Positions 1-64,000 of a stretch of DNA of 64,000 bases are shown in pieces. The stretch is taken from contig SHMQ01000004.1 in assembly GCA_008534395.1 (NCBI GenBank), forward strand, positions 1-64,000, read 5' to 3'. How positions within the stretch are numbered: position 1 is the stretch's first letter; each line of letters opens with the position of its first letter. A program made the translations under genes and the position numbers. This DNA is from Candidatus Acidulodesulfobacterium acidiphilum (lineage in GTDB: Bacteria; SZUA-79; Acidulodesulfobacterales; Acidulodesulfobacteraceae). Below the pieces are notes generated by a model. The model saw only the letters and a list, made by a program, of their open reading frames with translations, made no database searches and was not told where the DNA came from.

Positions 1-247
1 AACAATTAGCAAATCTGGCACGCTTTAAAGAAAGATTATGGGAATTTAATAGAATAGAAGGCGATTTTTTAATTGTTAAAATATTGCTAAAATTTTGTAC
101 AAGTAATTTTTTGCCGCTATATACTTTGCTATGGTAATTACTGACTGAAGATATATTGTAAAAATAATTCAAATCATGCATGCCGACAGATAATGAAATA
201 CTGAGAAAAGCAAGGAAAATAAAAGTAACCTGCAAGTACTTATTCAT
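1..247 (-). CDS. N-terminal part of an unidentified secreted protein (cut by window edge)
   Basis: On the minus strand an ATG at 247-245 opens a frame that stays open to the window edge (about 82 codons). It begins MNKYLQVTFIFLAFLSIS, a typical signal peptide: one Lys, a hydrophobic core, then a polar stretch. The rest that is visible is rich in Asn, Ser and Lys and matches no family I recognise. No clear Shine-Dalgarno precedes the ATG. It lies downstream of the efflux operon on the same strand, with a 150-base spacer (248-397) in which I see no convincing terminator. The gene could instead be a chance frame; the signal peptide is the main argument for it. Confidence 0.45.
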   Translation of the reverse strand, partial: MNKYLQVTFIFLAFLSISLSVGMHDLNYFYNISSVSNYHSKVYSGKKLLVQNFSNILTIKKSPSILLNSHNLSLKRARFANC

Positions 248-397
248 TATTTACTAATTTATTGTTGAAATTTTTAATTTTTATTTAAAATAATAAATAT
301 TAGCTTATAATAGCATAATTTTACGGGTTTTGTAAAATAAAATTTTTGGAGATTGCAGAAAGCAGTTTGATTGTAATTACATTAAATATAATCTAAA

Positions 398-3300
398 TTA
401 GCCGTTATGTTGGGATTTAATTCTGTTTGTATCTGTTTTACTTTTACTAAAAAGCCCGACGTATATAATGGGGGCAAGCCACAGGGACATAAAAACGGAT
501 ATTAGCAAGCCGCCCATAACCGCAACGGAAAGGGGTTTCAGTAGATCCGTACCTCTTCCTATGCCTATAGCCAGCGGCAGAAAACCGAAAACGTCCGCAA
601 GCATAGTCATCAGTATTGGACGAAGGCGTTCTCTGGCGGCAAGAAAAACGGACGACGGGCTTGGGGACGAGTTAACGGTGCCGCTGATCTGCCTCGACCT
701 TGCGAATATAAGAATTGCATTATTGGTGGAAATTGCAAAAACTAAAAGAATGCCTAGAAATGCCGTGCTATCTAGTTCTATACCGGTTATTAAAAGAGCG
801 GCAAGCGCTCCTGCTCCCGACAGCGCAATAGCCGTCATAGATGCTATTGCAGCACGCTGGCTTGCGAACTGAAAACCGAAAAAGACGAATATAAGTATAA
901 GCGCAAACGTGAGCATAACGGCCATCTGTTTAAAGCTTTTTACCTGCGAACGATAATATCCTCCGATAGAGGCGGTAACGGACGGCGGAAGATGCATAGA
1001 ATCGATAACCTTGCGGGCTTTAGCCGCGCCCGCCGAAAGACCTTCGCCTTTTACCGGCTGAATGAAGATATAGGCATATGGAGCCATATTCTGGTGGGTT
1101 ATAAAAGGAACTGCTTTTTTGACGCGTATTTTAGAAATATAATCTAATCTTGTATGCGTCCCGTTTTTAAGGGTAAAAGGCCAATTTTTTAGCTCGGATA
1201 CCGAGACGGATTTATTTTTAATAAAGACACGCACGGGCAGTACCTGTTCTCCGTACAGCAAAAAGCCGGCTTTCTGTCCCCACAGGAGCCTTTTGACTTT
1301 ATCCGCTATAACGGGCGGAGATATGCCGTAAACCGCCGCATAATAGGACGGCGTAAGGGTTATTTCCGGTCCTGCCGAAGGAGATTTAAAATTGACGTAC
1401 TGGAAATTGCCGGTTTTTCTTAATTTATTTGCTAGAATTTTACCGTATTTTCTGAGCGCATTGGAGCTTTTGCCGAAAAGCATGACTTCTAAAGGCGCAT
1501 GGGAGCCCGATAAAAACCCGAGACGGTTTACCATGAGCTGTTGAAAATTAAGGTCGATTAGGTCGGGAGCCGCATTATGAAACTTATTATAAAGTTTTCT
1601 CATTATTTTTTCGGTAGTTTCGGTGCGGTTTCTTTTTAAAACTATCGTTAAATCGCCCTTATTAGGCGTAGAATAAGGATTGTCCAAACTCCTGCCTACT
1701 ACTAATGAAACCTTTTTTACGTTAGAGTTTTCTTTAGCTATGCGCATAAGATATTTTCCGGTTCTTTCGGTGCCGGCAACGCTGCTTCCCACGGGAGTCC
1801 TGAACGGAACTACAAAAATACCTTCGTCCCATTTCGGCAAAAAAGCCGTCCGCAGATAAAACATAGAAAACGCTATAGTTATTATGAGCGCAAAAATTAT
1901 CGGCAATGCAAGCCAAGGCGACCTCATGCCCTTAATCAGTATATAGCCGTAAATTTTTCTAAGCCTGTTTTTTTTATAAATTTTACTTTTTTTTCCGGCG
2001 TTTTTTCTTTTTGCAAGCATTATAGTAAGTATCGGAGTAAGAGTTAAAGCCGTTAACTGCGACGTTATCAGCGCGATAACTATCGAAAGCGCCATTTGCT
2101 TAAAAAGTATGCCGAGAGTTCCGTGTATAAAGATAAGGGGTATAAAAACTATGGAAGACGTAATTGTCGCCGCGGTCATAAGCGGAAGTATTTTGCCTAC
2201 GCGCTCTAATGCCGAGTCGCCGCCCATTTCATTAGCCAGCCCTCCCTTCATCTTATGAAAACCTCTTTCTACTATTACTATTGCATGGTCTATCATAGCT
2301 CCGATTGATGCCGTTAATCCGCCGAGCGTCATAATATTAAGACCGAAGCCTAAGGCATTAAGAATAACTACCGTTAAAGATACCGAAACGGGTATTACGG
2401 CAAGGGCTATAAGAGCGCCGTCCAGCCGCTTTAAAAAGAGAAATACTACGAACAATGCTATTAAGCCGCCGAGAATAAGGGCAATCCAGACGTCTTTAAG
2501 ATTGGAATGGATAAGTCGGCTTGTATTATAGACTGAAATTATTTTTAAACCTTTCGGCAGGCGGCCGTTTAAAGATTTAATGCGGCGGCCGATATTTCCG
2601 GCGACTTTAACCGTATTTATATTTAAATCCGGCATAATATCGATAAGAAGCGCGTGTCGGTAACCGCTTACCGCCGCTTCGCGGATTAACGGCGGAGACC
2701 CAATTTTTACGGTTCCTAAGTCTTTCAAGGGTAAAAGAGTATGTTTTACCTGAATCATAATATTGGAAAGAGCTTTTATATCCGCCGGACGCGGGGTAGT
2801 CGCGACTACGAACTGTTTATGATATGTATTCAGGACTCCCGAAAAAAAAGGTCCCTGATACGACCTTAGTATTTTTACGATGTTTTCCGGACCGATATGA
2901 TACTGGGCAAGACGAAGCGGATTTAAGTTTATTCCAGCCACGGGCCAGCCTCGTCCCGTTCCTTCTATCTGATAAATTCCTTTAACCGATAGTAAAGCAG
3001 GTCTTATCTTATAAGCAAAAGTTGACATCATTTCGGAACTGCCATAATTTTTACGGTTAGAAACAAGGGCATACTCGGCAAAAGGATATACGTTAGGAGA
3101 CATCAGCCGGACGGTCATCTTGCTGCCCGGCGGCAGCGCCACCTGACTTAAACGCGATTCAAGCATTAAATAAGCTATATGAGGTTTTATGTTCGATTGA
3201 AAATAAACGGTAATTTTAGATATACCGTTGCCGGTTTGCGAGCGGACTAGGCGGACGCCCTGTTCTCCTTCCGCCGCTGCTTCGAGAGGTTTGGTCGCCT

Positions 3301-3487
3301 GAACCAGCATAAATTTTACGGGCAATCTGCCGCTGTGTACTAAAACGGAAACTCTTGGAAAATTGACGTCGGGGAAAATGCTCTCGGACATATTGCGTGT
3401 ATAAAACCACCCGACGCCTATAATCATTAAAGAAAGAAGAATTACCGAAAATTTATTTTTCAAAAGAAAATTAAGATATCTTTTCAA
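398..3487 (-). CDS. RND-family efflux transporter permease (inner membrane)
   Basis: A 1029-residue inner-membrane proton-driven pump subunit of the AcrB/CzcA superfamily, the usual length. TM1 is near residues 12-30. A large periplasmic porter domain follows, then a TM2-6 block near 333-500, a second porter domain, and a final TM block near 865-1015. The TM4 proton-relay segment reads GAMIDHAIVIVER. D400 matches AcrB D407, but the second Asp is His401. The start is TTG at 3487-3485, because the upstream adaptor ends in the overlapping TTGA and a GGAG lies just upstream, so the two are translationally coupled. It is the last gene of the tolC-adaptor-pump operon. Substrate is not readable: the single-Asp TM4 recalls metal (HME) pumps, but other features are AcrB-like. 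Confidence 0.93.
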   Translation of the reverse strand: MKRYLNFLLKNKFSVILLSLMIIGVGWFYTRNMSESIFPDVNFPRVSVLVHSGRLPVKFMLVQATKPLEAAAEGEQGVRLVRSQTGNGISKITVYFQSNIKPHIAYLMLESRLSQVALPPGSKMTVRLMSPNVYPFAEYALVSNRKNYGSSEMMSTFAYKIRPALLSVKGIYQIEGTGRGWPVAGINLNPLRLAQYHIGPENIVKILRSYQGPFFSGVLNTYHKQFVVATTPRPADIKALSNIMIQVKHTLLPLKDLGTVKIGSPPLIREAAVSGYRHALLIDIMPDLNINTVKVAGNIGRRIKSLNGRLPKGLKIISVYNTSRLIHSNLKDVWIALILGGLIALFVVFLFLKRLDGALIALAVIPVSVSLTVVILNALGFGLNIMTLGGLTASIGAMIDHAIVIVERGFHKMKGGLANEMGGDSALERVGKILPLMTAATITSSIVFIPLIFIHGTLGILFKQMALSIVIALITSQLTALTLTPILTIMLAKRKNAGKKSKIYKKNRLRKIYGYILIKGMRSPWLALPIIFALIITIAFSMFYLRTAFLPKWDEGIFVVPFRTPVGSSVAGTERTGKYLMRIAKENSNVKKVSLVVGRSLDNPYSTPNKGDLTIVLKRNRTETTEKIMRKLYNKFHNAAPDLIDLNFQQLMVNRLGFLSGSHAPLEVMLFGKSSNALRKYGKILANKLRKTGNFQYVNFKSPSAGPEITLTPSYYAAVYGISPPVIADKVKRLLWGQKAGFLLYGEQVLPVRVFIKNKSVSVSELKNWPFTLKNGTHTRLDYISKIRVKKAVPFITHQNMAPYAYIFIQPVKGEGLSAGAAKARKVIDSMHLPPSVTASIGGYYRSQVKSFKQMAVMLTFALILIFVFFGFQFASQRAAIASMTAIALSGAGALAALLITGIELDSTAFLGILLVFAISTNNAILIFARSRQISGTVNSSPSPSSVFLAARERLRPILMTMLADVFGFLPLAIGIGRGTDLLKPLSVAVMGGLLISVFMSLWLAPIIYVGLFSKSKTDTNRIKSQHNG

Positions 3488-4497
3488 TGTTTTATCTCCA
3501 CGGGAACGCCGGATTTAAGTCTAGTAACGGGATATATTATTATCGGTTCTTCTGGTTTTATCCGCCCTTTAACGTATGCTATGCCGTTTTTTTGCCTAAT
3601 CACCTTTACGCCGACTGCTTGCGCTTTATTATTTACTATAGTAAATACCGCAGTTCCGCCTTTATGTATAAAAACCGCTCTTTTCGGCAAAGAAAAAACT
3701 GAGGCGGAAGATTCTTCAAATCGCAGTTTAACCCATTCGCTTGGAAGCAATATAGAATTCTTTTGCAGGCTTACATAAACCGGTACGAGTCCGTTATGAA
3801 ACGCATTGCCGCCGATAGATATTATTTTGCCTGTTTCACGGGTACGCCCTTTTTTTATTTTAACCGTCATATTTTTATAAAGTTCAAAACTTTGGGAAGG
3901 CGTTACATATGTTTTGACCCAGGGCAGGCCTTTTCCGTTTAGTACCGCTACGGGACTTCCTGCCGCAACGATAGCGCCGTTCGCCGCTATATAACGAACC
4001 GTTCCTTTTGAACGGGAAACGATAAGGCCTTCACTGCTTATCGATTCTAAAGAGCGAAGAGAATAGTATGCGTCGGACAGGCTTAAAGCAGCCGCCTCCA
4101 TGTTTTTTTTTGCGGCTACGCCGTAATGAAATAAAAGTTTCTCTCTTTTAAACTTTATCTTTGCGTACTTTACTTTACTCTTTGCGGAAATTATCTTTGC
4201 GTATAAACCTGGATTTACGACTCTTGCGATGACGGTTCCTGCTGCTACGAATTTTGGGAAAGAAAAAGATTCCATAAGTCTTCCCGTAAAAGGAGCTACA
4301 AAAACTTGCCTGCCGTTACTAATGACCTTTCCGATAGAAAAAATACTTTTTGCCGTGTAAGTTTTTTTAGCATATGCCACTTTTATCGGCATTACGGAAC
4401 CGGCAAAGGCTAAGGGCATGCCGATACCGCAAAGGATGCAGGAGATAAAAATTAAAATTGAAATCAAAATTACATTTTTCATAGTTTTCGGTCTCAT
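3484..4497 (-). CDS. RND efflux periplasmic adaptor (membrane fusion protein)
   Basis: This protein links the inner-membrane RND pump to TolC across the periplasm. I take the ATG at 4497-4495, which overlaps the tolC stop as ATGA and has GGAGAAGGAA just upstream, giving 337 residues. An in-frame start 36 codons earlier would lie inside tolC and add a basic, non-secretory leader. From the chosen start there is a signal/anchor segment near residues 7-33, then a split lipoyl/barrel-sandwich domain around a short alpha-helical hairpin (Lys- and Ala-rich), and a beta-barrel and membrane-proximal domain. The gene ends TGA at 3486-3484, overlapping the TTG start of the pump gene. Its position between tolC and the pump gene supports the role. 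Confidence 0.9.
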   Translation of the reverse strand: MRPKTMKNVILISILIFISCILCGIGMPLAFAGSVMPIKVAYAKKTYTAKSIFSIGKVISNGRQVFVAPFTGRLMESFSFPKFVAAGTVIARVVNPGLYAKIISAKSKVKYAKIKFKREKLLFHYGVAAKKNMEAAALSLSDAYYSLRSLESISSEGLIVSRSKGTVRYIAANGAIVAAGSPVAVLNGKGLPWVKTYVTPSQSFELYKNMTVKIKKGRTRETGKIISIGGNAFHNGLVPVYVSLQKNSILLPSEWVKLRFEESSASVFSLPKRAVFIHKGGTAVFTIVNNKAQAVGVKVIRQKNGIAYVKGRIKPEEPIIIYPVTRLKSGVPVEIKH

Positions 4498-5951
4498 AGT
4501 TTTCCTTCTCCGGAGGGGATTATTCCCATATCTATATCTAATTGAGAAATTGCCAAATAAAACCCGTTTACCGCTTTGACAAGTTCTATACGCGATTTTA
4601 TCCAATTATTCTGGGCTTCCTGCAATTCAAGGGCATTAAAAGCCCCTGCCAAATAAGCCTCTTTCGTCATATTAAAAACTTCACCGGATTTTTTGACTAA
4701 AACTTTTACTCCATAAATTTTATTTTTTGAGGCAGACGCTCTGCCGTAATCTATTGTAAGCCTTTTTTTTACGGACAATTTAACTGCTGATGCGGCGGAT
4801 TTAAGCGCCATAAGCCTTTCATTCGCCGCGTCTATGTAACCTTTATGAAGTCCGAAATTATAAATAGGAACGTTCAGCATGACGAAAAACTGCCACCCAA
4901 GATTAGGGGCGTCGAAGGAACTTACGGTGTCTTCTCCGTATGCGGCGCCGCCCTGAATGTTCGGGAGACTTCCGGCTTTACTTATTGAAACGGATGATTT
5001 GGCGGATTTAATTTCCGCATCGGCTATTTTAAGCAGAGGCTGTTTTTTTATAGCTTTAGAAATCAGCCTTTTTAAAGGAGGAATCCGGTAATTGAAACCG
5101 GCGCTGTTCGGAGCGTTTATGCGCAAAGAAAGTTTTGCATGACGGATGCTGCCGTAAAATATCTCCATAAGAAACATTCGTTCAGAGGATTTTAATTTTG
5201 ATTTCAAAATTTCCAGATTAGTTTTAATTTTGTCGGTCATAAGTTCAGTCTGAACGACGTCAAAACGCGAAAGACTGCCGGCTTTATATCCTATTTTTGC
5301 GGCGGTTAAAATTTTTTTCGCGCCGCTTAGCGCTTTTCGTTCTATTTTTATTTCGTCTTTTAGCAGGATAAGTCCGTAAAAATATTGCGTTATACGGGCG
5401 GCAGTGAAAAGGCGCGCCAGACGAAGCATGTATTCCGCAATCTTAAGATTATCTCCCGCAAGCGAAATTTCGCCGTATATTTTCGGGTCGAATATCGGAA
5501 CGCTTAAACTTACCTGCCCTATTAACTCCCTCATTCCGTTTGCTGAAGCGAATACGGGATATCCGTTTTTCGTTCGTGTCCAGATTCCTCCGGCATTTAC
5601 TGCGATATCCGGAAGTAAACCGGCGTCCGCCGCTTTTTCTAAGTCCGTTTTTTCTGATATTATATGCTCGGCTTCTAAAATGTTTCCTTGATTTGCTAAA
5701 GCTCTTTTAATAGCCTGTGTTAAGGTTATTTTTATAATTCCGTCAGATATTGAAGGTTGAATTCCAAATGTTTTAATTAATTTTATTTTATTTACCTTAT
5801 TAAATTTTAAATAGTTGCCGGCATTATGTGCTTTTGAGATGTTGTAGGCACATGCCGTTTTGACTAAATTGAATATATTTAAGGCGGATATGATGATTAA
5901 AAATAAAAATATAAAAACCGTTTTTTCCGCAGCCGAAATTTTTTTTTGCAT
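4494..5951 (-). CDS. TolC-family outer membrane efflux protein
   Basis: First gene of the efflux operon: the outer-membrane channel that receives substrate from the adaptor-pump pair. It is 485 residues, the normal TolC/OEP length. There is an N-terminal hydrophobic export signal near residues 12-35, then two OEP repeats of long amphipathic helices rich in Ala, Lys and Ser (roughly 75-275 and 285-480). The C-terminal repeat has the typical RLTIDYGRA and ELQEAQNNW-type helices. The ATG at 5951 has no good Shine-Dalgarno. It is divergent from the metallo-hydrolase gene across a very AT-rich 122-base spacer (5952-6073) that must hold both promoters. Stop and adaptor start overlap by four bases. 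Confidence 0.92.
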   Translation of the reverse strand: MQKKISAAEKTVFIFLFLIIISALNIFNLVKTACAYNISKAHNAGNYLKFNKVNKIKLIKTFGIQPSISDGIIKITLTQAIKRALANQGNILEAEHIISEKTDLEKAADAGLLPDIAVNAGGIWTRTKNGYPVFASANGMRELIGQVSLSVPIFDPKIYGEISLAGDNLKIAEYMLRLARLFTAARITQYFYGLILLKDEIKIERKALSGAKKILTAAKIGYKAGSLSRFDVVQTELMTDKIKTNLEILKSKLKSSERMFLMEIFYGSIRHAKLSLRINAPNSAGFNYRIPPLKRLISKAIKKQPLLKIADAEIKSAKSSVSISKAGSLPNIQGGAAYGEDTVSSFDAPNLGWQFFVMLNVPIYNFGLHKGYIDAANERLMALKSAASAVKLSVKKRLTIDYGRASASKNKIYGVKVLVKKSGEVFNMTKEAYLAGAFNALELQEAQNNWIKSRIELVKAVNGFYLAISQLDIDMGIIPSGEGKL

Positions 5952-6073
5952 AAAAATTTAATGAAAGATATAATAATGCATAATACATAATATAATTTTA
6001 ATTATGTGTTGTATTATATATAATGTTCTTTGATTATGCAAATTACCGGAATTAATCAATAGGAGGGTAAGGG

Positions 6074-7450
6074 ATGATAATAAAATCTTTCGGAGCGGCA
6101 AAAAATGTTACGGGAAGTTGCCATATGCTCATAGACGAGAAAGATGGTTCGAGTGTAATGATAGATTTTGGTTTGTTTCAGGAAAGGGAATTTGAAGACA
6201 GAAACTACAAACTAGATTTTGACCCTAAAGACCTCGATTATCTGATTTTAACGCACGCACATATAGACCATTGCGGCAGGATTCCGTTTTTGGCTAAAAA
6301 CGGATTTAAAGGGCGGATTTTATGTACGAAGCCTACTTATCAGCTTGCGAAGGTATTGCTTTTAGACACAGGAAAAATAATGACGGAAGGCTACAGATAC
6401 GAATTGAAAAAAGCCTTAAGGAGAAACGAAGAGAAACCCCGTCTTTTATACGACGAATCAGACGTGCTTGGTTCTTTTGATTATTTCGACCCCGTTCTGG
6501 AATACGGAAAACCCCATGAATTAAAAAACGGTTTTGTCGTTTCAGTGCATGATGCCGGACATATTTTAGGTTCTTCTTTTGTAAAAGTCGGTAAAAACGG
6601 CAAATCGGCAATATTTTCCGGCGACCTCGGAAACAAAGAAAAACCTATAGTTAGAAATTTCGAGTATCCCGACGAGGCGGATATAGTATATACCGAAACA
6701 ACCTACGGCGACAGAAATCACAGAAGTTTTAAAGAATCAAAAGAAGAATTTTTGGCGGCTATAACGGAAACTTTTAAAAATAACGGCAATGTATTAATTC
6801 CAAGCTATGCTACGGAAAGGGCGCAGGATATACTGTATATGCTCAGGGAGTTTTACGAACAAGGGCTTTTGCCGAAATGCAGGGTTTTTTTGGATTCTCC
6901 TCTCGCGTTAAACGTTACTAATATATTCGTCCAAAATTTTTCTTACTTTAAAGAAGACAATATTCCGCTTTTTAAAAAAGGCGACCCTTTCGATTTTCCG
7001 TATTTAAATATAGTAAAAGACATAGAAGAATCGAAAAGTATAAACAAAGTATCGGAAAGAGCCGTTATAATAGCAGGAAGCGGTATGCTGCACGGCGGCA
7101 GGATCCTTCATCACCTTAAACATAATATATGGAAAAAAGAAAATGCGGTAATATTTGTAGGTTATCAGGCAAAAGGAACGCTCGGCAGAAAAATAGTGGA
7201 AAAAGAACAGGCAGTTCGTATTTTGGGCGAAAACTTTAAAGTTAATGCCAAAATTTATACTATAAACGGTTTTTCGTCGCACGCAGACCAGAATGAGCTC
7301 ATGGAATGGATTAGCGCCTTAAAGTTCAAGCCTCAAAAAGCTTGCCTAGTTCACGGCGACGAAGACGTAATGAATGTTTATAAGGGCAAGCTGGAAGAAA
7401 AAGGGCTTGATGTTTATATACCTTCTTACGGAGAGGAAATAAATTTTTAA
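6074..7450 (+). CDS. Metallo-beta-lactamase fold, beta-CASP RNA-nuclease-like hydrolase
   Basis: A 458-residue protein of the CPSF73/YSH1-like bacterial group. The MBL signature HAHIDH covers residues 61-66; further metal ligands are H163 (AGHILG) and D184 (SGDLG). After the MBL half comes a beta-CASP insertion (from about residue 200, TYGDRNH) and the C-terminal motifs GFSSHADQ and LVHGDE. Family members are zinc-dependent RNA endo/exonucleases; the exact substrate of this bacterial branch is usually unknown. An AGGAGGG ribosome site sits 6 bases before the ATG, so the start is firm. It stands alone, 31 bases ahead of the GGDEF gene and possibly co-transcribed with it. Confidence 0.92.
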   Translation: MIIKSFGAAKNVTGSCHMLIDEKDGSSVMIDFGLFQEREFEDRNYKLDFDPKDLDYLILTHAHIDHCGRIPFLAKNGFKGRILCTKPTYQLAKVLLLDTGKIMTEGYRYELKKALRRNEEKPRLLYDESDVLGSFDYFDPVLEYGKPHELKNGFVVSVHDAGHILGSSFVKVGKNGKSAIFSGDLGNKEKPIVRNFEYPDEADIVYTETTYGDRNHRSFKESKEEFLAAITETFKNNGNVLIPSYATERAQDILYMLREFYEQGLLPKCRVFLDSPLALNVTNIFVQNFSYFKEDNIPLFKKGDPFDFPYLNIVKDIEESKSINKVSERAVIIAGSGMLHGGRILHHLKHNIWKKENAVIFVGYQAKGTLGRKIVEKEQAVRILGENFKVNAKIYTINGFSSHADQNELMEWISALKFKPQKACLVHGDEDVMNVYKGKLEEKGLDVYIPSYGEEINF

Positions 7451-7481
7451 CCGAAAACTATAACGCAAGAAATAAAAATAT

Positions 7482-9434
7482 GTGTATATATGGCATATGG
7501 CGATTAACAGGCTGAACAATAATAAAACGATAATAATAACCGGAATAGCTGCTATAATTTTATGGATAATAACAGCCGCCGTAACTTTCGACAGGACTTT
7601 TATACCTTTAAAAAACTATATAGGCAAAAATTCAAAAATAGTATTAGAAGTATCCGTAATTAACGACGATTTAACCCGAACAGGCTCTTTAATAAAAAGG
7701 GTAATTTTTTACGAAACATATAAACCCGTTAACTATAAAAATAAAGTCAAAAAATATCTAAAAAAATTATCTCTTATCGTAAATAAGACCGACGGTGATT
7801 ATAAAAAATTATTTATCCTGCTAAACATTAAAACTCCTGTAAAATTAAAAAAAATATCTCTTCGCAATAATAAATATTTTTCCTCGTTTGCTCGAAAATC
7901 TTACTATCACTGGGAATATGTTTCAAAGCCGATAATCAAAAGATTTATTAAGTATTCCAGTCTTGTGACTTTAAAATTGTCGGACAAAATGTTTCTCGAA
8001 TATACCCTGAATAAATCCGTTTTGCCGACGTATGCGTTTATCCGTAAAATATCCGCCGGTTTCGTATATTTAGTCCGTTTTGCCGCATTCGTATTTATTT
8101 TTGGAACAATAGTAATTATATTTCTCGGCATTCTCGTCATATATTATTTAAACAAATTTTTTCGAGAAATCAGGAAAAGCGAAGAGAGATTTAGGACTAT
8201 GTTTGATAGCAGTCCGGTCGCGCATCTGGTTAAGGACATAGAAACGGGAAATATTATCGACGCTAATAAAACGGCGGAAAAGTTTTACGGTTATACAAGA
8301 AAAGAGTTAACGGCTATGAATATTACCGATATTGCTTTAGTAAGCAAAGAAGAAGATAAGCGGTTTAGAATGGAAGCGTATAGTAAAGGCATAGGAAACC
8401 CGATAGCAAAAATTTTTAATCATAAACTTAAAAATAACGACATAAAAAGAGTAGAAGTAACCCTCTCAAAAATAGAAATAGACGGCAAAGAATATCTTAT
8501 TAATTCGATTATAGATATAACGGAAAAAATACTTTACGAAAACTCTTTAAAGAAATCGGTCGAGTTTTTTAAAATATTGAGCGAGAACATTCCGTCAATA
8601 GTAAGCTTATACCGCGAAAAAGTAATTTACATGAATTCATTCTGTTTGAAAGCTCTCGGTTACTCCGTAGACGATATTGCCGATTTAAATCCGCTGGATT
8701 TAGTAGATGTGCGCGAAGAAGAAAAATTAAAATTGATTGAAAATATGAAACGAAGGCTTAACGGCGAATCGTTCAATGAAAAATACACGTTAAAAGTGAA
8801 GAAAAAGAACGGCGAAACATTCTGGGGAGAAATAATTGCCATGACCGTTTTTTTTGAAAATAAATGGACAGGACTCGTGATTATCACTGATGTCAGCGAC
8901 AGGGTAGTCAAAGAACTAAATTTGCAGAATGAAAGAGATATTTTCAAAGAAATTTCGGAGTTAGATGGCTTGACGAATATTGCTAACAGAAGGTCGTTTG
9001 ACGAGAGATTAGATAATTCTATAAGCGACGCTATGCTTAAAAATGCAAAATTTTCCTTGATAATGTTCGATATAGACCGTTTTAAGGAAATTAACGATAC
9101 CTTCGGGCATCAGGCGGGGGATTCAGTTCTTTCCGAGCTTGCGTTTTTAATTAAAGGGAATATAAGAAAGGATGATTTTTTTGCAAGGTTCGGCGGCGAA
9201 GAATTTATGATAATATCTAATAATATCGGGATTAGGGGCGCTGTAGAACTTGCCGAAAAATTAAGGCTAAAGGTGGAAACATACGACTTTTCCTCAAAAA
9301 TTAACGTCAAGTGTAGTTTCGGAGTAACGGCTTATAAACGGGAAGACAACGCCGAAAGCATAATAAAAAGAGCGGATGAAGCCATGTATAAGGCAAAACA
9401 AAACGGCAGGAACAGGGTTGAAAGCATAGAATGA
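7482..9434 (+). CDS. Membrane-bound PAS-PAS-GGDEF diguanylate cyclase
   Basis: Predicted cyclic-di-GMP synthase of 650 residues. TM1 is near 18-38, followed by an extracytoplasmic sensor of about 150 residues without recognisable family, TM2 near 192-222, two PAS domains (about 230-350 and 355-480) and a C-terminal GGDEF domain. The active site is RFGGEEF near residues 567-573. The product-inhibition site RxxD (RKDD) sits exactly five residues before GGEEF, so both catalysis and feedback look intact. The start used is GTG at 7482. An ATG five codons on (7497) is possible; neither has a strong ribosome site. No EAL domain is present, so it is a synthase only. Confidence 0.93.
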   Translation: MYIWHMAINRLNNNKTIIITGIAAIILWIITAAVTFDRTFIPLKNYIGKNSKIVLEVSVINDDLTRTGSLIKRVIFYETYKPVNYKNKVKKYLKKLSLIVNKTDGDYKKLFILLNIKTPVKLKKISLRNNKYFSSFARKSYYHWEYVSKPIIKRFIKYSSLVTLKLSDKMFLEYTLNKSVLPTYAFIRKISAGFVYLVRFAAFVFIFGTIVIIFLGILVIYYLNKFFREIRKSEERFRTMFDSSPVAHLVKDIETGNIIDANKTAEKFYGYTRKELTAMNITDIALVSKEEDKRFRMEAYSKGIGNPIAKIFNHKLKNNDIKRVEVTLSKIEIDGKEYLINSIIDITEKILYENSLKKSVEFFKILSENIPSIVSLYREKVIYMNSFCLKALGYSVDDIADLNPLDLVDVREEEKLKLIENMKRRLNGESFNEKYTLKVKKKNGETFWGEIIAMTVFFENKWTGLVIITDVSDRVVKELNLQNERDIFKEISELDGLTNIANRRSFDERLDNSISDAMLKNAKFSLIMFDIDRFKEINDTFGHQAGDSVLSELAFLIKGNIRKDDFFARFGGEEFMIISNNIGIRGAVELAEKLRLKVETYDFSSKINVKCSFGVTAYKREDNAESIIKRADEAMYKAKQNGRNRVESIE

Positions 9435-9536
9435 TAATGTGTAATTGTATATTATATGAATATATGATATAACTTAAAATATAAGTTTGATATCGATATA
9501 ATTATTAATAAAATAATAAAAGCGGGATAAATTTTT

Positions 9537-10097
9537 ATGGACGAAATGAGCAATTCAAGTTTTCATTCCGATTTCGATAAAATATTTGAAAGCGGCAGGA
9601 ATAAAAATAATTTAGAATTAAATCCGTATTTTAAAATAGGCGTTTTTGTCTTTTTGATACTTTTTTTATGGACGCTTATTATTTATCTGTATGTATCTTA
9701 TGTAAACAAGACAACTAAATACGACGATGTTTTAAAAAGTATAAATTACAAACTTAAAAACGATTCTCTAAAACTTAAAAGACTTAACTCTAATATTATA
9801 TTTTTCAGAAAAGTCGCCGAAAACCAGGTTAACGTTTCTTATATATTATATCTTCTGTCGCTTCACAGGTTCGGCGAAAGTAGAATAAAATCCATATCCG
9901 TCAACAAAGGTAAAGTCGCCATTTCCGTTTTTTCATTGGAAAAAGGCTTTACGAGAACTTTAAACCTTATGAACGATTACGTAATTTATCTTAATATTTA
10001 CGATATGAAAATGCATACCGGCAGATTTTATCTGAATGCGCTAAAGAGTAAAAATAAAGAAATAATAGGCGTTCTTTCGAGTAAAAGATTCTTTTAG
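9537..10097 (+). CDS. Single-pass membrane protein, PilN-like topology, unidentified
   Basis: A 186-residue protein I cannot assign firmly. There is a cytoplasmic tail of about 32 residues, one TM segment near 33-54, a short Lys/Leu/Asn-rich coiled-coil region (about 60-90), then a small alpha/beta domain containing RIKSISV and a DYVIYLNIY segment. This order matches PilN/GspL-type assembly proteins, which link pilus motor and outer-membrane parts, but no family motif is conclusive. It is 102 bases after the cyclase gene and ends tail to tail with mdh, the two stop codons sharing four bases. The pilus motor genes of this window are 20 kb away, so a pilus role is only a guess. Confidence 0.7.
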   Translation: MDEMSNSSFHSDFDKIFESGRNKNNLELNPYFKIGVFVFLILFLWTLIIYLYVSYVNKTTKYDDVLKSINYKLKNDSLKLKRLNSNIIFFRKVAENQVNVSYILYLLSLHRFGESRIKSISVNKGKVAISVFSLEKGFTRTLNLMNDYVIYLNIYDMKMHTGRFYLNALKSKNKEIIGVLSSKRFF

Positions 10098-11026
10098 TCT
10101 ATAAAGCCGCCGTCTTTGAGGTCTTTTATCGCATTTTGTATTACCGACGCCGAGCATTTTAATCCGTCTATTTCTTTCTGCGCCAGCGGAGGTTTAATAA
10201 CGCTTTCTATGCCGTCTTTTGAAAGAATTGCCGGAACGCCGGTATATATGCCGTTAATCCCGTAATAATCCTCAAGATAAACCGATAAAGGCATTATCTG
10301 TCTTCTGTCTTTAACCATAGATTCTATTATTTCAGCCATTACCACTGCTGGAGCGAATATCGTTCCGCCTTTTAAGGCAATTACTTCCGCCGCGCAAGTT
10401 CTTGAATATTCGGCAATCTGTTCAAGCTTTTCTGCGTCGTAACCGGGAATACAGCTTAAAGGGACGCTGTTAATGCTTGCAAGCGAAAAAACCGGCGTCA
10501 TACTGTCGCCGTGTTCTCCCAAGAACATAATATCTACGTCTTTAGGATTTAAGTCGAAAAACGTGCCTACCGCAGACCTTAATCTTGTGGTATCGAGCAT
10601 TGTTCCCATTCCAAAGACTTTTTTCCTTTCAAAGCCGGAGACCCTATATGCTACGTACGTCATTATATCTACCGGATTTGAAACGACGAAAAGAATGGCC
10701 GTTCTGTTATATTTTGTGATATTGCTTACTATATCTTTTAATATGTGCACGTTTTTTTTATTTAAATCTAATCTCGATTCGCCTGGTTTTCTTGGAATGC
10801 CTGCCGTAATAACGATTATATCGGCGTCTTTTACCGAGTCGTAATCGGCTGTTTTTACCCTTGTATATCCGGTTAAGGACGTACCGTGCGAAATATCCAG
10901 CATTTCGCCTCTAGACAGATTATGATTTATATCTATAAGCGTAACTTCTCTTACTATGTCTTTCAGGGTAAGCGTATATGCCAATGTCGCTCCGAGTCTG
11001 CCTGCGCCGATTATGCTTACTTTCAT
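10094..11026 (-). CDS. mdh: Malate dehydrogenase (NAD, LDH-like type)
   Basis: Interconverts malate and oxaloacetate with NAD in the cytoplasm (TCA cycle). It is 310 residues, normal for the LDH-like MDH group. The Rossmann motif GAGRLG covers residues 7-12, with an acidic residue (D32) after strand 2 favouring NAD. The substrate loop reads GIPRKPGESRLDL: R79 stands where lactate dehydrogenases have Gln, the accepted malate/lactate switch. Catalytic D145, R148 and H172 (GEHGDS) are present. A GGAGG ribosome site precedes the ATG. It is monocistronic; the 148-base spacer 11027-11174 upstream holds its promoter region and the end of the adenosyltransferase operon, and I see no clear hairpin there. 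Confidence 0.95.
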   Translation of the reverse strand: MKVSIIGAGRLGATLAYTLTLKDIVREVTLIDINHNLSRGEMLDISHGTSLTGYTRVKTADYDSVKDADIIVITAGIPRKPGESRLDLNKKNVHILKDIVSNITKYNRTAILFVVSNPVDIMTYVAYRVSGFERKKVFGMGTMLDTTRLRSAVGTFFDLNPKDVDIMFLGEHGDSMTPVFSLASINSVPLSCIPGYDAEKLEQIAEYSRTCAAEVIALKGGTIFAPAVVMAEIIESMVKDRRQIMPLSVYLEDYYGINGIYTGVPAILSKDGIESVIKPPLAQKEIDGLKCSASVIQNAIKDLKDGGFID

Positions 11027-11174
11027 TAAAAACCTCCGATTTAATAATGGTTTTATAATTAATTGATTTTTAAAATACAGATTTATTTATAAATTTAATT
11101 GAAAAAGAAAATTAGACGAAAATTATTATATTATATAGCGGAATAAAAAATCAATTAATATTTATAGCAATCCG

Positions 11175-11768
11175 TTATTTTTCTATTCCTGTCCTCGACG
11201 GTACGTTATTATTATAATAATGTTTTATTTCCTTCATTTCGGTGACAAGATCGGCTATATCGATTATTTCTTGCGGGGCATTTCTTCCTGTGAGTATAAG
11301 TTCCAAATTTTTTCTTTTATTTTTTATTAAATCGATTATTTCTTCCGTTTTTACTATACCTATATTCATAGCTACGTTAATTTCGTCAAGCACTAGAATA
11401 CCTATGCCGTTATCCGAACAGGCTGTATCTAAAGCAAGCGATAAACCTTTTCGGTTAGATGCTATATCTTTTTCGCGCAGTTTGTCTTTGTTTATAAAAT
11501 AGGGGCTTCCTGCTTGATATATTTTAATAGAATGAGAGCAAGCCTCCAATGCTTTAACCTCTCCGGAATAAGAGCCGCCTTTTAAAAATTGTATTATTAA
11601 CGATTTTATATTATGCCCGCTCGCCCTTAATACCTGACCTATAGCCGCCGTAGTTTTGCCTTTTCCGTTTCCGGTATAAACCTGAACCAATCCTATTTCT
11701 AAAAAACCGTCGGAAGAAGATATTTCCTTAAACCAGTTATTGTGTTTGGATAAATTTTTATCGCTCAT
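11175..11768 (-). CDS. cobO: Cob(I)yrinic acid a,c-diamide adenosyltransferase
   Basis: Transfers the 5'-deoxyadenosyl group of ATP to cob(I)alamin or its corrinoid precursors (CobA/CobO/BtuR family) in the cytoplasm. From the ATG at 11768 the protein is 197 residues, the family length. The P-loop GNGKGKTT is at about residues 33-40, and VLDEINVAM supplies the Walker-B-like acidic pair. A start 22 codons earlier exists but lies inside the upstream gene and adds an odd Leu-rich leader, so I prefer 11768. It overlaps the end of the transglutaminase-like gene by 11 bases, which suggests coupling, although the two functions are unrelated. No cobalamin riboswitch is visible upstream of the pair. 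Confidence 0.92.
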   Translation of the reverse strand: MSDKNLSKHNNWFKEISSSDGFLEIGLVQVYTGNGKGKTTAAIGQVLRASGHNIKSLIIQFLKGGSYSGEVKALEACSHSIKIYQAGSPYFINKDKLREKDIASNRKGLSLALDTACSDNGIGILVLDEINVAMNIGIVKTEEIIDLIKNKRKNLELILTGRNAPQEIIDIADLVTEMKEIKHYYNNNVPSRTGIEK

Positions 11769-13668
11769 TAAATATGATAACTTGAGATGATAAAGTTTTA
11801 ATAGTATAATTGAACAATTTTTTTGCCGCCGCATAATTTGCCGTTTTAATTTTATATCCGAATACGGAGAAAATAGAATTAAAAATCAGCGCTCCGTTTT
11901 TTATACTATAAGCAGTTTTAAAAGAGCCGACTTTATTTTTAAAACTGACAGCTTGAGGTATATACATAATTTTGTAATTTTTTGGAAAGTTTATATTGAC
12001 GGCGGTTTTTTCGGAAAAGTTATAACCGAATTTTATAGGATATTTTCTTTTTTTTAAGGCGGTTATTTTTGCAAGTTCGTTACGCGTCCTTAACGGAATT
12101 CTTATCATTATTTTTTTGCCGTTTTTGCCTGCATATTTTTTTGCCGTAAAAGAAAACCTTTCGATATATGGTTTAGTCATGCTGTCGCCGTTTTCAAAAG
12201 AATAATTTATGAGTTTTGCATTGGGAGCTATAGACATTATATTTTTTAATACCCCGTTTCTTTTATTTTTTTTGGAAATAGAAGAATAAAGGTACCGTTT
12301 ATACATATCGTATGCGCCGCCGTAAATTATAGCTGCTCTGACTTTAATGCTGCCGTTTGTGTAAACCGATACATATTCCTTGTCGCTAATATAGTTTTTT
12401 GACGGAGGAAATATAGGAGTTCTTGCTATTACAGCCTTTCCGCCGACTATTATCAATACGTTTCTGCCTTGATCCATCGGCGGCAGGTCGCCGAAAGTAG
12501 TAACGTTAGACGTAGTGTCCGCAAACATAAATTTTCCGGATTTGAGTTTTATTGCCGTAATTTCATGGTCAAATACAAAAGGCGTAGGTATATCAGGATT
12601 CATGTTTGGAATTTCGGTTGTCGGTATCAGAACGGGATATGCTTTAACCCCTATCTGATTTAGCATTGAAGCAAAAAGCGTAGCATGGTCTTTGCAGTCG
12701 CCTAACCTGTTTTTAAAAATAGCGTTTACGTTGCTGGGTTTATATCCGTCTATGCCGAATTCATATCCTACGTATCTGATTTTTTTTGCTACAAAATTAT
12801 AGATAGATTTTATTTTTGCTAATTTTGTTTTTTTTGAAGCAGTTATTTTTATAAAATCTTTAAGTTGCTTCCCTGGTTTTATTATATCTTTAGTCAGATT
12901 TGCATACCATCCTGCTACGTCGTTCCATGATTTTACCGACGATACCATAACATGAGGAACTATAAAAGATTCACCTGGACCCATTGGCTCGGGGGTTAAC
13001 TTTTTTCTGTTCCATAAAGACCAGACAAGAGTAATATTTTTCGAATTTTTTATTATTTCGGGTTTTTCTTTAAAACCGTATTCGGCGTATCTATAATATA
13101 CTCCGTCGGGTATAGTTAATTTATATACGGATTTTTTTAAAGGGGAGAGTCCTCCGAAATAGTCTTCCGTAAAAAAATTATTTTTCATATAAGGTTTTAA
13201 TACTATAGACCTGAATTTATAGTCTAATATCGAGCCTTTAGAAAGACCCGGAATTTGTATAGTTTTTAACAGCTGGTTCGAAAAAATAGGCGCTTCCGGA
13301 TTAAAAGGGGCTGTTACCGTTTTTAAGTTATTTAAATTTATATGTATGATATTTCCGTTAGGCTGGATTATTTTAATAAAATAAACTTTTAATTTTTGAT
13401 TTTTGCTTGAAAAAGGGAATGAAAGTGACGAGTATTTTTTTACGCCTTTTTTATTAAATATTTTTATTATTTCGTGCTCCGTCATAACGTCTTCGAAATT
13501 TCTTTTTATAGTTTCCGCTGTATAATCCAATAAAGTTTCCGACGAAGAAGCGGAGTAATTTCGCGTATATGCGTAGCATTTTGCCGTATTAAAATTAAAC
13601 CCGATTAACATCATAATTATAAAAAGCGCAAAAAATGCGATCTCTGCTGTAAATCTTTTACATTGCAT
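11758..13668 (-). CDS. Exported DUF3857 / transglutaminase-like protein
   Basis: A 636-residue protein with an N-terminal signal segment (residues 9-30), a DUF3857 domain (about 45-240), a transglutaminase-like papain-fold domain (about 265-390) and a C-terminal beta-rich DUF2569/DUF3858-like part. The catalytic triad is visible: C325 in GDCKDHA, H368 in FDHEI and D384 in FADTT. Such proteins are periplasmic or surface-exposed and may act as proteases or cross-linking enzymes; substrates are unknown. Family members are common in Bacteroidetes and deltaproteobacteria. It starts 98 bases from the tRNA-Leu gene on the same strand and runs into cobO with an 11-base overlap. Confidence 0.9.
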   Translation of the reverse strand: MQCKRFTAEIAFFALFIIMMLIGFNFNTAKCYAYTRNYSASSSETLLDYTAETIKRNFEDVMTEHEIIKIFNKKGVKKYSSLSFPFSSKNQKLKVYFIKIIQPNGNIIHINLNNLKTVTAPFNPEAPIFSNQLLKTIQIPGLSKGSILDYKFRSIVLKPYMKNNFFTEDYFGGLSPLKKSVYKLTIPDGVYYRYAEYGFKEKPEIIKNSKNITLVWSLWNRKKLTPEPMGPGESFIVPHVMVSSVKSWNDVAGWYANLTKDIIKPGKQLKDFIKITASKKTKLAKIKSIYNFVAKKIRYVGYEFGIDGYKPSNVNAIFKNRLGDCKDHATLFASMLNQIGVKAYPVLIPTTEIPNMNPDIPTPFVFDHEITAIKLKSGKFMFADTTSNVTTFGDLPPMDQGRNVLIIVGGKAVIARTPIFPPSKNYISDKEYVSVYTNGSIKVRAAIIYGGAYDMYKRYLYSSISKKNKRNGVLKNIMSIAPNAKLINYSFENGDSMTKPYIERFSFTAKKYAGKNGKKIMIRIPLRTRNELAKITALKKRKYPIKFGYNFSEKTAVNINFPKNYKIMYIPQAVSFKNKVGSFKTAYSIKNGALIFNSIFSVFGYKIKTANYAAAKKLFNYTIKTLSSQVIIFNER

Positions 13669-13766
13669 AAATTCTCCGTATTCTATTAATATTTAATTAT
13701 GTAAGTTATTAAATTATTTTGTTTATTTTGAGCGGCCGGCTATTTTTTTATAATTATTTGTGTTTA

Positions 13767-13853
13767 TGGTGCCGGAAGGGGGAATCGAACCCCCACAAGA
13801 TAAATCTTACACGGCCCTGAACCGTGCGCGTCTACCAGTTCCGCCATTCCGGC
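13767..13853 (-). tRNA. tRNA-Leu (anticodon CAG)
   Basis: The minus strand folds into a class II tRNA of 87 bases including an encoded 3' CCA (13769-13767). The acceptor arm is GCCGGAA pairing with TTCCGGC. The D stem is GCG/CGC, and the anticodon stem CACGG/CCGTG carries loop TTCAGGG with anticodon CAG. There is a long variable arm (AAGAT/TCTT) and a T arm GGGGG-TTCGATT-CCCCC. The long variable arm and the discriminator A agree with leucine. It reads CUG codons, which are rare in this AT-rich window. Confidence 0.97.
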
Positions 13854-13981
13854 AGAAAATAAATAAAAATAATTATAATGACAAAAAATACTACAGGTGC
13901 TATTATTATATATATTTTATATACATACTTTATTTTTTTATAATTTTATCATATTTTAAAAATAAATAATACTAAAAACCG

Positions 13982-16189
13982 ATGAAAACCGTAACAAGAG
14001 ACGATATAATCTATCTGTTTTCCGGAAAATCAGACGTTCCTCTTTCCTTTGCCGATATTAAACATGGTTTAAACGTTAAATCTGCAAAAAACCTTTATAC
14101 TGTAAAAAAAATCCTCGATTCCATGACGGCGGACGGCGACTTAATTTTTACTAAAGGGGAAAAATATATATTTTCTCAAAAACTTAATTTTATACACGGC
14201 ACTGTAGTATTAAAAAAACGAAATTTCGCATTCGTCACCGATGAAACCGGCGGTGGGAAAGATATTTTTGTTAAAATTTCCGATCTTGCCGGAGCTATTC
14301 CCCAGGATACCGTCGTTATGCAGATTATGCCGGATAGCGCTTACTATTTAAAGAAAAAGCAAAAAAATAGAAATTCCGAAACTAAACGCGGAAGGGTAGT
14401 TAGAATAATCAAAAGAAATTTAAAAAACATCAAAGCAGTCGTTAAGGTCGAAAAAAATATTGCAGTTTTGACGCCTTTATCCCCTGAGTTTGACGACTTA
14501 TTTTATTTCGATATGCATAAATTTAAAGACAAGGATAAATTAAAAAACGGCGTTATCGTAAATGCGGTTTTGTCCGAAACGGACGATTTTTCGTCGCGTA
14601 TAGTATCTATAGATAAAATTTTGGGCGATATTGAAGAAAAAGATGCCGAGGAAGAGATAATACTTAATAAATATAATATTTATAAATCTTTTGGAGAAAA
14701 AGCGTTAAAAGAATTAGACGAATTTTCTTCAGATATAGAAGAATCGGATAAGAAAGAAAAAGAAAGGCTTGATTTAACGGCATTGCCTTTTATTACCGTT
14801 GACGGTGAAGATGCGAAAGATTTCGACGATGCTGTTTATTTGCAGTCGGGAGGCAAATCGAAAACCGGTGCGGCAAAACTTTACGTGGCTATAGCCGACG
14901 TTTCTTATTTTGTAAAATTCGGCAGCGCAATAGACGATGAAGCTTTTAAGAGGGGCAATTCTACATATTTTCCCGGCAGCGTATATCCCATGCTTCCGGA
15001 AAAATTATCAAACGGATTGTGCAGTCTTCTGCCGGAAAAAAAGCGTTTTGTTATGGTTTGCGAAATGGATATAGACTTAAAGAAGGGTATTATTAAAAAG
15101 AAAAAAATATACAAAGGCGTTATAAAAACTTTCGGAAGGTTGACTTATAACGAAGTATATAATTTTCTTAAGGCGTTGGACGAAAATAAAAATGATATTT
15201 TAAACGAAAAACTAATACCTATAAAAGATATGCTTGTCGGTATGAGAAACCTTTCCAATATATTACGGAATAAGAGAATCAAAAACGGCAGCTTAAATTT
15301 TGACCCCGTAAAAAGCAAAGTGGAGCTTGACGAAAATAAAGAACCTATAAGCGTGGTTCCGGAGCCGAGAAATTTTGCCTATGATTTAATAGAAGATTTC
15401 ATGATAACCGCGAACTGCGCCGTTGCCGAATTTATCGAATCGAAAAAAATACCTTCGATATACAGGGTGCATGAAAGACCCGACGAAGACAAGGTAAAAG
15501 ATTTTTTTAAAATGTTAAAATATTTTAAAATTTCCGTTCCAAACGTTTCAATGGAAAATCCTTCCGATTACCAAAAAATGCTCGATAAAATAAAAGGAAC
15601 GCCGCTTTCGGCTTTTCTTGAACAGGCATTTTTAAGGTCTATGAAAATAGCGGTTTATTCGCAGGTAAATATACGCCATTTCGGTCTTGCTTTGTCGTCT
15701 TACACGCATTTTACTTCGCCGATAAGAAGATATGCCGACCTTATAATACATAGAATACTTGCGTTTATAATTAGCAATGAAAGAAACGAAAATAAAATTC
15801 CGGAATGGTTAAATCCTGAATATTTAAAATCGGTTTCAAACGCAATTTCCAGAAGGGAAAAGCTTTCCTCAGACGCAGAAAGGGAATATTTAGACTTTAA
15901 AAAGATGCAGTTTTTAAAGAAACACGAACAGTCTCTTTATGAAGGTTTTATTACCAACGTCGTGAATTTTGGTTTTTTCGTCGATATTAAAGGATTTTTT
16001 ATACAGGGATTCGTGCATGTTTCAACGATAGCGGACGATTATTATGAATACAGCGATTACTCTAAAATTCTTAAGGGAAGGCATACAAGAAAAATATTTA
16101 AGACTGGGGACGGAGTTTTGATTAGCGTTTATTCCATAGACCTTCTTAAAAGAGAAATAGACCTTAGATTCGTTAAATTTCAAAAATGA
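13982..16189 (+). CDS. rnr: Ribonuclease R
   Basis: A 735-residue processive 3'-5' exoribonuclease that degrades structured RNA. In order: an N-terminal winged helix (about 1-65), cold-shock OB domains (about 67-225), the RNB catalytic domain (about 262-590) and a C-terminal S1 domain (about 650-735). The RNB active site DGEDAKDFDDAV holds D277, D280, D282 and D283, the Mg2+-binding acids. HYTHFTSPIRRYADL-like residues (SYTHFTSPIRRYADL) near 575-590 are the RNB signature. Length is close to that of other bacterial RNase R. The 128-base spacer before it (13854-13981) is very AT-rich, with no obvious ribosome site. Confidence 0.95.
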   Translation: MKTVTRDDIIYLFSGKSDVPLSFADIKHGLNVKSAKNLYTVKKILDSMTADGDLIFTKGEKYIFSQKLNFIHGTVVLKKRNFAFVTDETGGGKDIFVKISDLAGAIPQDTVVMQIMPDSAYYLKKKQKNRNSETKRGRVVRIIKRNLKNIKAVVKVEKNIAVLTPLSPEFDDLFYFDMHKFKDKDKLKNGVIVNAVLSETDDFSSRIVSIDKILGDIEEKDAEEEIILNKYNIYKSFGEKALKELDEFSSDIEESDKKEKERLDLTALPFITVDGEDAKDFDDAVYLQSGGKSKTGAAKLYVAIADVSYFVKFGSAIDDEAFKRGNSTYFPGSVYPMLPEKLSNGLCSLLPEKKRFVMVCEMDIDLKKGIIKKKKIYKGVIKTFGRLTYNEVYNFLKALDENKNDILNEKLIPIKDMLVGMRNLSNILRNKRIKNGSLNFDPVKSKVELDENKEPISVVPEPRNFAYDLIEDFMITANCAVAEFIESKKIPSIYRVHERPDEDKVKDFFKMLKYFKISVPNVSMENPSDYQKMLDKIKGTPLSAFLEQAFLRSMKIAVYSQVNIRHFGLALSSYTHFTSPIRRYADLIIHRILAFIISNERNENKIPEWLNPEYLKSVSNAISRREKLSSDAEREYLDFKKMQFLKKHEQSLYEGFITNVVNFGFFVDIKGFFIQGFVHVSTIADDYYEYSDYSKILKGRHTRKIFKTGDGVLISVYSIDLLKREIDLRFVKFQK

Positions 16190-16248
16190 AAAATATATAA
16201 TAATATAATATAGATAGAATATGTTATTATTACTGGAAAAATTTGTAA

Positions 16249-16337
16249 GAAAAAGGTGCCAGATTTTATTTTACGCATAAGAAAAAGAACAATTAACGAT
16301 AAAAGATGTTGCGTAAAATTAATCTGACACCTTTTTC
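16249..16337. repeat. 89-bp inverted-repeat element (GGTGTCAGATT family)
   Basis: Two arms of 28-29 bases, 16249-16277 and 16310-16337, are inverted copies of each other with one substitution (GGTGCC against GGTGTC) and one one-base indel; the central loop is 32 bases. Arms begin GAAAAAGGTG and end ACGCA. It fills most of the 193-base spacer between rnr and the UbiB kinase gene. A single related arm occurs at 52762-52789. It has no coding capacity, so it resembles a REP/BIME or MITE-like element. As RNA it would fold into a long hairpin. Confidence 0.8.
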
Positions 16338-16382
16338 ATGACGCTTTTTTCTTAAATATAACTAAATAAATAATTTATTACC

Positions 16383-18065
16383 ATGAAAATAAGCGATTTT
16401 GTAAAACTGATAAGAGCAATCAGGCGGATAAGACAGGTTATTTCTATATTTGCAAAACACGGTTTTTATCAGATTATAACTAATATAGGCCTGTCTAAAT
16501 TTTTTATATTTAAAAAATATCTAAAGGCGGCTTACCCCGTCGACGACTACCTTAACGTTCCGCCTGAAATAAGGCTGAGATATGCCATGGAAGAGCTTGG
16601 ACCTACTTTTATTAAGCTCGGACAGGTATTTTCTCAGGAAATACGCACCCTGCCGTTAAAATATATCGAGGAGCTTAGAAAACTTCAGGATGCGACCCGT
16701 GCGGATTTTAATAACATAAAAGAAATAGACGAAATATTTAAAAACGAAACAGGCAAAAATATAGAAGACGTTTTTGAATCATTCGACGAAATTCCGGTCG
16801 CATCGGCTTCAATAGCACAGGTGCATAAAGCCGTTTTGAAAGACGGTACTAAGGTTGCGGTAAAAATAAAAAAAAGAAACGTAGATAAATCTATAAAAAA
16901 CGATATAGACGTTTTATATTTTATAGTCGGTATAATTAAGGAAGCCGTAAAAGAACTTTTATATATAGACAACGTAGAAGATTTATTTAAAGAATTCAGC
17001 AAAAGCATTATGTCTGAACTGGATTTCATGGCTGAAGCCGGATACACCGAAAAAATAAGAAAATCCAATTTAGACAAAGACACCGTTGAAATTCCAAAAA
17101 TTTACTGGCAGTATTCAGCTAAATCTATATTGGTCGAAGATTTTATAGACGGCGTAAAAGTCAGCGATATAGACGAACTTTCTAAAAAAGGTTACGACAA
17201 TAAAGTTATTCTTAAAATATTTTTAAATCACTTCTTTAAACAGATATTTATAATAGGTTATTTTAACGCCGATCCGCATCCGGGGAACGTTTTTGTAATA
17301 GATCGGGAAAAAATAGGTATAATAGATTTCGGTTCGGTTGGAATACTGACGAAAGATTTGCGAAAAAAAATATTGAAATATTTTATAGAATTTTTTAACG
17401 CACATTATGAAGAAGCTGCTTCTTTGTTTATAGAAATATGCATGGGAGATTTAACCGATAAAGAAGAACAGATTTTTAAATTTGAACTCATGGAATTCAT
17501 AGAAAGTTTTTATAATAAACCTTTTAAGGATATTTACAGTTCCGAAATTCTATTGGAAACTTTAAGAATAGGACAAAAAAATAAATTAACGATACCGTCG
17601 GAACTTTCTTTGTTGTTCAAGGCTTTACTGCCAATAGAATCTATAGCTAAAACGCTTGACCCCGATTTTTCTTTCGTCGATTCAGGTTTAAAATTCTTTG
17701 ATTTTGACGTTTTAATCGATAAAAAAGAAAAAGTAAAAGATATTAAAGAATCTTTCGTAGATAAATTTAAAAATTATAAAGATTTATTTAGCGGATTTCC
17801 TAAAAGAGCTGATAAAATACTTAAAAAAATGTCGGAGGATAATTTTTCCATAGATTTTATCCATAAAGGTTTAGACGGTCTTATAGGAGAAATGGAGAAA
17901 TCCAGTAAGAGAATGACGAACGGACTTTTGATAGCGTCTTTGATAATTTCATCCGGCATTTTGGTTTTCATAGGAAGCGTTTATTTGCATTTTTATATTT
18001 TGATTATGGGCATAGCCGGATGGGTAATGGGTTTAATGTATATATTAATTTTATTGCTTAAATAA
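16383..18065 (+). CDS. UbiB/AarF (ABC1) atypical protein-kinase-like ATPase
   Basis: A 560-residue member of the UbiB/ADCK family, ATPases linked to biosynthesis or handling of quinones and other membrane lipids. N-terminal KxGQ-type segment (FIKLGQVFSQE), Ala-rich nucleotide loop ASASIAQVH, a Lys in VAVKIKK, then NADPHPGN and the metal-binding DFG (IIDFGSVG) near residue 313 are all present. Two C-terminal TM segments (about 514-534 and 538-558) anchor it in the membrane. No ubi or men genes are nearby, so the substrate pathway is open. It follows the inverted-repeat element and precedes ribF by 45 bases. Confidence 0.92.
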   Translation: MKISDFVKLIRAIRRIRQVISIFAKHGFYQIITNIGLSKFFIFKKYLKAAYPVDDYLNVPPEIRLRYAMEELGPTFIKLGQVFSQEIRTLPLKYIEELRKLQDATRADFNNIKEIDEIFKNETGKNIEDVFESFDEIPVASASIAQVHKAVLKDGTKVAVKIKKRNVDKSIKNDIDVLYFIVGIIKEAVKELLYIDNVEDLFKEFSKSIMSELDFMAEAGYTEKIRKSNLDKDTVEIPKIYWQYSAKSILVEDFIDGVKVSDIDELSKKGYDNKVILKIFLNHFFKQIFIIGYFNADPHPGNVFVIDREKIGIIDFGSVGILTKDLRKKILKYFIEFFNAHYEEAASLFIEICMGDLTDKEEQIFKFELMEFIESFYNKPFKDIYSSEILLETLRIGQKNKLTIPSELSLLFKALLPIESIAKTLDPDFSFVDSGLKFFDFDVLIDKKEKVKDIKESFVDKFKNYKDLFSGFPKRADKILKKMSEDNFSIDFIHKGLDGLIGEMEKSSKRMTNGLLIASLIISSGILVFIGSVYLHFYILIMGIAGWVMGLMYILILLLK

Positions 18066-18110
18066 TTTAACCGTTATAAATATTATAAAAGTATGCGGAG
18101 GTGCAAAATA

Positions 18111-19055
18111 TTGCAAGTTTTAGAAATAAACAGCGCCGAATTAGATTTTAAAAATTCGGTAGTTACTATAGGAAGTTTCGACGGCATTCATTTAGGACAC
18201 AGAAGATTAATGGAAATGGCTAAAGATTCGGCGGCAGAGCTGAACTCGGTTTCCGTAGTTCTTACATTTCATCCGCATCCTTCCAGAATAATAAATCCCG
18301 AGGCTAAAATTAAACTTATAACTACTTTTGAAAAAAAAACAGAATTAATAGAAGAAATAGGTATGGACTACTTGGTATATATTACGTTTACTCCAGAATT
18401 CGCCGCTATGCGGCCTGATGATTTTATTAAAAACGTTATAGTAAAAAAATTAAATCCGGTAAAAATAATAGTGGGACACGATTTTGGATTCGGCATTAAT
18501 AAATCCGGAAATATTGCTTTATTAGAGAATTTGTCAAATAAACTCGGTTTTAAACTTGAGGTAGTCGAACCTGTTATAATCGATAATCAAATAGTTTCAA
18601 GCACCCTTATCAGAAGATTGGTCGTGACGGGCAAGGTTTGCGCAGTAAAAAGATTTTTAGGAAGAGACTATTCGGTTCACGGCAGAGTAGTTAAGGGCTG
18701 CGGAAGAGGAAGGCAGCTTGGGTATCCTACCGCAAATATTATTCCGGAGGAAGAATTATTTCCTAAAGACGGAGTTTATGTTACAAACGTAGGGATAAAC
18801 GGAAAACTTTACGATTCAATTACCAACGTCGGTTCAAATCCTACTTTTGACGATATCGAAAGAAGAATAGAGACCTATATATTTGATTTCGACGAGAGTT
18901 TATACGACAAAGAAATAGAAGTTTTCTTCCTTGAAAGATTAAGGGAAGAGATAAAGTTTGACAATATAAACGAACTTGAAGAGAGAATTAAAAAAGACAT
19001 AGAACTTGCGGGTTTAATTTTAAAAAGAAGTTATAAAAAAAGACACTGCCTTTGA
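18111..19055 (+). CDS. ribF: Bifunctional riboflavin kinase / FAD synthetase
   Basis: Makes FMN from riboflavin and then FAD, using ATP. The N-terminal nucleotidyltransferase domain has GSFDGIHLGH and TFHPHP; the C-terminal riboflavin-kinase domain (from about residue 185) has HGRVVKGCGRGRQLGYPTAN. I choose the TTG at 18111 (314 residues), because a near-perfect GGAGGTG (18097-18103) lies seven bases upstream. The in-frame ATG at 18093 would place that ribosome site inside the gene. It is followed by the histidine-kinase gene after 33 bases, so these may form one transcript. Confidence 0.95.
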   Translation: MQVLEINSAELDFKNSVVTIGSFDGIHLGHRRLMEMAKDSAAELNSVSVVLTFHPHPSRIINPEAKIKLITTFEKKTELIEEIGMDYLVYITFTPEFAAMRPDDFIKNVIVKKLNPVKIIVGHDFGFGINKSGNIALLENLSNKLGFKLEVVEPVIIDNQIVSSTLIRRLVVTGKVCAVKRFLGRDYSVHGRVVKGCGRGRQLGYPTANIIPEEELFPKDGVYVTNVGINGKLYDSITNVGSNPTFDDIERRIETYIFDFDESLYDKEIEVFFLERLREEIKFDNINELEERIKKDIELAGLILKRSYKKRHCL

Positions 19056-19088
19056 TTTTTAATCTAAAATGTAATAAAATATTTTATT

Positions 19089-20117
19089 ATGAAGCGTCAA
19101 AAAACAAAAAAATTTAAAATTTTTATTTTAAACGCTATCGTCGGATTTATTATTTTAACTGTCGGTTTTTTTGCATATGCGGCGTTAGACATGTTCGGTA
19201 TGATTCGTTCTTCCGGAACTTCAGGTGCGGCGTACTCATTAAAACAATCCCGCATGGTTTTTTTTAACGGAAACAGCGGGATAAAACTTGCATATCCTTC
19301 ATTGTCGGGTACTTTCGGCGGAACTTTTTTTTATTTCATTTTTATTTTAGCCGTTTTATTTGCCGCCGCCGCCATAATTTTTATGTATGTATATTTTTAT
19401 AGGCTGATTGAAGTTAATGATAATACGGAGAAATCGTTAAGATCTCTAGAAAAAAATATTCTTGAAATACCTTCTACCATTATCCATGAGATTAAAGGCA
19501 ACATAAATTCTATTATGATTAACTCCAGAATATTGACGGAAAAGATTAAAAATTCGGAATTTAATAAAAAAGACGATATAGCTAAAACAGGATATGTCAT
19601 AGAAGACGAAATATCGAAAATAGCTTTTACTATTGACGACATACTTAAGTTTACAAAAGATTTAGATTTAAATTTAGAAGAGGTTAATCTTTCCTCATTA
19701 ATACTTGAAGCATACGAAGCGGTTAAAGACGGATTTTCAATGAAAGAAATTAAATTCTTTTCTTCCGTCGATAAAAACATAAATATCTTTATGGATAAAG
19801 ATTTAATGGTTCAAGTTTTTAAAAATTTGATATTAAATGCCGCAGAGTCGTACGGCGGCAAAAACGGAGAAGTTTTAATACATTCTTCTTATATCTTAAA
19901 TAAAGTTTGTTTAACGGTTGAAGACTATGGGTGCGGCATTGAAAAAAAAGAGTTAAATAAAATTTTTGAACCTTTTTTTACGACGAAAAAAAACGGCGTA
20001 GGACTCGGTCTTGCCCTGATTAAAAGAATAGCCGACGCTCATAAATTCGATATAAATATTGAATCCCGCATAGGTGTTGGAACGAAGGTTTCTTTAATTA
20101 TGAAAGAAATTCAGTAA
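19089..20117 (+). CDS. Two-TM sensor histidine kinase (NtrB/ZraS-like)
   Basis: A 342-residue kinase with TM1 near 12-34, a short periplasmic loop of about 45 residues, and TM2 near 80-105. The dimerization/phosphoacceptor helix carries H133 in STIIHEIKGN, followed by an HATPase_c domain: N box FKNLILNAAES, G1 DYGCGI, F box FEPFFTTKK, G2 GVGLGLALI. The phosphoacceptor box lacks the usual N-P pair after HEIK. It is 35 bases ahead of a sigma-54 response regulator, which is almost certainly its partner. The short loop gives no hint of the signal. Confidence 0.92.
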   Translation: MKRQKTKKFKIFILNAIVGFIILTVGFFAYAALDMFGMIRSSGTSGAAYSLKQSRMVFFNGNSGIKLAYPSLSGTFGGTFFYFIFILAVLFAAAAIIFMYVYFYRLIEVNDNTEKSLRSLEKNILEIPSTIIHEIKGNINSIMINSRILTEKIKNSEFNKKDDIAKTGYVIEDEISKIAFTIDDILKFTKDLDLNLEEVNLSSLILEAYEAVKDGFSMKEIKFFSSVDKNINIFMDKDLMVQVFKNLILNAAESYGGKNGEVLIHSSYILNKVCLTVEDYGCGIEKKELNKIFEPFFTTKKNGVGLGLALIKRIADAHKFDINIESRIGVGTKVSLIMKEIQ

Positions 20118-20152
20118 AAAAAACGCTGCAGCGGTAAATTAAATCGTTATAA

Positions 20153-21562
20153 ATGAAATTGTCCGATAGAAAATCCGTCAATATATTAATAGTCGAAGAC
20201 GAGGATGCTTCGAGGAACGGTCTTGTCGAGTATTTCAACCTTAAGGGCTATAAAGTTTTTTCGGCCGACCGTCTCAAATCCGCGTTTGAAATTTTAAACT
20301 CTTCAGCCGAATTAGAAAACAATAAAGATAAAATAGACATTATAATTACCGATCTTAAACTTCCCGACGGAACGGGATTGGAATTATTAAAATCTATAAA
20401 AGAAGGCTTAAATCAAAATGCCGAAGTTATAATAGCTACCGGTTTCAGTTCGGTCAAAACGGCGGTAGAAGCTATTAAACTTGGTGCTTACGATTATATA
20501 ACCAAACCGGTAAATCTTGAAGAACTAGATCTGCTGATAAGCCGTATAATATCCAATAAAAACCTCATAGATGAATTAAATATTCTTAAAAACAGGCTTG
20601 ACGAAAAATATAATTTCGGTAACCTTATAACGTCTTCAAGAAAAATGATAGAAACCGTCGATACCGCAATCTCGGTATCCGGTACTAATTCTACCGTTCT
20701 TATAGAAGGAGAATCCGGTACCGGCAAAGAACTCCTTGCCAACATAATAGTTAATAATTCTAAAAGAAAAAATAAATCTTTCGTTAAAGTAAATTGCGCG
20801 GCGCTTTCAGAGACTGTTTTGGAAAACGAACTTTTCGGACACGAAAAAGGGGCATATACAGGCGCGGATTCCTTATATAAGGGAAGATTTGAAATTGCCG
20901 ACGGCGGAACTATATTTCTTGACGAAATAGGGGAAATTTCTTTAAAAACGCAGACTAAAATATTGCGGGTTTTACAGGAAAAAGAGTTTGAAAGAGTCGG
21001 GGGCAGCAAAACTATTAAAATAGATATAAGGATAATAGCCGCATCGCAAGATATAACCAAAAAGGTTTCTAACGGCGAATTTAGGAAAGATTTATATTAC
21101 AGGCTTAACGTAATAAACCTTAATCTTATACCTTTAAGGGAAAGAAAGGAAGATATACCGCTTCTGGTTAAGCGTTTTTTAAGCGATTTTGCCGAGGAAA
21201 ACGGAAAAAAAATTACGGGATTAAACAAAGAAGTTTTCGATATTTTATTAAATTACGATTATCCGGGCAACGTCAGGGAGCTTAAAAATATTATAGAATA
21301 CATGACGGCGGTTTCTAAGGGTTCGGTTATAGACGAATCGTCCATACCCGATTATTTAAAGAAAATAAATCAAAAAAAGGAAACCTATTCGGACTCAGGC
21401 GGTAAAGATTTTATAAAGATTCCATTTGGAATTAGCTTAGAAGACGCCGAAAATATTATCATAAAAAAGACGCTCGAAATAAACGGATTTAATAAGGCAA
21501 AAACCGCAAATGACTTAAAAATAGGTTTAAAAACCGTTTACAGGAAATTAGAAAAAAATTAA
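20153..21562 (+). CDS. Sigma-54-dependent response regulator (NtrC family)
   Basis: A 469-residue enhancer-binding transcription activator. The receiver domain covers 1-130, with D67 as phosphate acceptor (ITDLKLPDG) and TKP near 117-119. The AAA+ domain covers about 155-395, with Walker A GESGTGKE (186-193), the sigma-54 contact loop GAYTGA (233-238) and Walker B IFLDEIGE. The C-terminal Fis-type helix-turn-helix ends the protein (KTANDLKIGLKTVYRKLEK). It pairs with the kinase just upstream. Its stop overlaps the stop of the convergent TPR gene by four bases, leaving no room for a terminator. Targets are unknown. Confidence 0.95.
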   Translation: MKLSDRKSVNILIVEDEDASRNGLVEYFNLKGYKVFSADRLKSAFEILNSSAELENNKDKIDIIITDLKLPDGTGLELLKSIKEGLNQNAEVIIATGFSSVKTAVEAIKLGAYDYITKPVNLEELDLLISRIISNKNLIDELNILKNRLDEKYNFGNLITSSRKMIETVDTAISVSGTNSTVLIEGESGTGKELLANIIVNNSKRKNKSFVKVNCAALSETVLENELFGHEKGAYTGADSLYKGRFEIADGGTIFLDEIGEISLKTQTKILRVLQEKEFERVGGSKTIKIDIRIIAASQDITKKVSNGEFRKDLYYRLNVINLNLIPLRERKEDIPLLVKRFLSDFAEENGKKITGLNKEVFDILLNYDYPGNVRELKNIIEYMTAVSKGSVIDESSIPDYLKKINQKKETYSDSGGKDFIKIPFGISLEDAENIIIKKTLEINGFNKAKTANDLKIGLKTVYRKLEKN

Positions 21563-23277
21563 TGAATTTTTTTTAATTCGTCTATATATTTTTTTACCTG
21601 CGTCGTTTTCTTCATTTTATAGGATTTATTGAAATATTCTATAGCTTTCTTGTAGTTTTTCAACTTTAAATAATCCATGCCCGTATGTTTTAAAACGGTC
21701 GGAGACTTGCCGAGCCTTTTAAGGGCGGTTTTGAATAGTTTAAGCGCTTTATCGTATTTTCCTTCTCTGTAATATACAAATCCAAGACTGTCGATTATAA
21801 AGGGGGAGCCTTTATCGTATGACAGAGCTTTTTTAATCAATTTTTCTGCCGTTTTGATATCCTTATTTTTTACCGCGAGGTAATATCCTAAATAGTTAAG
21901 TGCGGAGGCATCGTACGGGTTTATTTTTAATATTTTTTTCATAACGGCGGCGGCTTTTCTATCTGCCTTAAGATAATGATATACCGAACCTAATTCATAC
22001 AAAAGAGCCGTATTGTTTTTAAATTTAAATAAACCTTTTTTTATTACAAGTTCAGCAAGGTTATAATCCTTCATTTCCGACAGGGCTATTGCCGAAAAAT
22101 AATAAAATTTTAAATTTTTTTTAATTTTAATATCGTTAAGCATTTTAGATATAGTCGAAATTATATATTTTTTATATTTCGTTTTATTCGTTTTTTTGTA
22201 ACGGCTAATGTATATTTCCATAGTTTCAAGTTTAGCGTCTATGTAATGCCTGCCGGGTTTGAGCATACCCAGAAACGAAAGCCCTTTTTTATATTTTTTT
22301 TCTAATATATATGAAATTCCGATAAAAAAATATGCGTTATTTTTCAGCCTGAAATTATTTTTCTTGTCTGCGGATACGTCGATAAAATCTAAAAATCTTT
22401 TTCTAGCCTTCGAATATTCTTTTTGTGTGTATTCTAATATCGCAGATTGATAAAGCGCCGTTTTAGAATAGGGATCTATTTTTAAATATTTATCGAAAAT
22501 GCCGGCGGCTTTTTTTATTTTTCCATCCAATATGTAAAGAGCCGCAAGCCTGAAATATGCTTTTTTAAAATAAGGGTCTATACCGATGAGGCTTATAAGA
22601 TTTTTTTCGGCATTATTTTTTTCGTTTAATACGGAATATATTTTTGACAGCAGGTAATATGAATCTATATTGCCCGGATGCTGCATTTTTGCCGCGTTAA
22701 GATAAAAAACAGCGGTTTTCAAATTATTTTCATATATATAAATATTGGCAATGAATAGAAGTGTTTTTAGGCTGTAAGGGTTTTTATTTAAAATACTTTT
22801 AAGTATAGTTACCGCGCCTTTCATATTGTCTCCGCCGGCTTCTATTTTTGCTTTTAGAATCAAATAATTAATATTAGCTGACGATAATTTTCCGGAACCG
22901 TTGCTTTTATATAGTAGTTTTAAAGCCGTATCTATATATTTTAATGCTTTTTTATATTTCGACTGTTTAAAATATAAAAGCGCCGTTATATAATTTAAAT
23001 AAGGTTTTTGGAAATAGGACGAAGGCTCTCTTTTAAAATATTTTACGGCAGAACCGTAATTTCCGCCGTAATAATTAATATAACCTGCCGCGGCGTTAAA
23101 TACGGTTTCCGATTTTAAAGACGTTCTTGTAAGACTTGCCGCATCGGTCTTTTTAGTAAAATATATTACGTTAAAAAGAATGAAAAATAGCGCAATACAT
23201 AAATAAGCCGCAGTTATCAAACGTTTTTTTTCAGCAATATAAAGAACTCCGTATTCCCCTTTTTTCCTTTTATGCAT
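21559..23277 (-). CDS. Membrane-anchored tetratricopeptide-repeat protein
   Basis: A 572-residue protein with one N-terminal TM/signal segment (about residues 21-39), followed almost entirely by TPR units (canonical A-L-x-Y and P-Y-x-A patterns throughout, more than a dozen by eye). It is probably a periplasmic or membrane-bound scaffold; no catalytic motif is visible. Start is uncertain. The ATG at 23277 lies 61 bases inside tlyA, while a TTG at 23220 overlaps the tlyA stop as TTGA and would begin the protein directly at the TM segment. It is the last gene of the xseB-ispA-dxs-tlyA run. Confidence 0.88.
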   Translation of the reverse strand: MHKRKKGEYGVLYIAEKKRLITAAYLCIALFFILFNVIYFTKKTDAASLTRTSLKSETVFNAAAGYINYYGGNYGSAVKYFKREPSSYFQKPYLNYITALLYFKQSKYKKALKYIDTALKLLYKSNGSGKLSSANINYLILKAKIEAGGDNMKGAVTILKSILNKNPYSLKTLLFIANIYIYENNLKTAVFYLNAAKMQHPGNIDSYYLLSKIYSVLNEKNNAEKNLISLIGIDPYFKKAYFRLAALYILDGKIKKAAGIFDKYLKIDPYSKTALYQSAILEYTQKEYSKARKRFLDFIDVSADKKNNFRLKNNAYFFIGISYILEKKYKKGLSFLGMLKPGRHYIDAKLETMEIYISRYKKTNKTKYKKYIISTISKMLNDIKIKKNLKFYYFSAIALSEMKDYNLAELVIKKGLFKFKNNTALLYELGSVYHYLKADRKAAAVMKKILKINPYDASALNYLGYYLAVKNKDIKTAEKLIKKALSYDKGSPFIIDSLGFVYYREGKYDKALKLFKTALKRLGKSPTVLKHTGMDYLKLKNYKKAIEYFNKSYKMKKTTQVKKYIDELKKIH

Positions 23278-23957
23278 GATTTTTTTACTCCCAATACGCC
23301 GAGATTCAAATTTTTTGAAAAATCTATTATTTTATTAATTACTAATTCGTGTATTTTATCGTCTTTTACTATACCTTTTTTAATATTTTTTTTGTTTTCT
23401 GTTTCAAATTGCGGTTTTATTAAAAAAAGCATTATGCCTTCATTTTTAACAAATTTTAATATATACGGGATAATTTTAGTAAGCGACGTAAAAGATGCAT
23501 CGCATACCGCAATATCTACTTCTTCTCCTATCTTTTCAAAAGGAAGAGTTTTAATGTCGGTATTTTCCAAATTTTTAATTTTTGGATTGTTTCTTAAAGA
23601 ATAATGAAGCTGTCCATAACCTACGTCGATGCAGAATGCAAAATCCGCACCTTCTTTTAGTAGGCAATCCGTGAAACCTCCGGTAGAAGCTCCTATATCT
23701 ATTATTCTCTTACCAGTTGCGTCTATTTTAAAATCCGACAGTGCGCATTTCAGCTTTAATCCTCCGCGCGATACGTAAGGATTGTTTTTTTTAATTTCTA
23801 TTAAACTGTCTATTTCAACCTGCGTTCCGGGCTTGACGCATTTTAAACCGTTAACGCTTACCATACCTTCCATTATAAGCGCCGCCGCCTTGCTTCTCGT
23901 TAAGTCGTATCCCGACGAAGGTTCAGCAAGAAGAATATCTAATCTTATTTTTTTCAC
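23217..23957 (-). CDS. tlyA: TlyA-family 2'-O-ribose rRNA methyltransferase
   Basis: A 246-residue protein with an N-terminal S4 RNA-binding domain (RLDILLAE, LIMEGMVSVNG, YVSRGGLKL) and a C-terminal FtsJ-like SAM methyltransferase domain (IDIGASTGGFTDCLL near residues 80-95; CDASFTSL later). The family methylates 23S (and in some bacteria 16S) rRNA ribose and is often mislabelled haemolysin. It overlaps the end of dxs by 35 bases. The dxs-tlyA neighbourhood is common in bacteria, which supports the call. Confidence 0.93.
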   Translation of the reverse strand: MKKIRLDILLAEPSSGYDLTRSKAAALIMEGMVSVNGLKCVKPGTQVEIDSLIEIKKNNPYVSRGGLKLKCALSDFKIDATGKRIIDIGASTGGFTDCLLKEGADFAFCIDVGYGQLHYSLRNNPKIKNLENTDIKTLPFEKIGEEVDIAVCDASFTSLTKIIPYILKFVKNEGIMLFLIKPQFETENKKNIKKGIVKDDKIHELVINKIIDFSKNLNLGVLGVKKSCIKGKKGNTEFFILLKKNV

Positions 23958-25869
23958 CGTCTGAGATAAAAAAAGCTTTTATTGTATCCGATAAACTTTC
24001 CTCCGAAAATCCTTTTAAAGCAAGAAGCTCTGACCGCGATCCGTGTTCTATGAAATCGGAGCCGAGAGATACTATTTTATATTCTAATGAATTCAAGTTA
24101 GTTTGCCGGCTTAACAAAGTTAAAATTTTTGCTCCAAAACCCGAAAACTCTACATTTTCTTCTACGGTCATTATTTTTTCCGCATTTTTAATTTTATTTA
24201 TTAATTCGGCGGAAATAGGCGAAATAAACCTTGCGTCTATAAGACTGATTAAATTTTCGGGGGTTCGGGCATTATTTTCGTTAAATATTTTAAGTATTTT
24301 ATTTAATATTGAAGTATGCGGCGCGCCTATACTTATTACTATATTTTTAAAGTTGACTGCATCAAGCAATATCTCAAATTCTCCTTCGGTTAAAACCGCA
24401 ACGCTTTCTTTTTTAGGAAGTTCAAAATAAGGAGTTTCTGCTTTTGGGTATCTTATAGCGACCGGTTTTCCATATACCAAAGAGCTTTTAACCATACGCA
24501 TAAGTTCATATTCGTTTCTCGGCGACATAAAAATTAGGTTGGGTATGTAGTTTAAAAAAGATATGTCGAATATTCCTTGATGGGTTGCGCCGTCTTCTCC
24601 GGCAATTCCTGCTCTGTCTATACAGAAAACGACGGGAAGATTTTGCAGACAGACATCGTGTATTATCTGGTCTAAAGAGCGCTGAAGAAATGTAGAATAT
24701 ATAAAAACAAAAGGTTTTAATCCGTTAGATGCGGCGCCTGCAGCAAACGTTACGGCGTGTTCTTCGGCTATGCCGACGTCAAAAAATCTGTCGGGAAAAA
24801 GTTTTGAAAATCTTGAAAGCCCTGTTCCATCAGGCATTGCCGCCGTTACGGCTATTATATCGGAGTTATCCGATGCCATATCTGCAAGAAAGTTGGAAGC
24901 CGTTTCGCCGTATGAAACGTTGCCGGATTTTTTTAAAGTTAAACCCGTGTTTTTATCAAAAGCTGAAATCCCGTGAAATATCGACGGATTTTTTTCCGCA
25001 GGTTCGTAACCTTTTCCTTTTTTTGTTATAACATGAAGCAGTATCGGTTTTTTTAATTTTTTTATGTTGTCGAAAGAATCGAGCAGATGCTGGAAGTTAT
25101 GCCCGTCTATAGGTCCGACGTAAGTAAAACCTAGTTCTTCAAAGATAATACCCGGCGCTATAAGATTTTTGAAAGATTCTTCGAATTTAGACGCAAGTTT
25201 TGCCACTTGTAAGCCGAACAAAGGGATAGATTTCAACATTTTTTCTATTTCTTTTCTTAAGCCCTGATAAAAATTACCGCTCATTATTTTATTCAAATAA
25301 TTAGAAATAGCTCCAACGTTTTTAGATATCGACATCTCGTTATCGTTAAGTATAACTATGACGTCTTTTTTTAACGAGCCTGCATTATTTAAGCCTTCGA
25401 GAGCCAGTCCGTTTGAAATTGAAGCGTCTCCTATGACGGCTATAATTCTTCCGTTCTTTTCCGTATCGTTTTTTAAATCTTTTGCCACGCTCATGCCGAG
25501 CGCGGCGGATATAGACGTACCTGCATGGCCAGTGCCGAAATAATCGTATCTGCTTTCCGATATTGACGGAAAACCCGATATACCGCCTAATTTTCTTAAT
25601 GTATTAAATTTTTCTTTTCTTCCCGTAAGAATTTTATAAGGATAAGACTGGTGTCCGACGTCCCATATAATCTTGTCTGTGTTTTCGAAATCGAAAGATT
25701 TTATAAGCGCAACCGTAAGTTCGACGACGCCGAGACTCGACGCAATGTGTCCGCCGTTACCGGAGCATACGGAAATTATTTCTTTCCTAAGTTCGTCCGA
25801 AAGCAGTTCAAGCTCATTTATATTTAAGTCTTTTACGTCGTTCGGTTTTTTTATTTTTTCCAGTATCAT
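23923..25869 (-). CDS. dxs: 1-deoxy-D-xylulose-5-phosphate synthase
   Basis: First enzyme of the MEP isoprenoid pathway: condenses pyruvate and glyceraldehyde 3-phosphate using thiamine diphosphate. At 648 residues it has the normal length. The thiamine site GDASISNG...LNDNEMSIS, the GHQSYPYKILTGR segment, the catalytic-Glu motif VGIAEEHAV and the C-terminal transketolase domain are all present. It sits between ispA (upstream) and tlyA (downstream, overlapping). Together with ispA this places the start of isoprenoid synthesis and a prenyl-chain step in one operon. Confidence 0.97.
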   Translation of the reverse strand: MILEKIKKPNDVKDLNINELELLSDELRKEIISVCSGNGGHIASSLGVVELTVALIKSFDFENTDKIIWDVGHQSYPYKILTGRKEKFNTLRKLGGISGFPSISESRYDYFGTGHAGTSISAALGMSVAKDLKNDTEKNGRIIAVIGDASISNGLALEGLNNAGSLKKDVIVILNDNEMSISKNVGAISNYLNKIMSGNFYQGLRKEIEKMLKSIPLFGLQVAKLASKFEESFKNLIAPGIIFEELGFTYVGPIDGHNFQHLLDSFDNIKKLKKPILLHVITKKGKGYEPAEKNPSIFHGISAFDKNTGLTLKKSGNVSYGETASNFLADMASDNSDIIAVTAAMPDGTGLSRFSKLFPDRFFDVGIAEEHAVTFAAGAASNGLKPFVFIYSTFLQRSLDQIIHDVCLQNLPVVFCIDRAGIAGEDGATHQGIFDISFLNYIPNLIFMSPRNEYELMRMVKSSLVYGKPVAIRYPKAETPYFELPKKESVAVLTEGEFEILLDAVNFKNIVISIGAPHTSILNKILKIFNENNARTPENLISLIDARFISPISAELINKIKNAEKIMTVEENVEFSGFGAKILTLLSRQTNLNSLEYKIVSLGSDFIEHGSRSELLALKGFSEESLSDTIKAFFISDGEKNKIRYSSC

Positions 25870-25900
25870 AGAAAAAGTTTTTGTATTTAGTCTAAATAAT

Positions 25901-26815
25901 TTAATTTATCCTGTCGGTAAGATAATTTATTAATTCTATAAGCAATGTCTTTTCGGCGCCTGTTTTTTCTATAGACGATAGCGCTATTTCGTTGTATTCT
26001 TTAATAAGCTCTTTAGTTTTTTCAATGCCCATTTGTTCGGCGAAGGTGGATTTGCGGTTTATTTTGTCGATGCCCGCCGTTTTTCCTATAACCTCTTCGT
26101 TTCCTAAAATACCGAGAATATCGTCTACGGCTTGAAAAGCTAATCCTAAATTTAATCCGAATCTTTTAAATTCTAATACTGCCGGTTCGTCTTTTCCGGA
26201 CAAAATTGCACCCACGGCGCAAGCAGCCGAAATAAGCGACGCCGTTTTTTTTTCGTTGATGTATTCTATTTGTTCGGGATTCAAAAGTTTGCCGAAAGAA
26301 TCGACGTCATGAAACTGCCCTTCGACAAGACCTCCTGCTCCGGAGGCGTATGCAAGTTCCCTGATTATACTTAACGTTTTTTCCGGTTCCAGCCATCCGC
26401 AGTAATTTTTATCGGAAAGCATGGCGAAAGCTTCCGCAAGAAGAGCGTCGCCTGCAAGTATTGCGGAAGCTTCGCCGAATACTATGTGGCTTGTAGGTTT
26501 CCCTCTCCTTAGGCTGTCGTTGTCCATTGAAGGCAGATCGTCGTGTATTAAAGAATACGAGTGAATAAGTTCAATAGAAGATGCGAAAGGAAGCAGTTTT
26601 TTTTTATCGGAAAAACCGAGGCTTTCAGCCGTAAGCATAACCATAATAGGCCTTATTCTTTTGCCCGGCGTAGTAAGAGTATATAACATTGTATCCGGAA
26701 GGGAAAATTTATTATGCGGAAATTTTTTTCCGTAACCCATTTTTTTAAAATGGTCTTTAATGAAGATATCTATTAATTTTTTATTGGTTTCTATATATAA
26801 AGGCAGGCCGGTCAT
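25901..26815 (-). CDS. ispA: Polyprenyl (farnesyl/geranylgeranyl) diphosphate synthase
   Basis: A 304-residue all-alpha trans-prenyltransferase that extends DMAPP with IPP. The first Asp-rich motif is DDLPSMDND, followed by RRGKPTSH; the second is DDILG. Length and motif spacing match short-chain bacterial IspA; product length cannot be fixed by eye. Its start overlaps the xseB stop as ATGA, and it precedes dxs by 31 bases. The xseB-ispA-dxs order is the same as in many proteobacteria. Confidence 0.95.
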   Translation of the reverse strand: MTGLPLYIETNKKLIDIFIKDHFKKMGYGKKFPHNKFSLPDTMLYTLTTPGKRIRPIMVMLTAESLGFSDKKKLLPFASSIELIHSYSLIHDDLPSMDNDSLRRGKPTSHIVFGEASAILAGDALLAEAFAMLSDKNYCGWLEPEKTLSIIRELAYASGAGGLVEGQFHDVDSFGKLLNPEQIEYINEKKTASLISAACAVGAILSGKDEPAVLEFKRFGLNLGLAFQAVDDILGILGNEEVIGKTAGIDKINRKSTFAEQMGIEKTKELIKEYNEIALSSIEKTGAEKTLLIELINYLTDRIN

Positions 26816-27075
26816 ATATTTAAATTTTCGACGCCGAAAGACTGTTTATCTTTTTCGGCGTTTTTTGCGCTTAATTCCTCTATTCTTTTTTCCGCAGAAT
26901 CAAGTCTTTGGAGAAGATAATCCGAATATTTTATTCCGTCTTCGTAAATTTTTATGGATTCGTCTAATCCTATATCGCCTTTTTCGAGGGTTAGGACGTT
27001 TTCCTCTAATTTTTTAAGCGCTTCTTCAAATGTCAAGTTGTTTATTTTTTTTTCGGAAGTATTAATATTTTCCAT
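26812..27075 (-). CDS. xseB: Exodeoxyribonuclease VII small subunit
   Basis: An 87-residue helical protein with the XseB pattern FEEALKKLEENVLTLEKGD followed by LDESIKIYEDGI. It forms the multi-copy small subunit of exonuclease VII, which degrades single-stranded DNA in both directions. It is the first gene of the isoprenoid operon and overlaps ispA by four bases. The large subunit xseA is about 24 kb away at 51385-52746, so the two subunits are not co-transcribed. The spacer to the divergent gene (27076-27297) contains two palindromic repeats. Confidence 0.95.
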   Translation of the reverse strand: MENINTSEKKINNLTFEEALKKLEENVLTLEKGDIGLDESIKIYEDGIKYSDYLLQRLDSAEKRIEELSAKNAEKDKQSFGVENLNI

Positions 27076-27209
27076 ATATTTTTTATTATAAGAAAAACAA
27101 AAAAAAATATCAATCTAAATTTAAAAAGTTTTATTATTTATAAAAAAATATATTGAAAAAAATATATCTATTTTGTATTATTAAATTAATATTAATTTTT
27201 TAAATAACA

Positions 27210-27284
27210 ATGGGGCAGAATTCAATTCTGACCCATCACAAAATTAAACAATGGGATAGAATTCAATTCTGACCCATCACAAAA
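27210..27284 (+). repeat. Tandem pair of palindromic repeats with ATCACAAA tail
   Basis: Copies at 27210-27243 and 27251-27284 (period 41) share the core AGAATTCAATTCTGACCC and the tail ATCACAAAA. Each core is a dyad in which ATGGG pairs with CCCAT and AGAATT with AATTCT. The left arm differs between the copies (GGGGC against GGGAT). Related dyads are at 44707-44778, 48464-48500 and 49088-49116. The pair ends 13 bases before the ATG of the next gene. Confidence 0.85.
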
Positions 27285-27297
27285 ATGGAGAAATAAA

Positions 27298-27633
27298 ATG
27301 TCCTACTTAAGTCATGCTTTAAGTTTTATCAATTTATTTTACGTCCTGGTCGTGCTTGGCGCTATAATTATGTTTGCAAACATGATTGTTGCAGCTTCTT
27401 TGAGAAAGAGAATACCGGGAGGGTTTGTAGGAAAATGGCTTGCTATCATGTGGGTTTTTATGTTTTTCTTTTTCATTGCGGAGGCGGGAGCATTTTTTTT
27501 CATTTCGTCTCTTAATAATATAGACTTGTCATATTTTCTAATAGGGTCGGTTCTGTTTTTCGGTTCCATATTCGTGGGCGTGGTAAACAGATTCATATTT
27601 CATTTAATTAGAGAACTTGAAATTCATAAATAA
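27298..27633 (+). CDS. Small three-TM membrane protein, unidentified
   Basis: A 111-residue protein with three predicted membrane segments (about 12-34, 47-70 and 77-100) and short loops. The first loop is basic (LRKRIPGG), and the C-terminus is a short charged helix. I recognise no family. The start is supported by GGAG eight bases upstream, right after two copies of the palindromic repeat. It is 84 bases from the DUF4388 gene and may be transcribed alone. Confidence 0.75.
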   Translation: MSYLSHALSFINLFYVLVVLGAIIMFANMIVAASLRKRIPGGFVGKWLAIMWVFMFFFFIAEAGAFFFISSLNNIDLSYFLIGSVLFFGSIFVGVVNRFIFHLIRELEIHK

Positions 27634-27717
27634 TCAACTCATTATATTTTTATTGTATTATAATTAATATATAATAAAATAAAATATTAAACGAGAAATT
27701 ATAAAAAGGTTGCTATT

Positions 27718-28671
27718 ATGGACATAAAAGGAAACATAACAAATCTGGAACTTTTCGACGTTTTGAAATTTCTGGAAATTTCAAAAAAAACGGGAGTATT
27801 AAATTTAAGATTCGAAAATTTTGCCGCTAAACTTTTCATTAAAGAAGGCAAGCTTTATTTTCTGTCGATTTCCGATAACAATATTCTGGAAAAATTAGCG
27901 GTAAAACTTCTGGATATGGGCAAAAAAGACTATCTTCAGATATTAGAAAAATACCGTACTTATTATAAAACTACTGCAGGTTTCGACATATATTTTTTTA
28001 AATCGGAGTCTATTCCAAAATCTAAAGAAAACGAATTTACTTCAAGTTATATATCGGAGACTTTAAATTATATACTATTCTTAACCAACGGAGAATTCGC
28101 GTTCGATGAAAAGCCTTTGCCCGATATAATAAATTTTGCAAATCCTATGGATCTGTCGCCTATTTTAACCGAATGCAAAAAAAGGCGCGATGAATTATCC
28201 GTGATTTCTAAAGTCATACCTTCGAAAAATTATATTCCTTCGGTAGTTACTAACAGAAGCGGAAATATACGGCCGCTGTCTCTTACTCCCACGGTATGGA
28301 ACGTTCTTTCTTTGGTGGACGGAAAAAAAAGCATAAATCAGATTCTTTCTTTGACCGTAGAAAACGATTTTTTTGTTCTTAAAACTCTCTATAATTTACT
28401 GCAGAGCGGATATATAAAAGTCGATCCACCTCATAACGAACATTTAAACAGGCAGGAATTAATAAATTCCGTTAAAAAGGTACTTAAGGAGCAGTTAGGA
28501 AATAAAGCCGAAAAAGTACCCGTCGATTATAATGTTTTAAATAGCGGAGACAAACAGGCGCTTACTAAAACTATTCAGGATATAGAAAGATACGTTTATA
28601 TGTTTATAGACGATAAGAAAGCGGCGAAAATAGACTATCTTTTAAAGCAGATGCTGATGAACTCAATATGA
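27718..28671 (+). CDS. DUF4388 (PATAN-like) domain protein
   Basis: A 317-residue soluble protein. Its N-terminal 110 or so residues match the DUF4388 pattern: GNITNLELFDVLKFLEISKKTG, then LFIKEGKLYF. In other bacteria these domains occur in response-regulator-like and gliding or polarity proteins and are thought to mediate protein contacts. The C-terminal half contains a winged-helix-like segment (TPTVWNVLSLVDGKKSINQIL) of the kind seen downstream of DUF4388. No enzyme motif is present. It overlaps aroE as ATGA and lies upstream of the pilus cluster, so a motility-linked role is possible but unproven. Confidence 0.85.
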   Translation: MDIKGNITNLELFDVLKFLEISKKTGVLNLRFENFAAKLFIKEGKLYFLSISDNNILEKLAVKLLDMGKKDYLQILEKYRTYYKTTAGFDIYFFKSESIPKSKENEFTSSYISETLNYILFLTNGEFAFDEKPLPDIINFANPMDLSPILTECKKRRDELSVISKVIPSKNYIPSVVTNRSGNIRPLSLTPTVWNVLSLVDGKKSINQILSLTVENDFFVLKTLYNLLQSGYIKVDPPHNEHLNRQELINSVKKVLKEQLGNKAEKVPVDYNVLNSGDKQALTKTIQDIERYVYMFIDDKKAAKIDYLLKQMLMNSI

Positions 28672-29567
28672 AAATAAGTAAGGACTTCAACTTGAGTCTA
28701 TGCGGTATTTTTGGATATAAAATAGATTACACCCTTTCCCCTTTAATTCACAATTCTATAGCTAAACTCCTCGATATAAATTTATGTTACGGTAAATTCG
28801 ACGTTTCTCCGGAACTGTTTCCCGCCGCGGTTAAAGGTTTCAAGGCTATGGGGATGAAAGGAGCAAACGTAACTCAGCCTTATAAAACCGAAGTTCTGGA
28901 ATATTTAGATTGTTTAGACTGCCAGGCCGAAACGATAGGCGCCGTCAATACGATTAATTTAGAGCCTGACGGTTTTTATCGCGGTTATAACACCGATATA
29001 ACGGGTTTTATTAATGCCGTAAATTATGAATTTAACGAAGACTTAAGCGGCAAAACCGTTATTCTGTTAGGGGCAGGAGGAGCGGCAAGAGCGGTATTGT
29101 ATGCTTTAATAAAATCCAACGCAAAATATGTTCTGATAATAAACCGCAGTTTCTCCAATGCGGAAAAACTAAAAAAAGAAGCAGATTTATGGAAGCAATC
29201 TTTAAATTCTTTTACCGAAATTATTTGTTCCGATTTTAAATTTAACGGTATTTCGGAAAAAACCGATATTGCCTCTATTAAAGGTTGCGATATATTAATC
29301 AATACGGTAACCCCTTCGGATGGGAACAAAAATTTTGCCGACGGCCTTTTAAGCCGCCTAAAATTTTTTAAAAATAATTTTTTTTTCATGGACATATCTT
29401 ATTCCGAAAAATCTTCTTTTCTTTCAAACGGATTAGAAGAGAAATGTTTGAAATTTACAAACGGACTTTCCATGCTTTTATTTCAAGCTATAGAAAGTTT
29501 TTATATATGGACGGGCAGAAAAATCGAGTTTGATTGCATTAAAGATTTTTTAAGCGGTATATTTTAA
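28668..29567 (+). CDS. aroE: Shikimate dehydrogenase (NADP)
   Basis: Reduces 3-dehydroshikimate to shikimate in aromatic amino-acid synthesis. It is 299 residues, slightly longer than the usual 270-290. The substrate-binding SPLIHN and GANVTQPYK (catalytic Lys) are present, as are the partner Asp in NTDITGF and the Rossmann loop GAGGAARAV with NRS after it. It starts inside the DUF4388 stop (ATGA). No other aro genes lie in the window. Confidence 0.95.
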   Translation: MKISKDFNLSLCGIFGYKIDYTLSPLIHNSIAKLLDINLCYGKFDVSPELFPAAVKGFKAMGMKGANVTQPYKTEVLEYLDCLDCQAETIGAVNTINLEPDGFYRGYNTDITGFINAVNYEFNEDLSGKTVILLGAGGAARAVLYALIKSNAKYVLIINRSFSNAEKLKKEADLWKQSLNSFTEIICSDFKFNGISEKTDIASIKGCDILINTVTPSDGNKNFADGLLSRLKFFKNNFFFMDISYSEKSSFLSNGLEEKCLKFTNGLSMLLFQAIESFYIWTGRKIEFDCIKDFLSGIF

Positions 29568-29654
29568 AAAATATGCTTATGTGGTAAAATTTAATAAGCG
29601 AACTTATCGTTAAAAATTACATGTTTATTATTGTATAATCGCGACGGTATCAAT

Positions 29655-31505
29655 ATGAATAACGATTTTATGACGCCTTCTAATTTTACTAGCGATAAAT
29701 TAGGCGATATATTAGTAAAGCACGGCGTCGCCAAAAAAGACGATATATCCAACGCTCTTCTGATGCAGGAGAGGATCCGCAGCGGAATTTCAAAAGGGGA
29801 AAAGCTAAAAGATTTAAAACTCGGCGAAATTTTAGTTAAAAACGGCATAATAACCCCTGCGGAATTAAATTCCGCGTTAGAAGAACAAAAACGTTACGGC
29901 GGCAGTATAGGCAGACAGCTGACTAAGTTAGGTTTTATTAAAGATGCCGACCTTGTTTCTTTTCTTTCCAAAGAGTTCGGCGCCGCTACGGTAAATCTCC
30001 TCGATAACGAAATTCCAGAAAGCGTAATAAAACTTATTCCTCCCGATTTAGCGGTTAAACTGCAGGTGATCCCTTTTAAAAGGCAGGGCAATACTCTGTA
30101 TCTTGCTGTAGCCGACCCTACAAGGGTAGAAGCTTTAGACGATATAAAATTTTTAACGGGTTTAAATATAGAAGTCGTAGTCGCATCGGAAAACGAGATA
30201 GCCTCAGCTTTATCTAAATATTATAACGCGTCAAGTATTCTTACGGAAAATAAAGATTATCTTAATTCCATTGCCATAGAAGAAACCAATGAAGAATTGG
30301 ATATATCCGAACTTCAAAGGTCGTCATCGGAACAGCCTATTATAAGATTTGTAAATAAGGTTCTTTTGGATGCCGTAAAACTTAATGCAAGCGATATACA
30401 TGTAGAACCTTACGAAACGATAGTAAGAATAAGATATCGTATCGACGGCAAATTAATAGAGCAGATGAAAATACCCGGACAGTTAAAAAATCCGATAACG
30501 TCCCGGCTTAAAATAATGGCGCAATTAGACATAGCGGAAAGAAGGCTCCCTCAGGACGGAAGAATTAAGGCGAGGATGGACAACAAAGAAGTCGATATGA
30601 GAGTTTCATGCCTTCCGACTCTTTTCGGAGAAAAAATAGTCATCAGGGTTTTAGATAAAGCCAATTTACAGCTCGATATGCGAAAACTCGGATTTTCGGA
30701 ACAGCAGTTAAAAGACTTCAAAAATGCTATACATAAGCCATACGGCATGATTTTAGTTACCGGACCTACCGGTTCGGGTAAAACCACCACGTTATACAGC
30801 GCTCTTTCGGACGTAAACAGACCGGACGTGAATATTTCTACGGCGGAAGATCCCGTCGAATATAATATTCAGGGTATTAATCAGGTTTTAGTTAACGAAG
30901 AAATAGGTTTGACGTTTGCTTCCGCATTAAGGTCGTTTTTGAGGCAGGACCCCGATATAATAATGGTCGGCGAAATTAGAGATCTAGAAACTGCCGAAAT
31001 TGCCATAAAAGCGGCGCTTACGGGGCATTTAGTGCTTTCGACCATTCATACAAACAGTGCCGCTTCTACAATCTCAAGGCTTATTAACATGAAAGTAGAG
31101 CCTTTTTTGGTTGCTTCAAGTTTGAACCTTATCATTGCCCAGAGGCTTATAAGAAAATTATGCGCCGAGTGCAAAGAACCGTATTATCCGGATGTAAATG
31201 CAATATTAAAACTAGGATTCAATATGCAGGAACTTTCGGGCAAACGTTTTTATAAGGCAAAGGGCTGCAACGCCTGCAACAAAACCGGATATAAGGGAAG
31301 GATAGCAATATACGAAGTTCTGGACGTAAACGACGATATTAAAAATAAAATTTATGAAAATGCCAACGAATCCGAAATACATAATACTGCCGTAGATAAG
31401 GGAATGAAAGCGCTTAGAGAATCGGCAAAAGAAAAATTTTTAGAAGGGATTACTTCATTGGAGGAGATAATTCAATATTTGGATTCGAATAATATAGATA
31501 TATAA
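29655..31505 (+). CDS. pilB: Type IV pilus extension ATPase
   Basis: Cytoplasmic hexameric ATPase that powers pilus assembly (GspE/PilB family). I use the ATG at 29655 (616 residues). A TTG at 29631 is in frame but sits at a TATAAT-like -10 box (29634-29639) and is less likely. Domains: N-terminal MshEN (about 12-160), then the N2 and ATPase parts with Walker A GPTGSGKTT, Asp box, Walker B IIMVGEIRD and His box HTNSA. Two CxxC pairs (CAECKEP and CNACNKTG) form the zinc site typical of PilB. It leads pilB-pilT-pilC-pilS-pilR. Confidence 0.96.
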   Translation: MNNDFMTPSNFTSDKLGDILVKHGVAKKDDISNALLMQERIRSGISKGEKLKDLKLGEILVKNGIITPAELNSALEEQKRYGGSIGRQLTKLGFIKDADLVSFLSKEFGAATVNLLDNEIPESVIKLIPPDLAVKLQVIPFKRQGNTLYLAVADPTRVEALDDIKFLTGLNIEVVVASENEIASALSKYYNASSILTENKDYLNSIAIEETNEELDISELQRSSSEQPIIRFVNKVLLDAVKLNASDIHVEPYETIVRIRYRIDGKLIEQMKIPGQLKNPITSRLKIMAQLDIAERRLPQDGRIKARMDNKEVDMRVSCLPTLFGEKIVIRVLDKANLQLDMRKLGFSEQQLKDFKNAIHKPYGMILVTGPTGSGKTTTLYSALSDVNRPDVNISTAEDPVEYNIQGINQVLVNEEIGLTFASALRSFLRQDPDIIMVGEIRDLETAEIAIKAALTGHLVLSTIHTNSAASTISRLINMKVEPFLVASSLNLIIAQRLIRKLCAECKEPYYPDVNAILKLGFNMQELSGKRFYKAKGCNACNKTGYKGRIAIYEVLDVNDDIKNKIYENANESEIHNTAVDKGMKALRESAKEKFLEGITSLEEIIQYLDSNNIDI

Positions 31506-31515
31506 TTTGAAACGC

Positions 31516-31544
31516 TTGACATTAATCATTAATATTATTATGCT
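31516..31544 (+). promoter_or_regulatory. Predicted sigma-70 promoter for pilT
   Basis: A perfect -35 TTGACA (31516-31521) is followed after 17 bases by TATGCT (31539-31544), four of six -10 matches. It is about 65 bases before the pilT ATG and 10 bases after the pilB stop, so pilT-pilC-pilS-pilR could be transcribed independently of pilB. Confidence 0.65.
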
Positions 31545-31609
31545 ATATATTATTAGTAAAAATATTAAATATAATTAAAATATATCGACGTATATAAAAG
31601 GAGCCGCAT

Positions 31610-32797
31610 ATGCCTTCCATAGCAGATTTATTAAAAACCACGGTGGATCAAGGCGCTTCAGACCTTCATATAGCCGCAGGGACTCCTCCGCAAATAAGAT
31701 TAAGGGGCTCATTGGTTCCGTTAAATTTTCCGCTTCTCAGTCCCGCAGACACGCAGGGACTTTGTTACAGCATTATTACCGATCTTCAGAAAAAGAAGTT
31801 CGAAGAAACCCATGAATTAGATTTTTCTTTCAGCCAGAAAGGCGTTTCGAGATTCAGAGGCAATTTATATTACGACAGGGGTTCGATTGCAGGCGCGTTC
31901 AGGGTTATACCGCATGAAATTCCTTCTATCGACAATCTCGGTCTTCCACCCATGGTTAAAGAAATTATTAAGGCGCCGAGAGGTCTCGTTTTAGTTACCG
32001 GACCTACCGGTTCGGGTAAAACTACTACGCTTGCGGGAATGATAGATGCAATTAATCAGACTAGACGCGAACATATTATTACTATCGAGGATCCTATCGA
32101 GTATGTTTTTCCGCATAAAGGATGTTTAGTCAATCAGAGAGAGATAGGTCAGGATTCAAGCAGTTTTTCGGAAGCTTTAAGGCATATTTTAAGGGAAGAC
32201 CCCGATGTCGTTCTCGTCGGCGAAATAAGAGATATGGAGACTATGGAGGCCGCCCTTACAATAGCGGAAACCGGACATCTTACGTTCGGTACGCTTCATA
32301 CAAACTCTGCCGTTCAAACTATAAGCAGGGTTATAGACATATTTCCTCCGAATCAGCAGCCGGAAGTAAGATCGTCGCTTTCTCTTTCGCTCGTCGCCGT
32401 TCTTTCCCAGACTCTTATTCCAAGAATCGACACTCCGGGTAGGATTCTGGCCGCAGAGTTAATGATTCCCAATGCAGCTATTAGAAACTTAATTAGAGAA
32501 AATAAAATACATCAAATATATTCCCAACTTCAATTGGGGCAGGAAAAATACGGCATGCAGACGCTTAACCAGGCGCTTGCTTCTTTGGTGAATAAAAAAA
32601 TAATAAGCGAAGAAGAAGCATATAGCAGGTCGTCCGATGCGGAGGAGCTGAAACAGGCTATAAATTCAGGGTTAACGTCTAAAGGAGGATTAAATACGGC
32701 ATCAAACAAGCCTTCTAATACTCCAGGCGCTTCCGTCGGGAAAACCGGCATCGGCGCAGACAACCCTTTTTCGGGAATAGATTTTAGTAATTTATAA
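31610..32797 (+). CDS. pilT: Type IV pilus retraction ATPase
   Basis: A 395-residue motor that disassembles the pilus, giving twitching motility and DNA uptake. N-terminal PAS-like region (SDLHIAAGTPPQIR), Walker A GPTGSGKTT, Walker B DVVLVGEIRD and His box HTNSA are intact. The C-terminal 60 residues are a low-complexity Ser/Gly/Asn tail (KGGLNTASNKPSNTPG) longer than in most PilT. A GGAG ribosome site lies nine bases before the ATG. A 34-base stretch around Walker A (31989-32022) is identical to pilB 30751-30784. Confidence 0.96.
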   Translation: MPSIADLLKTTVDQGASDLHIAAGTPPQIRLRGSLVPLNFPLLSPADTQGLCYSIITDLQKKKFEETHELDFSFSQKGVSRFRGNLYYDRGSIAGAFRVIPHEIPSIDNLGLPPMVKEIIKAPRGLVLVTGPTGSGKTTTLAGMIDAINQTRREHIITIEDPIEYVFPHKGCLVNQREIGQDSSSFSEALRHILREDPDVVLVGEIRDMETMEAALTIAETGHLTFGTLHTNSAVQTISRVIDIFPPNQQPEVRSSLSLSLVAVLSQTLIPRIDTPGRILAAELMIPNAAIRNLIRENKIHQIYSQLQLGQEKYGMQTLNQALASLVNKKIISEEEAYSRSSDAEELKQAINSGLTSKGGLNTASNKPSNTPGASVGKTGIGADNPFSGIDFSNL

Positions 32798-32813
32798 TCG
32801 GAGAAACTTTTAA

Positions 32814-34040
32814 ATGGCGACTTATCAGTGGAAAGGAAAAAAGCATTCAGGAGAATATGCAAAAGGCGAAATTACTGCCGATAATAATGAGCAGGTTATA
32901 GAAGCGATAAGAAAAATGGACGTTTATCCTATAAGCGTCAAGAAAAAAAGCGATTTTTTTACTTTAAGCCTTCATGGAAACAAAGAAATAAGTCCTAATA
33001 CAAAAATAAGCGATAACAATTTGATAGCTTTTACGAGACAGTTTTCATCGCTTATAGAATCTGGAGTTCCCATACTGCAAGGTCTTTCCATAATGATTGA
33101 ACAGCAGAAAAATAAAGACCTAAAGGGTATTCTTACAAAGATAAAAGAAGGAATAGAAAGCGGCGCTTCTTTATCGGACAGTTTGAGAAAATTTCCAAAA
33201 GTTTTTAACGAACTTTACGTTAATTTAGTCGAATCGGGCGAAAAAGGAGGAGTATTAGACAGAGTTTTCAAAAGATTGTCGGTTTATTTTGAAAAAATAT
33301 TAAAATTAAAAAGAAAGATAAAGGGTGCAATGATATACCCTATAGTAGTTTTAAGCGTTGCGGTAGGCGTAATTATAATACTAATGACGTTCGTAATCCC
33401 CGTTTTTGCCAATCTTTTTGCAAGCGTAGGCGCTAAACTGCCGGCACTGACAAGAGACGTAATAGATTTTTCTAATTTTATGAGAGCATATATACTGTAT
33501 ATTATTATTGCATTAGGCATTTTGATATTTGCTTTTAAAGCATACGGAAAGAGGGAAAACGGAAAGCGCAATATCGACAGAATGGTTCTGAAGATACCGG
33601 TCATAGGCATCCTGCTGAAAAAAGTCGCTATAGCAAGATTTGCGAGAACGCTTTCGACTATGGTAGAAAGCGGCGTGCCGATACTTGCGGGATTAGAAAT
33701 AGTTTCTAAGACAAGCGGCAATAAGATAATAGAAGAATCTTTAATGCGGACGAAAGACGAGGTTTCTTCAGGTTCGCCTTTAAGCTCGTCATTAAACAAA
33801 ACCAACCTTTTTCCTCCGCTTGTTATTCAGATGATTACCGTAGGAGAAAAAACGGGAAATCTGGATGCTATGCTTGCAAAAGTAGCCGATTATTACGATG
33901 AAGAGGTAGATAATGCCGTTAATAATCTTACCCAGATGTTGGAGCCGGCGCTTATCGTATTTCTTGGTATTGTAGTAGGCACGCTTGTAGTAGCCATGTA
34001 TTTACCGATATTCAATTTGGGAAAAGCCATTAAGGGATGA
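32814..34040 (+). CDS. pilC: Type IV pilus inner-membrane platform protein
   Basis: A 408-residue GspF/PilC-family polytopic protein that PilB and PilT act on. It has two homologous T2SSF domains (about 70-195 and 272-395), each with FxRQLSSLIESGVPIL-type and AGLEI-type segments, and three TM regions (about 172-200, 220-243 and 378-400). N-terminal MATYQWKGKKHSGE is typical. It lies 16 bases after pilT and its stop overlaps the kinase start as ATGA. Confidence 0.96.
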   Translation: MATYQWKGKKHSGEYAKGEITADNNEQVIEAIRKMDVYPISVKKKSDFFTLSLHGNKEISPNTKISDNNLIAFTRQFSSLIESGVPILQGLSIMIEQQKNKDLKGILTKIKEGIESGASLSDSLRKFPKVFNELYVNLVESGEKGGVLDRVFKRLSVYFEKILKLKRKIKGAMIYPIVVLSVAVGVIIILMTFVIPVFANLFASVGAKLPALTRDVIDFSNFMRAYILYIIIALGILIFAFKAYGKRENGKRNIDRMVLKIPVIGILLKKVAIARFARTLSTMVESGVPILAGLEIVSKTSGNKIIEESLMRTKDEVSSGSPLSSSLNKTNLFPPLVIQMITVGEKTGNLDAMLAKVADYYDEEVDNAVNNLTQMLEPALIVFLGIVVGTLVVAMYLPIFNLGKAIKG

Positions 34041-35740
34041 AAAAAATTAATGAAGGAGATTTTAAAAATTTATACAACAAGTTAAAATTTGCAATAACTT
34101 TTAGAGTTTTAGCCTTTTCTTTAATAGTCCTGTCATACGTCCTTCTAAATTATAAAGATATAATTCGTTACTCTGTCTTTATATATTTTTTTACCGCCTT
34201 TGTAATATCTATAACTATTATTTATTATGTAATTTTGTTTTTTTTTAGAAAAAAAGACAATTATAAATTTTTGGTTTTTTTTGGTTTTTTTCAGTTATCG
34301 TTAGATTTTATCGTTATATCTCTAATAATCATATTAAGCAGCGGTTTAAACGATAAGTTCATATTTTTATATTATCTTCTAATTCTTATAGCGGGATTTA
34401 TTTTTTTAAAATCGGGAGTTTTAATATACGGCATTGCTTCGTCATTAGCTATAGGGGTGTCGGCCGATCTTCATTATTATTTCGACATAGGCAGTCATTA
34501 TTATTTTTTGTATAATCCCGATAAACTTTTATTTGTTACGAGCACCAACATACTCGGCGTTTTAATATTTACTTGGGTCTTTTACCGTTTTTCCGGCGAA
34601 CTCGGCAATTTAAGCAATAAAATAATAGAGAAAGACGAATTTATAAAAAAATCGCAAAATTTTAACAGAGAGCTGTTTAACTCTTTTTCTCAGGGGATTA
34701 TCGTAGTAGATGAAAATTTTAATATAGTTTTTATAAACGAAGCGGCGGTTAAAATCGTTAATCTGGATTCTGAACGAAATTTTAAAAATAAAACCGGAAT
34801 TCTTTTTGATTTCGACCTCAAGATAACCGATATTTTCGAAAATTTTCCTGTTAACGCTTTTTTGAAAAAAGAGAAAAAAGACGGTAACCGATTTGAAATT
34901 AACCATAAAAATACCGTTTTAGGTTTTGCAGTTACGGAGCATTCGGTTAACGAGAGCAGAGTAGGAAATTATATTCTGCTTTTCAAAGATATAACTTACA
35001 TAAAAGAATTAGAAATGGAATCCAGAATAAACGAAAGCCTTAAAACTGCCGGTAAATTTGCAGGCTGGCTCGCACATGAAATAAGGAATCCTCTATCGGC
35101 TATAAATACGTCCGCTTATGTTCTGGATTCGGGATATTCAAGCATTAAAGAATCAGATCATAAAAGATTGATAAATATAATAAAAACCGAATCCGACAGG
35201 CTTAACAATTTAGTAACTGATTTTTTAGGATTAATAAAAACAAAATCGACGGCGGCAAACCGCAATTCCGAAAATTTTAATTTATATCAGCTCATAAATG
35301 AGATAATATTAAAATATACCGGCGGTACGGAAGTAAAAATTCATAATTCGGTCGGTAAAGAAGAAAGGATATATTTGGACAAAAACAGAATTATTCAAAT
35401 ATTTTCAAATTTAATTCAAAATGCGGTGCAATCGGTCGAAATGAGCACGTCTTATTTAATAAAAGAAAATAAAAAAAAAGGAATCGTAAGGATAGGAGCT
35501 AAAAAGGAGAAAAAAACTGAAGAAAAAAATATTATTTCTATAACAGTTGCCGATAACGGAGAAGGTATGGACGATTTTACTCTTAGAAATGCATTCAAGC
35601 CTCTTTTTTCAACTAAAGAAAACGGTTTTGGACTGGGATTGTCGATAGTATATTCCGTGACCGAAAGCCTTGGGGGGAACGTAAACATAGTCAGCAGAAA
35701 ATCTGTAGGTACTTTAATTAAAATAGATATACCGTCATGA
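34037..35740 (+). CDS. pilS: PilS-type sensor histidine kinase
   Basis: A 567-residue kinase with six predicted TM segments in residues 20-185, as in PilS. A PAS domain follows (about 205-320), then the phosphoacceptor box with H347 (GWLAHEIRNPLSAI) and an HATPase domain (N box FSNLIQNAVQS, DNGEGM, GFGLGLSIV). In Pseudomonas and Myxococcus PilS senses pilin in the membrane and controls pilA through PilR. It is translationally coupled to pilC and 41 bases before pilR. No pilA gene lies in this window. Confidence 0.92.
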   Translation: MKKINEGDFKNLYNKLKFAITFRVLAFSLIVLSYVLLNYKDIIRYSVFIYFFTAFVISITIIYYVILFFFRKKDNYKFLVFFGFFQLSLDFIVISLIIILSSGLNDKFIFLYYLLILIAGFIFLKSGVLIYGIASSLAIGVSADLHYYFDIGSHYYFLYNPDKLLFVTSTNILGVLIFTWVFYRFSGELGNLSNKIIEKDEFIKKSQNFNRELFNSFSQGIIVVDENFNIVFINEAAVKIVNLDSERNFKNKTGILFDFDLKITDIFENFPVNAFLKKEKKDGNRFEINHKNTVLGFAVTEHSVNESRVGNYILLFKDITYIKELEMESRINESLKTAGKFAGWLAHEIRNPLSAINTSAYVLDSGYSSIKESDHKRLINIIKTESDRLNNLVTDFLGLIKTKSTAANRNSENFNLYQLINEIILKYTGGTEVKIHNSVGKEERIYLDKNRIIQIFSNLIQNAVQSVEMSTSYLIKENKKKGIVRIGAKKEKKTEEKNIISITVADNGEGMDDFTLRNAFKPLFSTKENGFGLGLSIVYSVTESLGGNVNIVSRKSVGTLIKIDIPS

Positions 35741-35781
35741 CCGGTTAATAATTAATTTATTAAATAAACAAATGCGTTAAA

Positions 35782-37314
35782 ATGAACAATAAACAGAGAA
35801 TACTAATAGTCGACGACGAAAAATCTATTCTTGAATCGCTTGCCATACTTCTTTCAATAGACGGTTATGAGATTGTTACGGCGCAGAGCGGAAATTCGGC
35901 TTTAGAACTTTTAAAAACACAAGTTTTTAATTTAATAATATCCGACGTAAGAATGCCGGAGGTATCAGGAATGGATTTAATAAAGCACGTAAAACAAAAA
36001 TACAGGGAATCGGCTTCAAATTACGGCAAAATTCCGGTTATATTAATGACTGCATATTCGGATGTCAAAATAGGAATAGAAGCTATAAAACTAGGCGCTT
36101 TCGATTACCTTACAAAACCTTTAGACAATGAAGATCTCAGAATAGTAATTAAAAATGCGTTGGATTATTTTTCGGTTTTAGACGAACTTAACGATTTAAA
36201 AAAAACGGTGTTTTTAAGAGGCGGCATTATAGGTTCTTCGAAAGCCATAAACTCGGTTCTTAACGATTTAAACCGTGTTTCTAAAGGTTTTACCACTATA
36301 CTTTTAACGGGAGAGTCCGGAACCGGCAAGGAACTGGCGGCAAGATTAATTTACGAAATTTATTCTAAAAATTCTAACGATTCAAAAAAAATACCTTTTG
36401 TCCCTGTAAATATTGCTGCAATCCCCGATAATCTCGTAGAAAGCGAATTGTTCGGTTATGCCAAGGGGACTTTTACCGGAGCGGAAACCGATAAAACCGG
36501 ATTAATAAAGTGCGCCGACGGAGGCATACTTTTTCTGGACGAAATAGGCGATCTGCCTATGCAGGTTCAGGTTAAACTGCTTAGGATTCTTCAAGAAAAA
36601 ACATACAGGAAATTAGGCTCAAACAAAGAAGAGTCTCTGGGCGTTAAAATAATAGCCGCTACAAATAAAGATTTGCCGGCTTTAATATCTGAGGGGAAAT
36701 TTAGGGAAGACCTTTATTACAGGTTGAACAAAATAAATATTTTAATGCCGCCGCTCAGAGAACATAAAGAAGACTTGCCGGAATTAATCCCGTATTTTAT
36801 AAAAAAATATTCTAAATCTATCGCTTCAATTTCGCAGGAAGCTCTTGCGTTTCTTACGGAATATGATTATCCTGGCAATATACGCGAACTGGAAAACATA
36901 ATAGAAAGAGCTTGTATTTACTGCGGCGGTTCGGATACCGAGGAAGAGCCCTTATTAAATAAAGATAAAGAGATTGTTTTAGACTGCCTGCCGGATTATA
37001 TTTTAGAAAAAAATAAACACGATGGAAAAGAAAATCTTTCTTTGCAGGTTTATAAAAATATTCCAGATACGAATATCCGCAAAACGGATGATATTAACAT
37101 GGACTATTATATGGCGGAAATAGCCGGAATTTTTGAAAATTTAAAGAAACGGCATGGAAAATTGACGCTGGCCGATTTTATAAAAGAAGTAGAAAAATAT
37201 ATAGTTGCGGACAGTATAAAAAAAGAAAACTCTAAATTGGAAGCGGCTAAAACCTTGGGTTTGTCTTTGAGGTCGTTAAGATATATACTTTCAAAATGCG
37301 GTAACGGCAGATAA
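35782..37314 (+). CDS. pilR: PilR-type sigma-54 response regulator
   Basis: A 510-residue activator: receiver 1-130 with D55 (ISDVRMPE), AAA+ domain about 148-390 with Walker A GESGTGKE (177-184), and a C-terminal Fis-type HTH (LEAAKTLGLSLRSLRYIL). The sigma-54 contact loop is GTFTGA (229-234) instead of GAFTGA. A long linker (about 390-470) separates AAA+ and HTH. By analogy it drives pilin transcription from a -24/-12 promoter; no such promoter is evident nearby. It may well control genes outside the window. Confidence 0.92.
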   Translation: MNNKQRILIVDDEKSILESLAILLSIDGYEIVTAQSGNSALELLKTQVFNLIISDVRMPEVSGMDLIKHVKQKYRESASNYGKIPVILMTAYSDVKIGIEAIKLGAFDYLTKPLDNEDLRIVIKNALDYFSVLDELNDLKKTVFLRGGIIGSSKAINSVLNDLNRVSKGFTTILLTGESGTGKELAARLIYEIYSKNSNDSKKIPFVPVNIAAIPDNLVESELFGYAKGTFTGAETDKTGLIKCADGGILFLDEIGDLPMQVQVKLLRILQEKTYRKLGSNKEESLGVKIIAATNKDLPALISEGKFREDLYYRLNKINILMPPLREHKEDLPELIPYFIKKYSKSIASISQEALAFLTEYDYPGNIRELENIIERACIYCGGSDTEEEPLLNKDKEIVLDCLPDYILEKNKHDGKENLSLQVYKNIPDTNIRKTDDINMDYYMAEIAGIFENLKKRHGKLTLADFIKEVEKYIVADSIKKENSKLEAAKTLGLSLRSLRYILSKCGNGR

Positions 37315-37334
37315 TAAGATAATATAACGGTAGA

Positions 37335-38105
37335 ATGAATTATTTAGCGGTTATAGAATATTGCGGAACCAATTACGAAGGCTGGCAGTCTCAATCCGAA
37401 ACCGGCAGCCGTTGCGGCGGTAAAACCGTGGAAAACGAGATTAACAAAGCTATAAAAATATTTACCGGAACCGATGCAAAGCTATTAGTCTCCGGAAGAA
37501 CCGATGCAGGGGTTCATGCGTTAAACCAGGTTGCCAATTTTAAACTTCCGTTTTTTTACGATATTAATAAATTTAAAATAGCGTTAAACGGTATTCTTCC
37601 TAATGATATATCTATAAAAAACATAGAGATCGTCCACGATTCTTTCCATGCTACCCGCGATGTCCTGTCAAAAACGTATCTTTATAAAATTAATTCAGGC
37701 TTTAGAAGCCCTCTATTAATTAACAAATCGTGGTTTGTAAAAGAAGAATTGAATTTTGCCTTGATGAGCCGCTCAGCCTCAGTTTTTCTTGGAATGAACG
37801 ATTTTTTTAATTTTACGAGAAAGGAAAGAAATGAAAAAAATAAAAATTATAACAGGATCATAAGTGAAATAAAAATATGCAAAGAAAATTACGGATACGA
37901 TATTTTTATAGAAGGCGGCGGGTTTTTGAGAAACATGGTCAGAAGAATAGTAGGAGCATTAATTTTTTGCGGAACTGGAAAAACCGATATAGACTGTTTA
38001 AAAAAAATGTTGAAAGAAAGAAACTTTATTTGCAATTCCGTATGCGCTCCGTCTTGCGGTCTTTTTTTGCATTCCGTAAAATATAAACATAAAATTTATT
38101 GTTGA
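37335..38105 (+). CDS. truA: tRNA pseudouridine synthase A
   Basis: A 256-residue enzyme that isomerises uridines 38-40 in the anticodon arm of tRNAs. The catalytic Asp lies in SGRTDAGVHA; YLYKIN and GGGFLRNMVRR-like segments (EGGGFLRNMVRRIVG) are typical. It follows pilR by 20 bases and its stop codon overlaps the -35 box of the downstream rimP promoter. Confidence 0.95.
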   Translation: MNYLAVIEYCGTNYEGWQSQSETGSRCGGKTVENEINKAIKIFTGTDAKLLVSGRTDAGVHALNQVANFKLPFFYDINKFKIALNGILPNDISIKNIEIVHDSFHATRDVLSKTYLYKINSGFRSPLLINKSWFVKEELNFALMSRSASVFLGMNDFFNFTRKERNEKNKNYNRIISEIKICKENYGYDIFIEGGGFLRNMVRRIVGALIFCGTGKTDIDCLKKMLKERNFICNSVCAPSCGLFLHSVKYKHKIYC

Positions 38106-38130
38106 TATTTTATTAAATTTTAATTATAAT
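38102..38130 (+). promoter_or_regulatory. Predicted strong sigma-70 promoter for the rimP-nusA-infB operon
   Basis: TTGATA (38102-38107), a 17-base spacer, and a perfect TATAAT (38125-38130). The -35 box overlaps the truA stop codon. The expected start near 38137 gives a leader of about 75 bases before the rimP ATG, which contains the intrinsic terminator at 38183-38212. Confidence 0.7.
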
Positions 38131-38182
38131 TTTAATATCTAGTTGTATATAAAAAAGTTTCACCTAATTTTGTTTTTTATAT

Positions 38183-38212
38183 AAAGTGGGTTTTACCCGC
38201 TTTTTTTGTTTT
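38183..38212 (+). terminator. Intrinsic terminator in the rimP leader (possible attenuator)
   Basis: AAAGTGGG (38183-38190) pairs with CCCGCTTT (38196-38203) around a TTTTA loop, with one T-G pair, and is followed by a T-rich run to 38212. The rimP ATG follows immediately at 38213. It is downstream of a good promoter, so it can stop transcripts before the operon as well as read-through from truA. Confidence 0.75.
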
Positions 38213-38692
38213 ATGCACGAAAATTTAATTAATGACTTAGAAAGGATTATAGAAGATATAGTGCCTTATTACGGATGTTATTTAGTAGGCGCCGTATTTT
38301 TTCCCGCGAAAAAAAACAGCGGAGTAATTTTAAGGGTTTACGTAGATTCGGAAAAAGGCGTCGATATATCGGTTTTATCGGAAATATCTAAAGAGATAGG
38401 AATGATTTTAGATGTAAAAGACATCATAAAATTTAAATATACGCTTGAAGTTTCTTCTCCCGGCGTTAACAGGGTACTTATAAAGTTTAACGATTATGAA
38501 AAATTTATCGGAAAAAGAGCTAAAATAGTTTTAAAAAATAAAACCGAAGGCAGAGTTAATCTTATAGGTGAAATAGCCGAGGTTTCGGGCGGAGACAAAA
38601 ATAAAAAAGTCTCAATTTTAGACGAAATAGAAAATAAAATTGTAAAAGTCGATTTTTGCGACATAAAAAAAGGAAATCTTTTAGTAGTATAG
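38213..38692 (+). CDS. rimP: Ribosome maturation factor RimP
   Basis: Assists assembly of the 30S subunit. From the ATG at 38213 the protein is 159 residues, the usual size. It shows the N-terminal alpha/beta domain (LINDLERIIEDIV, LRVYVDSEKGVDI) and the VSSPGVNRVL motif, then a C-terminal SH3-like domain. An upstream GTG (38186) would put the first codons inside the terminator hairpin, so I reject it. No Shine-Dalgarno precedes the ATG because the terminator's T-run occupies that space. It heads rimP-nusA-infB-rbfA. Confidence 0.92.
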   Translation: MHENLINDLERIIEDIVPYYGCYLVGAVFFPAKKNSGVILRVYVDSEKGVDISVLSEISKEIGMILDVKDIIKFKYTLEVSSPGVNRVLIKFNDYEKFIGKRAKIVLKNKTEGRVNLIGEIAEVSGGDKNKKVSILDEIENKIVKVDFCDIKKGNLLVV

Positions 38693-38736
38693 TATATATT
38701 TTATAATATTAATTAATAAAATTAAGGAGTTTTAAG

Positions 38737-40032
38737 GTGCCCCAGATTATTATAAGCGATATAAATCCTGTAATCGACCAGGTATCTAAAGATAAGAACA
38801 TCGAAAAACAATTAGTCGTTGAAGCTTTGGAGCAGGCTATTTTAGCAATTGCCAGAAAAAATCTAGGACAGGGATACGATCTTGAATCGCATTTTACGGA
38901 TGAAACCGGAGAGATAGAAATTTTTATGTTTAAGAAGGTTGTCGAAGACGTTAAAAACCCTAAAACGGAAATATCTCTAGAAGAAGCTCTGAAAGCTGAT
39001 CCGGGTGCAATTATGGGCGATATTCTTGGATTAAAAGTCGAAAAAAATATATATGGCAGGATAGAAGCGCAGGTTGCAAAGCAGATTATTTTTCAAAAAA
39101 TAAAAGAAATAGAGCATAAAAATATTTTTAACGAATTTAACGAACGCAGAGGAGAAATCGTAAGCGGCTTAGTAAGAAAAGTAGAAAAATCTATGATAAT
39201 AGTCGATCTTGGAAAAACTGAAGCTATTTTACCGAGGCAGGAGCAAATATTCAGCGAAACATACAGGCCGCATGACAGGATAAGAGCCGTTTTATCCAAT
39301 ATTAAAATGGAAAAAGGCGGACCAAAGCTTGTTCTGTCCCGTGCCTCGGATGAATTTTTGACCAAGCTTTTTGAAACGGAAGTTCCCGAAATATACGACG
39401 GTACGGTTAAAATAGTCAGGGTTGCAAGAGCGCCGGGTTTCAGGTCTAAAATAGCGGTAGCTACAACAAACAAAGACATAGATCCTGTCGGCGCATGCGT
39501 CGGTATGAGAGGCATAAGGATACAGAGTATAACTAACGAACTAAGGGGCGAAAAAATAGATATTATACCTTATTCCGATAATCAGGCAAAGTTTGCCGTG
39601 AGCGCATTAAGTTCGGTAGAGGTTTCCAATATAACGATAGACGAAGATTCAAAAACTATTACGGTTATAGTTCCCGACGATCAGCTTGCCCTTGCTATAG
39701 GCAAGCAGGGACAGAACGTGAGGCTTGCTTCCAAGCTTATAGGCTATAAATTGGACATATTAAGCCAGTCCAAAATAGGCTCTAAAGATAAGAACGCCTA
39801 TAAAGAACTACTGGAAATACCAGGTGTTGGAGATATTACCGCTAAACTTCTTTATCAAAACGGTTATGTTTCTATTGAAAGCATTGCCGGCGCCGGCGCC
39901 GATAAATTAGCTAAGGATATTACGGTCGATAATAAAAAAGCGGAAAAAATTATAAATTCCGCAATAGAATATTTGGAAAAAATTAAAGCGGATTTAGAAC
40001 TGAAAGAAAAAATAGAACAGGATACGATATAA
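38737..40032 (+). CDS. nusA: Transcription termination/antitermination factor NusA
   Basis: A 431-residue RNA-polymerase-binding elongation factor. It has an N-terminal polymerase-binding domain (1-130), an S1 domain (about 135-200: VSGLVRKVEKSMIIVDLG), two KH domains (GACVGMRGIRIQSI; LAIGKQGQNVRLASKL) and a C-terminal helix-hairpin-helix (ELLEIPGVGDITAKLL). The acidic repeats of E. coli NusA are absent, as in many bacteria. The start is GTG with AAGGAG 7 bases upstream. It sits in the usual place between rimP and infB. Confidence 0.96.
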   Translation: MPQIIISDINPVIDQVSKDKNIEKQLVVEALEQAILAIARKNLGQGYDLESHFTDETGEIEIFMFKKVVEDVKNPKTEISLEEALKADPGAIMGDILGLKVEKNIYGRIEAQVAKQIIFQKIKEIEHKNIFNEFNERRGEIVSGLVRKVEKSMIIVDLGKTEAILPRQEQIFSETYRPHDRIRAVLSNIKMEKGGPKLVLSRASDEFLTKLFETEVPEIYDGTVKIVRVARAPGFRSKIAVATTNKDIDPVGACVGMRGIRIQSITNELRGEKIDIIPYSDNQAKFAVSALSSVEVSNITIDEDSKTITVIVPDDQLALAIGKQGQNVRLASKLIGYKLDILSQSKIGSKDKNAYKELLEIPGVGDITAKLLYQNGYVSIESIAGAGADKLAKDITVDNKKAEKIINSAIEYLEKIKADLELKEKIEQDTI

Positions 40033-40059
40033 ACATCTTTATCGACAAGGAAAAAAATA

Positions 40060-42435
40060 ATGGAAGAAAGAAGAGTTTCTAAGGGAGTTATAAGAAGAAG
40101 GGCGAGCGCTGCAGAGCCGGAAGTATCTAAAGTTAATTTGCCTGAACCGACGACTTCCGCAGATGAGGGTAAAGCTGAAATAGCCGGAAATATCGAAAAA
40201 AAATTACCCGCCGTTCCCGCCGAAGTTTCTGCCGCAACCGTTGCTTCCGTCGAAACCGATAAAGCAAATAAAGGGCAGGTAAAAACTAAACAGCCGCAAG
40301 ACGCCGAATTATCGGAAAAAAAATCAAAAGAAAAAGAAAAGACGGATAAATTAAAAAAAGGAGCAAAAAACGAACCCGTTCAAAAACCGGACGTTCTTAG
40401 CGTAATAAAGACCTTAGACGTATCGAAAGTTAAAGCGTTGGCCGAAGAAACCGCCGATGCTTCAGGACATAAAAAACCCGTAAAAAAAGAAGAAATAAAG
40501 AAAGGACCTCAGTTAAAATTTTCTAAAAACGAGAAATTTATTGATACGTCGGAAGAAGGTGAATCTTTTGTTTTTAGAAAGCACAATAAAAGAAAATTCG
40601 GCGGCAAGCACGGCAAGCAGGCTAAGCATGTCCAACAGATAATACCGGAGAAAAAAGCTTCCAAAAAGGTAATAAAAATCAGCAGCGGTATTACCGTTAA
40701 CGAGCTGTCGCAGGCTCTTGGAGTTAAAGCCGCAGAAGTTATAAAAAAACTAATGGACATCGGAATTATTGCTACCATGAATCACGTAATAGACGTGGAT
40801 ACAGCGTCCCTTATAGCATCGGAATACGAATATACCGTTGAAAACGTTAGTTTTAACGAAGCGGTAGCTTTGGAAGAATCCGTTGATGCGGAAGAATCGC
40901 TTTTACCCAGAGCTCCGGTAGTTACGGTCATGGGTCACGTAGACCACGGAAAAACTTCCCTGCTGGATGCCATTAGAAAGACAAACGTAACTTCCAACGA
41001 AGCCGGCGGCATAACTCAGCACATCGGAGCATACAGCGTCAAAATAGACGGTTCCATGATAACTTTTTTAGATACTCCCGGACATGAAGCTTTTACTGAA
41101 ATGAGGGCAAGAGGAGCCGGTATAACGGATATCGTAGTTTTAGTCGTTGCGGCAGACGACGGAGTTATGCCCCAGACTATAGAAGCTATTAATCATGCTA
41201 AGGCGGCAAACGTTCCTATTATAGTTGCAATAAATAAAATAGACAAGCCGGGGGCTAACCCCGCTAAAATTAAAAACAGCCTGTTAGAATACGGTCTTGT
41301 TTCCGAAGAACTCGGCGGAACTACCCTTTATGCGGAGGTTTCCGCTAAAGCAGGTACCGGAATAAAAGAACTATTAGAACTTATTCTTCTTCAAGCTGAG
41401 ATATTGGAATTAAAAGCAAATCCAAATAAACCCGCAAGAGGAACAGTTATAGAAGCAAAGCTCGATAAAGGCAGGGGGCCGGTTGCCACGGTATTGATTC
41501 AGAGCGGAACGTTAAACGTTAACGACAGCGCAGTCTGCGGTTTATATTACGTTAAAGTCAGAGCTATGCTGGATTATAAAGGAAATAAAATATCATCGGC
41601 CGGACCTTCTACTCCCGTCGAGATATTCGGATTAGAAGGAGTTGCGTCTCCCGGAGATAATTTTATCGCACTTAAAGACGAAAAAGAAGCAAAAAGAATA
41701 AGTTTGGAAAGACAGTTGAAACACAGAGAATCGGAACTTAATTCAAATGCAAGATTAACCCTTGAAGGTTTGTATGAAAAGATTAAAACGGGCGACGTAA
41801 AAGAACTTAAGCTAATCGTCAAAACAGACGTTTACGGCTCGATGGAGGCTTTAATACAGTCGTTTAAAAAACTTTCCAATCCAAAAGTAAAGGTAAACGT
41901 TATTCACGGCGGCGCTTCCGCTATAACGGAAAGCGACGTTATGCTTGCAAAAGCTACCAATTCGATAATTATAGCGTTCAACATACGACCGGAACCAAAA
42001 GCTTCGGCTTTAAGCGAAACGGAAGGAATAGAAATAAGGTACTACAGCATAATTTACGATGCAGTCAAAGACATTAAAGATGCTATGGAAGGACTTCTTG
42101 CTCCCATAGAAAACGAAAAAATTACAGGAAAAGCCGAAGTAAGGAATGTTTTTAACGTTCCAAAATTCGGAGCCGTTGCAGGCTCTTTCGTTTTGAACGG
42201 CATTATTAAAAGGTCTTCTAACGTAAGATTACTGAGAGACAATGTGGTAGTATATACGGGGCATATAAATTCTCTTAAGAGATTTAAAGACGACGTTAAA
42301 GAGGTTCAGGTTAATTTTGAATGCGGTATTTTGCTTGAAAATTTCAACGACGTAAAGACCGGCGATATAATAGAAGCTTTTGATATAGAATATATAAAAC
42401 AGACTCTGGAATCCCAAGACGGTCAAATAAAATAA
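40060..42435 (+). CDS. infB: Translation initiation factor IF-2
   Basis: A 791-residue GTPase that places initiator tRNA on the ribosome. The first 210 or so residues are a charged, Lys/Glu/Ala/Pro-rich disordered region. The IF2_N segment ([22 protein letters not shown]) comes next, then the G domain: P-loop [26 protein letters not shown] and SAKAGTG. Domains II, III and IV complete it. It is 27 bases after nusA and 20 before rbfA. Confidence 0.97.
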
Positions 42436-42455
42436 TAAAAGAGGTTTTAGGAAAA

Positions 42456-42809
42456 TTGATAGAAAGAAATAAAAGAGTCGCCGAACTTATAGCAAGAGAA
42501 GTATCGTTATGTTTAGAATTTGAAGTAAACGATACAAGACTAAAAAATGTTACTATTATAAACGCCGAAATTTCTAAAGACCTGAAATTTTGTAAAATAT
42601 TTTTCAGCGTTATGGGTTCCGAGAAAGAAATTAAAAAAGCATTAAGCGGTTTTGAAAGTTCTAAAAATTTTATTAAAAAAGTAGTTTTTTCAAAGGTGCT
42701 TTTAAGAGTTGTTCCGGAAATAAGATTTGAATATTACGACGGATTAAAGCAGGCATTTGAAATAAATAATATAATAAACAATTATAAAATTAATAAATTA
42801 AACAAATAA
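42456..42809 (+). CDS. rbfA: 30S ribosome-binding factor A
   Basis: A 117-residue KH-fold protein needed for 16S maturation and cold adaptation. It shows RVAELIAREVSLCLEFEVNDTRL at the start and KVLLRVVPEIRFEYYD near the end. The start codon is TTG at 42456, preceded by GAGG and AGGAAAA. It follows infB in the standard order. Confidence 0.93.
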   Translation: MIERNKRVAELIAREVSLCLEFEVNDTRLKNVTIINAEISKDLKFCKIFFSVMGSEKEIKKALSGFESSKNFIKKVVFSKVLLRVVPEIRFEYYDGLKQAFEINNIINNYKINKLNK

Positions 42810-42830
42810 AACAAAAAAGCATATAAATTT

Positions 42831-43967
42831 ATGATATCTCCAAAGAAAGATTATTCGGTTTCGGATTTAAACGCTTTTAAAAATACTGCCGACGAAATAT
42901 TCCGCATAATAGAAACGTCAAAAAAAATAATGGTATCTACCCATGAAAATCCGGAAGGAGATGCTATAAGTTCCGCTATAGCGACGGGATTATTTTTGAA
43001 ATCTTTGGATAAAGAAGTATATCTTTACGAAAAAGATCAGATACCTGCTAATTTGAAATTTTTACCGGAGTCGGATAAATTTTTAAACGAATTTCCAAAA
43101 GAGCCTATAGATCTTCTTATTGTAGTAGATTGCGGCGAATTTTCCAGAATAGGTTCGAATTATGAACAGCTTTCGGGAATAAACAGAATAATTAATATAG
43201 ACCATCATTTTACCAATACGTATTTCGGGCATGCAAATCTCGTCCTGCCTGATGCAAGTTCTGCAGGAGAAGTTCTGTTTTACCTTTTTCTTGCATACGG
43301 GGCATATATAAACAATATTAGATATTCGCCGTTCGATAATTTCCTTGGAGATAAATTTTCGGAACCTTTGCCTTGCGATAAAGAAGAACGCGCTAAAATA
43401 TTGTCTTTTATAAGTGGCGATATAGCGCTTTCTTTATACACGTCTATTCTTACGGATACCGGTTCTTTCCATTACTCTTCGGCAAATAAAAGATCATTCT
43501 ATATATGTTCTGTGTTAAACGAATATAATATGGATCCTTCTGCAATAGCTACCGAACTTTTTGAGACTAAACCCGCCGAGATGTATTTTTTGCTTGGAAA
43601 GAGCCTGAATACATTAGAATTTTCATCAGGCGGAAAAGTTGCATCTATGGTCGGCACAAAAAAAATGATAGAAGACGTTCTTAAAGAAGCCGATTCCGGA
43701 AAAATTAACGGACTGTATGAAAATTTCGTTAACTATCCGAGGTCTATTCAGGGAGTAGAAATTGCAATATTTTTCAGGGAAACCGGTTTCAACCAGTATA
43801 GGTTAAATTTCAGGTCAAAAAGTTATGCAAACGTCGCATACGTTGCCGAAAAGTTCGGAGGAGGCGGGCATAAATTTGCCGCAGGATGCAAAGTAAACGG
43901 CGATATAAATGAAATTAAAAAAGAAGTATATAGATATTGCGGCGAGATATTAAACGAAAAAGCATAA
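42831..43967 (+). CDS. nrnA: DHH/DHHA1 phosphoesterase (NrnA-like nanoRNase / pAp phosphatase)
   Basis: Predicted to degrade 2-5-base RNA oligomers and/or dephosphorylate 3'-phosphoadenosine 5'-phosphate. The DHH domain has STHENPEGDAISS (the usual PDGD appears as PEGD), DCGEFSR and NIDHHFTN; the DHHA1 domain ends with FGGGGHKFAAGCKV. At 378 residues it is about 50 longer than typical NrnA. The extra length is a segment after AYGAYINNIRYSPF (residues about 165-200) ahead of SLYTSILTDTGSF. It lies between rbfA and truB, the usual place for this gene. Confidence 0.92.
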   Translation: MISPKKDYSVSDLNAFKNTADEIFRIIETSKKIMVSTHENPEGDAISSAIATGLFLKSLDKEVYLYEKDQIPANLKFLPESDKFLNEFPKEPIDLLIVVDCGEFSRIGSNYEQLSGINRIINIDHHFTNTYFGHANLVLPDASSAGEVLFYLFLAYGAYINNIRYSPFDNFLGDKFSEPLPCDKEERAKILSFISGDIALSLYTSILTDTGSFHYSSANKRSFYICSVLNEYNMDPSAIATELFETKPAEMYFLLGKSLNTLEFSSGGKVASMVGTKKMIEDVLKEADSGKINGLYENFVNYPRSIQGVEIAIFFRETGFNQYRLNFRSKSYANVAYVAEKFGGGGHKFAAGCKVNGDINEIKKEVYRYCGEILNEKA

Positions 43968-43972
43968 AAAAT

Positions 43973-44695
43973 ATGAAAATATACGATAAAGGTTTAAGCG
44001 GAGTTTTGGTTATAGATAAGCCGGAAAATATGACCTCGTTTAATGTAGATTATCATATAAAAAAACGGCTTAACTGTTCAAAGGTAGGGCATGCGGGTAC
44101 GCTTGATCCGTTTGCCACCGGAGTTTTGCCTGTCCTTCTAAATAATGCGACCAAACTTCAGGATCGTTTGGTTAATATGCCTAAATCTTACGAAGGAACT
44201 TTAAGGCTTGGAATAAGCACCGATACTCTTGATATTACAGGCAGACAAAACGGTTTCAGGGAAGTGTCGGATTCCGAAGCAGAAAGCATAGCCGCTTATT
44301 TGAAAAATATATCGGGAGATTTTATCCAGAAGATACCGGCTTTCAGCGCGCGAAAATATAAGGGTATTCCTCTATATAAGTATGCGAGAAATAATATCGA
44401 CGTAGTTACCGATAACCCTACGTCGGTCGTTAAAATATATAATTTTGAAATAAAATCTGCCGGCAATCCTTTTATAGATTTTAAATGCACCGTTTCTAAA
44501 GGGACATATATAAGGGCTATTGCTCAGGAAATAATGGATAAATTCGATATTCCGGCTCAGCTTTACAGCCTCAGAAGAACAAGCGCCGGAGGTTTTGACG
44601 TTTCTAACGCATTGCCGCATGATTTCATAGAAAAAGACGCAGATTTTTTGATTAAAAATATTATACCGACAGTCAATATTAACGTTAAACTTTAA
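43973..44695 (+). CDS. truB: tRNA pseudouridine synthase B
   Basis: Makes pseudouridine 55 in the T loop of tRNAs. From the ATG at 43973 it is 240 residues. A TTG at 43937 is in frame but overlaps nrnA. The catalytic Asp is in GHAGTLDPFATGVLP; GTYIRAIAQ is also present. The chain ends soon after the catalytic domain (SLRRTSAGGFDVSNA), so the C-terminal PUA domain of the longer E. coli enzyme is missing. No ribosome site is visible, so translation may be coupled to nrnA five bases upstream. Confidence 0.93.
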   Translation: MKIYDKGLSGVLVIDKPENMTSFNVDYHIKKRLNCSKVGHAGTLDPFATGVLPVLLNNATKLQDRLVNMPKSYEGTLRLGISTDTLDITGRQNGFREVSDSEAESIAAYLKNISGDFIQKIPAFSARKYKGIPLYKYARNNIDVVTDNPTSVVKIYNFEIKSAGNPFIDFKCTVSKGTYIRAIAQEIMDKFDIPAQLYSLRRTSAGGFDVSNALPHDFIEKDADFLIKNIIPTVNINVKL

Positions 44696-44706
44696 CTTTA
44701 TTATAT

Positions 44707-44778
44707 ATTGGGCGGAATTTAATTCCGACCAATCACAAATTAAAAAGGCGGAATTCAATTCCGACACATAACAAATTA
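44707..44778 (+). repeat. Two palindromic repeats with ATCACAAA/ATAACAAA tails
   Basis: Copy one, 44707-44742: a dyad ATTGGGCGGAATT / AATTCCGACCAAT with tail ATCACAAATTA. Copy two, 44747-44778: GGCGGAATTC / AATTCCG with tail ATAACAAATTA. Both arms carry CGG/CCG where the copies at 27210-27284 carry CAG/CTG, a paired change that keeps the dyad. They fill the truB-rpsO spacer and end 44 bases before the rpsO ATG. Confidence 0.8.
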
Positions 44779-44822
44779 GATACAAATTAAAATTAAATAT
44801 GTCCTTAAGGGGGTTCAATTAA

Positions 44823-45092
44823 ATGGCTATTTCTAAAGAAGAAAAAACTACGATTATCAGCAAATTTAAAACTCATGAACATGATTCCGGTTCGGTTGAA
44901 GTTCAGGTGTCGCTGCTTACCTACAGAATTAATTTATTGTCGGAGCATTTTAAAAAATTTGCAAAAGACCATCATTCCAGAAGAGGCCTTCTGAAGATGG
45001 TAGCAAAAAGAAGGCATCTTTTGGATTATTTAAAAAATAAAGACGAAGCAAGATATAAAGCTCTTATAGAAGCCCTCGACCTTCGCAAATAA
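44823..45092 (+). CDS. rpsO: 30S ribosomal protein S15
   Basis: An 89-residue primary 16S-binding protein, exactly the family length. Conserved [35 protein letters not shown] and KRRHLLDYL are all present. AAGGGGG lies 7 bases before the ATG. It sits between truB and pnp in the usual order. In other bacteria S15 represses its own mRNA through a leader structure; here the leader contains the palindromic repeats. Confidence 0.97.
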
Positions 45093-45153
45093 AAACGGCA
45101 TTTATATTTTTACAAGAGCCGGTTAAATTGTTTATAATTTTATAGGAGACGAA

Positions 45154-47223
45154 ATGACAAGTAAAACAATAATGTTCGACGGTAAAAAAATAACCGTGGA
45201 AACGGGTAGGCTTGCAAAGCAGGCATCCGGAAGCGCTTTAGTAACTATAGGAAACACAAAAGTCCTTGTTACTACGTGCTTAAACAAAAATATTAAAGAA
45301 GGCATCGATTTTTTGCCGCTTACCGTTAACTATGTCGAAAAATATTATGCCGCCGGCAAAATACCCGGAGGTTTTTTTAAAAGGGAAGCAAGACCTAGCG
45401 AAAAAGAGGTTTTGACTTCAAGATTTTTGGACAGGCCTATAAGGCCGCTTTTTCCGGATAACTATTTTTTGGATACCCAGATTATAGCAACCGTTATATC
45501 TATGGATAGCGAAAACGATCCGGATATGGCTGCAATGATAGGCGTTTCATTTTCTTTGATGGTATCCGAAGCTCCTTTTAACGGACCTACGGCAGGCGTC
45601 AGAGTAGCAAGAATAAACGGTAATTTTATCGCCAATCCGACATATAAAGAACTTGAAGAAAGCGACACTTTTCTTATAGTTGCCGGTTCTAAAGATGCTA
45701 TAACGATGGTGGAGGGAAGTTTTAACGAGTTAGACGAAGAAGAGCTTATTTCGGCTATAGAGTTTGCTCACGGTAAGATCAAGGAATTAATCGAATTTCA
45801 GAATAGTATTTTATCTGAAATCGACGTTAAAAAAGTTTCTATAAAAGAAATTAAACTGCCTGACGGATTATATGAACGGGTTAAAGAGCTTGCATTCGAC
45901 GATTTATCCGATGCTCTTAAAATTCCTGCAAAACTTGAGAGAAACGAAAGAGTCGAAAGTTTAGACAATAAAATTATCGAACTCCTTAAAGAATCTTATC
46001 CGGAGCATGAAGCAGCGATACTGCATATTATGGAATCGATACAGAAAGACATATTGAGGAATAATATAATAAAAGACGGTTTAAGAATTGACGGAAGAGG
46101 ACTTAAAGATATAAGGCCCATCACTTGTTCCGTCGGCGAATTGCCTATGGCTCACGGCAGCGCAGTTTTTACGAGGGGCGAAACGCAGGCTTTAGTTGCC
46201 GCGACTCTTGGGACAAAGTTCGACGAACAGATAATAGACGCGCCTGAGAAAGAATCCGCCAAAAGGTTTATGCTGCATTATAATTTTCCTCCTTTTTCGG
46301 TCGGCGAAGTAGCGCCGTTAAGGTCTCCCGGCAGAAGAGAAATCGGACACGGCTCGCTGGGCGAAAAAGCATTAAGATATATAATTCCGCCCGCTGAAAA
46401 ATTTCCTTACACCATAAGGTTGGTTTCCGAAATTTTAGAATCTAACGGTTCTTCTTCTCAGGCTACGATATGCGGCGGCACTCTTGCTTTAATGGATGCC
46501 GGCGTTCCGATAAAAGCTCCCGTTGCGGGAATAGCCATGGGACTCATAAAAGAAGGCGACAGCATAGCTATACTATCTGATATTCTTGGCGACGAAGACC
46601 ATCTCGGCGATATGGACTTTAAAGTTGCCGGAACGTCGAACGGAGTTACGGCCTTACAGATGGATATAAAAATTTCGGGCGTTACGAGCGAAATTTTAAG
46701 AAACGCGCTATCGCAGGCAAAAGAAGGACGTTTGCATATACTTAATATAATGCTTCAGTCTATTTCGGAACCGAGAAAAGACATGGCGCAAAATGCTCCG
46801 AGAATAATTACTATGACCGTTAAACCCGAAAAAGTAAGAGAAGTGATCGGTTCTGGCGGCAAGGTAATAAAGGGAATAATAGAAAAGACCGGCGCTAAAG
46901 TAGATATAGAAGATTCCGGAAAAGTGACGATTTCTTCAAACAACGGAGAATCTCTTAAGCTTGCCGTCGCTATGATAAACGATATTATCCAGGAAGCCGA
47001 AATCAGCAAAATTTATCTCGGTAAAGTAAGAAAGATAATGGATTTTGGCGCTTTTGTCGAGATATTTCCCGGTACGGACGGATTAGTCCACATTTCGCAG
47101 ATAGATAATAAAAGAGTGGAAAAAGTTTCCGACGTATTAAAAGAAGGCGACGAAGTGAAAGTCAAGGTCATTGATATAGACAAAACAGGTAAAATAAAAC
47201 TGTCTATGAAAGAAGCTTTATGA
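45154..47223 (+). CDS. pnp: Polyribonucleotide nucleotidyltransferase (PNPase)
   Basis: A 689-residue phosphorolytic 3'-5' exoribonuclease. It has two RNase PH domains (about 10-215 and 305-530) separated by an all-alpha segment, then a KH domain ([15 protein letters not shown]) and an S1 domain ([15 protein letters not shown]). The second PH domain carries the active-site residues ([18 protein letters not shown]). AGGAG precedes the ATG. The stop overlaps the next gene's start as ATGA. Confidence 0.97.
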
Positions 47224-48461
47224 AAAACTTTAAAAAAGAAGTTTTAGAATCAGGCATTACTTTAATAACCGAAAAAAAAACTTATTTCAATTCTATAAGT
47301 ATAGGATTGTGGGTTAAAACCGGTTCGGTTTACGAACCGGCAGAACTTAACGGAATATCCCACTTCATAGAACATCTTTTTTTTAAAGGAACCGCAAGCA
47401 GGTCGTATAAAGATATAAACAGGGAAATAGACCTGATGGGCGGAGCTCTAAACGCTTTTACTGGCAATGAATTAACCTGCATATATACTAAAGTTTTATA
47501 TAAAAATTACGATAACGCATTAAATCTCCTTATAGATTTAATGTTTAATTCTTTATTTCCGGAAGAGGAAATAGAAAAAGAAAAAGACGTTATACTGCAG
47601 GAGATATCAGGCGTTCAAGACGACCCATCAGATTATTCCATGGAGCTTTTTCATAAAGATTTATACGGAAATTCTCCTTATGCCTTGCCGATACTTGGAA
47701 CGGAAGATACTATAAGCGGTTTTAACAGAAAAAAAATACTGGATTATTATTCATCCCGTTACAATCCTCAAAATGTGGTAATTTCGGCGGCAGGCAATTT
47801 AGACCATGATAAAATCGCTGAATCTGTTAACTGCTATATGCAAAAAATCGTATCAAAATTTGATAACGTAAAAACAGATAAAAAATTAATTACCGATAAA
47901 TTTTTCGGCGATTTTGTTCACGAAAAAGATCTTGAGCAGACCCATTTTCTAATAGGTTTAGAAGGAGTCAGCAGATTGGATAAAGATTTTTTTTCGGTTG
48001 AAGTGCTTAATGCAATATTAGGCGGTTCAGTAAGTTCAAGACTTTTTCAGGAAGTAAGAGAGAACAAAGGTCTTGCGTATTCTATCTATTCTAATTCCGT
48101 TTTTCATAAATTCGACGGTTTTTTTTATATTTATGCAGGCGTTTCTCCGAAAAAATTTGCGTTATCCAAAAAATTAATATTTGAAATTATAGATGAAATA
48201 GTTTCAGGAAATATAAGCGACGACGAAATATCTAACGCAAAAAAACATATATACGACGGTTTTCTTTTGGGAATGGAGTCTACAAGCCAAATAATGAACC
48301 GAAATGCAATTAATGAAATTTATGAGGGTAAATATATACCGAAAACTCAAGTTCTTAAAGATATAGAAAAAGTCGACAGGCATGCCGTAAAAAAGGCAGC
48401 CGACCGCTTATTTTTAAACAAAGCCGGCAGAAATATTTCGGTTCTCGGCAAAATAAAATAG
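47220..48461 (+). CDS. M16-family zinc metallopeptidase (processing-peptidase-like)
   Basis: A 413-residue insulinase-like peptidase. The inverted zinc motif HFIEH (H48, E51, H52) is present, and a Glu in the [11 protein letters not shown] helix some 75 residues later completes the site. The second, inactive half has the R-Y type motif region ([11 protein letters not shown]). A gene of this type after pnp is widespread (ymxG/pepR-like), with no firm substrate known. There is no signal peptide, so it is cytoplasmic. It is translationally coupled to pnp. Confidence 0.93.
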
Positions 48462-48463
48462 AT

Positions 48464-48500
48464 ACGGGGACAGAATTTAATTCCGGCACAATCACAAAAC
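48464..48500 (+). repeat. Palindromic repeat (ACGGGGACAGAATT type) with ATCACAAA tail
   Basis: Begins ACGGGGACAGAATT like the perfect palindrome at 49088-49116, but the right arm is degenerate (AATTCCGGCACA) and is followed by the ATCACAAAA tail shared with the copies at 27 and 44 kb. It starts two bases after the peptidase stop and ends 12 bases before the next ATG. Confidence 0.75.
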
Positions 48501-48512
48501 GGAAGTGAACAA

Positions 48513-49073
48513 ATGGAAACTGAAGTTTATTATCCAAAATTATACGACGTCATATACAGGTCGGGTTACGTTATAGGATTTATCGGCATGCTTTTTTTTG
48601 TTTTTTCTTATATTTTTCTTAATAACGTTTCAAGCGGCATTATATTTTTTTATATCGCTTTTTTTATGTTTTATGCAGGTTCTTTAATATCTTCGTTATT
48701 TCTTTTGGTATGGAAAAAAGAAATAAAAATATTTATATTATCCTGCGTAACTTTTGGTATTATAAGCGGGATTATATATATTTTCGTTGAAAATCCTGAG
48801 ATATTAGTTGTATCGGCAGGACTTGTCCTCGCCGGACTTTCAGGACTTTACGGAAAAGAAGCCCACTGTTTTCATTTTTTTGAAGGTTGGATTTTAATGT
48901 GGTCTTTTCCGTTAATAGTATTTTCTAATATCTTAATTTACGGACTAAACGCACAAAGTAACGAAACTGTACATTTTATTTTTTCGGCCGTTTATGTTAT
49001 AATTGCTTTCATGTCGCTTTCTTTTTTGATTAAAAAATTAAAACAGCCTTTAATGCAGTTTTGCCAGAATTAA
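48513..49073 (+). CDS. Multi-TM membrane protein (possibly DUF2301-like)
   Basis: A 186-residue hydrophobic protein with about six TM segments (roughly 18-38, 42-68, 72-92, 95-110, 120-143 and 150-172). The only polar conserved-looking motif is GKEAHCFHFFEGW (about residues 110-122). It recalls the GKEAxCF motif of the DUF2301 integral-membrane family, but I hold that loosely. A GGAAG ribosome site lies seven bases upstream of the ATG. It is bracketed by two dyad repeats that start with the same 14 bases (48464 and 49088). Function unknown. Confidence 0.75.
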   Translation: METEVYYPKLYDVIYRSGYVIGFIGMLFFVFSYIFLNNVSSGIIFFYIAFFMFYAGSLISSLFLLVWKKEIKIFILSCVTFGIISGIIYIFVENPEILVVSAGLVLAGLSGLYGKEAHCFHFFEGWILMWSFPLIVFSNILIYGLNAQSNETVHFIFSAVYVIIAFMSLSFLIKKLKQPLMQFCQN

Positions 49074-49087
49074 ATATCAATTTTGAG

Positions 49088-49116
49088 ACGGGGACAGAAT
49101 TGAATTCTGTCCCCGT
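49088..49116. repeat. Perfect 29-bp palindrome (ACGGGGACAGAATT)
   Basis: Two 14-base arms around a single central G form a perfect dyad. It starts 14 bases after the membrane-protein stop and has no long T-run directly after it, so a terminator role is possible but weak. This copy lacks the ATCACAAA tail. Confidence 0.9.
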
Positions 49117-49138
49117 AGTAATAAGATATATTTTTTTA

Positions 49139-49167
49139 TTGAATTATGACTATTAAGTCATTATAAT
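49139..49167 (+). promoter_or_regulatory. tetR promoter with operator-like palindrome between -35 and -10
   Basis: -35 TTGAAT (49139-49144), a 17-base spacer, and a perfect -10 TATAAT (49162-49167). The spacer contains the dyad ATGACT-ATTA-AGTCAT (49146-49161), filling it almost exactly. The tetR ATG is at 49174, seven bases after the -10, so the transcript should start at or next to the start codon. A TetR dimer on this dyad would block polymerase. Confidence 0.7.
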
Positions 49168-49173
49168 GTATAT

Positions 49174-49779
49174 ATGACCGAAATTCAGGATAAATACGAA
49201 TTAATTTTATCTTCGTCCAGAAAACTTATAGAAGAAATAGGTTTTTCTGCATTGACTATGGACAAAGTGGCTCAAAAAGCCGGTATAGCTAAAGGGACGG
49301 TTTATCTTTATTTTAAAGACAAAGACGACCTTCTGGAGAAAGTATTGTCTTCGGGATTCGAAAAAATGTTTGAAAGAATAAAAACAAGGGTCGGCAATGA
49401 AAGCGGAGCGTTTAATAAGTTGAAATCTTTAATTAACGAAAATATAAAGCATATTTACGAAAACAGATATTTTTTTAAAACTATTTTTTTGGACGAAGTA
49501 AACGTAGTGTTTTTGAAAAAAAAATCAAAGGAATCTTATAATTTAAGAAGAAAAAGATATACGGAGTATATCGCCGGCATTATTAAATCAGGTATGGAAT
49601 CTGAGGAATTCAGAAAAGACCTGAATTATTCCAAGTCTGCATATATGCTTGTATCTTTGATAAAAACCGGCGCTATATACAATTTTCTTAACGGCATGTT
49701 TGATTTAACTTCCGAAATGATAGAAAAAGATACCGAAGAAATATTAAACTTATTTATGCGCGGTATTTCCGTAAAATAA
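49174..49779 (+). CDS. TetR-family transcriptional repressor
   Basis: A 201-residue regulator with the N-terminal TetR HTH (ALTMDKVAQKAGIAKGTVYLYFKDKDDLLEKV cut short here: key residues AGIAKGTVYLYF) and a helical ligand-binding C-terminal domain. It sits 12 bases upstream of an EmrB-type exporter gene, which it probably controls together with itself. No Shine-Dalgarno is present, in line with a leaderless mRNA. Confidence 0.93.
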   Translation: MTEIQDKYELILSSSRKLIEEIGFSALTMDKVAQKAGIAKGTVYLYFKDKDDLLEKVLSSGFEKMFERIKTRVGNESGAFNKLKSLINENIKHIYENRYFFKTIFLDEVNVVFLKKKSKESYNLRRKRYTEYIAGIIKSGMESEEFRKDLNYSKSAYMLVSLIKTGAIYNFLNGMFDLTSEMIEKDTEEILNLFMRGISVK

Positions 49780-49791
49780 CTTGCAATAATT

Positions 49792-51339
49792 ATGGTCGAA
49801 AAATCCCACGAAAGCTATAAATGGATAGTGCTTGCCCTCGTCGTCGTGTCTTCATTTATGGCTATACTCGACGTCAATATCGTAACGGTCGGAATCCCAA
49901 AAATGATGTCGCATTTCGGCATAAACGTTACGGATGCCGAATGGGTTATGATAGCCTATACTATTGCCTACTCTATCGTTATTCTTCCCATGGCTTATAT
50001 AAGAAGAAGATGGGGAATTAAATATCCTTTTATAATATCGATAGTCGTTTTCGTAATAGGTTCCGCATTATGCGGGGTTTCGCCTTCATTCAGCGATCTT
50101 GTAATATTTAGAATAATTCAAGCTATAGGCGGCGCGGGACTAACGCCGACCGGATTAACACTGCTTGCCGAAGTTTTTCCTCCGGACGAAAGAGGCGAAG
50201 CAATGGGCATATGGTCTATAGGGGCAATGCTTGCTCCTGCCGTGGGTCCTGCTTTAGGAGGATATCTCGTCGATTACGTCGATTGGAGATGGATATTTTA
50301 CGTTAACGTGCCTATCGGAATTATTTCGGTTTTAGGAGCGATAGCCATTCTTACTCACGATATACCTGTAAAAAAATATATTAAAAAATTTGATTTTCTC
50401 GGTTTTTTATTTATGTCTTTATCGATGGCTTCCTTGCTGTACGCTCTTAACGAAGGGCAGACGCTCGGATGGCACGCTCCTATAATAATACAGTCGGAAG
50501 TAATAAGCGGTTTTTCGTGCGTTTTTTTTATCATAACCGAACTATTTGTCGAAACTCCCCTTCTCAATTTGGATATTTTTAAAAATTATAATTTCGTTAT
50601 TGCTTTTATCGTTAATATGGTAAGAGCCGTAGGGATTTTCGGAGCTATGTTTCTTTTGCCGCTCTTTATAGAAAACGTTATGAACTATAATGCTATGCAC
50701 GCAGGTATTCTTATGGCCCCTACGGCTATTGCCGTAGCCTTAGTATCTCCTTTTTCTGGAAAAATATCAGACAGAATAGGACCGAGATATCCTCTTTTTG
50801 CCGGATTATTAATAGTGGCTTATTCAATGTTCCTGTTCGATAATCTTTCGTTAAATACCAGCGTTTACGACATAATTGTAAATCAGCTTATAAGAGGCGT
50901 AGGTATCGGACTTTTGAATGCTCCGGTTATGAGCGCCGCTTTAAATTCGGTAAAAAAAGAGCTTATACCGGAAGCCTCAGGGTTAATACCGGTCTCACTG
51001 CAGGTTGGAGCATCTTTTGGAATTGCGTATATAGGCAATGAGCTTGTCGTTAGACAGGCCTATCATTTAAATCAGTACGCAAGAGATATAAAATACAATT
51101 CAAATGCTTATAGCAACGTAATGCATTTTATAAACGGAGATTTAATTTCAAAAGCATCAGGTTATTTCAGGCCTGGCACTATTTACCCTAGTCCTGCGCA
51201 CGGATTTTTTGACGAAATCGTTCAAATGCTAGCTGCAGTAGCTTCCTACGGAGATTCCTTCGCAATACTGGGATATATAACCCTTGGCGGAGCGTTAGTG
51301 GCTTTTTTTATTAAAAATAAAAGGTATAATAATAAATAA
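49792..51339 (+). CDS. DHA2-family MFS drug exporter (EmrB/QacA type, 14 TM)
   Basis: A 515-residue proton antiporter with 14 predicted TM segments. Motif features: FMAILDVNIVTVGIP in TM1, the A-like loop YIRRRWGIKYPF, and motif C GAMLAPAVGPALGGYLV in TM5. It starts 12 bases after tetR and is likely co-transcribed. No EmrA-type adaptor lies next to it, so it either works alone or uses a distant adaptor. Substrates are unknown. ATG at 49792, weak ribosome site. Confidence 0.94.
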   Translation: MVEKSHESYKWIVLALVVVSSFMAILDVNIVTVGIPKMMSHFGINVTDAEWVMIAYTIAYSIVILPMAYIRRRWGIKYPFIISIVVFVIGSALCGVSPSFSDLVIFRIIQAIGGAGLTPTGLTLLAEVFPPDERGEAMGIWSIGAMLAPAVGPALGGYLVDYVDWRWIFYVNVPIGIISVLGAIAILTHDIPVKKYIKKFDFLGFLFMSLSMASLLYALNEGQTLGWHAPIIIQSEVISGFSCVFFIITELFVETPLLNLDIFKNYNFVIAFIVNMVRAVGIFGAMFLLPLFIENVMNYNAMHAGILMAPTAIAVALVSPFSGKISDRIGPRYPLFAGLLIVAYSMFLFDNLSLNTSVYDIIVNQLIRGVGIGLLNAPVMSAALNSVKKELIPEASGLIPVSLQVGASFGIAYIGNELVVRQAYHLNQYARDIKYNSNAYSNVMHFINGDLISKASGYFRPGTIYPSPAHGFFDEIVQMLAAVASYGDSFAILGYITLGGALVAFFIKNKRYNNK

Positions 51340-51384
51340 CTTAAATTAAATCGATAAATAAATACTTTAATAAATATAAAAAAC

Positions 51385-52746
51385 ATGGAAGACATACAAA
51401 GAGACCATTTGGTTTTTACAGTTTCCGAACTTTCACGTCTAATAAAGGCAACTCTTGAAGATAATTTTTATAATATAAGGGTCAAAGGAGAGATATCAGG
51501 TTTAAAAACTAATTATTCATCGGGTTATTACTTCGATATAAAAGACGAATTTGCCAAATTAAAATGTATAATATTTAAAAGCGATTTGCGCAAAATAAAA
51601 TGCGACTTGAAAGAAGGTATGTCCGTAGCGGTTTACGGCAGGTTAAACCTATACGAACCCAAAGGCGAATATAGTTTTATAGTTTCGGAAATCGAACCTC
51701 TCGGTCACGGCGAACTTTATGCAATGTTCGAGCTTTTAAAAGAAAAATTAAAAAAAGAAGGACTTTTTGACGAATCCAGAAAAAGAAGTATACCATTTTT
51801 ACCGGAAACAATAGGCATAGTTACTTCAAGAAGCGGCGCCGTGCTTCACGACATGGTAAAAATAATATCTGAAAGGTTTGAAAATGCGTCTATAATTTTC
51901 GCAAACGCATCGGTTCAGGGTCAGAACAGCGCCATCGAAATAGCAAATGCTATCGATTTATTAAATAAATACAACGAACGCGAAAGAAAAATAGACGTAA
52001 TAATAGTAGGGAGAGGCGGAGGCAGTATAGAGGACTTATGGTCGTTTAACGAAGAAATTACCGCAAGAGCTATTTATAATTCTAAAATTCCGGTTATAAG
52101 CGCGGTAGGACACGAAACTGATTTTACGATTGCAGACTTCGTCGCCGACAGGCGTGCTTCAACTCCGTCAAATGCGGCGGAGATGGTTGTGCCGGTAAAA
52201 TCAGAGCTTGTAAGGCAGGTAGAGTCTTTAAATACCAGGTTGCACTCGGCAGTATATAAAATTATCTCAAACAAAAAAAACTCAATTTCGCATTTAATTC
52301 AAAATATTGAAAAAGTTTCTCCGCAGAGAATAATAGAAAATAAAAAAATTCGCATTAACGACCTTGTAGAAAATATGCATGAATTAATCGCCGGAAAAAT
52401 TAACTTATTAAATATAAATATTTCGCATTTAAGAAAAAGACTTTTTCTTAAAAATCCGTTAAATATTATTAAAGAACGCAGACTTCATGTAAATGGATTA
52501 TCGGAAAAACTCGAAAAATACGCTCTAGTAAAAATTTCAAACTACAGGGGCCGCATAAACGCCGAACAAAAAGCACTAAACTCTTTAAGTCCTTATAACG
52601 TTTTAAAAAGAGGATATTCTATAACCTTTAACGAGAAAAATATTGTGGTTTCTTCGGTATCTCAGGTTAAAGAAAACGAAAATTTAATATTGCTTTTAAG
52701 CGACGGAAGATTGAAGACCAAAATCATTTCTGCGGAAAAGTCGTAA
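51385..52746 (+). CDS. xseA: Exodeoxyribonuclease VII large subunit
   Basis: A 453-residue catalytic subunit. The N-terminal OB-fold (VSELSRLIKATLEDNFYNIRVKG region) is followed by the nuclease core: PETIGIVTSRSGAVLHDM, DVIIVGRGGGSIEDLW, FNEE and AVGHETDFTIADFVADRRASTPSNAAE. A long coiled-coil (about 270-400) binds XseB. It is 45 bases after the exporter gene and 24 kb from xseB. Confidence 0.96.
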   Translation: MEDIQRDHLVFTVSELSRLIKATLEDNFYNIRVKGEISGLKTNYSSGYYFDIKDEFAKLKCIIFKSDLRKIKCDLKEGMSVAVYGRLNLYEPKGEYSFIVSEIEPLGHGELYAMFELLKEKLKKEGLFDESRKRSIPFLPETIGIVTSRSGAVLHDMVKIISERFENASIIFANASVQGQNSAIEIANAIDLLNKYNERERKIDVIIVGRGGGSIEDLWSFNEEITARAIYNSKIPVISAVGHETDFTIADFVADRRASTPSNAAEMVVPVKSELVRQVESLNTRLHSAVYKIISNKKNSISHLIQNIEKVSPQRIIENKKIRINDLVENMHELIAGKINLLNINISHLRKRLFLKNPLNIIKERRLHVNGLSEKLEKYALVKISNYRGRINAEQKALNSLSPYNVLKRGYSITFNEKNIVVSSVSQVKENENLILLLSDGRLKTKIISAEKS

Positions 52747-52761
52747 AGAAAAGGTGAAAAA

Positions 52762-52789
52762 GAAAAGGTGTCAGATTTATTTATTTTTT
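52762..52789 (+). repeat. Single arm of the GGTGTCAGATT repeat family
   Basis: GAAAAGGTGTCAGATTTATT matches the arms of the element at 16249-16337 over its first 17 or so bases, but no inverted partner is found nearby. It lies 15 bases after xseA in the 288-base spacer 52747-53034; apart from this and a promoter I see nothing else there. Confidence 0.6.
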
Positions 52790-52875
52790 TACTCCCGACT
52801 GCGCTTGCAGGTTATTGACAAAAATATTATTGTATAAATTGAAAAATATCGGCAATGAAAAAGATTATTATTTTC

Positions 52876-52904
52876 TTGACTTTTATTTTTCGTTGTATCA
52901 TAAT
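52876..52904 (+). promoter_or_regulatory. Predicted sigma-70 promoter for the porin-mod operon
   Basis: TTGACT (52876-52881), a 17-base spacer, and CATAAT (52899-52904), each five of six matches to consensus. It is 130 bases ahead of the porin-like gene. It falls inside a short open frame (52815-53003) that I do not accept as a gene. Confidence 0.55.
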
Positions 52905-53034
52905 AGACATAACATTTTTTTTTTGCATATTTTTTTTGCATTTTCAATTTTTTTATTTAGCATTATATCAATTAAGATATATCGTAAAAACTTTATAAAA
53001 TAAATAAAACAGAAATTAATAAGGGGAAATTTAT

Positions 53035-54357
53035 ATGAAAAAGAAAAGGCTTTATTATTCGAAATTATTTATTATTTTTTTAGCATGCATGCCTTTTATG
53101 ATTATAGCTTTACTAAATGCGCCTAAAAAAACTTATGCTCATAAAATATGTAAAAAAAATAATTTTTTATCGCAGATTAAGCTTTCCGGAGTTTTTGCAA
53201 CATCTTATACTTATAATTTTGCTCATCCCGTTGCAGATTCGCAGTATCCTAAAGGAAATTACAACGGAAATTATAACGACGATTTTAAGGCTAACGGTTT
53301 TACGGTGAATGAATTAGATATTACATTGTCTAAGAACCCTTTTTCAAACGGAAGGAATAAGTTTGGAATAGGTTTTACGTTAACGATGGATACCGGCGAA
53401 AGCATACAGCACCCTGAGTCGTACATGGGTAATCTTTCGTATTATTTGGAACCAGCCTATAAAAGACCTCTTTACGGTTTTAGAAATCTATTTTTGTCAT
53501 TCGGCATACCCATAGGAAACGGTCTTAAGGTTGACGTCGGCATGCATAATTCTCCGATAGGTTTTGAGTCGCACAATTTAGCAAAAAATTGGGAAAATAC
53601 ATATTCTATTATCGATTCCGTAGAACCCGGTTCGCTAACCGGAATAGCGCTAAGTTATCCTATAATTCATAAAAAATTAAAAACATTTTTTCAGGTGTCT
53701 TACGTTTATCAGTCTATGGAACCGATAAACAGCTATCCTACTTATGAATTTTATATTTCATACAAGCCTTTAAAAATAATTAATTTTCATGAAGGAATGG
53801 TTTACGGCGCGGAAAATTTTCTTATTTACGACAACAATATAATTCCCGATAATTTAAATAAATATTTTTATAATTATATGGACGCGGAGTATAAAACATT
53901 GCATTGTTTAGATTTTGTATTAGATTATGAAATGGGAATAAACGGAGGTATTAACAATTCTATTATTCAAAACGATAATATTAATATCGAAAATGCGGTA
54001 TCGCCTAATACCGCCCTGTTTCAGTCTTCGGATTCTACATACGGCAGATCGCATTTTTCAGGACTAGCTTTTTATATACATCACTACGGTTTATCAAAAA
54101 TAGGAAGATTTTCCCAAACTATCAGAGAAGTCAGGGTGTGGGATCCAAACGGCATGTGGGAGTCTGTAAGCGTACCGGGAGAAGCGTTTAATTATTTCGA
54201 TTCGACTCTTACTTTAGGATTCAGGCCTAATATGAATATTTTTAAACATACTCAATTCAGAGTAGAATTAGAAAATCAGATAACCAACCATAAAGTTTTC
54301 GGAGACGGAAAAAGCACGCAGAATACGATTAATTTTATGGTTGTGAGAACTTTTTAA
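53035..54357 (+). CDS. Outer-membrane beta-barrel porin-like protein (BBP2/OmpL-like)
   Basis: A 440-residue exported protein. The signal peptide spans residues 1-36, cut near YAHK. The rest consists of alternating polar/aromatic beta-strands with no long hydrophobic helix, an early KLSGVFATSYTYNF strand, and a C-terminal Phe (MVVRTF), the classic mark for barrel insertion. The pattern resembles the putative beta-barrel porin-2 family. AAGGGGAA lies before the ATG. It is directly upstream of the molybdate/tungstate-type ABC genes, so it may let that oxyanion through the outer membrane; this is inference. Confidence 0.75.
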   Translation: MKKKRLYYSKLFIIFLACMPFMIIALLNAPKKTYAHKICKKNNFLSQIKLSGVFATSYTYNFAHPVADSQYPKGNYNGNYNDDFKANGFTVNELDITLSKNPFSNGRNKFGIGFTLTMDTGESIQHPESYMGNLSYYLEPAYKRPLYGFRNLFLSFGIPIGNGLKVDVGMHNSPIGFESHNLAKNWENTYSIIDSVEPGSLTGIALSYPIIHKKLKTFFQVSYVYQSMEPINSYPTYEFYISYKPLKIINFHEGMVYGAENFLIYDNNIIPDNLNKYFYNYMDAEYKTLHCLDFVLDYEMGINGGINNSIIQNDNINIENAVSPNTALFQSSDSTYGRSHFSGLAFYIHHYGLSKIGRFSQTIREVRVWDPNGMWESVSVPGEAFNYFDSTLTLGFRPNMNIFKHTQFRVELENQITNHKVFGDGKSTQNTINFMVVRTF

Positions 54358-54412
54358 TAGTAATAAATATCGTAAAATAATATAATGTTAATTTAAAAAA
54401 GAGGGTGTAAAA

Positions 54413-55246
54413 ATGAAAAAAGAAAAGAAAGCCTTTGTAAAAATTTTTGAAAAATTATCGGCATTTTTGTTTTTGCTTGTGCTGATTTCATTTATTTCAT
54501 TTAATTTTGGGTTTAAGAAAGCAAATGCGGTAACCTTAAGAATACTTGCAGCCGATGCGCTTCCTAAACCGATAATGGAAATAGGCAAAATTTTTAAAAA
54601 AGAACATCCCGGCGTTCATATATATTACGATTTTTTAGGCGCCGGAGTTTTGAAAGGAGATATCGAAGAGGGCGCTCCTGCCGATATGTTTTTGTCGGCC
54701 AACGGAAAATTTCAAAGACAGCTTGAAAAAAAAGGTTTTTTAAATTCATATAAAATATTTGCTTACGATTATCTTGCCGCCGCAACTCCTATAGATAACC
54801 CGGCGAATGTAACCGAAAACAATCTGATAAAAAAATTAATGGATAAAAACGTGTCTTTAACGACGTCAAGCCCGCATAGCGATCCTGCAGGCGACTATAC
54901 ATGGGCAATGTTCAGAAGGATAAATAAAAAATATCCAGGAGCTTTTAAAACAATTACGTCTCATGCCGACCATCTATTAGACGCGGCGCTTGTAATGCCG
55001 ATTTTAGAATCAGGAAACACCGATTTAGGAATACTATATACTTCTCAGCTATTGGAACTTCAAAAAGCGGGCGCTAAAATTAATATAATAAAAATTCCGG
55101 CTAAATATAATACGCGCGCAGAATTTACGGTATCTATACTTAATCAGTCAAAGCATAAATCTTTAGATAAAGATTTTGAAAAACTTTTGTTTTCGCATAG
55201 AGGAAGGAAAATACTTAAATATTGGGGTTTTACTTCTGTAAGATAA
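54413..55246 (+). CDS. modA: ModA/WtpA-type molybdate or tungstate binding protein
   Basis: A 277-residue periplasmic solute-binding protein with an N-terminal signal (residues about 14-40, ending KANA). The fold signature follows: LRILAADALPKPIMEIGKIF, YYDFLGAGVLKGDIEEGAPADMFLSA, SDPAGDYTWAMF and GNTDLGILYTSQL. The SDPAG segment is more like WtpA/tungstate proteins than classic ModA, so the anion could be either. GAGGGTG precedes the ATG. A hairpin terminator lies between it and the permease gene. Confidence 0.88.
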   Translation: MKKEKKAFVKIFEKLSAFLFLLVLISFISFNFGFKKANAVTLRILAADALPKPIMEIGKIFKKEHPGVHIYYDFLGAGVLKGDIEEGAPADMFLSANGKFQRQLEKKGFLNSYKIFAYDYLAAATPIDNPANVTENNLIKKLMDKNVSLTTSSPHSDPAGDYTWAMFRRINKKYPGAFKTITSHADHLLDAALVMPILESGNTDLGILYTSQLLELQKAGAKINIIKIPAKYNTRAEFTVSILNQSKHKSLDKDFEKLLFSHRGRKILKYWGFTSVR

Positions 55247-55281
55247 TAAAAAATATAGATATTTGATAGTCCGTGTTATAT

Positions 55282-55331
55282 AATTAATAACTATCGCCGT
55301 ATCATTTATGCGATAGTTATTAATTTTTTTA
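55282..55331 (+). terminator. Intrinsic terminator between modA and modB
   Basis: A perfect 16-base inverted repeat (55282-55297 with 55310-55325), 12-base loop, then a T-run to 55331. It lies within the 118-base modA-modB spacer. It likely lets only part of the transcripts continue, giving more binding protein than permease. Confidence 0.75.
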
Positions 55332-55364
55332 TTTGTTGATTATATTAATTTAACATTTAACTAT

Positions 55365-56186
55365 ATGCAAATTTTTAAAAAATTATTCATTAGAAACAAT
55401 AAAATATTCGATGTTATAGTTTTTTTTATAAGTTTTGCTTTTTTTATAAGTTTATCTTTAATTCTATCCGGTATATTTTTTCAAACTTCGTTAAAAATAT
55501 TTTTTTCGGAATTATCTAACTCTCATCTCTGGAACTCAATTTTTTTAAGCTTTAAGTTATCTTCGTTGGTAGTATTGATAAATCTTGCAATAGGCATACC
55601 TTTAAGCTATATATTATCTTTTAAAAAAAATAAAGTTTCTTTTCTGTTGGATTTAATAAGCACTCTGCCTCTTACTATGTCGCCTCTGGTAATAGGTTTT
55701 GCAGTATTAATTACAATGGGTCCTTTAAATCCGATAGGTAAATATTTTATATCGCACGGCATAAAATTTGTTTTTACGCCGCAAGGAATAGTTCTTGTTC
55801 AGTTAATAATTTCGTTCCCTTTTTTCGTTAATATTTTAAAGGAATCGTTCGATTCTATAAACAGAAAAATGATTAATTTGAGTAAAACCTTAGGTGCATC
55901 GTCTTTTGAAATATTGCATAAAATAATACTTCCGCTTTCATTTAACGGTTTATTGGCAGGCGCAGCTATGAGCTGGTCGCGGTCTATCGGCGAATATGCC
56001 GCTACCCAGATGGTGTCGGGAGTTATACCAAACCTGACTGAAACCGCTCCGATAGAAGTTTTTGTTAAAACAAGCTATGGAAATTATCCGGCGGCAATTG
56101 CTATTTCTGCTATATTAATGATGATTTCTTTTATATCGCTCGGAGTTTTTAAATTTTTTTATTACAGGGCAAAACTTAAAAAATAA
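55365..56186 (+). CDS. modB: ModB/WtpB-type ABC transporter permease
   Basis: A 273-residue inner-membrane protein with about six TM segments. The ATPase-contact EAA loop is seen as KTLGASSFEILHKIILPL (about residues 175-192), followed by SWSRSIGEYAATQMVSG, which is typical of molybdate/tungstate permeases. It starts after the intercistronic hairpin, with no strong ribosome site visible. It is 14 bases before the ATPase gene. Confidence 0.9.
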   Translation: MQIFKKLFIRNNKIFDVIVFFISFAFFISLSLILSGIFFQTSLKIFFSELSNSHLWNSIFLSFKLSSLVVLINLAIGIPLSYILSFKKNKVSFLLDLISTLPLTMSPLVIGFAVLITMGPLNPIGKYFISHGIKFVFTPQGIVLVQLIISFPFFVNILKESFDSINRKMINLSKTLGASSFEILHKIILPLSFNGLLAGAAMSWSRSIGEYAATQMVSGVIPNLTETAPIEVFVKTSYGNYPAAIAISAILMMISFISLGVFKFFYYRAKLKK

Positions 56187-56200
56187 TATAATTTAAAATA

Positions 56201-57406
56201 ATGGACTTTTTAGAAGTAAAAAATATTAATAAATCGTTTAAAAACAAAAAAATACTTAAAGATGTAACGTTTAACATTAAAAAAGGCGAAATATCTTCGA
56301 TATTCGGCTATTCCGGCGAAGGCAAAAGTACCGTTTTATCTATAATTTGCGGTTTATTAAAACAGGATTCCGGAGACGTTTTTTTAAACGGAAAAAATAT
56401 TAGCAAAATGGAACCATATGAACGCTCTATTTCTCTTGTAATGGATGAACCGCTTTTGTTCCCTAATATGAATACAATGGAAAATATTGCTTTTGGTTTA
56501 AAATTAAATAAAAATAGAACAAAACTGTCTTTGCATAAACAAAATAAAAAATCCGTTAAAGATATAGTTTTAAATATTATGGATATTTTAGGTATATCCG
56601 GTTTAGAAAATAGATACCCCGGTGAGATAAGTATGGGACAATCGCAAAGAATAAGTTTGGCGCGCGCTATCGTTACAAACCCGGATATTATACTTATGGA
56701 CGAACCGTTTTCTAATTTAGATATTATTTCTAAAACAAAAGTAAGAAGTTTAATTAAAAATATTCAAAAGGAACTTAAAATAACGATACTTTTAGTAACG
56801 CATGACATCGAAGACGTTATGAACCTTTCAGATACGATGTTTATTTTAAATAAAGGATACATCCAGGAGTTTGGAAATCCGGAAGATATTATAAAAAAGC
56901 CGTCTTCTTGGGATACTGCCTGTCTTATGGGAACCGAAAACATATTTGAGGGTAAAATAATATCGTCAGATAAAGAAAATAATAGAATTATTATTTGTTT
57001 TAAGAATAGCGGCTCAATAAATAACGATAAACATGTTGAATGTTTTTATCAGCCTGATTTTGAAGAAAATGAGAATGTATATTTCGTAATTAGGCCTGAA
57101 GATATAATAATTTTAAGGGAAGACAGAATACCTTCAAATGCCGTAAAAGAAAATCATTTCAAAGGACGGATAACGTCTGCGATTTTTACTTCGCGTATGA
57201 TGGAAATATTGATAAGTACATCCGAAAATCAATCAGATAATATACAATTTAAAGTTTTAATGCCGTTTCATGCTTATGAAATAATGAAATTATCGGCAGG
57301 CAAGACGGTGTCGATTTCACTTAAGAAATCAGCAATACATATAATAAAAAGGAAACAGCATATGGCATATACCCAAACCAGTGTAGGCGGCTATCCAGCA
57401 AAATAA
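56201..57406 (+). CDS. modC: ABC transporter ATPase (ModC/CysA-like) with unusual Q-loop
   Basis: A 401-residue ATPase for the oxyanion importer. Walker A GYSGEGKST (36-44), Walker B IILMDE (163-168), D-loop SNLD and switch H201 (VTHD) are intact. The Q-loop Gln is replaced by D82 (LVMDEPLLFP), and the signature LSGGQ reads ISMGQ (143-147). A Lys/Asn-rich insertion covers about 103-120. The C-terminal 150 residues form a TOBE-like regulatory domain (VIRPEDIII). The last 15 residues (AYTQTSVGGYPAK) look added. Confidence 0.9.
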   Translation: MDFLEVKNINKSFKNKKILKDVTFNIKKGEISSIFGYSGEGKSTVLSIICGLLKQDSGDVFLNGKNISKMEPYERSISLVMDEPLLFPNMNTMENIAFGLKLNKNRTKLSLHKQNKKSVKDIVLNIMDILGISGLENRYPGEISMGQSQRISLARAIVTNPDIILMDEPFSNLDIISKTKVRSLIKNIQKELKITILLVTHDIEDVMNLSDTMFILNKGYIQEFGNPEDIIKKPSSWDTACLMGTENIFEGKIISSDKENNRIIICFKNSGSINNDKHVECFYQPDFEENENVYFVIRPEDIIILREDRIPSNAVKENHFKGRITSAIFTSRMMEILISTSENQSDNIQFKVLMPFHAYEIMKLSAGKTVSISLKKSAIHIIKRKQHMAYTQTSVGGYPAK

Positions 57407-57462
57407 TTTTCCGTCGGCAATTTTTTAGGTATACATACAAATACAAGATTACCATTAAAAAT

Positions 57463-57510
57463 AAAAAAGGGAGCTGATAAATAAATATTTCTCAGCTCCC
57501 TTTTTTATTA
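57463..57510. terminator. Bidirectional intrinsic terminator
   Basis: A perfect 15-base stem, 57463-57477 (AAAAAAGGGAGCTGA) with 57492-57506 (TCAGCTCCCTTTTTT), loop 14 bases. The A-run on one side and T-run on the other make it work on both strands, ending modC (+) and traT (-). Confidence 0.92.
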
Positions 57511-57524
57511 ATGCATCTAAATTA

Positions 57525-58274
57525 TTACGGCAGTAAGTTTGCAATTGAATGAGCCATCTGTTGTTTTAATAAAGGCTCGGCTGATGCAAAATTTAAATTC
57601 ATGGCAGAGGCCTGAGATATAATTCTGTCTCTGTAAATAGCCCAATTTTTAACTCCGGCATTATAAGTAGTTACATTGCTGGCTATGCCCTGACTTGCAT
57701 TAGTAGAACTAGTGGTATATGTGCCGGCTTGTCTTTCCTCCAGTTGAATATCGACAACCATCATATATTTGGTGGTAGCAAGTAAAGAGCCAAGTATACC
57801 GCCGGCTAACGCTCCTAAAGCGCCGCCTTCTACGGTGGAAGTGCCTGAATTATATCGGGAACCGATCAAAGCTCCTCCGAAACCTCCTGCTAAAGCTCCG
57901 GCAAGCGTATAATTTGAAGTTTCTTTTCCAATATACAGCACATTAGACATTACCATAAAATTTGCTTCCTGCGGATTATTAGTTACCCTGTAGCCTTCGC
58001 TTATTAATTCGGAAATTAACTGATTTTTAAAATTGAGTCCGGTAGCCGTAGATGTATTTCTAGTGCTTACATAAACTATTTTATCCTGCGGCGATACCGG
58101 CTGCAGAAATATGCTGGAACTCATTTTAGTGCTTAATGCTACGTTGCCGGAAGATAATCCGCTGGCGCTGGTTCCCGTTCCTGCGGTAGTTGCACATCCT
58201 GAAAAAGCAAGCGCCGGTATAAGAAGCGCTAAAATTAAAGCAAAAATCTTAATCTTTTTATTTGTCAAATGCAT
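57525..58274 (-). CDS. traT: TraT-family outer-membrane lipoprotein
   Basis: A 249-residue lipoprotein: signal peptide with lipobox ending at C27 (FSGC), then the TraT pattern TKMSSSIFLQPVSPQDKIVYVSTRNTS (key: KMSSSIFL, RNTS) and NFMVMSNVLYIGK. Two Gly-rich, glycine-zipper-like stretches (about 124-137 and 149-166) follow, as in TraT. In F plasmids TraT blocks redundant mating and confers serum resistance. No conjugation genes are present here, so this is a chromosomal homologue with unknown role. It is the last gene of its strand run, before a strong terminator. Confidence 0.88.
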   Translation of the reverse strand: MHLTNKKIKIFALILALLIPALAFSGCATTAGTGTSASGLSSGNVALSTKMSSSIFLQPVSPQDKIVYVSTRNTSTATGLNFKNQLISELISEGYRVTNNPQEANFMVMSNVLYIGKETSNYTLAGALAGGFGGALIGSRYNSGTSTVEGGALGALAGGILGSLLATTKYMMVVDIQLEERQAGTYTTSSTNASQGIASNVTTYNAGVKNWAIYRDRIISQASAMNLNFASAEPLLKQQMAHSIANLLP

Positions 58275-58405
58275 TAATAGTCCTCCATTCTTAAAGTTAG
58301 TTTTTATAATTTATATATTTTAGTATAATTAGTTCGATGATTTTTTAAACAATAATGTTTTTGCGGTATAGGTTAATAAATTACATAATTAAATATATTA
58401 AATTA

Positions 58406-59443
58406 TTATTTAAGATATTTGTCAATATTTTTTATTTGACCGGAAAGATTGTCAGAGAATATCGTTTTGCCGGTTTTTGTCGATATATAATATAAATATT
58501 TTGTTTTGGCAGGATGCATTGCTGCTTCGATAGCTTCTATATCCGGATTTGCAATGGGAGTAGGAGGAAGTCCATAATGAAGATACGTATTGTAAGCTGA
58601 TTTTACTTTAAGATATCGAGGTTTCATATTAAGAATAACATTATAAGCATTTCCATCCCTTAAATAATTTTTATACATTTTAACGTTCATAGCATAGATA
58701 GATGCAGAATCGATATCTAACGGCATATTTATTTTTAATCTGTTATGTATGACCGAAGATATAAAACCTGTAGAATTTTTAAGTTTTTCATCTGCTTCTT
58801 TTATTATAAGCGAAGCGATAATTAAGTCTTTGTAATTTGGTTTGATTTTTTTAGTTTTTAAATAAAAATTATTTACCATATCTTTAATTACGTCTTTAGG
58901 ATTTGAATTTATTTTAAAAATATAAGTGTCCGGATACAAAAAACCTTCCGCGCTTGGCGCATCTAACTTAATACTCAAAAGAAATTTTTTATCGTAGCAT
59001 TTTTTTAAGAAAAGTTTTTTGTTTGTTATATGGTTTTTAGATAAAATTTCGGCTATTTCAAATATATTTAATCCGGGAGCAATTGAAACCTTGGATGTTG
59101 CTACTCTGCCGTTTACAATCTCATGATATATTTTTGCAGGCGATTCATTTATCGATATATAATAGGTGCCTTCTTGTATATATCTCGAATAACCGCTTAT
59201 AAATCCTATAAAGTAGAATAGATACGGATTATTTATTACTTTTTTATTATAAAGTCTATATACTATTTCCTTTAATGAGCTTCCTTTATTAATGACGATT
59301 AGTTTTGGTTTTGAAGTTATAAAAGATTGCGGAGTAAAGGCATATAAAAAAAGATATGCTATAATGATTATCGGGATTGAAATTTTTAAAATAAAAGTTA
59401 TTTTTTTTACCCGCTTATAAAGCGTATAGTCGAAATAGCACAT
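58406..59443 (-). CDS. mltG: Endolytic murein transglycosylase MltG
   Basis: A 345-residue inner-membrane enzyme that cuts nascent peptidoglycan and limits glycan length. There is an N-terminal TM anchor (about 16-36), a LysM-like domain (KGSSLKEIVYRLY), then the YceG catalytic domain with the Glu in ASLIIKEAD, EGFLYPDTY, SVIHNRL, LDIDSASIY and the YNTYLHYGLPPTPIANP signature. It follows ruvX by 44 bases; the ruvX-mltG pair is common in bacteria. Confidence 0.95.
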   Translation of the reverse strand: MCYFDYTLYKRVKKITFILKISIPIIIIAYLFLYAFTPQSFITSKPKLIVINKGSSLKEIVYRLYNKKVINNPYLFYFIGFISGYSRYIQEGTYYISINESPAKIYHEIVNGRVATSKVSIAPGLNIFEIAEILSKNHITNKKLFLKKCYDKKFLLSIKLDAPSAEGFLYPDTYIFKINSNPKDVIKDMVNNFYLKTKKIKPNYKDLIIASLIIKEADEKLKNSTGFISSVIHNRLKINMPLDIDSASIYAMNVKMYKNYLRDGNAYNVILNMKPRYLKVKSAYNTYLHYGLPPTPIANPDIEAIEAAMHPAKTKYLYYISTKTGKTIFSDNLSGQIKNIDKYLK

Positions 59444-59487
59444 TTATTTTTTTACGATTTTTATAGCGCAAAACATTAAATTGTTTA

Positions 59488-59958
59488 CTAGAATATTTTT
59501 TTTTCAATTATATTTTTTTGTTTATCCAGATAAGACTGAAGTATAAAAGTTGAAGCTATAGAGTCTATTTTTTCTTTCCTTTTATTTCTTTTAATATTTT
59601 GCTCTATAAGGCTTCTTTGCGCCTGAACCGAAGAAAATCTTTCATCATAAACCGTCAATATCAAACCGTCGCCAATTTTTTCTTTTAAGCTTTCTTTTAA
59701 AACTTCTATTAATTTTCCTATTTCCGTTGATATTTCTGTTTTTTTTCCCTTAAGGCCTATAGGCATTCCTATAACTAAAAGTCCGACATTTTCTTCCTCG
59801 ATTACCTTTTTTAACTCGGAAACCGTTTTTTTTACCGAATCGTTTAATATATATTTTAAAGGAAAAGCGATTGTTTGAGTGTCGTCGCTTAAGGATAATC
59901 CGATTCTTTTTAAGCCGTAATCTATGCCTAGCGCTTTTTTATTTTTGACGTTTGGCAT
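59488..59958 (-). CDS. ruvX: RuvX/YqgF Holliday-junction-resolvase-like nuclease
   Basis: A 156-residue RNase H-fold protein. It has GIDYGLKRIGLSLSD at the start (first catalytic Asp), VIGMPIGLKG in the middle, and YDERFSSVQAQRSL followed by KIDSIASTFILQSYL (second Asp) at the end. The family is implicated in 16S rRNA 5' processing and in resolving recombination intermediates. It starts nine bases after bioB. Confidence 0.94.
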   Translation of the reverse strand: MPNVKNKKALGIDYGLKRIGLSLSDDTQTIAFPLKYILNDSVKKTVSELKKVIEEENVGLLVIGMPIGLKGKKTEISTEIGKLIEVLKESLKEKIGDGLILTVYDERFSSVQAQRSLIEQNIKRNKRKEKIDSIASTFILQSYLDKQKNIIEKKIF

Positions 59959-59967
59959 GTCGATAAG

Positions 59968-60972
59968 TTATGCGGGAGAGTTAATAAGATTGTTTGCTTC
60001 AAACCCAAGATCGCTAATTAATTCTATGTCGAGTTCGGGGTTTCTTCCGGACGTAAGCAAATAGTTTCCAAGAAGCAGTCCGTTGGCTCCCGCCATAAGA
60101 GCAAGAGGCTGAAGCTGGCGCAGGTTATATTCACGGCCGCCCTGCGCCAGTATGTTCTTTTCCGGATTGACTATTCTGAACATTGCTATTGTTTTAAGGC
60201 ATTCCATAGGCGTAAGCGGTTCTATATTTTCAAGCGGAGTTCCTTTTATGGGGTTTAAAAAGTTTATCGGTATATTATCGACTTCAAGTTCTTTTATCTC
60301 TTTAGCCATTTTTACCCTGTCCAAACGGGATTCGCCCATTCCTATTATGACCCCGGAACAAACTTTTAATCCGGCTTTTCTTGCTGACTTAACCGTTTTT
60401 ATGTTATCTTCGAAAGAATGGGTCGTACATATGCTTTTAAAAAAATCGCTGTTGGTTTCTATGTTGTGATGAAATATTTCAAGTCCGCATTCTTTTAGAA
60501 AAAGTAAATCCTCATATTCCATAAGCCCTAAAGAAGCGCAGGGAGTTATGCCTATTTCGTTTTTAATCGTTTTTACGGCATCCGCTATAGTTTTTAATTC
60601 GGTTTTATCGGATATTCTGGTTCCGCTCGTGACTATAGAAAATTCGTTTGCACCGTTTTTTTTAGCAATTTTAGCCGATTCCACTATTTCGGAAACGGAC
60701 ATTAGAGAATTTACTTTTATTTTTTTTTCTTTTTTTCCGGCGACTGCCGATTGGCCGCAAAATGAACAGTCTTCAGAGCATATTCCTGTTTTTGCGCTGA
60801 CGATAGAACAAAAATTTATTTTTTTTCCGGTGTATTTTTCTTTTAATTCCAAAGCTAAAGAAAAAATCCCCATAAGATTTGCGCCTGAAAGTTCAAAAAC
60901 GGACAGCAGAAGATCGTCCGGAATTTCAATGTTTTCATTTATAAGTTCTCTTATCTCTTGCATTATGCTCAT
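59968..60972 (-). CDS. bioB: Biotin synthase
   Basis: A radical-SAM enzyme that inserts sulfur into dethiobiotin. It is 334 residues. The [4Fe-4S] cysteines C65, C69 and C72 lie in GICSEDCSFCGQS. The auxiliary cluster ligands are in FCS (C55), TPCAS, and CSGVIIGMGES, with R in the GGREYNLR segment. It lies between cbpM and ruvX. The other biotin gene here, bioC, is 2 kb away on the same strand beyond pal, so the pathway genes are split. Confidence 0.96.
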   Translation of the reverse strand: MSIMQEIRELINENIEIPDDLLLSVFELSGANLMGIFSLALELKEKYTGKKINFCSIVSAKTGICSEDCSFCGQSAVAGKKEKKIKVNSLMSVSEIVESAKIAKKNGANEFSIVTSGTRISDKTELKTIADAVKTIKNEIGITPCASLGLMEYEDLLFLKECGLEIFHHNIETNSDFFKSICTTHSFEDNIKTVKSARKAGLKVCSGVIIGMGESRLDRVKMAKEIKELEVDNIPINFLNPIKGTPLENIEPLTPMECLKTIAMFRIVNPEKNILAQGGREYNLRQLQPLALMAGANGLLLGNYLLTSGRNPELDIELISDLGFEANNLINSPA

Positions 60973-60989
60973 CGGTTATTTTTTCCTCG

Positions 60990-61349
60990 TTACAATTCTT
61001 TTAAATTAGTTAATATATTCCTGAAAGATTCGCTCCTTTCCATTAAAAAAATAAGTTCGTCTATACTTTTGGAAGTTTTAACGGCGTCAAAAACAGTCGA
61101 GAGCATATTTTGATAATCGATAATTTTTTTTCTTAAATTAAGTATTACCGAGACCCCTTCGTCGTTAATTCCAAGTTCGTTTTTTATTTCCGATATAATT
61201 ATTAAATCGTCGGCCGCTTTTTCATCGATATAAAATTCGTTTTCTCTCTTTTCAACGCATATTATTCCTTCATCGATAAAAAACATTGCGGACTCGGCGC
61301 TTAAATTTATATTTCCGCAAAATTCTGACAGATTAATAAAATAATCCAT
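60990..61349 (-). CDS. cbpM: CbpM-like chaperone modulator (MerR-type fold)
   Basis: A 119-residue protein with a degenerate MerR-like N-terminal part (SAESAMFFIDEGIICVEKR) and a C-terminal helical region. Such proteins bind the J domain of CbpA and restrain it. The assignment rests mainly on its position directly after the cbpA-like gene (26 bases) plus the MerR_2-like pattern; sequence alone is weak. It could instead be a small transcription regulator. Confidence 0.7.
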   Translation of the reverse strand: MDYFINLSEFCGNINLSAESAMFFIDEGIICVEKRENEFYIDEKAADDLIIISEIKNELGINDEGVSVILNLRKKIIDYQNMLSTVFDAVKTSKSIDELIFLMERSESFRNILTNLKEL

Positions 61350-61375
61350 TTGGATTCCTTATTTATTTTATATAT

Positions 61376-62287
61376 TTATATGCCTTCTTTTGAAAGTTCT
61401 ATAAATGTTTTTTTAATTTTATCCGATATTCCGGCAGGTATATCGACTGTAATCGTAATTATTAAATCGCCCGCTTTTTTTCCTGAAATATCCTTTACTC
61501 CTTTTTTAGGAATGCGGAATTTAGTGCCATTTTGGGTTCCCGCCGGTATAGTAAGCATAAATTTGCCGTCGATAGAAGATACTTCTACTTTTGCTCCAAG
61601 CACGGCTTCAGTCAGTTTTATTTTTTTATTGATAAAGATATCGTTGCCATTTCTTTCGAAAACGTTATCGTTTAAAACAGAGATAGTAATGTATAAATCT
61701 CCGTTCGGCGCATTGTTTAAACCAGGCGAACCTTTTCCCGAAAGCTTAATTTTTCCGCCGTCGGAAATTCCGGCCGGTATCTTTATTTTTATCTTTTCAC
61801 CGTTTAAATTTATTATTCTTTCCGTACCTTTTACGCTTTCCGCAACCGATATCTCAAGCGAAGCGTTTAAATCGTTTCCTTTTAGGGGGCCATGTTTTTT
61901 TCCCGACCTGTTAAAAAGGTCGGAGAATATATCCTCGAAGTTAAAATTTTCTCCTCCGCCGGTATTGCCGAAATTATAACCGAAACCGGAAGGACCGCCT
62001 CCGGAATAATCGTAATAATATTGTCCGCTTGAAGCCCCTCCGCCGGCTCCGGCGTTTTTATAATTAAAATAATTAGTTCCAAGCTCGTCGTATTCTTTTC
62101 GTTTTTTTTCGTCTTTTAAAATATCATAAGCTTCCTGAACTTCTTTAAATTTTGATTCGGCGGTTTTATCGTTGGGATTAACGTCGGGATGGTATTTTCT
62201 TGCCAATTTTCTGTAAGCTTTTTTAATTTCTTCGCTCACAGCGGTTTTATCTACACCTAATATTTTATAATAGTCTTTATATTCCAT
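61376..62287 (-). CDS. cbpA: DnaJ-class co-chaperone without zinc finger (CbpA-like)
   Basis: A 303-residue Hsp40. The J domain (1-68) has the HPD motif in RKYHPDVNP; a Gly/Ser/Tyr-rich linker (about 75-125) and two C-terminal beta-sandwich domains follow. No CxxCxGxG repeats are present, which separates it from true DnaJ. It stimulates DnaK ATPase. It is the first gene of the cbpA-cbpM-bioB-ruvX-mltG-traT run and divergent from pal across 193 bases (62288-62480) of AT-rich spacer with no further feature I can name. Confidence 0.93.
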
Positions 62288-62480
62288 ACATTATTTATAT
62301 CAAAAATTCAAAAAAAATTCAATTAATAAAGTAATAAAGAAGGATAAAAAAGTTTATAAAAAACTATTGATTTTTTTTTAAATAATGGTATATATATATT
62401 ATGCAAATTTAATTATAAAATGTTTTAAAGCAAAGTAATTTAACTTTATTAAATTTTAATTTTTAAGGAGAGAGTTCACA

Positions 62481-63026
62481 ATGAACAAAAAAACAAAGGT
62501 AGGTCTTTCTATTCTTGGTTTGGTTTTCGGCGTCTCGGCTGTCCTTTCCGGATGCGCGCCAAAAGTAACGAAAACGTCTTCCAGTGCATTACCGCCCGCA
62601 AAAAAACCGGCGGTAGCAGCGGTTAAACCGCAAGTCCAGCAGGTTCCTTCTTACTTGAAAAAGTATCCGTGGCTTGCAAATTACAACATTCAATCTAATT
62701 CCAACAACATCCATTTTGCTTTCAACAAGTCGATACTTACTCCTCTCGACAAAATGATACTTAAAAAGGATGCGATTTATCTTAAGTATAATCCAAATGT
62801 TGCTATCCAGATTCAGGGAAATTGTGACAGAAGAGGTTCGGAAGCTTACAACCTTGCGCTTGGCTGGAGAAGGGCTAATGCCGCAAAAGCTTATCTTGAA
62901 GATCTTGGAGTATCTGCAGACAGATTAAAAACAATCAGCTACGGCAAAGAAAAACCTTTATGCAGAGCACATACCAGAGTATGTTATGCAATAAACAGAA
63001 GAGATCATTTTGCAGTTGCAAGATAA
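62481..63026 (+). CDS. pal: OmpA-family peptidoglycan-associated lipoprotein
   Basis: A 181-residue lipoprotein with lipobox LSGC (lipidated C25), a Pro/Ala/Lys-rich linker, and a C-terminal OmpA-like domain (about 70-181): IHFAFNKSIL, QIQGNCDRRGSEAYNLALGWRRANAAKAYL. The diaminopimelate-binding Asp and Arg are kept; GH is replaced by GN. AAGGAGAG precedes the ATG. No tol genes are adjacent, so whether it belongs to a Tol-Pal complex is open. A strong terminator follows. Confidence 0.92.
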   Translation: MNKKTKVGLSILGLVFGVSAVLSGCAPKVTKTSSSALPPAKKPAVAAVKPQVQQVPSYLKKYPWLANYNIQSNSNNIHFAFNKSILTPLDKMILKKDAIYLKYNPNVAIQIQGNCDRRGSEAYNLALGWRRANAAKAYLEDLGVSADRLKTISYGKEKPLCRAHTRVCYAINRRDHFAVAR

Positions 63027-63050
63027 CAAAAAAGAAATTTTAATTTTAAA

Positions 63051-63094
63051 TAAACCTCCGATAATTATAAAATTATCGGAGGTTTATTTTTTTT
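63051..63094. terminator. Intrinsic terminator after pal, overlapping the end of bioC
   Basis: A perfect 16-base stem, 63051-63066 with 63071-63086, loop ATAA, followed by a T-run. The right arm contains the last codons and stop of bioC on the other strand, so it serves both convergent genes. Confidence 0.9.
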
Positions 63095-63894
63095 GAAATA
63101 ATTAAATATGCAATTTTATAAGTGCAGTAAACCATATCGTCTTCGTTTCGATAATTTTTGTCGTAATTTTTTAACCCTTTTCTTAATAAACCGGTTTTAT
63201 GATTATTATTATCGAAAGTGTTTTTCGCTCCGAGCAAATTTATTCTTTTTAGTAAGCTTAATGAAGATTCTGCAGTTTCCGTGTATTCTATAATATCGCA
63301 GTATTCTATTTTTAACCCGAATGCTTCTATTTTTTTTTTATAACTGCCTATTTCCGGAAATTCATGAAATTTTAATCCGCAGCAGTTTTCGTCATATTTG
63401 AAACTTTCCTTTAATTCTTGTAAGGTTCCGGAAATTAAAAAAGCGAATATCATTATTCCGTCGTTTTTTAGAGAAGTTTTGCATCTTAATAAAAAAATAT
63501 CTATATCGTTTAACCAGTGTATAGTTATATTTGAAAATATGACGTCGAACTTGTCAGGTTTAAAAGGCAGTAATTCTGCATCTCCGTTAATTAAGTATGC
63601 GTCATTGCTTCCTCTACCGGTTTTATTAATTCTTTCTTTTGCCTTGTCCAATAATCCTATGGCGATATCCAGACCAAAGTATTTAAATCCGCCCTGATTT
63701 AAATTTGTTTTTAATGCATCGTAGCCTTGGGCAGTTCCGCAGCCTACATCGAGAATTTGTAAGAATTTGCCGTTTTTATTAAATTCTTTGACGGACTCAG
63801 ATATCATCGCCATTGTTATATTGTGGTAAGAAGTATGATTATCGTACTCTTCGGCGCTAGAAAAATTTTTTTTAACTTTATTTTTATCTATCAT
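63073..63894 (-). CDS. bioC: Malonyl-ACP O-methyltransferase
   Basis: A 273-residue SAM methyltransferase that caps malonyl-ACP to start pimelate synthesis for biotin. It has the BioC-type start VKKNFSSAEEYDNHTSYHN, SAM motif I ILDVGCGTAQG, and DVIFSNITIHWLND. The C-terminal codons lie within the pal/bioC terminator. It is probably the end of a biotin operon extending beyond the window. Confidence 0.9.
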   Translation of the reverse strand: MIDKNKVKKNFSSAEEYDNHTSYHNITMAMISESVKEFNKNGKFLQILDVGCGTAQGYDALKTNLNQGGFKYFGLDIAIGLLDKAKERINKTGRGSNDAYLINGDAELLPFKPDKFDVIFSNITIHWLNDIDIFLLRCKTSLKNDGIMIFAFLISGTLQELKESFKYDENCCGLKFHEFPEIGSYKKKIEAFGLKIEYCDIIEYTETAESSLSLLKRINLLGAKNTFDNNNHKTGLLRKGLKNYDKNYRNEDDMVYCTYKIAYLIISKKINLR

Positions 63895-63938
63895 ATTTAA
63901 AAAATTATTAATTATTAAATTAACTTACGACCGCGAAT

Positions 63939-64000
63939 TTAGGATTTAACTTTACGGACTATTTCTTCTAATACATTTTTAAATAAAGCATCGTCTACGG
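63939..64000 (-). CDS. C-terminal end of an upstream gene (partial)
   Basis: On the minus strand a frame open from the window edge reads VDDALFKNVLEEIVRKVKS and stops at 63941-63939, 45 bases before bioC starts. It is too short to identify. Its position suggests another biotin gene, but the visible residues do not show which one. Confidence 0.5.
   Translation of the reverse strand, partial: VDDALFKNVLEEIVRKVKS

Follow-up and report, generated by a model that had tools for sequence, protein, structure and literature searches.

The gene of a TetR-family repressor in the stretch of DNA analysed here (64,000 nucleotides, hereafter the window) is preceded by a palindrome that lies within what appears to be its own promoter, and this raises the question of what the palindrome controls and where the repressor message begins. 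The first-pass annotation had placed the dyad in the 17-base gap between TTGAAT and TATAAT and the start codon at the seventh base past the latter, and direct reading of the DNA found both coordinates and letters to be right (Table 1). The dyad takes up bases 2–17 of the spacer, so that a single T precedes it and its far end touches the −10 element. Its centre lies about 20.5 bases 5′ of the predicted +1, and the seventh base past the −10 element is the A of the tetR ATG (49174–49176). The T-rich tract in front of the −35 element is a possible UP-like element.

Table 1. Features of the tetR-emrB locus, in coordinates of the window
Feature	Position	Strand	Remark
T-rich tract ATTTTTTTA, immediately 5′ of −35	49131..49138	+	common to most tetR promoters of the lineage
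−35 element TTGAAT, tetR promoter	49139..49144	+	direct reading; TTG here in 29/29 tetR promoters
Predicted TetR operator, dyad ATGACT-ATTA-AGTCAT = ATGACTATTAAGTCAT	49146..49161	+, palindromic on both strands	binding predicted
−10 element TATAAT	49162..49167	+	direct reading; TATAAT in 28/29 tetR promoters, TACAAT in 1
GTATAT, 6 bases separating −10 and ATG	49168..49173	+	direct reading
tetR, 201-aa TetR-family repressor	49174..49779	+	putative start position; +1 predicted at the ATG, give or take a few bases
emrB-like DHA2 MFS efflux pump, 515 aa	49792..51339	+	TIGR00711, 392.5 bits vs cut-off 230.2

The tetR product has an N-terminal TetR helix-turn-helix domain (PF00440, 57.1 bits against a cut-off of 24), and the emrB-like gene, which begins 12 bases past the tetR stop, is presumed to be co-transcribed with tetR. 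This pump is not the sole EmrB of the genome, in which four EmrB-like pumps were counted. The best NCBIfam match of the repressor is FadR (E 4.6e-23), and FadR of Bacillus (3whb/1vi0) is among the PDB chains nearest to it. We did not file the repressor as a FadR of the Bacillus type, because its score of 82 bits is under the equivalog cut-off of 200 and its presumed targets are efflux genes. Among 26 aligned full repressors, conservation is highest in the helix-turn-helix, where 17 of the 29 residues are invariant, compared with 36 of 139 elsewhere; such conservation is usual for the TetR family and is therefore only compatible with the dyad being the operator of this protein.

The genome of 2,093,156 bases (2.09 Mb) holds three copies of the exact dyad, ATGACTN4AGTCAT, one of them in the window. 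Under a second-order Markov model trained on 568,857 bases of the genome, 0.043 copies per genome are expected, a value that the exact dyads exceed about 70 times, and the reversed pattern, taken as a control, has no copy in the genome. All three dyads sit in 17-base promoter spacers that resemble the consensus. Dyads with up to three mismatches are not enriched in the window (15 against 19.7 expected), and promoter hexamers by themselves are unremarkable in this AT-rich DNA (4 promoter-like sites/1 kb against a shuffle mean of 4.7). Promoter-like sites and degenerate dyads are both frequent in dinucleotide shuffles. The signal rests on the dyad in its exact form, on where it is placed, and on its conservation.

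A search for the same dyad at other promoters of the genome, as the first-pass annotation had advised, found two more, both 5′ of outer-membrane channel operons. On contig 6, a promoter of the form TTGACA-A-dyad-TATGAT precedes an outer-membrane efflux (OEP) operon of the TolC_A type, in which the PF02321 outer-membrane efflux protein is followed by an HlyD adaptor, an ABC ATPase, and a MacB-type permease. Past the TolC_A gene, PF16576, PF00005, PF12704, and PF02687 all score above cut-off, a content like that of MacAB-TolC. On contig 22, TTGACT-T-dyad-TATAAT precedes a second OEP operon, of the TolC_B type, with an outer-membrane efflux protein, an HlyD adaptor, and then a 137-aa protein. Both channels carry OEP domains (PF02321, 176.8 and 159.6 bits; cut-off 22), and both stay under the cut-off of 225.15 of the TolC subfamily TIGR01844, at 144 bits for a sequence that stops at the locus end and at 165.8 bits. 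The 18 OEP domain matches of the genome were counted as nine genes, two of which carry the operator. The 137-aa protein (L054:8562-8972, minus strand) lies past the TolC-HlyD pair in 10 of 10 loci of this type that were read, at 43–91% identity, and has no Pfam match.

Conservation was examined with the bare dyad in 30 genomes, 19 from the same family and 11 from outside it, and with the full promoter pattern in 30 genomes of the phylum. The bare dyad is present in all 19 family genomes, in one to three copies each (49 in total), and all 49 copies lie within such promoter spacers; outside the family, one of the 11 genomes has a single copy. When the full promoter pattern, TTGN4ATGACN6GTCATTATRAT, was searched with at most two mismatches, 85 places were found in 30 of 30 genomes (reversed-pattern control, 4), and with at most one mismatch 79 places (control, 0). 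Because this pattern fixed most of the dyad and hexamer letters, the letter conservation among the 85 sites arises partly by selection. Letters fixed by the pattern therefore do not count as evidence for conservation. What does count is the outermost T/A of the two arms, together with the search for the bare dyad, which is free of this bias for the promoter hexamers.

According to tblastn, the genes downstream of the 85 sites comprise 29 TetR, 28 TolC_B (contig-22 type), 21 TolC_A (contig-6 type), and 6 MFS genes, and the remaining site, in G019, is 5′ of another OEP protein; at every site, therefore, the gene downstream encodes the repressor, a pump of the EmrB type, or an outer-membrane efflux channel. 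The dyad is kept at the same place at all of the tetR 5′ ends seen in the lineage (29 promoters in 28 genomes), and the site is retained at repressor genes that are 52–98% identical. The matching HlyD is downstream in all 19 TolC loci that were read 5 kb further, and in 9 of 9 TolC_A loci so read ABC and MacB are found as well, in the same order. The −10 element of the TolC_A promoters is variable (n=21: TATAAT 4, TATGAT 6, TACAAT 3, TATTAT 3, TATCAT 2, TATATT 2, and TAGAAT 1); despite this, the dyad arms hardly vary and the inner bases are nearly fixed.

Some arrangements depart from the common one. Six sites of genus g2 precede an EmrB-like MFS gene alone, with the −35 element one base further out and a spacer of 18. 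In these genomes (G016, G021, G023, G025, G027, and G029; loci L137, L140, L143, L146, L149, and L155), the MFS pump is encoded apart from tetR, behind an operator-promoter of its own. The tetR operator-promoter of G023 (L152/L153, G023:C155:56503-56657) is present in tandem duplicate, 126 bases apart.

A different palindrome, GGGGACAGAATTGAATTCTGTCCCC, is found upstream of the tetR promoter at 49088–49116 (core 49090–49114), with a half copy near 48466–48485. It has 29 copies in the genome at up to three mismatches (control, 0). Here it lies 24 bases 5′ of the tetR −35 element, as it does in G002 and, in degenerate form, in G012; it is missing from most relatives. Further copies are near TolC_A promoters in G000, G002, G005, G012, and G014 (8 of the 85 sites). 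The palindrome looks like a mobile REP-like element, to which the one Y1 transposase gene on contig 68 may be linked.

Where the tetR message begins was approached through the distance from the −10 element to the ATG, measured to the first in-frame ATG or to the homologous one. In genera g1, g3, g4, and g5 this distance is 6–11 bases at 19 of the 20 sites, the exception being G003 with 23, and the spacing of 6 in the window fits a +1 at the A. For the two channel genes that carry the operator in this genome, the distances are 177 and 68 bases; close spacing is therefore a feature of the repressor gene. The distance is 69–304 bases at the eight sites of genus g2 and 57 in g6. The leaderless start proposed by the first-pass annotation is compatible with the comparison and probable for this gene, but it is not conserved in g2 and g6. 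For the gene in the window, promoter spacing leads us to think that the message is probably leaderless or near-leaderless (0–4 bases). No Shine-Dalgarno sequence (GGAG, GAGG, or AGGA) was found before 49174; this is weak evidence for a leaderless message, because by the same rule only 171 of 458 sampled genes have one (control, 23.3) and 287 do not.

A leaderless habit throughout the genome was considered and rejected. With the −10 element alone (87 genes), the 11 matches at 5–10 bases correspond to 1.8 per position, and the density at 41–79 bases is 2.0 per position. With both the −35 and −10 elements (171 genes), 13 matches fell at 5–11 bases and 2–13 in the other 7-base bins, which is suggestive at most. 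The tetR gene is outside this 171-gene sample, because the preceding gene ends inside the required clear zone of 110 bases. Promoter-like matches 5–11 bases before the first ATG mark as candidate leaderless genes L260:2901 (+), L256:18422 (−), L260:19103 (−), L253:181 (+), and nine others.

Several other explanations of these observations have to be weighed. Degenerate dyads and 9-of-12 promoter matches occur at chance frequency, as they would if a palindrome had met a promoter-like AT-rich sequence by accident; however, exact dyads are in roughly 70-fold excess in the genome, and in 30 of 30 genomes they recur at one and the same position of the promoter, each time 5′ of efflux or repressor genes. 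This refutes a chance palindrome, the probability of which we regard as negligible. The dyad might also be owned by a regulator other than the adjacent TetR protein, one that governs the efflux genes and tetR alike. Such a regulator would account for G015 and G024, in which TolC sites are present and no tetR match was found, but both genomes are incomplete (86% and 85% complete, respectively), and the site is 5′ of tetR in 28 of 28 genomes in which the tetR 5′ end was seen. In addition, the size and symmetry of the dyad suit a TetR dimer, and conservation among the 26 repressors peaks in the helix-turn-helix, usual as this is for the family. We consider ownership by another regulator very improbable.

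The operator could be real and the tetR message nevertheless leadered, through an upstream promoter or read-through, in which case nothing would be leaderless. The leaders in g2, g6, and G003 agree with this, chance promoters are frequent in AT-rich DNA, and a terminator-like site sought between the upstream gene and tetR was not found. On the other hand, an operator on the tetR promoter makes sense only if that promoter is used, and in four genera the promoter keeps its distance of 6–11 bases from the ATG at 19 of 20 sites, though the intervening letters differ. A leadered message at this locus therefore seems unlikely to us.

On the comparison of genomes, the best reading of the dyad is an operator shared by an efflux regulon throughout the lineage, in which obstruction of RNA polymerase would bring about both repression and self-repression. 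It is highly probable that the adjacent TetR protein has its operator in this dyad, which would govern tetR-emrB and, in trans, the two channel operons; tetR transcription probably starts at the ATG or 0–4 bases 5′ of it. Self-repression through an operator in the spacer, as the first-pass annotation had proposed, is strongly supported by the comparison of 29 tetR promoters in 28 genomes. The description as a compact circuit was too narrow, because the same operator-promoter is also 5′ of two channel operons, and a multi-locus efflux regulon takes its place.

A repressor dimer on the spacer would keep RNA polymerase off both the −35 and the −10 element, and binding of a ligand to the repressor would free the operator. 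The operator would govern tetR itself and the emrB-like pump and, in trans, the TolC-HlyD-ABC-MacB and TolC-HlyD operons. Inner pumps, adaptors, and outer-membrane channels would be induced together, and a leaderless or near-leaderless tetR message may keep the repressor scarce. In the stretch read, no inner-membrane pump accompanies the TolC-HlyD operon on contig 22, and tetR-emrB for its part lacks an adaptor. The two may thus supply one EmrAB-TolC-like pump, although the four EmrB-like pumps of the genome make it less certain which of them partners the TolC-HlyD pair. A more doubtful generalization is a rule for the whole lineage, in which the self-repressed regulator would be leaderless and the pump and channel operons sharing its operator-promoter would have ordinary leaders. 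If this were true, a single repressor with a single promoter geometry would keep the repressor scarce and the pump abundant, and genera g2 and g6 would have exchanged leaderless repressor messages for leadered ones.

These results predict an efflux regulon almost in full, from the repressor and the inner pump to the adaptors and outer channels, for a little-studied lineage, the genomes of which are largely metagenome-assembled. With one 16-base operator at one fixed promoter place, the 85 promoters form a natural set for testing repression from the spacer. They also suit tests of the purpose of a leaderless repressor message, given the contrast between the four genera that seem leaderless and the two that do not.

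Efflux systems of the EmrAB-TolC and MacAB-TolC kinds occur with TetR-type repressors. The present system resembles them in its EmrB-family pump and in the HlyD, ABC, and MacB_PCD/FtsX proteins that adjoin a TolC-like channel, whereas its pump, adaptor, and channel genes are at separate loci joined by one operator-promoter. A literature search on TetR/emrB/tolC/macB operators and leaderless tetR found no paper on the tetR-efflux regulon. The source genome presumably belongs with the order treated in a paper on an acid-mine lineage. In the main text of that paper, on a related lineage (PMC6776010), 'tolc' has 0 occurrences and 'tetr' occurs only within 'tetranucleotide'.

Precedents exist for the individual parts. 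In the available portion of the report on the acuR-acuI-dddL operon of Rhodobacter sphaeroides (PMC3017554), AcuR is a TetR-family self-repressor encoded first in the operon; its inverted repeat, TAATAGAC-n6-GTCTATTA, overlaps a TTGATT/TATTAT promoter, and the acuR transcript, mapped by 5′-RACE, starts at the AUG without a Shine-Dalgarno sequence. The locus studied here shares the TetR family, the place as first gene, the inverted repeat over the promoter, and, as predictions, self-repression and a leaderless start. AcuR differs in its repeat, in its acrylate ligand, and in serving DMSP/acrylate catabolism rather than efflux; its site was proved by mutation, whereas the evidence for the tetR dyad is comparative only (PMC3017554). 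In the nreAXY nickel-tolerance operon of Mesorhizobium, the available text describes a repressor, NreA, encoded first in an efflux operon, with a dyad operator in the −35/−10 spacer and a leaderless transcript by 5′-RACE (PMC12724321). The repressor-first efflux operon and the spacer dyad recur here, with a predicted leaderless message, but NreA belongs to the CsoR/RcnR family and has a 19-bp operator and a nickel ligand, and that text describes no second locus (PMC12724321). The messages of Tn1721 tetR and lambda cI are leaderless repressor messages with low translation (as cited in PMC3017554); they differ in operators and targets, and their leaderlessness is experimental. The arrangement is thus of a known kind, because AcuR and NreA supply precedents for both of its parts, and what is new is the tetR operator itself, the three-locus efflux regulon that it would govern, and the conservation across the phylum genomes examined.
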